From contig NW_024882719.1 in assembly GCF_019059575.1 (NCBI RefSeq), forward strand, positions 124,001-188,000: a stretch of 64,000 nucleotides of DNA, given 5' to 3'. Numbering within the stretch: position 1 is the stretch's first letter; the number at the start of each line of letters is the position of its first letter. Made by a program: the position numbers and the translations under genes. Below the pieces are notes generated by a model, which was given only the letters and a program-made list of their open reading frames with translations, had not been told where the DNA came from and did no database searches. This DNA comes from Amphibalanus amphitrite. Lineage: Eukaryota > Arthropoda > Thecostraca > Balanomorpha > Balanidae. Of this stretch, positions 1 to 64,000 are shown piece after piece.

Positions 1-260
1 CCCTTTGCGGGTTCCGCAGATACCTACCTAACTATCTAAAAAAAAGAAACATGGCAGCGCAGAGGGCCGCCATTTTGTCACATTTGTTAATGCATTTTTC
101 TGCACGTGCTGTTAAAATTCCAGGTCCATGTCTCTCAAGGTCAGGTCACCAGGTCACGTCAAGAGACCTTCCTCAAAGAAGTTAGAGTGATCGATTTTGC
201 TACACCGTCTGAATGATCGATTAGGAGACTACTCAATCTGCTGCTAAATTGAAGGACATT
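1..260 (+). mobile_element. Fragment of an AGGTCA family 2-like element
   Basis: The text around 125-225 (AAGGTCAGGTCACCAGGTCACGTCAAG, split here as AAGGTCAGGTCACC and GGTCACGTCAAG, then CTACACCG and TGAACGATC-like text) matches the left interior of the element at 5.46-5.56 kb. No G-run hairpin or tip is visible; the left end may lie before base 1. Confidence 0.55.
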
Positions 261-299
261 TTTGTTTCCTGGTCTGGACCCCTATGACCCTCACAGGAT

Positions 300-3014
300 C
301 TCTAAACTAACCTGTTGCCGCATGAAGCACTAACCCAAGCCGAGGCAGAAAAATAAAAGTATGCATGCATGTTTAAGTACTTATAATAGTTCGCACGTCA
401 ACTAATCACCCTGCACCCTGAGCATCAGCAGACCTCCCAGAGGTACGACGACCTGTCGAAGGTCACCGGTCGGGTCGTTGCCGTCGGAGTGTACGGCGCA
501 GTGGCTCTGACGGTAGCCGACCCCACCGTGGGTTAGCCGCCGCTCGTGTCGCGTTACCGGCTCGAGCTCACAGCGTGAAACCCGCGGCGTCTAATGCCAC
601 GGCGCGTTAACCACTGGGAATCTGCTGTCATGCGCGCTAACCACGCGTGTCACAAAACGCAGGTCATGCAGGGGCTTTGTCCGTCGGCCGGGAGCGTTGC
701 ATGTGCATGATAACGATACGACGGGATCATGATCCAGATCCCGTTTAGAGACGGCAATGAAGAACAGATGAAACAGTGTGATTTGAAAGGAAAAATTGAG
801 ATAGTCGCGGGCCTGCAGGGTTATACTGGTCGCTCCCAAGTATCTATAAGTTGTTTATAAACAAACGTCTTGAGACACTGTCATGTAGTTATAATTGATC
901 ATTGATGAAATGAAAGCCTATCTTAATTCAAATGTGCTTCTCAGAATGCTCAGTTTTTGGATACGTATGACGCCAATGCCATTGTAAGTACAATGCACAT
1001 GTATCCACACCTACGGTTTTGGGTGTGAACAATGGAGTTGCGGCATCTTTGCGCCAAACATCAAGACGGCATGAACAAAAATGAATGAAATTGGGTCACA
1101 ACTAATTCTATTGTGCACCAACTCAACAACAGAACAACAAGCGGTTCACGAACGTAGCCGTTATCTCTTCGTCAGCTATTTGGAGCGTCTCTAGACGGCA
1201 ACTATGACGCAAAGAAGACAATGTTTACGTGCGTATTGTGTTCGCGCTCTGTTTCTGTCTTTGGCACACGGCACCCGACTCACTGTCGTAACGGTTACAG
1301 CACAGCTCGGCACCTGGACTGTGTCGCCAGCCGCTAGACGCACAGACGCCGCTGGACATGGTTTGTCCAGGGTATCACCAACTTGGGACGACTTTGTGAG
1401 ACTGGCCTTGGAAAGACACCCGTCTGGCGCGCCGGCTGGACCGCGCTGCCACCATTAGACGTGTGAAACATGGTCATTGAAGTTGGTCGTCTCCCAGACC
1501 GGATGCCGTGGCTCCCTCACGGCCTTGAAACTAGCCATGACGTATTTCATTCTGCCATCATTAACCGTGTGCGTGGGGAGGGTACTTTGTACCAGACTTG
1601 TTTTTGCTAAGTTCTTACGCAAAATACGGAGGAGCGTGGTATAAGTTCGTATATACTAATATTTAACGCCCAAAATGCTGCCTGCCTAAATCGCAGTTCA
1701 CGCTTGGCGTGACGCATCGCATCAGAAGCTTGACTGCGCTGAACCGTCGCTGTCGGTTTCGTCCTTTGACCTCGCCTTTTGGCACCAAAATACATCTCGA
1801 TAGGTGGTCCTGCCCTCTAGCAGACCAATGCGGTCCCATTGAGGAGGCCATCCGATATCGCGCAGTAACAAGAGAGCGTCCCTGCGGTGCGCCTGGTGAG
1901 CCGTCTGTTTTTGCCACCTCCCGCGGGTATTGGATGACCCCGGCGGTGACACGAGGCGGGGGCGATCAGAGGCGGAGCCGGCAGCAACTGATGGTCGGCG
2001 ATCCGTAAGAACTGATTGGTCAATACAAATAAATAAAATAGGATTCATATTTTGTGTATATGATCATTATTCATTTGCCCTGCCACTGTGGATCGAACAC
2101 GGTAACGCGGCTGACTGCCTGACCAAATCTGCCTGATCATCTATCAACGGTCACCTTGAATAAAACTGTGCTAGCATCGCCTCTGGCACTGTGAAGCGTA
2201 GTCTGCATATAAGCACTGTGTCACCGCTTCCTGCCCAAATCAGCAGCAGTATTCAGCGGTGAGCATCCGCGCTGTCCTCACCAGGTAACGAACACTGACA
2301 CGGACGCTGCAGTGAAACACTTCTCTCCCACGGATCTCTCCCCACGGAACTACTCACCCAATCAGGTGGTGATGTGACAATGACGTCATCACAACCTCCT
2401 TGAGTGTGTGGTGCCAGTGGGGGAACACGACTCGTGGGCAGCTGAAAACCTGACCGCGACGAAGAGGTTTTGACTTTTGACCGTCGAGTTTTCAATAACA
2501 TATTACCTGTGTTTGGCCATCTCAACTGGAAGTAACAGGTAACATCTAGATTCTAGAATTATATGTTCTCTTTCAAATGGATACGTTGCCACGTTTATCA
2601 GCATATATATTCTGAAAATGCCTTCAAATTCATCTAAATATCATTTGATTATTACGTTTACTTGAGCTGTCCTGCTCGTCAGACCTCAAAATACATCGTG
2701 TAACTATAAAGAGACCACGGACTTGCCATTCCATCTGTTTATAGTGTGCGGTGGGGGAGCAATAAAGAAGCTTTTTAAATACATATGTTTGCAATGATTG
2801 TCGTAATTATACTATTTATCTATGCTACTGTCATTACGACCTTTGGTATTTTGCTGCTAAAGCATACCAATCGCATGAAAAGTTACACCCATACCAAGCG
2901 CTAAACGTTACATACCTACTACACATGTGCAGTTCCATATATAAGCATAGGTACTTTTCAAGCGTCGTTGGCATAAAAATAAAACGTTGCCATTTTTTTC
3001 AATGGCAACATGAC
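300..3014. other. Intergenic, no gene seen
   Basis: Only short, unrecognised open frames in GC-rich patches near 420-580 and 1700-2000. No repeat structure noticed. Confidence 0.6.
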
Positions 3015-3018
3015 TTAA

Positions 3019-3903
3019 CCCTCGCATGTGTGCGGCGTTTGCCAGCTTCTAATGTGTAGGGGGGGGGGTCGGTTGGACCCCCCCTTGCCGTTTGGCCCCT
3101 GATCGAGCTAGAGCTTCGCGGAAAAAACGAGCGTGTTGCCCGTGACGAGAGGAAGCCGATGATACCCAATTTTAAGGTCCTAGGTCATTGGTTGACCTTC
3201 CAGGTCAGGTCAATGACCCAAAGTCGGGAAAATCGGGACCTGTTAGAAAGTCGTAAAGTGTGGCTGCTAAGGGGTTTTTCGGGGTGCTGATCACGAATAT
3301 CGTGTTAGTTTTGATCACAGATGATGTCTTGAAGCATTTAGACCAGGTCGGGTCAGGTCAGGTCAGGTCAACCAGTAGGCGTCGTGACGGGTATTCGTAG
3401 TACGTGTCAACCGCCTCTGACAGCTTCGTAACATGTTACGAAGTCACCAAAACTACTTCGTAAATGTTCAAATGGTTGCTAAATTCGAATTCAGCTCCAA
3501 AAACTAGCCTAGAAACATGTAAAACTCGAAAAAGTGACCCGAGGTCACCCGAGGTCACCAAAGGTCAATGACCTGACCTGACCTTCAGGTGACCTTGACA
3601 CACACGGGAGTAACATCAAATCACATGTTTGAACGTTTGAAACCACGAAAAGCTTGCAAACACGCGGCTAGTGCGAGCCGACATACGCGAAATCGCGATT
3701 CCGGCCAAACATGGTCTCGGAAAAGAGGTCACAGGTCAAAGGTCATTTGGGTCAGGGTCATGAAATTTTCAGGGTAGGTGTCAAATTGATCAATGCGAGG
3801 GTACTTAAAGTTTCGTCGCGATCGGCCGCTTTTTACGCGAGTTATTCGCGAAAAACCATGGGGGGGGGGGGTCCATCCGACCCCCCCCCTACACATGCGA
3901 GGG
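3019..3903 (+). mobile_element. piggyBac-like non-autonomous element, AGGTCA family 1, copy A
   Basis: It is flanked by TTAA on both sides (3015-3018, 3904-3907). The tips CCCTCGCATGTGT and ACACATGCGAGGG form a 13-bp perfect inverted repeat. Just inside, both ends carry a G-run/C-run hairpin with loop TCGG(T/A)TGGA; at the left end only, about 20 nt bounded by the direct repeat ATGTGT separates tip and hairpin. The interior holds about 22 GGTCA/TGACC pentamers and the perfect palindrome CTTCGTAACATGTTACGAAG at 3424-3443. It has no coding capacity. Target TTAA and CCC tips are piggyBac hallmarks; assignment to that superfamily is inference. Confidence 0.85.
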
Positions 3904-3907
3904 TTAA

Positions 3908-5316
3908 TCATTAACACACACACCCCCCCCTATCTGCTTGGTGTCTGTCTGTCCTAAGCAATCTCCTTAGACCGTTTTTTTTTGTCAGCGACCGTTCTCA
4001 GCTGAGTCTGCTGCTCACGATTTTCATTGTTTACAAACAAAATTTAGCAAAGATTGGTAAAAGGAAAATTCATTGTATCTACTTTAACGATTGCTGCTTT
4101 TCCAGATAAAAAAATACCACTATCATCAGGTTTTGCGCTCGCGTTCCTGTCTGGTAGAATTCACCCAAAATCATTTCCGAGTGACGTGGTCTGTCGCTCC
4201 TCTTATCACCACTGTGCATGTCCCGAGCAGAGCGGTCACACGGTGCGCCAGCTGCTCCTCTTCACCGGCCCCACGCCGGAAGCACTCAGAGAGCTACCAG
4301 CGTCACTCGCGGCGCGTCACGGGGCGTCCGCGTCACGGGCCGTCACGCGGCGGCTGAACTTGGCACCGCGCCGCGTCACGGCGCCTTCGGGCGTCACGCG
4401 GCGTCGCCGGAGCGTCACGCTGGTCACACAGGGCGCCCCGGGGGCAGGCGGCGCGGCGGCCGGCGCGCGGTGCTCATTGTTTCTGGCCGGTCCTGTGCAG
4501 AGCTCCAACGGAGGCAGTGACCGGAACAGAGGGGACTCCGCGGGTGCTATTGACGGTCACGGAAGCCAACCCGACCCTAGTGATGTAGCATGGCGCCGCG
4601 CGAGGTGCAGGTCACAGGGTGGCAACAACAGCCTTTGGTGGCAGCCGGCATCACATAAAAACTGCATGGAATTTGATTGATCGTTGGTGATGAACGGTAA
4701 TGATAAGTACCCTACTTAATCGAGCGTGCTAGCAAACTATGCGGCACAGTATACAAAAGATGCTATGCCGTTAAATTAGCCGGTACACGCAGTATATAAG
4801 GCAATATATAGATACAAAAACATTGAATGCTTAGTAATCGGAACACTTTAAATAACCATCACATTCTTGCAGTGAATGATACACGATTCGTATTGGTCTC
4901 AGTCGTTCAACCACGCAATGCCAGCCTCTTATTATTCGCAAATGAGTATGTGCTGAAAGTGATAAGGACAAAACTACCTGCTAAAGGTGCATAACAGCAG
5001 CACCCTTAGTATCACAAATCTGGCATTATTTTTCTCCCTTTACGGGTGCAAAATGCGGTTACAGTGTGGTTAGAGGGGTTTCAAAACGATCTTAATTTTG
5101 CACTTATTTTGCTTTTCTATAGGATTACCCGATGACAGCAGAAGTAAGCCTGCCCAAAACGATACAAAATGTATGATGGCTTCTTACGGTCACATATTGT
5201 GCTCGTTGCCAAATATGTGAAGTGTATGACTACAATAGGCTTAAGCGTTTTTCATTCTCGTATATACAGGTGTGTATAAATATTTCTTTATTTCCACCAC
5301 CACTGACCAGCACTAG
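3908..5316. other. Intergenic, no gene seen
   Basis: It holds the GCGTCAC cluster at 4297-4440. Otherwise unremarkable and AT-rich. Confidence 0.6.
4297..4440. repeat. Cluster of GCGTCAC motifs in GC-rich DNA
   Basis: GCGTCAC or CCGTCACG occurs about eight times in 140 bp at irregular spacing. The open frames across it (for example 4054-4680) look compositional. A weaker group of similar motifs lies at 9120-9260. Confidence 0.6.
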
Positions 5317-5320
5317 TTAA

Positions 5321-6507
5321 CCCGCGCCGTGCTGGGGGGGGGGGGGGCGTTTTTACGCCCCCCCCCCTCAGGTTTTTCGCGAATATCTCAAAAACGGCGG
5401 CGCGCAGCGCCGCCGTTTTTGGTACACGTGTTCCTACATCATTTCCGCACATGTTGTGAAAATTTCAGACCTAGGCCGTTCAAGGTCAGGTCACCAGGTC
5501 ACGTCAAGTGACCTTACCTCAGAAAAAGTTCAAAGGCTCGCTATAGCTACACCGACTGAACGATCACTTTGAAACTTTCAGCGATTGATATGAGTAACAG
5601 TATGTATAAAATGTATATCTCGGATTTTTGATATCTGTGACCTAAGGTCAGGTCAATTTTGCGACCTCTCCATTATAAGTCAATGGGAGAAAATTGAAAT
5701 GCGCCTCTTTTGGACGAATATCGTTCAAAACGCTCTCAAACATCGGTTCATAGGTAAACATGACACACTGAATAGGAAAAATGCACCTGTGACCCCTCTG
5801 TGTGCCCCTGAGGTCATCTCAGGTCATGAACGGTCGCCAGCAGTTTTTTGGCTATAACTTTTGATAGAGACGTGCTAGAGCGGTGAAAACACGTCAGATG
5901 TGTTCAGCTCGACGATACGGATCGACTGATATGCAATATGACCCTTTTCGGTCAGGTCATGACCTTGACCTGAGGTCAAATTTTCAAAATGACCTTTCAA
6001 GGTCAACGAATAGTTCATTCGACGCGTCTCGACGAGAGGAACACGATGCTGGCAAAAGTAATGTCATGGCGCTTATGAGTCAAAAGTTATTGACGAAAAA
6101 ACGTTTTTCGTAAAAACGGCTATTTTTGGAGTTTTTGCCCTCTGGAGGCTAAACCGTTGACCTGAGGTCAAATCTGAGAACATTACTCAGAAAGGTCTGT
6201 AAAAGGGCTATCGAATGCGCTTTTCCGCGGCGCTGTAGCTCTATCGGTTCCCGAGATAGCCGTTGGCAGTTTCCAAAATGTTGAAATAGTCAACATTTTA
6301 CCTTTGGTGACCTCTGGTGACCTGACCTTTGACCTGACCCAAAAAATGACCGAAGTGTTTTCGTCCTTATTTTTGACGCTCTTTCGATTGCCGCTTACCG
6401 CGTGTCGCTACGTGGCCCAGGAGCCGAGTTAGACGGGGGGGCGTGAAAACGCCCCCCCCCCCCCCCCAGCACTCGGCGGAAAGTTCAGGCCACCAGCACG
6501 GCGCGGG
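5321..6507 (+). mobile_element. piggyBac-like non-autonomous element, AGGTCA family 2
   Basis: TTAA at 5317-5320 and 6508-6511 flanks 15-bp perfect tips CCCGCGCCGTGCTGG and CCAGCACGGCGCGGG. G-run/C-run hairpins with loop CGTTTT(T)ACG lie inside both ends. The one-sided spacer is at the right end: CCAGCAC, about 20 nt, CCAGCAC. The interior is rich in AGGTCA half-sites and shares a core with the 40.3-kb element, including GTGACCTAAGGTCAGGTCA and ATTATAAGTCAATGGG. The 1187-bp element has no coding capacity. Confidence 0.85.
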
Positions 6508-6511
6508 TTAA

Positions 6512-9500
6512 CATTTTTTATGAGTACTTACGAATACCATTTAATGTAGAAGCGATTTAGTGCCCTCACTTTTCTAACGAGTGCTTTTAAAAAATGAGAA
6601 AAAAGTTCAAGCAGAAAATACGCGCCTTTTACGGTGAGTTATTTCGACGTCCTAGCCCAGTCAAAATATGTTTGTTTGTGTGTGTTTTTTGTGGATGTCT
6701 TGCCGGATTTAAAGGAAGAAGTGCTTGCCATAAAAATGAAGACAGAAATGCTCATTTCCTCTCACACCATCGCAAGCAGTTCGTGTGACAAAACTTCTCA
6801 GAAGCCGTCATTTTGTCTTGCCACGCGCCGTCACCGGCACCAGTCATCGCAATTTCAAAAAGCCCACCTTTTTACAGCGCGTGCGTAATCGACGTTTTTC
6901 TCGGTACGTCGGTGGTCTCACGTGCTGGCAAGTCGTGCGCTGGCGACTCGGCCTGCGAGCGGGCCGTGCACCGTGTCACGGACAGTGACACTGCCCTCCC
7001 CCTCACCCTCCACCCCTCGCCAATTCGCCCAATCGTCGGCCGTAACTGAGAGAGCGGCGGCCAGCAATTAGCGTGGTCGTCAGACGACGGAGAACGGCGC
7101 GAGGAGCGAGGGGAACGCGACTCCGCCCGACAGACCGGCGGGTAGTGCACACACAGGATGTTGACACTGTCTGGGGGCGGTATGGGGAGACTTCAGACGG
7201 ACGCCGGTATCAGTGAAGCGCGGAGGGGTAACGGAACGGTGTGAAGGGGAGAAAATAGGAAAATGAGGGAGAAAGCAAAGGGAGAAAAGCAAAGGGGAAA
7301 ATGTTAATAGCAAAGTGGGAAACGGTGAGCTAATGATTGAAACAGAAGCGGATTAGAACTGGAAAAGCCTCTCCATCATCTTCCCTCAGAATTCCTAAGC
7401 ATACCGAAGTGATCCATCCCACTCCGTTGCGCCGGCCCGCGGCGCCGTCCGTCCGCGCAGTGACTCAGACTGACCACGGTCCGGAGTCCGGACTATCCGC
7501 CGGCGGCGGGCCTGGAGCTGAGCTAACGCCACGTCCGGCGACCTTGTGACGGCCGTCCTCGCCGCCCGCCGGCCGCCGCCGCCCGGCCGGCCGACCGGCG
7601 CCTCAGCGCTATGTCGGGCGGCGGCGGCGGCGGCGGAGAAGGCAGAGGCGGGCATTGACTCCTGGCGCCTCGGCGGAGCACAGCGGCGACCGGTGACCCG
7701 TGGGGAGGTGTATGAAGCGGCATGGTGCGGCTTACGGGCCGCCGGCGCCGCAGAAACAGGAGATAATTAGAGCCGCGAGAGCGGTCCGCTTCGGTGAGCC
7801 GCAGCCGCCCGTACAAATTATGCGGACAAAACACGCGCGGGGGCATGTTTTGTGCCGATAGAATTGAAATCCTAGGCGTAAGGTGGCATTTGAGAGCATG
7901 GGAGGTCTGTCAGAGAGACGACTCGGGCTGCCCTGCAAGGGTAATCGAGACAGCCCGCCGCCGTCTACCCCCATGACAAACCCTTACGTTCCATTAGCCG
8001 ATCCGTAAGTGTCACTTACTGCGAAGGATAAACAACGATTATGCGCGGGGCCTGAGTGCTGTGTACGCATTACGGCTGGCGGCCGCGTCAGGCGGGGGAG
8101 GGCCGACGGGTCGTTATGTTTGTTTCTGCTCCAGGGGAGGCGGTTTGGACGGGGACGGACTGGTTGATGGCCCTTTAGTGGCCGGCTCTGGCTGGTTCTC
8201 CCCTTTGTTCTGCCCGCCATGATGGTGATGGAGCTTCGGCCGGATACAGTATGCCGGGAACAGAGAGGCGAGGGAACATGGATGACGTTTGATAAAAGCT
8301 AGAGTTTGGCGGTGGAGTGGAAATGGGCAGAGTGTGGCGAAGCAGGGAGAGGAATAGATAAAGTGGGAGGCCGGAAACGCCCGGCAGAACCGCTCGACTC
8401 TAACGCAGCTCTGCGGTCGAGCGCCAGCTGTCACTCCAGCTCTCGACAGCTGTAGCGTTTCAGCAGCCGCACTATTCAGCCTCAGTCTCCTCTGGTGAAC
8501 GCACCGTTATATCAATATACGGGACCAGAAACGGCTGGCTGGCAGAGAGGGAGTGATGGAGCTAGACGATCACCTAAGTGAATAAACGGAACTTCATTTT
8601 AAAATTGGCTCCCGACTGTCACCCATGGTCCTTTTGTCGTTGTTTACACGGTAGATTGAGTCGAGACGCTATAGAACAGCACCAATCAGACATATGACGT
8701 GTGGCGGTACAGACTAAGGGGTGTTGGCACACGTTGGCTAGCTGCTATTATTGATTGATCCACATAAAAATTCATTACATAGTGGTTTAAAAGGCACATA
8801 TAAAATCATTTGATGGAGCTAGGGACTTGACTGATTAGCTACACATTTACGCACACCAGCGAGAAAATGCCAAATGGGATAAGGAAGAAAAGATACATTG
8901 ATATACATATTCAAACACACTTTTTTTAGCCGAAGTTGTCGACAGCTCTGAAAAAAGTCAAAAACAGATGGGAGAGAAAAAAAGGAAAATTAGGTACAAC
9001 TCAAGAGCAGCTTTTAGTGGAATTTGTGTGCAAAAGCGAGACTGATGCTCTGCGCTACTAGCAATTTGCGACTGACGTTACAAAAGGCATTTCCTGTCCG
9101 TGTCATCTTCAGTGCCATTTCGTGATCAGGTCCGTGACACCCCAGGAGTGGTCCGTGACGCCCTCTGAGACGGCCTTAGGCGTCACGGGTCGAAGCGATC
9201 ACCTTCCGTGCAGCTGCTCACCGGTTATGTGAACATTGACATCGGCCTGAGTCGACGTGATGTCACGCTGCACGGCCGGTGGCTCCGCTCCTATGTCCGG
9301 GTGCGAGTCACTGCACCTTCAAGAGACAGGGGAGGGGGCAGAGCACGAGTCGATGGATGACCTTACAAAGGCCCTTCAATCGACATAAGTGCCTGATACG
9401 AGAGAGGATTTAATCAACTCAGCTCCTTGTTTAATTCGGTAGCATGAATATTGCTAAAACAAAGAAGATCTTGCAAAAAAAAGACCGCAACGGCTGACTG

Positions 9501-10139
9501 AATAAAGGCTTTTTCCGAGGCAGTGTATCCCAGATCATTCTTCACACCCCATCAGACACCAGCACTACACTTCACCAAGTTCACCGAACATTTAACGGTG
9601 CAATTTGGCGTGCAGTCTCAAGGTTGCGGGGATCGGTAAATACCACATTTCTCAGCCCATCAGCTCGTAGACAATTGTCGGAGCTTCTTTACGTCCGGTG
9701 GAGGCATCACAAAGACACCTTGCCACAGCCTTGATCCGGATCCACTTGCAACCCTCCTCGTCAACAATGGATGCGACATTTTACACTGTGTTTCACTTGC
9801 AGTAGCGCTGTTGATCGTCCCGCTGAGCCCTTCAAAGCAGGAAGCACAGCCTTTGGAGCCGCACAGAGTGCTCACAAGTGAAAGGCTCGGGCGAGGCGAT
9901 AGTCGTCTGTGCAGGATCCGATCGCTTTCTGTGCACGGCAGCCTATGATGGGATCAGCCGGTCTATCACAGCGTGCACCGCCCCGGCGCTATCGGTGCAC
10001 AACAGCTGATCTTACAGCCAGGAGAAGGCCGGTGCTGAGCGCCCCCGGCCAGCCACTCTCACTGAGATTAGATCGGGTCAGGAGACGCAACATGATGCAT
10101 TGATTGTTGGCTATTTATGGAGTGATGCATGTGTTTATA
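6512..10139. other. Intergenic, GC-rich block near 7.4-7.8 kb
   Basis: No recognisable gene. A CpG- and GGC-rich block (about 7400-7830, with a run of GGC triplets at 7617-7637) could mark an unannotated promoter, but no exon attaches to it. The rest shows nothing I can name. Confidence 0.5.
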
Positions 10140-11338
10140 CCCGCGCCCTGGTGGGGTCTGTTTATAACGCGACCTGGTGGGGGGGGGCTATTTTTTGCCC
10201 CCCCCCCTCGTATCTCCGAAACTACTGGACGGATCCGCAAAATTCAAACGGCGTTCGAAAGGCCTGTCAAATTTGTTAAGGGAAAGCAAATTTCATTGAC
10301 CTCGGGGTCACCGATGACGTCACAGGTCAGGTCAAAGATGACATGTTTCACCGTTCACGGGTCATCTAGGAAATGCGCTATAACACCGAAGAAAACGCAT
10401 TTTGTCGAGAATCAGCGATAGGGCGTCAGTTGCCTAGTAGATATGTTGCTATTAGAGGTCACTGACAATACTAGGTCAGGTCACAGGTCAGGTCACCAAG
10501 GGTCACAGGTCAGGTCACATGAGCCCAACTTTACTAAGGTTGTGTGATGCATGTTTTATGGCCAATTTTTCATTTCCAACTCAATGGTGCTGGTTATAAG
10601 ACTATCAGGTATGGCTTAGGTCACTTTCTGGTAAAGTTCAGGTCAAGGTCAGGTCAAGGTCATGCCAAAAAAGGTCAAATTTTAAAGTTGATAGTTTTGC
10701 ATAAAATGGGTATTGATTCGATGCAGCTCGTCACGGGGAGTCTAATGGTGGTCTTTGTTGTGTGCTACGGGGTCTAGAATTGCTAAAAATTGAGTTTGAA
10801 AATTTGACGTCATCAATTTTGAACAGTTTTTTCGCTCTAACTTCGCCAAAAAAGAGGTATCAATCTAAAATGTGGTATGTGGATGGAAGGCGGTAAGGAC
10901 TATCACATATATTCCGGTTTTTGCGAAATTCAATTTTTTGGGATTTTTCGATGATTATATAAAAAAAAAATATTTTTTGATTTTTGGGGTGTCAAAATCC
11001 AAAAATTTGAAAAATCCGAGATAGCAGTTTTGTAGCCCTGTCAATTCTACAGCTTTTATGTCATTATCATTTTTCTGTATTTGCAAAGCTATAGGCCTGA
11101 CAGCTCTTCCCGCGAAACCCTTTTTTGGGTCGAAAACGGCAGAACATGACGTCACTCTGACGTCATTTCCGGCCAACCTATCATAGCCTTTGGAAAAAAA
11201 TTTTTGGTCAAAATGTGTAAAATTGATGTCCTGGAGGGTACTGAAAGTTTGGTGACGATCTGCGCAGCGGTTCTGGATATATATCGAAAAGTCTAGAGGG
11301 GGGGGGGCAAAAAATAGCCCCCCCCACCAGGTCGCGGG
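10140..11338 (+). mobile_element. piggyBac-like non-autonomous element, AGGTCA family 5
   Basis: The tips CCCGCGCCCTGGT and ACCAGGTCGCGGG differ at one position. The hairpins have loop CTATTTTTTG on the left and its complement on the right. The left end has the spacer (CCTGGT, 20 nt, CCTGGT). The flanks are TATA on the left and CTAA on the right, so the expected TTAA duplication is decayed or the boundary is off by a base or two. AGGTCA half-sites are concentrated at 10300-10690; the rest is AT-rich. It has no coding capacity. Confidence 0.72.
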
Positions 11339-11342
11339 CTAA

Positions 11343-12207
11343 AGAAACATATAACATATAAGTGTGATAAGAATACAAAAGTGTCCGTGAAGTTCTAAAT
11401 GCAATAAACACGCAATAATGCTTTTGGAAACATATAATCAGCCTCGATAGTTGCAACATATTTTGCGATGCTGCATCAGAAGCTAGGACACACGCAATGA
11501 GTCGGATACCAAAGGCACAGCTACCTTAGTGGCCAGGGCAAAACGACTTTATCCTGGGCTCCCAGGAGGCAGTCTACCTTTACTCAGGTGTTCACACCAC
11601 TCACTCACAGCCATGCAGTCAGCCTGCACCCTGTGCCCGCCCTGGACGCTATCGTGCACTGATTGCCGTGTCGGCAGTGTGACCCCTTGTGGCCGGTCCC
11701 AGGCGGCGCTGGACGCCGTCCACTGAGGTGCCGCTCTCCCACACCGGGGCGGCAGTTAATGGTCGGTCAGGGCGCCGCCGAGCCAGTCAGAGGTCGCTGC
11801 TCCGGTATGGGGAAGCTGCCGGCCGCACCGCCAGGTCGCCGACCCGTCGGAGAGTCATTACGGCACGCCGCTATTACACGAGGTGTTGCAGTAATTACCT
11901 ATGCACAGTGCTGGCGCCGTGTAGCGGGCGGTGCGTGGAATTGGTAATTATAGGACAAAAAGTAGCGGCAGGGGTCTAAGGAGGAAACACAACTGTGGAG
12001 CATTCTTGATCGGTAAATTCGCTAGCCTAGACTTATCAAATGCGTTTGCCATAGCTGAACTTCTGCATGCATTCCTAACTTTATATAAAATTTATGAAGA
12101 TTCTATTGTAATTTGCCTTTGGGATAAGCTTCCGTTAATAGCTCACCCTTTCGTTTGCTTCAATTCGTAACGATGAGTTGATAGTTCAAAGTGTTCGCAC
12201 TGTTATG
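11343..12207. other. Intergenic, no gene seen
   Basis: Short overlapping open frames at 11530-11980 are GC-driven and unrecognised. Confidence 0.55.
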
Positions 12208-12535
12208 TCGCTAGGCTACACACAGAAAAATATTAACACAGTTAGCGGTGTAATTGCACAGTACATATCTGAGCACTTGAGGAAAGTTAATTTAGTCCCT
12301 TCCCCGCTTAAATTACTCGCGCTTCTAAATGAACACCAGGAAGAAGGTAATAGAACACTGTTAGAAGGGTTGGGTGTTTTGCTACATGTAGTACATGTAG
12401 TACTTCCTGGTGTTCATTTAGAAGCGCGAGTAATTTAAGCGGGGAAGGGACTAAATTAACTTTCCTCAAGTGCTCAGATATGTACTGTGTAATTACGCCG
12501 CTAACGGTGTTAATATTTTTCTGTGTGTAGGCTAT
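12208..12535. mobile_element. Fold-back MITE with 135-bp arms
   Basis: The arms 12212-12345 and 12401-12533 are nearly perfect inverted repeats beginning GGCTACACACAGAAAAATAT. The loop of about 55 bp contains CTACATGTAGTACATGTAG. Target duplication is not obvious and the superfamily is unknown. Confidence 0.8.
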
Positions 12536-12599
12536 TCAATGTCGTAATGCTATATGCTTCTGTCATTAGTGATGACTAATACCTTCCGCCGCGCGCATG

Positions 12600-13945
12600 C
12601 GAACGGGTTCGAAGGAAACTGCAATGGAGAACAAACATATACCACACTGGCGGAGACTGCAACGAAGGAGAGGCACATATCACACTGGAGACTGCAGTGA
12701 TGGACAAAAACGTACCACCAACAGAGACTTCAATGAAAGATAGACGCAACGAAAGATAGACACATATCGCACATTGGTGAATATTACAACGAAGGGCAGA
12801 CACAACACTGGTGGAGACTGCAACAAAGGGCAGACCAATAGCACACATTGGTGGAGACTGCAACGAAAGACAGATATATCACAGACGGAGACTGCAGCGC
12901 ATAATAAATACACATCACCAAAGGAGACTGCAACGAAGGACAAGAACATATCACTAGTGAAGGCTGAAAAGGACGCCCATTTAACTCAAATGGAGACTGC
13001 AACGAAGGACAGAAACATGTCACTAGTGAAATTTGCAGCGAAGGACAGACTCTTAGTGGAAACTGCACCGAGACAGATGCATACCACAAACCGGTGGAGG
13101 GAGTGCAATGAAGGACAGAAACATATTACTGGCGGAGACTTCAGACTGCAAAGGACACCCGCATCACATATTAGTGGGGACTGCAACAGAGAACCGTAAC
13201 ACAACTCAGTGGAGACTGCAACGGAGGACAGAGACGAAGCACACCTCAGTGGAGACTGCAACGGACACCTCAGTGGAGACTGCAACGGAGGACAGAAACG
13301 TAACACACCTCAGTGGAGACTGCAACGGAGGACAGAAACGTAACACACCTCAGTGCAGACTGCAACGGAGGACAGAACCGTAACACACCTCAGTGCAGAC
13401 TGCAACGGAGGACAGAAACGTAACACACCTCAGTGCAGACTGCAACGGAGGACCGAAACGTAACACATCTCAGTGGAGACTGCAACGGAGGACAGAAACG
13501 TAACACACCTCAGTGGAGACTGCAACGGAGGACAGAAACGTAACACACCTCAGTGGAGACTGCAACGGAGGACAGAAACGTAACACACCACAGTGGAGAC
13601 TGCAACGGAGGACAGAAACGTAACACACCTCAGTGGAGACTGCAACGGAGGACAGAAACGTAACACACCTCAGTGGAGACTGCAACGGAGGACATAAACG
13701 TAACACACCTCAGTGGAGACTGCAACGGAGGACAGACACATATCACTGGTGTAGACTGCAACAATGGAGACACATCACACACTAATGGAGACTATAACGA
13801 AAGACACACCCATATCACACACTAGGGAGACTTCAACGAAGAACAAACAAACCACTGATGAAGACTGAAACGAAGGACAGACATATCACACTGATGGATA
13901 CTGCAACGGAGGACGGACACACATCACGAGACTGCAACGAAAGAC
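12600..13945. repeat. 40-bp minisatellite with degenerate flanks
   Basis: The core (about 13196-13735) repeats a 40-bp unit, CAGTGGAGACTGCAACGGAG plus GACAGAAACGTAACACACCT, about 13 times with few changes. On both sides (12600-13195, 13736-13945) units are degenerate and of uneven spacing but keep GGAGACTGCAACGAAGGACA. The open frames across it are a by-product of the repeat. Confidence 0.93.
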
Positions 13946-15599
13946 ATAGTTTGCTTGCACAGTGCACACTGGTAGTGACTACATATTTCATTAACGCAGT
14001 ACCATTTATTTATATGGTACTTCAACATATTATCGAATCTAAACTTCTATAAATATTTCGACCTTTTAAAATGAGTCAGGCTTACTTATACGTGAAGTAT
14101 TTTTGTTATCTTGAATGTATAAGCTACTTGTCTTACCTACTCCTTACATATCGTCCTACATACTCAAAATATTTCACGCCAAGTCTCATCCCAGTAATCA
14201 TTCATAGTCATGAATATTCATCGACTCCCATCGCCTATCCTAATCACTGTTTACCTTTCTGCCGGTCAATGACCATAGTACGAAGGGTGGTATTCGATAA
14301 GGACCATGGCTATCACTATCTGGCCTGTTGACACTCACCGTCAAGTTCTCGGATTTCGAAAAGAAAGGATCATAGTGCAGCTTACGCGTATCCATGACCT
14401 TCAAAGACACTTGACTGTCAAAACAACGGCCCCTATCACTCCAGCCCATGCCACTATCTGTAACGAAAGAAAAATGACCTTTCTCCTGATGAAGGGTTGA
14501 GCTGATGGCGTAGTTGGGATGACAAATGGTCCTCGTCAGATGACCGGATGACCGCCCGTCGCCGCTGTGGGTTTTCACTAATGATCTCCCGGGTCGCCGA
14601 GTGAGGTACCTAGTAAACAATACTTCGGCGCCCTGGACAATTTTATTGGAAGGCATGGCCTAGGACATAAGTGCTATGGATGGAATAGGTGACTATAATG
14701 AGCGGCAAAACGAGTTTGAAACTTTATGTGTGATTAACTGATTATGGCACGAATCTCGTGTTCCACGGATACCTGAGGCTGCCTCTGGTGGGAAAATTGA
14801 CCTTCGTGGCTTCTGACAGCCTTCGATGAATTACCTGCTGTTTTTGTCTGGGACTTGTGGTTTTATTGGCTCCAAATTTTCCTAAAATGTATTGTCTTTG
14901 ATTGAAATACAGGGTCTAAATTTACAGACCTTTTGGTTTGCCTTTGATTAAAAGAAGGTCTGCTGAGTCTGTGCTGCACTGCCTCACCGATCTAACTGGA
15001 CCTGAAATTCCTTGATCGAACGTATAATAAGCCAGGGAGATAATCTCTAATCCCCAGCGCACAGTATCAGAGCCTAGACGGCTCTTGTTTGGCCGAACAA
15101 TATGGTCTCTGCACCGGACCGTATGGTTCCCGTCGGGCCGAGCCTGCCGCACCAGAAACTTTTTCTCCGGGCCGCTGTCGCACTAACTCGCTCCGGCGCC
15201 TTTGACGCCCCTGCACGCAAAAACGCCCGGCCAGCGTGCCAGCAGAGCCGCAGTTCCGTCGGGCGGAGAGGGATTGGACTGGGACCCGCATTCAACAGGC
15301 GCAGAGGGTCTCCCGTCGTTGGATAAAAATCTGGAAGTCGATGTATGTAGAGGACGGTGGCATTGAGAGCGGGAACGGGTGCCTCTGGCATTCCAACCGT
15401 GGTAGGATATCATCTCTGACAGCTCAGCTGATTGTGTTTCACACCGGGATAGTAAGCCGATGGCCAGCCAGAGGCGTTCGATGATAATTTTAGACGAGGG
15501 AGAAATACAGCAGAATGTAAACTTTTCAAATTTGATGAATTAATGAAAAAGAGTTGCAGCATAATGTATTATTGGGGAATCTACCTATTTTGAGCACAC
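13946..15599. other. Intergenic upstream of the ZP gene
   Basis: A 138-codon open frame on the minus strand (14240-14656) has no recognisable motif. Nothing else noticed. Confidence 0.5.
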
Positions 15600-15989
15600 A
15601 GCCGGCTCGTATCCCTCAGAAGCTATTCCTGGGTACGCCCCTGCACCACAGCCCTCCGTTGCCGCTGCACAGGCAGCCTGCCGCTGCCGGTGGGCTCCAT
15701 CGGCCGGTAGGTGGCGCTGCGCTCGCCGGCGGCGGAGCTCCACTCTTCCTTTCACCGTCGGTAGCGGCGGCAGTCGGCCGAGGATGGTGGTGCGGGTAGG
15801 CGTGTGGTCGCTGCGCCGCTGACCGGCGAGTCTCGCGCGCGTCGTCACCCCGGGAGGACGTGTCACGGAGCGTCCGGAGCGGAGCGGAGCTCACCGCCCC
15901 GTCGTGACTGGCCCACCGCGCCCCTGTCGAGGGCCAGCGCCGACCGATCCCGGACCCCGTAGCCGACCTTGACTCTCCGTGACGTCATC
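15600..15989 (+). promoter_or_regulatory. GC-rich presumed promoter and 5' UTR of the ZP gene
   Basis: A GC- and CpG-rich block lies immediately upstream of the proposed first exon, and a CRE-like TGACGTCA lies at 15980-15987 just before the ATG. I see no convincing TATA box. The assignment rests only on position and composition. Confidence 0.3.
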
Positions 15990-38604
<22,615 letters not shown>

Positions 38605-39510
38605 GCACTGAGCCGACGGCGCTCGGAACAGAGAAATGAGTGGAGTAGGTGGCGCTGCGCGTCTGTGAGGCGCTGGACAGATGGCGCGCAGGTAGCGGAC
38701 CGGGTCTGACGGTCACGAGGCATTTTGCGCTTCTGCCAACAAGATATTCTTCCTCGCGATCGCTGGAGACGTGTCTCTTGAATAACGGAGCCCAGGACGA
38801 GCTGAGGGACCTCGCACACCGCGACCAGCCCAGTGACAGTGAACTGAATGATATATGAGCTGACAGGCCGTTTGTCAGCAGCGCCGAGGTCGAAGCCTCC
38901 GTGCCAGTATCTGCCGCGCTGGGCCGCGAGCTGCTGCTATCACCCCTGTCTGCTATTTTTACCGAGTCAGTGTTTCACGTCCTCTCAGCTCGCTCGTGTA
39001 CTGCCGCCTGGGCTCCCTCGTTCTCGAGACGCGGCTGTTGGTAGCGGTTTGCGCCCCGCACGCTGACACTGCCCTCTGTTGGTGGATATGGCAGAACACG
39101 TCGGGGCACTGCCGCTACCTTCTCATAAACAATTCTCAATGGGTGGAGTGTCTGATCAGGCATTACCGCCTGTATTGAATGTGTGTGCGAGGCTAGATGA
39201 GTTATGTACGGCGTGTGTTCTACAGCGTTCCGTGTATGTTTTGTAGCGAAGGTGATATACAAGAGGCTGCAGTATGTTGCCTCTGTTCTCTGTATCTCAT
39301 TACCCTGCCACAATTCCTCTGCCGTTTACGTGCTAGTTTGTTGAGAGTCTTTGTGTGGATGAAGCGGACGTGCGTCTTATGCCAGTGCAGTTATTGCAAT
39401 GTGTACGCCAAATGATGGGCATCGAAGGGGTACTCATTCCCCGGTCTATTTAGTGTGTCACTGTAGATATCCATTTGCTAATGTTGAAATAAATACTGTA
39501 AGGTTTCATA
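38605..39510 (+). other. Probable 3' UTR of the ZP gene with poly(A) signal
   Basis: No coding sequence continues after the TAG. A canonical AATAAA lies at 39488-39493, followed by a T-rich stretch. It is the first clear signal I noticed downstream, giving a 3' UTR of about 0.9 kb. The length is inferred. Confidence 0.45.
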
Positions 39511-39589
39511 TTATTTCTATGACATCAGTCACCAGCCGCGGTATGAGGAAATACCAATAGAAGGTTGGTTACGGTAGTTGTTCGTGTTT

Positions 39590-40319
39590 TTTTTTTCGGT
39601 CTAACGAAAGCATTCGACCGAAAGCAAGAAAGAGAGACATTGGGCGATCCCCACTGTGAATCCTCGCAGTGGCTGAGCCCATCCTAATGGAACGTGACTC
39701 GGGAGGGGCCTAGCAAGACAAGCTACTCAGCTACTCGGTCGTTCCAGAAGGACGTGCTCTCAATTTGTCTTCCTTCACAGGTGTCTAGGCAGAGGGCGAC
39801 CGTCAGTCCCGATACATTAGTGCGAACAAGGATGCATAACTTATGTTAGTAGGGCTATATGTAAGTACCTATCAAGACTTGCACTTTCGGTCTAGCGAAA
39901 CCTTTGTGGGTATGTGTAAGGGACGAAAGGATTTTAGGAATTAGAGGGAAGACATTGATCTGGTCACAGGTCAGCTCCATCCCCATGGTGCTGCAGTGCC
40001 GGGACTGAGCTCATACAGGGGACTTTGGACAGGCCTCCCAGCCCCGCTAACGGTCATACCACCGCACATCGGCCTGCTCCTGAGAAGCTTTTGGGTTAGA
40101 CTCTTTCGGTCCGACGAGGCCATTTCAAAGCCGGAAGGATGCTAGGAATTAGGAGGAGACATTGGTCTGGGCGGGCACCCTGGTGCTCCGTCAGGGCTAA
40201 GCCCATCCATCGTGGACAGGCCACCCAGTCCCCAGACGGTCACCGCCCCCGGATACGGATCTGCTCATAGGGGAGCTACCCATGTGGGATAAAGGTGACC
40301 GTCCAGCCCGGAACAGGGT
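39590..40319. repeat. Degenerate long-period tandem repeat
   Basis: Three diverged units start near 39597, 39888 and 40108 with TTTCGGTC(T/C)(A/G)ACGA-like text, followed by GGAATTAG(A/G)GGGA and GACATTG(A/G)TCTGG and by CAGCCC-type text. The unit is roughly 220-290 bp. The array continues after the inserted 40.3-kb element to about 41480 (CGTCCAGCCCGAATCAGAG). Confidence 0.55.
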
Positions 40320-40323
40320 TTAA

Positions 40324-41311
40324 CCCTATTCCTGGCGGGGGGGGGGGCCTCAGGAGCCCCCCCCGGAGGTTTTTTGGTTATTTCTCCCAAACGCGTTGAG
40401 CTAGGAAGCTCAAATTTTCTGACTTTTCCTAAAAGGCTTCTACGCAACATGTCTGAAAATTTTGAGTTGATCTGACCTCAGGTCAGGTCACCAGAGGCGG
40501 TTTGGTGACCCTACCTCAGAAAAGTTTGCAATCACGCCAGAGCTAGAGTTTTTGACCGATCAATTTCTTCTCTTCAGGCTTTAGTAAGGGTACCAGTATG
40601 TGCAATTTGTATATCTCGGAATTTTGATATCGGTGACCTAAGGTCAGGTCAGTTTCGCGACCTCCCCATTATAAGTCAATGGGGGAAAATCAACTCCCTG
40701 TTTTTACCACTAAAACGGGTCGGAATGGCCCCATATACCATACATGACTTCATATACGATCAACCTTCACTACCTTGAGGTCTGTTTTGCTGTTGGGCAG
40801 CTGTGAGGTCATGTGACGTCATCAAAGGTCACCAAAGGTTTTTGGCCAATAACTCCGTACAGGAACAAGATACAGACGCATGGATGATCTCATTGTGTTC
40901 AGCTCGTCAAGACGCATCGAATGATATATATGATGACCTCGAGGTCACGTGACCTGAGGTCAACCTTTGACCTTGACCTTTCGAGGTCAACATAAATATC
41001 ATTCGATGCGGATTGACGAGAGGATCACGATGATGCCCTTAGTTTGTTCCTATCTTGACTAATTCGAAAGTTATTCAAGAAAAACTCTCTCCATATCTAG
41101 CGCCGCCATTTTGACTTTTTCGACCCCTGTGACGTCATCTTTGACCTGACCTGAAAATGACCTTTGTAAAAATTGTAGATCTTGACCGTGCGTATCCGAT
41201 GCCGTCTACCGTTTGTCGCTGCGATGTGTAGTTTTTGAGATCTGAAGGGGGGGCCGAATCGGCCCCCCCCCCGCCAGTTTCTTGTCCCGGCGGAGCCCGC
41301 CAGGAATAGGG
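40324..41311 (+). mobile_element. piggyBac-like non-autonomous element, AGGTCA family 4
   Basis: TTAA at 40320-40323 and 41312-41315 flanks tips CCCTATTCCTGGCGG and CCGCCAGGAATAGGG. Poly-G/poly-C hairpins lie inside both ends. The right end has the extra spacer (CGCCAG, about 20 nt, CGCCAG). The core aligns with the 5.3-kb element but the tips differ. A long internal inverted repeat spans 40903-41020, with arms containing CGCATCGAATGATAT and its complement, joined by AGGTCA half-sites. It sits inside a degenerate tandem repeat, so a sister unit at about 41401-41440 serves as an approximate empty site. Confidence 0.85.
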
Positions 41312-41315
41312 TTAA

Positions 41316-41480
41316 GGTGTGGATGAGAAATATTCGACTTTCTTGAGGATGGAAACTATTAGATGGAGGTCCTGAGCAGCTACTCAACTCGGATGAAGGT
41401 GATCGTCCAGCCCGAATCAGAGATTAGGGGCATGGAGGAGAAGGATTTAGCCGTCCTGAATCCTGAGGATGGAAAAGATG
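41316..41480. repeat. Continuation of the degenerate tandem repeat past the inserted element
   Basis: It contains GGTGATCGTCCAGCCCGAAT, parallel to GGTGACCGTCCAGCCCGGAA just before the element at 40.3 kb, and GAGGATGGAAA twice. It is the same array interrupted by the insertion. Confidence 0.5.
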
Positions 41481-42318
41481 GAACGGTTCCCTCAATTTTG
41501 CTGCACCTTTACATACCAATACGGGTTCAAAACTAAATTTATCAATGGGCAATAACAATATTTCTAGACCATAGACCATAATGCAGCGTCTACTGCGTAT
41601 GCCTCTCGTTGCACCAAACAACGCATGCCTACAGATGGCGCCACATTTGCAGGCTAGGTCACCAAAATGTACCAGATGCTGCTGCACTGCCTGGCTAGCT
41701 GCGGCATGCAGATGGCGCCATGTTCGCTGATTGAAGTCTCCAATGATAGGAAAACGCTGGGTTGCAGAATGCAGATGGCGCTAGTTATATCATCACCAGT
41801 AACTAAAGGCAGCTCTGGGCGGGTCCGTCAAGGCATCCCATATTCAGCCCGGATTCAGCCCAGATTCGGATTTTGGGACGCCTCGGATGCACTTGAAAGT
41901 GACACACAACATAACCCTTGCAGTGTGGAATACGTGACTCAATTTTTTGTGTCAATCTTTGCCGTTTGACATAAAGGTACGAGCTCAACAAAGGACAATA
42001 ACCCCCAAAATCTGCACAGCAGATTGTGGCCGGTGAAGCCAGAGTGCTGAACAACGGGCACCAACGGCGACTCGCCAGGACCTGGACCTACTTTACCATT
42101 ATCGATAAGGGTCACGCGCTGACCTTAGGCCATTGGGGTCGGGTAGAAAACCTTTGCACAACAGCATTAGCGCATAGTGTATTACAGCATCTAGTATAAT
42201 AAATGTAATTCATTACACCACGGTAAAACGTTTCAATGAGGATGCTATCCAGCCCTCATCTACAAGGTGGGGTGTCAGCGAGAGAACTTCCCGATTGGCT
42301 CGTAACCTTAGTATATTC
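41481..42318. other. Intergenic with three AGATGGCGC motifs
   Basis: CAGATGGCGC(C/T)A occurs three times between 41630 and 41785. No gene seen. Confidence 0.5.
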
Positions 42319-42322
42319 TTAA

Positions 42323-43221
42323 CCCTCGCATGTGTGCGGCGTTTTCCAGCTTCTAATGTGTAGGGGGGGGGGGGGGTCGGTTGGACCCCCCTTGCCGTTT
42401 GGCCCCTGATCGAGCTAGAGCTTCGCGGAAAAAACGAGCGTGTTGCCCGTGACGAGAGGAAGCCGATGATACCCAATTTTAATGTCCTAGGTCATTGGTT
42501 GACCTTCCAGGTCAGGTCAATGACCCAAAGTCGGGAAAATCGGGACCTATTAGAAAGTCGTAAAGTGTGGCTGCTAAGGGGTTTTTCGGGGTGCTGATCA
42601 CGAAAATCGTGTTAGTTTTGATCACAGATGATGTCTTTAAGCATTTAGACCAGGTCTCGGGTCAGGCCAGGTCAGGTCAATCAGTAGGCGTCGTGACGTG
42701 TATTCGTAGTACGTGTCAACCGCCTCTGACAGCTTCGTAACATGTTACGAAGGCACCGAAACTACTTCGTAAATGTTCAAATGCTTGCTAAATTCGAATT
42801 CAGCTCCAAAAACTAGCCTAGAAACATGTAAAACTCGAAAAAGTGAACCGAGGTCACCCGAGGTCACCAAAGGTCAATGACCTGACCTGACCTTCAGATG
42901 ACCTTGACACCCACCCTAATGCATGGGAGCAACATCAAATCACATGTTTGAACGTTTGAAACCACGAAAAGCTTGCAAACGCGCGGCTAATGCGAGCCGA
43001 CGTACGCCGAATCGCGATTCCGGCCAAACATGGTCTCGGAAAAGAGGTCACAGGTCAAAGGTCATTTGGGTCAGGGTCATGAAATTTTCAGGGTAGGTGT
43101 CAAATTGATCAATGCGAGGGTACTGAAAGTTTCGTCGCGATCGGCCGCTTTTTACGCGAGTTATTTGCGAAAAACCATGGGGGGGTCCATCCGACCCCCC
43201 CCCCCCCTACACATGCGAGGG
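42323..43221 (+). mobile_element. piggyBac-like non-autonomous element, AGGTCA family 1, copy B
   Basis: It has the same orientation, tips, left-end spacer and central palindrome (42733-42752) as the 3.0-kb copy and is nearly identical along its length; differences are mainly G/C-run lengths, a few substitutions and a short insertion near 42910. TTAA lies at 42319-42322 and 43222-43225. The high identity of two copies 39 kb apart suggests recent mobility. Confidence 0.87.
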
Positions 43222-43400
43222 TTAAATATCTTAGTTTATCAAGTTAAACTTCAGCAACGCGGAAGCACAATCGATGCAAATCAAGCCTAACGGGTCAAGG
43301 TTATGGTATAATAAAAAGGTCCCAAAAGACTGCAAGTCATGTTCATTGTTCAATCAAATAGTCGACATAGTACCAGTATAACGCCTTTTGGGGCGACTAA

Positions 43401-44066
43401 CGGAGCGAGCGAGAGGGTGAGCCTTGCACGTGCGAAATTTCGAGGGGGTACCTCCAGCTGACTTGTACACGGCACCCTACTAACCGGTCTCTAGCGATGT
43501 GCCAAATTTGAGCATAATCGGCCCAGCCGTTCTCGAGATCTGGAAGCGGCACCCTGCACGTGCGCACGTGCAAAATGGGTCCCAACTGACTTTTGCACTG
43601 CACCCTACTAACCGGTCCCTAACCATGTACCAAATTTGAGCGCCATCGGTCCAGCCGTTCTCGAGATCTGGAATCGACCCCTGCACGTGCGCACGTGCAG
43701 CAGCACCCCAACTCTGGCACATGGATATGCATTGCCTAGTGGGTGCCTAGCTACATGCCAACTTTCAGCGCAATCGGCCAAGTAGTTACCGAGATATTGC
43801 AACAATTACAAAAGTGACACCTCTTCGTTTTGCACGTGGCACGTGCATAAGGGGTCACCCACATGCATCGGGAATAGTCCAATACTTGGTAGAAGGAATG
43901 AAGCTACCCTACAAAAATTACCGCATGTAAATCGGTCAAGTGGTTGCTGAGATATAAGCGTCGCAAAAGCGTGACCACGGCCGGCCGGCCGGCCGGCCGG
44001 CCGGCCGCTCATACTCAGAAATTTCCGTTAATCTAAGGAAAGACTACGCTCGCTTCGCTCGCTCCG
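43401..44066. mobile_element. Element with CGGAGCGAGCGA ends and tandem units
   Basis: The inverted ends are CGGAGCGAGCGA on the left and the complement of CGGAGCGAGCGAAGCGAGCG on the right. Inside are four diverged tandem units of about 125-145 bp, each starting near TGCACGTGCGCACGTGCA and ending near CAGCCGTTCTCGAGATCTGG or a decayed form. A CCGG tract lies at about 43977-44008. No coding region. Confidence 0.65.
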
Positions 44067-47000
44067 TAACAACATGCGCTATAAAGTCAAACAGCTGAAA
44101 TCAGGGCTAGCACACAATAAAAACTCGGAGCATCAAACACTGGAACGTCCAAGATGAGAAGGCATGTGTCTCTGCGCTAGTGCGCTCATGTAAGGCACGC
44201 TGCCTTCCACCCGAAGATGTGTCCAAACAAGGCCAAGCCCGCTATGACGGAGGGTTTCTTTGCCTGCGTTGTAATGCATATGAGCGCTTTAACCGATCAG
44301 CTCATTTCTGGCGAACTATCGCACCCAGCATCCGCATGCGTGCTTTCTGCGTTTGCTGCATGGGTGTCAATCAACACTGATTAGTGATCACCTACAGTCC
44401 ACAGCAGAAGTAATGTGGGGTTTCAGTCATGGGTATGTTCTGCTTCTGAAGCTTAGGAACGATTAGCCAGACTACAATGAAACTTTGAATGTAGCTTACA
44501 TATATGTATCGTCACGTTTGCAGCTGCAACTTTAGCTATTGACATCTTCTTTTCGATCACTCCGCATTAAACAATCGCCAGTCAAAGCCAACCGTTAAGA
44601 TTGGTAAAACCCTACATTACTTTAGCGGTGGGCTGTACCTACTACCTTTGAAACAAAGAGTTTGCTTTGTTTCTCTGAAAATGGACAGTGGGCACACTTC
44701 AATTATGCAACGACCTATGCCTACAGTAGCTCCTTCTTCCTTTATAACCCCCTAACTTTTATCCATGAATCAATTAATTTCATGCTGTCGCGCAACTATA
44801 TACAAATGAATACAACTGTCCTGTGATAAGTCACATTCGATTATTAGGAATGTCAATGTTCACATTAGCATCAAATGTCCACAGTCGCTAAACTCACAGG
44901 CTCTTGTACAATATGTAAATTAATGTGCATTAGGCAACACATACCCATTGGTCATAGGCATTTTTTCAAAGGCCTTACGTGACGGTCATTTGCACTGGTC
45001 ACCTGACCTGTGGGCTGCAACATTCCGGTCATCAATCCCACACCACGTGACAGACAGGGCCCACGCTGACACGGAGAAACCACGTGATGTATCTCATGGT
45101 ACACCGCCAGTACAGAGAAGAGCGCCAGGTATGTCCGCTGCACGGTCGTCCCCGGAAATTCCATTAGGTCACCCGACCGGAAAGCAAACTTCCCCGGGGT
45201 GAGAAAGGTCGCAACATCTCAAGGCCGTCACGCACAGTAGCGTTAGCACGTTCAGTCAGACACCCCTGACATTAGGACATCTTGGCTCGCGGTGATTCAT
45301 GCAAACTGTTTCGGGAAACACATTTGGGTGAGTACTTGGCTGGCTGTGGATGAGAGCAGCACGAGTTGGATGGATGTGAAGCAACTTCTCCTCCTAGCTA
45401 GAAGCCGTCATCAGCGGGCTTGGTGTGAATTAGAATTAGTCCAAACCTGAAGGTCAGCTATATGGTAAGTGGGAAAAGTAGCACCTTGCCATGCTACAAC
45501 TCCCGGCACCACTACTTCCCTGCACAGTCATACAACACCATCAATCAGCTGACGCAACAACACAAGTGACACCAAGTTCGCATTCAGAGCCTCTGTCATA
45601 GCCTCTGTCAGCTTACACAGACACTGTCACATGACTCTGCAGTCAGCTGACACAGTTAGTTTCTGTCACATGACGCAAGTCAGGTCGACCAAGGGCGGGT
45701 CAGTGTGCCCGGCTCAGTTAGAAGACGCCCCATGAGCTCCAAGGGGTGGCATGGATTGCAAAACTGACCGCATTCGGGTCCCAAAGTCAATGGAACCCCA
45801 ACCGGTTCTTACATTGCAGGAGTACGATATATTATGACGTTTGAAAAGGGATAGAGGACCAGAGCAGATCAAGAATGTATCGTAAGAAAGTGTAGAATGT
45901 GGCTGGCTAAATAACCATTTAGTTTATTGCGAAAAAATGAATGCTATTTCTTATCAGTGACAAACTTCGATTGAGGTTCATGACCTCACTGGAAGTATGA
46001 ATAAAGCCAATCAGGGTGCATCGTCAGCACTAGCAAATAAATCAAAATATATGCGTCCGTAATCGTTAGTTACATTGCAGCAAACACAATTTGTAATTGT
46101 TATTACCTATCACCTCACCCGTTAGGCCAGGCCTGATTTGATTTTGAATATTCTCGAAAACTGGAATTTTATGTTTTAAGTTGATAAAAGGAACGTTTGG
46201 GAATGTATGAAAGCTCAGCCAATATCGTAGACGTCTGAAAATAATATGTGCATATTTAAATATCGTACCTTCTCCAGCTACGAGCCGTGAGAAGCACACG
46301 CTGTTTTGGAGGGCGTGTCGAATGCGTGCGCCTCTGAGCACAGGGTGCTTGTTACAAGGCACATTTTCCGCGAGCATCGCAGACGTTAATTGTTCGTCGT
46401 CACGCATCTGTTTTCACTTTCACTGCATGTCCGTGCAGTGTGTATGGTTTACAGACTGGGATCATATGTTAACGGACGAGATCATATGTCGACGACACTA
46501 GGATCATCTTCACGGCCTTTAGACTCATGTCTGTCCAGCTCGACCCAATTTGAAAGTGAATCAGGATCTCATCACCGTCCGCCGAGAAGGGCATCGGCTG
46601 TTGTAAGCAGGCTTAACCCTAACCAGCCATGTGTAACCGTTATGAGAAGAGCGGGGAGAGCGGCAATGAGGAAAACACGAATGGCTGCGAGTTCGCATTT
46701 CGTTTTCGGTGACACGTGTGAGCCGCATTCAGAGCACGGGAACGTCTCTGTCGACACAGCCATTGTGCCGAAACCGGGCGTCGTCTCGCGGCGGGTTACT
46801 AGACAGTGTCGCCAGGGCGTGTCAGACAGGGTATTCACGGGACGCCGTGACTGCCCGGCGTCTCGCCAACTCTCCCGCGACCTGACCCCGGGGTCACGCC
46901 GAGGTCACAGCGGTCGAAAGTCTCCCCTTTCCTGCCGTGACATCATCGGGACGGGCTGACCGTGTCCGCAGAGCGTCCATCGTGACTTCCGCCCTCTCCG

Positions 47001-50000
47001 TGATGCAAAATAGATTGTCCCCATGAAATTTAATAACGACGCCATCTCAAACATCTCAAACGATCTCATACAGCCCCTCTCCGACCCTAGCCGGACTGGT
47101 GACCCTGGGGTGGCCCTCTCACCGCCCGCCGCCCCCGCAGGCTCCATCATCCCGCCGATAGCGGTCCGCAGGTGCCCCCTCACCGAGTCACGACCCCGAG
47201 CGGGGTATACCGGCCGGTAACGATTCCAGTCAGTGCGACAGCGCTTCCCGCGGCAGCCTCGGTACTGCGCCGTGACCGGCTCCGTGAGCGGTTCCGTGAA
47301 CGGCTCCGTGACAGTCTCCGTGACCGGACGCAAAGAGTTACGATGCGTGGTATACATAGACGGGAGGAGACGTAAGTGATGTGGTTCTTTGAAAGTCACG
47401 AAACAACATCAATATAATGAGCATCAGGGAGAAACAAATCTAAAAAGCGAAACAATTTGCAAAAAGTTGTGAATTTCCTTTCAGAAGATGAAGCTGCGCA
47501 GGGCAAGCAGATATTCAATGAAAAATACTAGCAAAATAAAGACACAAGACGCAAAGGCTTTAATAGAAATTTACAACTTCTTGTATTAAACGAACAGGAG
47601 GCGACAGCGTTTCTTGAACTTGTTTGTGACAATGCTCCCAGATTGGTATATTCATTGATAAGTGAAGCTCTTTCTTGCTATAACATCTTTCGTCTCCTGG
47701 GGCTCTATGAACAGCGATGAATGCATGACGAACATTCAACGTCCATCCCAATCAATCGATCCCTGGATCATACTCTATCTGAATGCTTTTGATAATGACC
47801 CTTGACGGGTTTCAGATTTAATCACATCCTATGCAGAATAGAGTCATTATGCTCCCAAGCACCACACATCAGTAATCAATCGTTACCCCGAGAGCATACA
47901 CATGACAAATTTCATAATTGCTGGGCGCATTATCGGGTGTATATGATCCGCCCCGGTTGCATATATGCATGCACTCCAGCCGTGGTGCAAGCGTCCGGTC
48001 GTAACTTCCCCTTCCCCTTTTGTTCCTTGCGACATGGCCTTTCGTTTGCAGGCCACCAGGGGCCATAGGTCGGCTGGGAAACTGTCTCCGTAGTTGATCG
48101 AGGCCTGACACAGATGGTTGGTCTCTTCCCCACGGCACCATAACACCCACCCACACAGTACATAAAACGGCGCGGGCCATCAGACGGTCTCAATAAAATG
48201 TAGGCGGGACATCATGATCGTTTGTTGCTGGACCCGATGGCCTCATTGGGAGGGGGAGGGGGACGGGGAGAGAACGGTGCAGCTGACGAGGGCTGCAGAT
48301 GTAAGGCGGGAGGAGTCGATACTGAAACGGTGCAATAGGTGTCCCTCTACGGTTGCCCAACGCCAAGGCACCGTACAGGGGTTGTTGGTCTAATAACAAC
48401 GTTATTCTTTTGATTAAAGGAAAAGCTTTGGACACTGGCGGATCCAGGGGGAGCATTTGGGGCAAATTCTGTCCCGTGGCGCCCGAAATCGACACAATTT
48501 TGCGATCTATTTTCGGGAAAAAAGGAAAACAAAACACCTCGTATTAGTAAAAAAGTTATCTTAAACTCCTCAGCGGTGCGTAAGGAATCAACGGACAATT
48601 TTTGGAAATTTGATATTTTTTGGTGGGAGGGGTATCCTTGCAGCGTCCAAGACCTCCTTTCTGGATCCGGTATTAACTGGAATATGACATTTCATTTGAG
48701 ACCTCGGATAAAAATAGCAAATGAAATATGGATTGTGAAACGTCATCATGACCAATGCATATATAGCATGTGTGCATGCAATTTCTGGTAGCAAAGTACA
48801 TGGGTGGGCAAATAGCCTGAGGATGGCTGCTTGGGAATCCCTAATTGTTCAATTAGGTGACTCTTAAATTGTGTCTAATGTAAGTGCCTAAAATCTAAAT
48901 GCACCTAACTCAAGACAGAAGCATACTTTGCGTCAAATGGAAATAGCGTATAATTTGTGTAATATTCGATCTTACCAGTCACGAAACGTTTTCCTTCAAA
49001 TGTAAATGACACCCAAGTAAAAGTACAAAACACACATCTCTGAACTAAAACACCGCTCTGTAAACACCTCCATAAAAGCTGCATTCTCTTCGCACGATGC
49101 CGTTAGCCAAAGTATCCGGTCCCGGCACCCGAGGTCTGGAACATCCCTGAGAGCGGTGACGGGGGCCGTGACGTGGCCGGGTAGAGGGGCGTGGGAGGGG
49201 TCAGCAGCCGTGACCTGCCCCCGTCCCCCCTCGAACCGGTCTCTAGCGGGAGCGGTGGGGGCTCCCGGACGACACAGACAGAGCATCCTGCAGAGAGCGG
49301 CTAACTCACGGCATCCTGCCAGGAGAAGTCATTGGCCAACGTTTGACGGCTTTCTGAGGACGTCCAGCTCACGGCATACCGCGGTGAGAGTGAGAGTGGT
49401 CGCCGGCAGTCGGTGGCTGCTCGGTGCAGACCAAGTGCATCCAGAGTGGACGCACTTGGTGTCGTCCGCTGGCAATCTTAGCCCGCGGAAGGAGCAATCA
49501 AAGGCGTCCGTACAGAGAAAGACGAACGAGGTCGCGGGGTCCGCTTCCCCTCTCCCTCCGCTATCGGCAGGGTCGTCGGGTCACCTCAGGACCCTGTTAT
49601 GACGCGGTCCAACAGCCGTGCAGCCGACTGTTTATCAACCACTCAATTGGCCTCAAACGCCCTGCAGTCTATAATTACCGCCCAGATGAGCCGAGTGAGA
49701 TACCAGGCCTATCAAGGAAACAAGGCAGCACCGTTAGACGGGTCAGAAGGAGGGGCACGTCTTAATATGCGATATACACGACAGCCTTGCTGGAGGAGTT
49801 TTTGCAATCGTCTTGCCGGTGTTATAGTTCGACCCCGCGCCCGTGTCCTTAGTGGGCTGGCATCGGTTTCGGTGCTCTCAGTTGCGGCAGGGCAGGTTGG
49901 GTAACACGGCCAGAGGCTGTCGAGCCCGCGGCCCGCCCTGTTCAGGTCGTGAGGGGGAGACGACGACCGGCCGGAGGGACACGGGCGGGGCCACGAGGCG

Positions 50001-50938
50001 CCGCTCCGGCCGCGGGCGGTGGTATTTCACTGGCCCGGGCGCCGTGACACCGTGAGGAGCTGCTCGCAGAACCGGCGGCGCCGAGGGCTACCACTGCCGC
50101 TCGCACCGAGAGCTCCCCTGGTGAAAGGTACCCTGCGCGCATTGAGCTCGTAAATCCGCGGCGGACCCACCCAGCGGCACTGACGGCTGGTGCGGTGCAA
50201 CAGCACGCTCCCGGTCCTACCTCCATGGCCTGCTTACCGGGGATGCCGCGCAATCGGCCCTCATTAGCGGATACGGCTCCCCGAGATGGCCTATATGACC
50301 TGATGAACAGCTCAGTGAAAAGAGGCAATCTAGCCGGCCAAGCCCGAGCATATCTGCTATGTGTTACACGTTGACGGTTGAGCCTACAGCCCGGCCACAA
50401 CACGCGTCATTGTGAAATAAATTATAAAATGAAAAAATACGCGACCCGGTGACAGAGCCCTGTGACGCATTGCAACTCGGTCATGTGACCTGTCTAGTTC
50501 ATTGACAGTCCCGCCGCGCCGTCAGGTGTCGAGGTCAACAGGAGAAGATCACATGTAATGGAGGAAAATGTGACATAATGAAGGGTAATAGTGGACTGTC
50601 CTACATCTGAACGGTATTCTGCTGCTAGACGAAGAAAATGGTGAAGTACAACAGTGAGTAAATTGTCGAACCCTTTGACCACAAAGGGAAAGTGAACTGG
50701 TGTAGGAATGTATCTTGTCTGTTCCCGTCCGCCAAAACATCTGGGTTGAAATGATATCGCTGTTTTTAGATGTAGATTAACTGATTGATGATAAAAGACA
50801 CGCAAGTATCTGTTTCATATTTTTGTCCGTTAAAAAATGTCCCTCCAGTGACCTGTACTTGGGGTAAAATACATATTTTTTTTTTCGTGAACGCTTTCTG
50901 CATGAGTATGTATAATCAATGGAGTTATATGTATATGT
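44067..50938. other. 6.9 kb intergenic, no gene seen
   Basis: Apart from the 12-bp repeat at 47271-47330, I recognise nothing. Open frames at 46390-46959 (189 codons), 49156-49765 and 49942-50403 lie in GC-rich DNA, overlap frames on the other strand and show no family motif or clear splice context. Confidence 0.5.
47271..47330. repeat. 12-bp short tandem repeat, five units
   Basis: CGTGACCGGCTC and variants (CGTGAGCGGTTC, CGTGAACGGCTC, CGTGACAGTCTC, CGTGACCGGACG) follow one another head to tail. Confidence 0.8.
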
Positions 50939-51270
50939 TACAGGGAGTATGCGATTTCAGTTACTTTGCAACGACCCTAGGGTGGTTGTAACCTCCCTGA
51001 ACGATCAGTTTGTTTGCAACGACCCTAGGGACGTTACAAAATAACTGCTCATTCCGGGACGTTGTAACGAAACTAGGGTCGTTGCAACCTCCCTAGTTAG
51101 TATGCAACGAACCTAGGGTTGTTACAAAATAACTAGGGAGTTTAAGAATTCATCGAGTCTCGTTTCACAGGAGGGCCGTCAACAATCTTGTCCAATGAAA
51201 ATCTTGTTCAATATAGCTCATTTAAAAAGAAAAGGGGAACACAATTTGAACATTCAGCTCAGGAGTATTT

Positions 51271-51385
51271 CACGACGGCCATCTATAATACACATTTTGT
51301 GCAGATAAGGTGCACATTTGGTGCAGATTTGTTCAAATTAGATGGACATTCGCCAGGAAGCCCTTCGTAAAAACGGCCATTATCC
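51271..51385. mobile_element. Short relative of the 60.6-kb inverted-repeat element
   Basis: It begins TTTCACGACGGCCATCTA, contains GGTGCACATTTGGTGCAGAT and ends GTAAAAACGGCCATTA, matching segment a of the 60.6-kb element including its tip. It sits immediately inside the left arm of the 3.06-kb TA-flanked element. Confidence 0.55.
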
Positions 51386-51394
51386 GCTCGTTTC

Positions 51395-51934
51395 CAGTCT
51401 TTTTGTGATCGTAAACGTTCAAACATGTAAAATGATGGTGGTCCCATGCATTATGGTGGGTGTCAAGGTCACGTGAATGTCAGGTCAAGGTCATTGACCT
51501 TTGATGACCTTAGTTCACTTCTTCTGGGCTCATATATTTTTTAGGCTAGTTTTTCGAGCTGATTTCGAATTTAGCACCCATTTGAACATTTACGAAGTAA
51601 TTTTGGCGCCTTCCTACAATGTCACGAAGCTGTCAGTGTTGGTTGACACCTATTATGGACAGCTAGCAAGACGCCTACTGGTTAACCTGACCTGACCTGA
51701 CCCGACCTGGCCTAAAAGCATCAAGACATCATCGGTGATCAAAGCTAACATGAAATTCGTAATCAGCGCCCCGAAAAACCTCGTATCAACTAACTCTCCA
51801 AAATATGACTTGTTAAAGGTCATAGGTCCCGATTTTCCCGACTTTTGAGTCACTGGCCTGACCTGGAAGGTCAACCAATAACCTAGCCCTGCCTTTTGCG
51901 TTTGCAGCTAGCAAAACACCAATAAGGGCGAGAG
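51395..51934 (-). mobile_element. Partial AGGTCA family 1-like element in inverted orientation
   Basis: Read on the minus strand this matches roughly the left two-thirds of the family 1 interior, in reverse order of the 3.0-kb copy: GGTCAACCAATGACC-type text near 51870, the period-5 GGTCA array near 51690 and the short-arm region near 51600. Neither tip is recognisable. It lies head-to-head against the element that starts at 51939. Confidence 0.6.
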
Positions 51935-51938
51935 TTAA

Positions 51939-53524
51939 CCCCGCAGGACCTGTTGGTTTTCTACATACGCGCCGGCCGGGGGGAGGGCTGTGTACGACCC
52001 CCTCGTCGTTTTTCGCCCCCGTTGGATTTAGAGCGTCGCGGAAAAAACGAGCGTGTGTGCCGTTAGGAGACACAACAGCTAGTACCCGATTTTAAGGTCT
52101 CAGGTCAACTGGTGACCTCTGAGGTCGGGTCATGTGACCCAAGACACGGGTTCGGTTTTTGATCAATAACTTTTTTAAAAACAGTTGCAGAGCGCGATTT
52201 TAGCATAAACGTGCTCGCCTTGCTCAGGCGTGTCGAATGGTATACTTTTTGTTCGGATGAGGTCAACTTGAGGTGTTGACCTCGGGTCAAGGTCAGGTCA
52301 GAGACCCCTAGGTCGTGAAATTGGTCAAAAGAGGTCATGTTGCATTTTATTCGATTCGGCAGGTCTTCCTCAGTCCATTGGTGGCTTGACCGACTCGCTA
52401 GCTCAGTTTGATCGGGAGTTATTGACGAAAAGCTCGTAGGACCCTAGTGACGTCATAATCACGCAACGTCAACAATGCAAAACTGAAGCTTCTAACTTTT
52501 GCAAGGAGTGCATGAAATCACGATCCGTGTGCTTGCAATAGTTTGAGATTGCTCCCGGCGCCAGAATAGCAGTTTTCATTTTTCTCAATTGACTTATAGT
52601 GTTGAGGTCACGTGACCGACCTGACCTCATGTGATCTTTAGGAAAAATCCTAGAGGTACAAGTTGTGAGACTTCTACATAGGAGATGCACGTTCTGTAAG
52701 TTTCATCCCCTGTAAAAGCTCCTCCGGGACTGAGGGCGTTGCGAAGTTGCGGCATCTGAGGACCGTCCACTTATGACGTCATAGGTCAGTAACCTGACCT
52801 GACCTGAAAATTTGGTTGGTGTCACAAAATCCGGCTTGAATCAAAGGTCAGGTATGCCTAGTTTCAGCTCTCTGTTACTGGCGTGTTCGGAGCTATGGCG
52901 AAAAAAAAAACTAGGGGGCGAGGATTAAGCTAGGCTGGTTTGGGTAAGTTTGGGTCAAGTAGTTTTAGGCGTCCCACCCGCACCAGCTATTTATAGCAGC
53001 TGTACCTAAACCACCAGCGACAGCTTCGTAGCAAGTTGCATTGGCACCACAACTATACGTACTTCGCAAATGTCTCAACGAATGCTGGATTCGAAATAAG
53101 CTAAAAAAAATCTTTAAAATCGTACAATTTGGAACAGTCACCTGAAGTCACCAAACGTCAATGACCTTGACCTGGCCGACAACTGACAAGTCAACTTGAA
53201 ACCCATTATGATGCATGGGACAACCATCAGTTCATATGTTGGCACGTTTATATGTAATCACAATGGAAGTCTGGAAACGCAATTTAGTGTGCGCTAACAT
53301 AAACGGCAAATCATTTCGGTCTGCCATGGTCTCAGAAATCAGATCAAAGGTCAAAGGTCATTGGTTTTAGGATCATGTACTGTAGGTATAGGGAATGTGT
53401 AACCAGTAACGTAGATAAGTTCGAGGACACTCAAAGTTTCGTCACGATCGGCCGCTTTTAGCGCGAGATAATCGCGAAAAAAAACGAGGGGTTTTATCCG
53501 ACCCGCACCCCTAAAAGTGTGAGG
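51939..53524 (+). mobile_element. Old diverged AGGTCA family 1-like element
   Basis: TTAA lies at 51935-51938 and GGG|ATAA at the right end. The left part matches the family 1 interior (CGCGGAAAAAACGAGCGTG) and the right part matches its end (ATCGGCCGCTTTTAGCGCGAG). The end hairpins and the central palindrome have decayed. It lies in the same orientation as the 3.0-kb copy, within the 3.06-kb TA-flanked element. Confidence 0.6.
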
Positions 53525-54002
53525 GATAACCCGCACACGGATAGCGACGGATATCCATCACACCTACCCCAGTAACTCTATTTTCCACATGTAAGCATAT
53601 GCTGGCGATATAATGCAGCCAAAATTATCACAGTTACGTAAGTACCTTGTCCCGGGCACCACCTATACTCCTGAGCTGAATGTTCAAATTGTGTTCTCCT
53701 TTTCTCTTAAGCTGAACTAGATTGAACAAGATTTTCATTGGAAAAGATTGTTGACTGTGAAACGAGACTCCTGTGAAACGAGACTCGATGAATTCTTAAA
53801 CTCCCTAGTTATTTTGTAACAACCCTAGGTTCGTTGCATACTAACTAGGGAGTTTGCAACGACCCTAGTTTCGTTACAACGTCCCGGAACGAGCAGTTAT
53901 TTTGTAACGTCCCTAGGGTCGTTGCAAACAAACTGATCGTTCAGGGAGGTTACAACCACCCTAGGGTCGTTGCAAACTAACTGAAATCGCATACTCCCTG
54001 TA

Positions 54003-54475
54003 ACATATATATAGAAGAAGGTGGATTACTATACTTTTTCAAACATTTTTTAAATCGCTCCACTTAAACTCCTTTATTTGGAAAATAACAGTTCAATCCA
54101 TGTTTCAGAACTTGCGGAAATTTACTAACAATAGCCAGCAAACGAATCAATTCACAGAACCCAATGAAAATAATTCGCAAAAAAAAACATGAAGGAGACA
54201 ATACAAACGTCAGGTTACCGAAAACGATTTTCAATGCGCATTAGGATAAGCGCGGATTCACCAGTCGCAATCCACCGTTGCAGGCATGTGAGCTTTTGGC
54301 ACCGGGCTGGGCTCTTAGTGCCATTTCTGGGCTGCATGCCAGCCTGAGCTGAAATAATGCACCTCGCCGCTTAGGTTTCGTCGATAGGCTCCTAACAGAA
54401 CCACAAAAGCTTGTTACTGCGCCCACCGTGCCAGCACGGGATAGCTTTTCTCAGGTCGGAGGCGCCTCTCTCTCT

Positions 54476-54551
<76 letters not shown>

Positions 54552-56425
54552 ACGGTCGGACGCACCCCTTCCGGGATGTTTGCTATTTGATAAGATCAAG
54601 GCAGTATTCGTGAAAAACGATGTCGCAAGCACACCCATCTATTTCTGATGCCAAGATTGTCACCTTTAAAGAACATAGAGGAAATACTTGCTTCAGTGTT
54701 AAGACGAGCACACCTCTACGTTTCGTGATCACTTTCACTTTAATCTTAAGCTTAAAGAAATTCGTTTGCATGTTCATCGCAAAGCGTTCACTGCGAAATC
54801 TGTACATGTTACTTTTTCAACTGTAATATTATGAATACATTTTACAATTGGTTCTGGAAATACATGAGCACCCAGAGCACTGGAATAATCGGATAAATGA
54901 AGATATGAATAGATCAAATCAAGAGCTAGAAGTGAATGTACTACATGTAGATGAAGGAAGATGAGGGAGGATGAACCCTATGAAGGGCATCGCTGACGTG
55001 CTATACTAGTCCAGCTGGCTGTCACCACGAGACGACAAACCCGGGCCGACCTTGCGCTGACAGTCGGGTCAGGTGGTGGCCAGATAATCTCACGGAAAAT
55101 CACACATCTCACCACCTACTTTCCAGAACCTCTTTACGCAATCATCTCTCTGGTGGGGTATCAGATCGTTGTTAAGTGATAACGCTGCCTGAGACCATTT
55201 ACGCGCAGGTAAATTAACTGGCTCTGCCTAAAATGGTGATCGTTTGCATAATGTATAACCACTGGGGCGCATCAAACAGTGGTGCTATACTCTGTGACCT
55301 GAACTTGTTCAGGCTGGCTCAATCACTCCATCTTATTTCCTGTCGTCAAGACATTGTACCTAAAGCGCCGATAAGAAATCGTCTGGAATCGCCGAAACCA
55401 GTTAATGCCACCATAAAGGTCGCGAGTGCTCTATCGCGTTTATTGTATCTATCTTCCCCTACTTTGCCCAGAGTTCTCAGCGCGTCGGTGTCGGCACCAG
55501 ACGACCTTGGGGGGGGGGGGGGCAGCGAGAGTGAGCTGCGCGGAGGGCGGCGGTTGCGGCGCCCGAGCCGTTATGTGGCGCACCTCTGCAGGCGCGAGGA
55601 CGCCGCTCCTCGCCGCGTTTGTCACACCTCGCCGGGGAGGGAATTCCAGGGCTCCGTCCCAGCCCCACCCTCACGTGCAGGGATGGACCGGAACAGGTGC
55701 CTCCGGCGACAGAGGCTCACAGCTCGGAGCCGAAGGATGCGAACGGGCTAGCAGCTCGTGGCACAGCCACTCGCTCCCGTCCCACGCCCGGCACAAATGG
55801 GTCACGGCCCATATTAACATGGAAGCGTACCAGGCTGCGCACCGCTGAGCACAACTTTATCAGCATAGGTCACGATGGCACTCAGCTGGGATATGCCTGG
55901 GAGAGAGACGAAGGCACGCGCCCGGCTCACCATCATAGACCGCCCGCTGGTATCGCTGAGAGGAGCTTCCGCCACCGCAGAAATGAGCTCCATTCAAATC
56001 CAACGGTTGCGCAAAGCCGAAGCGGCGAACAAAGCCGTGACTGATCATCGGGCGGCGTTTGGGCTGAGTTGATGATTGGATGAGTGGCTTCGATATGGAC
56101 GAGTAGAGAATGATAGTGCCGATTCACCGGCCAACAATGATAAACGTTAGGATCACGCAGAGATGTGGCATACTCGTGACGTGGCCCATGCAACTTTAAT
56201 GCTAAGGCGATTGTCAGATCGTTGTATATGCACTTCGTGATAGTTCTTCCTCTTCTTTGTAATGATGCTTCCGGAGCTTGTCTTACATCTAGCCGATCAG
56301 TTTCACGGCATGCAACTGCACCTGCACACTGTGCATTGCATACTACTACATAGAGTTTTAGCAGTAACGGTCCGTGATGAACAAATTCTTCCTTCATCTG
56401 TTTTTGGTCACTATTATTACAAGTG
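54003..56425. other. Intergenic with GC-rich block at 55.48-55.78 kb
   Basis: It contains the (TC)n tract and a GC-rich block with a G14 run at 55509-55522. Several overlapping frames of 140-172 codons on both strands run through the block; I treat them as compositional. Confidence 0.5.
54476..54549. repeat. C11 run followed by (TC)n microsatellite
   Basis: Eleven C are followed by about 63 bases of TC repeat (54487-54549). No mobile element abuts it clearly. Confidence 0.9.
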
Positions 56426-57367
56426 GGGGAGAGTGGGGCTATCTGTTACAGGGGTAAGTTGTTACAAAGGAAATATCTTTAAAAATACTGTTGATATGGC
56501 GCCAATATTTACGCTAGCAGAAAGGTTACGCACATTTTACATGTCACTACAGGCTCAGACCTGGTGGAACGCCATGTCGCCCTGTCGCACTGGGGTAAGT
56601 TGTGACAGCAAAAGTATTTTTTGCTGGCCAACACTTTGGGTCGTTTTTTGTCAAGGTGATTTGTGTAAGAATGTTGAATGTATGTTCACAAAATTAAGCG
56701 ATAATTTCTTTTGTAAGATCACCAAGTAAAACGCACTAGTCTCTTCATGTAAACAAACATTTGAGTTCGGTCTTGTGAAAGTCGGCCGCCGCAGGGCCGG
56801 GGCATGTTTAAAGATGACTGCCCAAGACTGCTTATAGCGTGCTCCATTTCGCCTGGGCGTAAATTTCGTGCAGAAAATCAAACTTCGGTCAGTATGACAA
56901 TGCATGGTGCCCTTGGCGTCGCAGTAAAGGCAAATCAGAGATTGAGCCATGTTTGATGAGCCTTTTCATGCGTGTGGAGTACAGTAATGGTTTATGCTTT
57001 ATTGTTCTTGCCTTTCAATGAGAAAGGAAAGCATGTTTAGCATTATCCATTAAGGAGGCTTACGATCGGTTCCGATAGGACGGCCAATGACAGTTATAAT
57101 GATGAAGAAACTACGAAAAAAGAAGTGTAACATGTTACCCCATATCGTGTATCAAGTTGCCCCACAATTTTTCAACTTACCCCAAAAATCTTGCTTTGGT
57201 TTTCTGAATTTCATATAAAAGTGAATAGTCGTAAAGAAGTGAAAGTTTGCATGTGCTTTCCAAATTGATTCAGCTAGCATGTGACCAAATTTGGTGCAAT
57301 TTCTTTGAATAGCTTGGCCACTAAGTGCAGAAGACCAAAAAGTGTAACACATAGCCCCACTCTCCCC
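56426..57367. mobile_element. Second GGGG-tipped non-autonomous DNA element
   Basis: The ends GGGGAGAGTGGGGCTATCTG and CACATAGCCCCACTCTCCCC are inverted repeats. The subterminal motif GGGGTAAGTTGT(T/G)ACA recurs near 56451 and 56592, and its complement near 57135-57190. Size and design resemble the 18.3-kb element, though the sequence differs. No coding capacity. Confidence 0.68.
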
Positions 57368-59560
57368 TGATTGTTCAGGGCATTTTCGTATCATACCTAC
57401 TAACTAGTGGTGTCAATCGGAACTTGAATCTTTGGAATTCCGATTTTGTCCGATGCCCAATGCGGAATTTGATTGGACAATGCATGGACAGCAGGCTTTG
57501 GACAACTTTGGATAAGCACAGTCACTCGCTACATCTCAGCCTTTTTATGAAGTAATCGTGTTTACATTGAATAGCGAATAGAAAGCTCAGCTTTCGATAT
57601 GATTAGCACTTTTAAGCTGGTAATGGTCCATTAAAAGCAAATTAAATTACAGTGTTGAGTGTAAACTATTACGCAAAACCTATAGGTTTCGGACATCTGC
57701 AGCTTAGCTGTGGCATTCCACCATGTTAAATGAACAAAATAATTTGATAATCGCTGCAGCCGCATAGGGTCAATGACGCGATTGTGGTAAAACTAAGTAG
57801 GGTGAGAATCACCAGCTACACTACATTTGTCTTGCATCAACTCAGGGAGAAGATCTAGCTATGCGATAGGTATGTTGTCCAGAACGTGGAGTATGTGTGT
57901 TTCCGGTGATTAAATGTCGCTATTACCGAACAAAAAGACCGGCTGTGGGACTTGTTTTGACTCGCTGCATAGTGCATAGCCAGATGCGTTTCAGCACGTG
58001 TGGTATTCGGAATCACGTCTGCCTGTCGCGGCTGTTGGTAAAAAGTCGCACTGTGTGGTCAGCCGGCGGCTGATCGTCGTTCCAGTTCACCAGCTTGTGA
58101 GCATTATATCGCTCAACTGTGCGATCGGCGGCGGTCCCACGGGTAACCACACTGGACCAGTGGTTTATGTTGATTGCAGGGTCAAACGGAATAAATGACA
58201 GCGCAGTAGGCCCAGATTTGCCCATACTTCATTCTCGGACATTCCTCTTGAAAATAATGCAGAAGAAGAATTGTATTCAATACAGTTCAATAGCAACTTG
58301 CATGAATGACAAACGATTAAGTTCACACTTGAATAATTCTTGATGACACGGGGCGTAATGTTTTACGATCGTTCGTCACGATAAAATGGCTGTATTTCGC
58401 ATTCCCTACCATGTGAAAGTTTCAATTGCAAATGTCCCCTAAACACAAGCTGCGACATATTGGTTTCTCCTCAGGTCAGATTCTCTGCATCATACCATTA
58501 CCGTTACAACTCTCCACAAGTGTCATCATCAACTCGCTTAGTTCTGAGTGCCAGCTCTACTAGTTACCAGACAATGAGTGTCCATCTTCCGTCACCGCCC
58601 ACGCTGCTCGACGTGACATCAGTCGGGAATGCCGTGTGTGGAAACGCCTCACGAAACGCCCCATAGACAGCGGTCACAATGCACAGGGACCGGTTTTCCC
58701 GCCGATCGCGGCGGCGCGGTGCAGGCTGCGACCGGTGACCTCGGGCGCGGTCGGGTCACGCCGGCGGAGGTCGACAGTGACTGGGAGTCTGCCACCTCAG
58801 GGTTCTCACACCATGATGCTGGACAGGTCTGCAAGGTTATTATTATCGATCGGCATTGAAGCTGGGCATTGTCTTCAAATCGGGTCACACTTGAGCTTTG
58901 AACCTCATAACTTCTCCAGTCGGATGCATCAAGGGGTTGGGAACATGGTGACAGCGGTCAACCACGAATTGCTCACAGCGGCCGGGCAAAATGATATGGC
59001 GTAATGAGCTCGTGCCGCATGAAATGGTGCGAAAAAAAAACGAATATGAATAATTTATCGCACATGACACATGCCTAACCGAATATAAAATTTTGCTCTC
59101 AAGCACATGAGATAGGTAAATGTCATTACGTCACAGTACATTCGTGGAAGCCGTAAATGTCGTTTTTGCTTTGTCAAAGTAACTTTGAAAAAACCTAGTT
59201 TGTTCAGAAACACTCCCGCGAAAGGTGTTTGCATGAATACTCTTAAACTGTAGACATTCTCATCAATGCAAGGCGTATCAAGTAAAGGTGAACGCATCAC
59301 CTTGCGCATCAAGGCGCAAGGTGAACACGCATCAGGCGCACTCATTGCATTTTATTCTGCTACATGCAATCCAAAGAAAGGCAGTCTAAATGTTTATCTC
59401 TGGATACATATCTGGATACAGATTCAGCAGTTACGGAGTTTGTAAAAACTCTATGAAAGTCTCAATAGTTCGGAGCAGAAACTGTTCAAAGATTGGGAAC
59501 GGAAAAGCAATACCCAGTTATATGAGCCCCTTCACCTACGTGAAGCTAGCAGCAGGGCGC
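57368..59560. other. Intergenic, no gene seen
   Basis: Mostly AT-rich. A GC-rich patch at 58660-58800 has overlapping frames with no recognisable product. Confidence 0.5.
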
Positions 59561-59702
59561 GGAAACTGCAGTTACGCACAACAACGTATCACCAGGCGAC
59601 CGCAGAAAAGTGCTCGATACGACGCAACCATGGAAACTGCAGTTACGCACAACAACGTATCACCAGGCGACCGCAGAAAAGTGCTCGATACGACGCAACC
59701 AT
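59561..59702. repeat. Perfect 71-bp tandem duplication
   Basis: Two identical 71-bp copies, each starting GGAAACTGCAGTTACGCACA. Identity is complete, so the duplication is recent or an assembly artefact. Confidence 0.95.
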
Positions 59703-59959
59703 GGATCCTGATTTTAATTTTCGCCGGACTGGGCATGCTGCATCCTTCGGTTGTACGGGGTTTATAACATTGATAGCCATTGACACAGATAACAGTAGTA
59801 CGTCAAGATGTTTCAAGATGTTTTGACGTCAAGATGTTTCTTGACGACCGCCTCGATGCGAAGGTCGAAAATTCGAAACGAAAACAATAAACGACTAGTA
59901 GCCGAAAAAACGTACGTCGAATTAGCTCTTTGTCACACTATCCGACTAGGTCTTTACTG

Positions 59960-60563
59960 GCTGTGGTCATTTCAGGTCAAGCTAGGTCAAGATCAATGAT
60001 GAGTGTTTGTATGTCTGTGTGTATACTGATGTGTGCACCGATTGGTTTGTGTGTCCCTATTACATGAGATCATGATCAGCAAAGGGTAAGACTTTTCAGA
60101 TTTCAGATTCAAGGTCTTGATCATGTAGCTTTTACCAAAAATGCAGTAAAAAAAAACTTCACGAAAAGGAAATTCAGCAAGCCTAAAATGTAATGTTTTT
60201 AGATGACCTAGGTTAACCTTGACCTTGACCCTGACATCTGTACATCGTCGAACAACATGTTCCATGATAGGTGGGAGGTAAGACTGGCAAAAAAGCCGAA
60301 ATCAAGGTGTCAAAAGCTCATAAGACCCATAACCAACGCAAGATGTTGGATATTTGTCAGTTGGGTCATGACATGACCTGAAAAACAAGGTAATATCTCC
60401 GAAACCAAAAACCACAGAAACTTGACATTTTCATTGGACATCAAGAAAGGATAGAGGAGCAGCTATACGAAAAATCAGGCTTCAAGCTCTAACAATGTTG
60501 AGTGCAGAGCAGAAAAACTGCCTGGGGGCACCCCCCCCCCCCAACATGTGCGGGCGAGGGCTA
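59960..60563 (+). mobile_element. Truncated AGGTCA element with right end preserved
   Basis: The right tip, read inward on the minus strand, is CCCTCGCCCGCACATGTT followed by a G13 run and GTGCCCCCAGG, similar in design and partly in sequence to family 1 tips; the flank is CTAA. AGGTCA/TGACC half-sites lie at 59975-59995 and 60215-60235. I see no matching left end, so the left limit is approximate. Confidence 0.5.
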
Positions 60564-60639
60564 AAGAAGCGTTTAAGTACAAGTACAAAACAAGGTAGCA
60601 TCTTTTCTGGCATTGTCCCAGAACTCACTCCAGAAGTCA

Positions 60640-61216
60640 TAATAGCCGTTTTCACGACGGCCATCTGGTACACATTTGGTTCACATATGGTGCAGATTAG
60701 GTGCAGATTTGGTCCAATTAGGTTCAGTGTAGCCGTTTCACGACAGGCTATCCGGCGAGTGCACCTAATTTGACCAAATCTGCACCTAATCTCTTTTACA
60801 ACAAATATCTTTAATGTATGAATTTATTTCAGTTTTATTTCAGTTTTAATCGATGATGCTCTCTGATAATATGACAAAGCAGGCATATAAGCAATTAGTG
60901 CAACTATAGCTGATAGCTACTAAGAGACACACGGAACCTAATTTAACCAAATCTGCACCTAATCTGCACAAAATGTGCACCAAATGTGTAGGTACCGGAT
61001 GGCCGTCGTGAAAACAGCTTGTGTCTCTTAGTAGCTATCAGCTAGGATTGTACTAATTGCTTATATGCCTGCTTTGTCGTATTATCAGAGAGCATCATCG
61101 GTTAAAACACTGGAATAAATTCATAAAATAAAGATATTTGCTGTAAAAGAGATTAGGTGCAGATTTGGTCAAACTAGGTGCACTCGCCGGCTAGCCCGTC
61201 GTGAAAACGGCTATTA
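60640..61216. mobile_element. Interleaved inverted-repeat element (a-b-a'-b')
   Basis: The outer ends are AATAGCCGTTTTCACGACGG and its complement. Segment a (60641-60738) is inverted at 60936-61012; segment b (60745-60934) is inverted at 61017-61210. The two inverted repeats therefore overlap rather than nest. All four tips share GTCGTGAAAACGGC or close variants. The motif GGTGCAGATTTGGT recurs. A short relative lies at 51271-51385. No coding capacity. Confidence 0.7.
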
Positions 61217-61664
61217 CTGATGATGTTATTATCAAACATGTTAAGTATCGTCATCTTGACCGATATTAACAAGAAACCGGTTTAAAATTACCCCCTTGAT
61301 TAGTCCCATCCCGTTATCCGCCGCCCCCGTTGTCAGGTCAGGGGTCCGTGATGTAAGTACTACCGCCGGTTCTAGCGAACCCCCTCTCGTCAGCCTTCTA
61401 CACGGCAGGCCGTCACTGACGGCGGCACGCGGCACTGCCATCAGCGGCACAGCGTGGCCAGCTAATGACTGGAGCTGTGACGACGGGCCGCGCCGCCAAG
61501 GTCAGGCCGGCGAGGCGCAGGGGTCGGCCCCCTGACCTGATGGGCCGCCGGCACGCCAGGGGGGCTGGGCGCTGGGCGGCGGCGCTCGCACGCCCTCGCC
61601 GTGGTGACTGGGAGGAACGGCACCGGGCGGGGGCGGAGCCTGAGATTCGCAACACGGCGCCCCG
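61217..61664. other. Upstream region of the RR-1 cuticle gene
   Basis: GC-rich from 61440 to the TATA box. No upstream gene is visible; individual enhancer sites cannot be assigned by eye. Confidence 0.5.
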
Positions 61665-61698
61665 TATAAAGGGCAGAGCCCCGCTCATGGTGTCAGTT
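61665..61698 (+). promoter_or_regulatory. Core promoter of the RR-1 cuticle gene (TATA box and Inr)
   Basis: TATAAA lies at 61665-61670. The arthropod initiator TCAGT begins at 61693, placing the +1 A at 61695, 30 bases downstream of the first T of the TATA box, which is the standard distance. The implied 5' UTR is about 52 bases to the ATG at 61747. Confidence 0.8.
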
Positions 61699-61746
61699 CA
61701 GTGCGATTTGTCGACACAGAGCCACCAGCCACCCTCTCCGACAGCC

Positions 61747-62675
61747 ATGAAGCTGGTGAGTGAGCTTTGAAGCTGACGGTGCATCTGCCGGGCTGCCGAG
61801 GCAGTGTCAACAAAGATCGGTCGTACGAGAAGATCGTCTGGTGCAGTGCTTGAAAGACCGATGAAAGATTGGCTTTGCAGTAACGTTTCGGCTTCCGGCT
61901 TTTCAGAAAGTTGCTGACGTTCAGCACTTCACAATATTGCAAGGAAACTAAGCTGGCATTTATTAAGTCATGCACCATTATTGTTCCGTGTTTCTTCAAA
62001 AGCCAAATTAATTTTTCAACTCCACCATTCTGTTCCAGATCATCGTTGCCTGCCTTGTGGCTGTGGCCGCGGCCGCTCCCCAAACAAACTACCAGCCCGA
62101 GCAGTACTCGGGAAACCCCCAGCCGCAGATCAACATTCTTAGCCAGAGCTTCGAGCAGGACCCCAACACCGGCAACTACCAATACAGCTATCAGCAGGAC
62201 AACGGACAGGCCGTAAGTAATATCGCTGCTCAAAAGTACCAAAATATGTTAACTTCATAGTTGTGAAACCGTATTTTCTTAAGGCTGTCGAAGGATGTCA
62301 TCAGAACTTGCGCGTCTGTAACCGCTGATGGGTGCAGATGTCAGCGCACGTCACCAAAACGATCATTATAAATAGCGACAACTCGAATAACCTGGACTGT
62401 CTGTGCGCCATCAGGTTGCCGAGCAGGGAACCGTGTACCCAGGCCCCGAGCCGGAGACGGGCAGCATCACCCAGGAGGGCAACTTCCAGTTCGTGGCCGA
62501 CGACGGCAACACCTACCAGATCTCGTACGTGGCCAACGAGGGTGGCTTCCAGCCGCGAGGTGCCCACCTGCCCGTGGCACCGGCTCAGATTCCCGAGTAT
62601 GCCCAGCTGCGTCAGGAGCACCCTGAGCTCTTCTGGGCCGAGGGACAGCAGCCGCAGCAGCCTACCTATGTCTGA
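61747..62675 (+). CDS. RR-1 chitin-binding cuticle protein, 3 exons
   Basis: Coding exons: 61747-61755 (M-K-L only), 62039-62212 and 62415-62675, joined in phase 0 into 147 residues. The three-residue first exon, with the intron inside the signal-peptide codons, is the classic structure of arthropod cuticle protein genes. The signal peptide is MKLIIVACLVAVAAAA. Residues about 34-114 form an extended Rebers-Riddiford domain of RR-1 type: ILSQSFEQDPNTGNYQYSY, then EGNFQFVADDGNTY, SYVANEGGFQP and GAHLP. The tail is Pro/Gln-rich (QQPQQPTYV). Known family role: secreted structural protein that binds chitin fibres, RR-1 members being typical of flexible cuticle. Donors are CTG|GTGAGT and GCC|GTAAGT; acceptors are TTCCAG and CATCAG. 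No canonical AATAAA follows closely; AATATA and AATAAG variants lie near 62841-62856. Confidence 0.95.
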
Positions 62676-62973
62676 AAACGCAAGAAAAATCCTGCTTTAT
62701 CGTGAATGTTGATGCCTGTATTACTATCCTTGAACAGTGTCATTGTAAAATGTCATCCGAGTCAGCAAACGCTTTATTAGTGGTTGTCAGTGTCACAGCC
62801 TTTGTTACTATATGTGCTATACCTGCAAAACGACCAGACAAATATATGTGAATAAGTAAACAAGATGTTTGCCGTGAACATCCAAAACAGCAACAAGAAG
62901 AGAAATGATGTCAAAATGATGCAGTTGATGATAAACCGCACTTATGGCTCCTACGGACACCTAACCGCTAGAA

Positions 62974-63274
62974 GGCAAAATATTTATGTAATATCGAAGT
63001 GGCAAAATATCGAAAGATAAAATATCGAACGACAAAGTACCGAAAGAGAAAATATGGGAAAGACAAATATCCTAAGACAAAATATGGAGAAAAGACAACA
63101 TGGAACGCAACATATCGAAAAGAATTATCGAACGACATAAGATCGACAGACAAAATATTGAAAACATAAAAAACATGGAAAGACTATCGAAACCTATCGA
63201 AAGACCTATCGAAAGCAAAATATCAAAGCAAAATATCTAACAAAGAATGTACAAAGAGAAAACATCAAACAAGG
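62974..63274. repeat. AT-rich degenerate repeat, CGAAAGACAAAATAT type
   Basis: Irregular units of about 14-16 bp of the form AAAATATCGAAAGAC. The inverted form (TTTCGATATTTTGC) occupies 63530-63645, on the other side of a fragment of an AGGTCA element. Confidence 0.75.
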
Positions 63275-63525
63275 CGGCGAGTACTTTAATTACACCTTTT
63301 TATTTTTTCTGCACATAGGTACTGAGTAAATTTCAGACCTAGTTCTTCAACACTTTTTCCAGAAATCACATGATGTCATTGAACTTTTCGCCGATATAAG
63401 ATATGTGCGATTCAAATGCGCCGATCTTTTGAAAACGGTGGAAACAGGTGAAACTCAACGATAGCCTTTGGCGTGACATGACCTTTGACATGACCCAAAA
63501 AATGACTGAGGTAATTGCCGCATGG
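63275..63525 (+). mobile_element. Internally deleted fragment of an AGGTCA family 2-like element
   Basis: Near 63330 the text AAATTTCAGACCTAG matches the left interior of the 5.3-kb element, and near 63475 the text TGACCTTTGACATGACCC followed by AAAAAATGAC matches its right interior. The middle and both tips are missing. It lies between two blocks of AT-rich CGAAAGACAAAATAT-type repeat in opposite orientations. Confidence 0.5.
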
Positions 63526-63529
63526 TTTT

Positions 63530-63645
63530 GCTAATTTCGTCTTTCCGATATTTTGTGCTCCATATTTTGCCATTTCGATATTTTGCTTTCGACAGTTTGA
63601 ATTCACTATTTTGCGATTCGATCTTTTGCGTTTCGATATTTTCTC
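63530..63645. repeat. Inverted block of the AT-rich repeat
   Basis: Units such as TTCGTCTTTCCGATATTTTG and CATTTCGATATTTTGCTTTC are reverse complements of the block at 62974-63274, giving a loose inverted repeat of about 670 bp overall. Confidence 0.7.
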
Positions 63646-63715
63646 GTGAACTCGCTGTAGTTCGTCTTTGGTGACCTGACCTTGACTTGACCTTGACCTT
63701 TGCATGATATTTTGA

Positions 63716-64000
63716 CCCGGCACCGCCTGGGCTATTTCCGTACCCACGACAGCCTGGGGGGTCGGATCCGACCCCCTCTGTTATCTCGAGAACCAATGGT
63801 CGTATCGAGCCCCGGGCGAGGCGGCGTTCGAAAGGTCTCTACGAGACCTTCCCAAAGCACTCTTAAGATTTTAAAATTGAGGTCAACTTTCGGGTCAAGG
63901 TCAGGTCAAAGGTCAAATTCTGGGGTTTTGCATGATTAGGCTTACGGACAGCGGAATCGATAGCTGCTGCCCGAAACTCACCAAAAATGACCACCTCAAA
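63716..64000 (+). mobile_element. AGGTCA family 5-like element, left end only, running off the window
   Basis: The flank is TTGA (degenerate TTAA), with tip CCCGGCACCGCCTGG, a 21-nt spacer, a repeat of GCCTGG, then the hairpin GGGGGGTCGGATCCGACCCC. Inside it resembles the 10.1-kb element: GGCGGCGTTCGAAAGG and a cluster of GGTCA half-sites at 63880-63915. The right end lies beyond base 64000. Confidence 0.72.

Follow-up and report, generated by a model that had tools for sequence, protein, structure and literature searches.

The window, a 64,000-nt stretch of Amphibalanus amphitrite contig NW_024882719.1 (GCF_019059575.1), contains five complete miniature elements (MITEs), all on the + strand, as well as a number of diverged or partial relatives. 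Two of the MITEs belong to family A. The first (3019..3903) has its long end on the left (3019–3084) and its short end on the right (3860–3903), is flanked by TTAA at 3015–3018 and 3904–3907, and possesses a long-end palindrome, G10-TCGGTTGGA-C7, at 3059..3084 (+ strand) and a short-end palindrome, G9-TCGGATGGA-C12 when read from the tip inward, at 3860..3889 (− strand). The second family A MITE (42323..43221) also lies between two TTAA copies, as do the MITEs of family B (5321..6507) and family D (40324..41311), both with the short end on the left and the long end on the right. A sequence-only reading of the window had placed these four elements exactly between TTAA copies, and 13-bp matching CCC tips were located at those boundaries. 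The same reading had listed position 10140 among the diverged or partial members; it is actually the start of a fifth complete element, the family C MITE (10140..11338), with the long end on the left, the short end on the right, palindromes at both ends, a one-base difference between its two tips, and the flanks TATA and CTAA. The window elements have the terminal inverted repeats characteristic of piggyBac (CCC/CCY, ~12–19 bp).

The diverged or partial relatives include a B-like stretch (47..218, + strand, 76% identical) within a member proposed earlier at 1–260, A-like interior sequence (51378..51886, − strand, 77–79% identical), A-like interior sequence with an end (53019..53525, + strand, 66–68% identical), and two + strand representatives of further families. 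One of these is a part with a long end at TTAA and a diverged palindrome (51939..52500, the end coordinate being arbitrary), and the other is a long end starting with CCCGGCACCGCCTGGG next to a TTGA flank (63716..64000), which is cut by the end of the window. The earlier list of minor members holds for the 1–260 and 51378–51886 regions and for the long ends at 51939 and 63716, but positions 59960 and 63275 were without a match to the element library at an E value of 1e-8 and their membership was not confirmed. No match to Rfam was found in the window.

All five complete elements possess one short end and one long end, with the G-run starting ~13 nt from the tip in the former and ~40 nt in the latter. 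The non-equivalence of the two ends is absent from the sequence-only reading, which had described a G-run, a short loop, and a C-run inside both tips; these palindromes were located directly inside the tips at both ends. The further statement that the loop is mirrored at the two ends applies to families A, B, and C, in which the loops are the same or differ by one base, but not to family D (CCTCAGGAG vs CCGATTCGG). In 28 of 28 paired family B copies, the pairs being those among the first 100 tip places, a short end is combined with a long end. The pattern recurs in 44 visually selected, mutually distinct end strings taken among the first 100 places of a search that permitted 11–41 nt between tip and G-run: the G-run starts 13–15 nt from the tip in 18 strings and 39–41 nt in 26, with none between. 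These strings comprise 34 different 13-nt tips (12 groups when two mismatches are allowed), and 14 of the 26 long-end strings have an exact repeat of at least 5 nt of the tip right before the G-run. The difference between the long and short offsets is 26–27 bp in families A, B, and D and in the three autonomous lineages described below. G-run lengths ranged from 6 to 16 among the window and element ends compared, and because of this variation the distance from the tip to the center of the palindrome is not fixed, unlike in T. ni piggyBac.

Across the 808-Mb genome, the end design expressed as TTAA-CCC-(8–38 nt)-G7-loop-C6 has 31,100 starts on the forward strand, while the reversed pattern, used as a control, has 3. 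The same pattern occurs 660 times with a TTAT flank and 377 times with ATAT (forward strand); the ATAT count was dropped as a neutral control because many of the listed ATAT-flanked copies show ATAT at both ends. Exact genome copies of the TTAA-flanked family A long-end tip number 1020 + 991, and those of the family B tips 788 + 773. Of the first 100 family B tips, from a query that left out tips with a G four bases out, 72 are at TTAA and 28 have other flanks. Among the 28 paired family B copies, 24 have a matching 4-mer on both sides (20 TTAA, two TTAT, one ATAT, and one ATAA) and four do not. Both the tip and the design-pattern searches agree that genome copies terminate at these tips, mostly at TTAA. 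Relaxed target sites were dropped as a novelty, as TTAT, ATAA, and CTAA have been reported for Pokey in the accessible part of PMC3849761, and CTAA/TTAG and ATAA/TTAT targets with a conserved central TA are related for piggyBac in the portion of PMC6651600 consulted. ATAT likewise retains the central TA. Empty sites were recovered as well: the 42323–43221 element has a precise, scar-free empty site with a single TTAA on contig C616 (C616:317034-317260), and a nested family D copy corresponds to two diverged empty sites on C264 (82%), one with TTAA and one with TCAA.

Three lineages with poly-G ends were found to bear transposases (4.0–6.0 kb; ORFs of 645–673 aa); a full-length relative encoding a DDD piggyBac transposase was what the sequence-only reading had suggested looking for. 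The first (auto1; L040 119-4081) has a 646-aa ORF and both of its ends were read in three copies (L040, L050, and L052); the match of L050 (99.0% identity) begins and ends precisely at the TTAA copies. The second (auto2; C702:33513-39477) and the third (auto3; C431:240291-245014), each read at both ends in one copy, have poly-G palindromes at both ends; auto2 contains a nested MITE and the short tip of auto3 is CCT, not CCC. The transposases of all three lineages match Pfam DDE_Tnp_1_7, keep the three DDD motifs, and, together with the ORF of a fourth locus (L036), possess the order CxxC-CxxC-CxxH-CxxC in a C-terminal cysteine-rich domain (CRD), as identified by regular expression. The auto1 ORF matches the T. 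ni transposase (6x67) with an E value of 2e-78 in an alignment that extends through the CRD, with a weaker match to piggyBat (3e-30), and T. ni piggyBac is the best match for both of the transposases, out of the three, that were compared with solved structures. In all three lineages the short end is 5' of the gene and the long end 3', the same sides as in T. ni piggyBac.

Phylogenetically, auto1–3 and L036 form a clade (96/92) that is sister to T. ni piggyBac (100/99) and separate from 13 other rows of the same genome. By regular expression, none of these 13 other ORFs has a T. ni-type CRD; nine have a CRD of another type, and in four, of which some are truncated, neither type is seen. PiggyBat falls beside the T. 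ni group and not with the 13 other rows; its branch is long and its placement uncertain. Ends were looked for around L036 and not found. Of 232 candidate transposase loci in the genome, 116 were scored. Several additional loci were rejected as autonomous copies or partners. In L041, L045, L048, and L020 the palindromes with a recognizable tip are oriented outward relative to the gene and are parts of adjacent MITEs; additional palindromes occur at 4675 in L045 and 4259 in L041. The hairpin of L042 is part of a nested family D MITE, and L028, a piggyBac lacking poly-G ends that lies within a poly-G MITE, thus does not qualify as a partner. A first impression that L047/L051 had no second end was dropped when a third copy, L057/L058, provided one.

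The layout of these elements closely follows that of T. ni piggyBac as described in the accessible part of PMC7351741 (structures 6x67/6x68). Both have the TTAA target, CCC tips, a short end in which the tip is followed by an inner palindrome, a duplicated segment in the longer end, and a DDD transposase with a CxxC..CxxC..CxxH..CxxC CRD. The longer end exceeds the shorter by 26–27 bp here and by 28 bp in T. ni (RE63 minus LE35), where RE bp 34–63 are nearly the same as LE bp 7–35 and a 19-bp repeat is bound by the C-terminal zinc domain of the transposase (PMC7351741, same part). That 19-bp palindrome sequence is absent at its place in the ends compared here, which carry the G-run/C-run palindromes instead; its absence lowers the case for the same sequence specificity, not for the same layout. 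The elements also differ from T. ni piggyBac in the variable length of the G/C-run arms around a family-specific core of ~5–13 nt, in a spacing between the first two CxxC of the transposases that is 10–12 residues longer and includes several basic residues, in the GGTCA arrays, and in a very large MITE radiation. The earlier view that the end design is unlike that of any described family therefore needs dividing: G-run arms together with GGTCA arrays appear to be new, while the asymmetry and the inner palindrome are as in T. ni piggyBac (PMC7351741, in the part consulted). Overall, the poly-G-ended elements are a new and very abundant piggyBac variant.

The MITEs are noncoding and present in high copy number (>1,500 exact tips each for families A and B), and one type, L028/L050, shows derivation from an autonomous element (see below). 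TTAA targets, tips, empty sites, and full-length relatives agree with the earlier assignment of the window elements to piggyBac-type non-autonomous families. We consider it probable (~0.82), from the static sequence of one assembly, that these are non-autonomous piggyBac MITEs of ~0.9–1.2 kb mobilized in trans by the T. ni-type clade of the same genome, which possesses the same kind of ends. The TTAA target by itself cannot distinguish piggyBac from a Kolobok-like superfamily, Kolobok being a superfamily with TTAA duplications, but an origin in another TTAA-duplicating superfamily of this kind is extremely improbable: in three full-length poly-G-ended elements the encoded transposase matches DDE_Tnp_1_7 and has a T. 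ni-type CRD, the two transposases compared with solved structures match T. ni piggyBac best, and other superfamilies were ruled out on these transposases. Mobilization could instead come from other piggyBac transposases of the genome, such as the family with a 595-aa ORF and CCCATTAGTGCCC tips, which is represented at many loci by intact, nearly identical copies and shares the TTAA targeting common to piggyBac elements. This is very unlikely in view of the ends, as such non-poly-G elements with both ends found have no G-run palindromes in their first 75–80 bases and their tips differ past CCC. Further, their CRDs, where present, are of the other type, and the one transposase tested (L022) is nearer to piggyBat than to T. 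ni piggyBac. The MITEs also resemble the poly-G lineages beyond the tips, with family A sharing sequence with auto1, family B with auto3 (5321..6507 vs the auto3 long-end region, 70.6% identity over 578 alignment columns), and the L028/L050-type MITE with auto2. The last matches both auto2 ends and has no TTAA-CCC tip at its internal junctions; judged by these matches, it corresponds to auto2 with an internal deletion.

Related piggyBac systems are known from other animals, with the comparisons here limited to the accessible parts of the papers cited. Pokey/mPok of Daphnia pulex (PMC3849761) is likewise a crustacean piggyBac with large MITEs (~750 bp) that are thought to be deletion derivatives and with mostly TTAA targets (minor targets TTAT, ATAA, and CTAA), but mPok numbers 90–110 copies, compared with the tens of thousands estimated here, Pokey has a specific 28S rDNA site, and that part of the paper mentions neither G-run palindromes nor GGTCA arrays. 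The coral CMITEs (PMC2872659) are also piggyBac/TTAA MITEs with interiors conserved between families; they are ~100 bp, and G-run palindromes are not mentioned in the portion consulted. In piggyBat of Myotis lucifugus (PMC11707139; preprint PMC13405395), a CRD dimer sits on a palindrome inside the left tip and a second non-catalytic dimer aids synapsis, as proposed below, though the CRD has another fold and the divergent right end has no palindrome. Among the literature matches listed, neither G-run palindromes nor GGTCA arrays are named for the ends of piggyBac in any title or abstract opening.

GGTCA/TGACC pentamers number 22 in the 3019–3903 element, exactly the approximate count given earlier for this 885-bp copy, 26 in 5321–6507, 21 in 40324–41311, and 20 in 42323–43221, compared with means of 2.3–2.6 and maxima of 6–7 in dinucleotide-preserving shuffles (300 per element). 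The arrays occupy the MITEs and the noncoding parts of the autonomous elements; in auto1 GGTCA is enriched outside the ORF and not within it, and in six other (non-poly-G) piggyBac elements of the genome it is at chance level. This distribution, and an A preceding 171 of 228 GGTCA (AGGTCA), are consistent with a tentative reading of the arrays as putative nuclear-receptor half-sites that would link host hormone signaling with the expression of the transposase or the opening of chromatin, rather than as transposase-binding sites or neutral repeats. GGTCA was better kept than 5-mers of the same composition in four of six cross-family comparisons tested (one-sided p = 0.003–0.025), though these four are not independent and the other two were null (p = 0.57 and 0.70). 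In the L028/auto2 pair, 12 of 25 MITE GGTCA are intact in auto2 vs 66 of 113 same-composition 5-mers, and tandem arrays can stay in alignment register through slippage. Same-strand spacing is most often 5 bp from start to start (41 cases). At this spacing AGGTCA hexamers overlap, and it is not among the known spacings of classical receptor direct repeats. The arrays pose a testable question on host factors in piggyBac mobilization.

For the elements as trans-mobilized piggyBac MITEs, a transposase dimer would cut the CCC tips via the first 13–14 bp, with its paired CRDs clamping the palindrome right inside the tip. The G-run/C-run arms would replace the T. ni 19-bp repeat as the CRD target, such that the zinc domain may, by analogy, read the G-runs. 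A further dimer without catalytic function, like the one suggested for T. ni RE63, could sit on the long end, which exceeds the short end by 26–27 bp and often contains a repeated portion of the tip, and the GGTCA arrays might be partly conserved cis sites aiding mobilization or expression. T. ni piggyBac is a standard tool for gene delivery, and its end asymmetry has been called puzzling by the authors of the structure (PMC7351741, in the part consulted). As the same asymmetry is held across many families with differing tips, it points to a mechanistic constraint. The families offer a naturally occurring set of CRDs paired with G-run-armed palindromes, and since the transposases are near enough to T. 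ni for modeling, end-recognition specificity becomes directly testable.

A broader proposal is that this piggyBac clade changed its end-recognition code, with a CRD containing an extra basic stretch reading the G-run arms, G-runs easily restored by slippage so that new MITE families arise readily, and GGTCA arrays coupling mobilization to host nuclear receptors. It would account for a copy number in the tens of thousands and for the many different tips; as a joint claim it is doubtful. A purely structural role of the palindromes, as cruciform, G-quadruplex, or slippage hotspot and not as a sequence read by the CRD, with protein recognizing only the 13-bp tip and that structure, is also unlikely. 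The palindromes are at fixed short and long offsets, the place of the CRD-bound repeat in T. ni, and the transposases of the carriers possess T. ni-type CRDs, while the long G-runs, variable in length among copies, would fit a structural role. Folded as single DNA strands, the five palindromes tested reach −10.7 to −19.7 kcal/mol; two of the five beat all 200 shuffles, while for the other three 11, 45, and 12 of 200 shuffles fold at least equally well.

The four main elements of the window, at 3019-3903 and 42323-43221 (family A), 5321-6507 (family B) and 40324-41311 (family D), had been described in the sequence-only reading as lying exactly between TTAA copies, and all four indeed have exact TTAA bounds on both sides and matching 13-bp CCC tips. 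A fifth complete element (family C, 10140-11338) has TATA on one side and CTAA on the other. All five combine one short end, with the G-run near the tip, and one long end, with the G-run deeper (by 26-27 bp in families A, B and D).

Across the assembly that contains the window (G000:C1222:124001-188000; 807.6 Mb, 2,644 contigs), the family A long-end tip with TTAA occurs at 1020+991 places (reversed control, 0) and the family B tip at 788+773. Seven of the eight family A loci fetched by tip have both ends at TTAA, the remaining locus (L003) having no exact right tip. The general end design, TTAACCC-N(8-38)-G7-N(2-16)-C6, has 31,100 forward-strand starts (reversed control, 3), and the reverse-strand figure of 97,106 is too high, since every C-run end is listed separately. 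If the strands are alike, we infer about 62,000 ends, or roughly 31,000 elements, an estimate that misses ends whose runs are broken or that lack TTAA. When TTAT or ATAT replaces TTAA, the design has 660 (control, 4) and 377 (control, 13) forward matches, respectively. Two family A copies 59 kb apart on the same contig (C1) have identical flanks in the bases read, so that the region seems either duplicated or represented in the assembly by both haplotypes.

Empty sites were found for two insertions. The joined flanks of 42323-43221 match contig C616 over 220 of 220 bases (93%) across the junction, at a scar-free site with a single TTAA and homologous flanks continuing on both sides. For the joined flanks of a family D copy nested in a transposase-bearing element (auto2, below), C264 has two matches across the site at 82%, of which one reads TTAA and the other TCAA, and eight additional places cover most of the site at 75%. 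Our verdict is that the poly-G piggyBac radiation is real, very abundant and recently active-looking.

The two end types are discrete. Counted inward from the tip, the G-run starts at 13-15 nt or 39-41 nt, with none between among 44 distinct end strings, selected by eye within the first 100 design places, where the pattern could show 11-41 nt. An exact tip repeat of at least 5 nt directly precedes the G-run in 14 of 26 long-end strings, is only 3-4 nt in 10, and is absent from two. All 28 family B pairs combine a short and a long end; 24 have matching 4-mer flanks (20 TTAA, 2 TTAT, 1 ATAT and 1 ATAA) and four have unmatched flanks. The first 100 family B tips listed, from a query that left out tips with G four bases out, are preceded by TTAA (72), ACCA (6), TTAG (6), ATAA (4), TTAT (3), ATAT (2) and others (7). 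The six ACCA-preceded tips are all short-end (e.g., C1:1137008, C7:288243 and C13:1890459) and may be part of another repeat.

According to a structural report on Trichoplusia ni piggyBac (PMC7351741), a dimer of the C-terminal cysteine-rich domain (CRD) binds a palindromic 19-bp repeat common to the LE35 and RE63 ends, RE63 carries a 17-bp insertion plus a duplication, and RE bp 34-63 are almost identical to LE bp 7-35. The offset difference between short and long ends is 28 bp in T. ni and 26-27 bp in the poly-G ends and, because of this and the LE35/RE63 layout, the position and symmetry of the G-run palindrome suggest that it would be the counterpart of the T. ni repeat. The layout and mechanism class of the poly-G elements are already known; as far as the parts of the literature searched show, the G-run palindromes, longer CRD and GGTCA arrays are undescribed.

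A profile search of the genome with Pfam PF13843 gave 116 scored matches among 232 candidates, and ends were read around part of these (30 loci of ~4 kb and 12 of ~5 kb, with wider loci or additional copies for a few). Among the loci read, the ends of several piggyBac families are of an ordinary kind that lacks G-runs (for example CCCATTAGTGCCC), matching ends were not found for further families, and both ends bear G-run palindromes in three lineages: auto1 (L040 119-4081; ORF of 646 aa), auto2 (C702:33513-39477; 673 aa, with the nested family D MITE) and auto3 (C431:240291-245014; short tip CCT). The auto3 ORF (645 aa) was read from a C33 copy, L047, 99.9% identical to that on C431; the match of a C257 copy is limited to 4.1 kb. 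A second auto1 copy (L050) is 99.0% identical to L040 from TTAA to TTAA, and further copies were fetched with both ends and an insertion (L052) or with one end (L053). At L040 60-170, a pair of auto1 left ends meets head to head at one common TTAA.

DDD motifs aligned in all three lineages. In a solved-structure comparison covering auto1, auto3 and the non-poly-G L022, the T. ni transposase and piggyBat were matched at E 2e-78 and 3e-30 by auto1, 1e-56 and 5e-21 by auto3, and 7e-10 and 2e-27 by L022. Phylogenetically, auto1, auto2, auto3 and L036 form one group (96/92) whose sister is T. ni piggyBac (100/99); 13 other rows from the genome lie outside this group, and piggyBat is on a long branch of unsure place adjoining the T. 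ni group. An end-label test on the tree gave two changes because L036, whose element ends were sought and not found, is unlabelled. All four group members have a CRD of T. ni type, differing from T. ni in a gap between the first and second CxxC that is 10-12 residues longer, several of them basic; of 13 other genome ORFs compared, nine have a different CRD type and four have neither.

A MITE found at L028 and L050 matches auto2 at 82-90% over its first ~120 bp and 84-87% over the remaining 0.8-1.0 kb, the auto2 transposase gene sits between the two matching segments, and neither junction has a TTAA-CCC tip. Relative to auto2, this MITE is therefore an internal deletion, and the auto2 gene is not a nested insertion. 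The L028 copy itself contains a nested piggyBac with CCCATTAGTGCCC tips (671-3343). Family B matches the long-end region of auto3 (70.6% over 578 alignment columns, E 8e-64) and family A that of auto1 (68.6% over 140 columns, E 3e-10).

GGTCA/TGACC motifs number 20-26 in each complete window element (the fifth counted over 10140-11345), where shuffles average 2.3-2.7 and reach at most 6-8; AGGTCA accounts for 171 of 228 motifs, and the commonest same-strand spacings are 5 bp (41), 10 bp (19) and 6 bp (13). Densities are 17-25 per kb in MITEs, 11-12 in the noncoding parts of auto1, 3.6 in its ORF (7 motifs; shuffle mean, 4.8) and 3.9 in the window minus the five elements. Both auto2 and auto3 have 42, mainly outside ORFs (means of 11; maxima 21 and 22). 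In six piggyBac elements of non-poly-G type the density is 1.5-3.3 per kb; two of them do not exceed their shuffle mean and four are slightly higher, the top being L010 (10 against 6.7, sd 2.4). Six one-sided tests between diverged families, run in a single direction with motifs from the first-named element, compared the retention of GGTCA with that of 5-mers of the same composition. GGTCA was kept better in four: B/D (13/18 vs 31/90, p 0.003), B/auto3 (11/16 vs 24/76, p 0.007), D/auto3 (7/9 vs 15/48, p 0.013) and C/L028 (15/19 vs 59/113, p 0.025). No excess was found for family A against 51378-51886 (10/17 vs 42/73, p 0.57) or C/auto2 (8/19 vs 46/101, p 0.70). By counts alone, C/L050 kept 14/19 vs 55/101, the two family A copies 20/22 vs 106/125, and L028/auto2 12/25 vs 66/113, the last of which speaks against conservation. 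A MITE has no need of a promoter, so retention of GGTCA there is a hint of a function in mobilisation, but some of it could come from tandem arrays slipping in the alignments.

Upstream of the auto1 transposase ORF in L040 are GAANNTTC arrays, which we take to be heat-shock-element-like, then a TATAAAAG box (element positions about 1045-1200 and 1343; +118 for L040 coordinates); GAANNTTC occurs once in auto2 and not in auto3. The 5' noncoding part (L040 257-686) has 2.3 copies of a 187-bp tandem repeat containing GGTCAGGTCAGGTCA and the palindrome TGACGTCA. The auto1 copy L052 is broken at about 3395-4248 by an insert (~830 bp) whose inverted ends resemble CAGGGCTGGTAAA and which has a repeated AGCCCACC, by appearance an 8-bp duplication, presumably hAT-like. 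Elsewhere in the window, a 40-bp tandem repeat (13265-13736; ~12 copies, 97% matches) and a non-LTR retrotransposon (26838-30876) were present, the latter with a first ORF of 385 aa without a Pfam match, a second of 786 aa with endonuclease and reverse transcriptase, and a third (30313-30876) in a different frame; a (TC)101 tract comes next, at 30969-31170.
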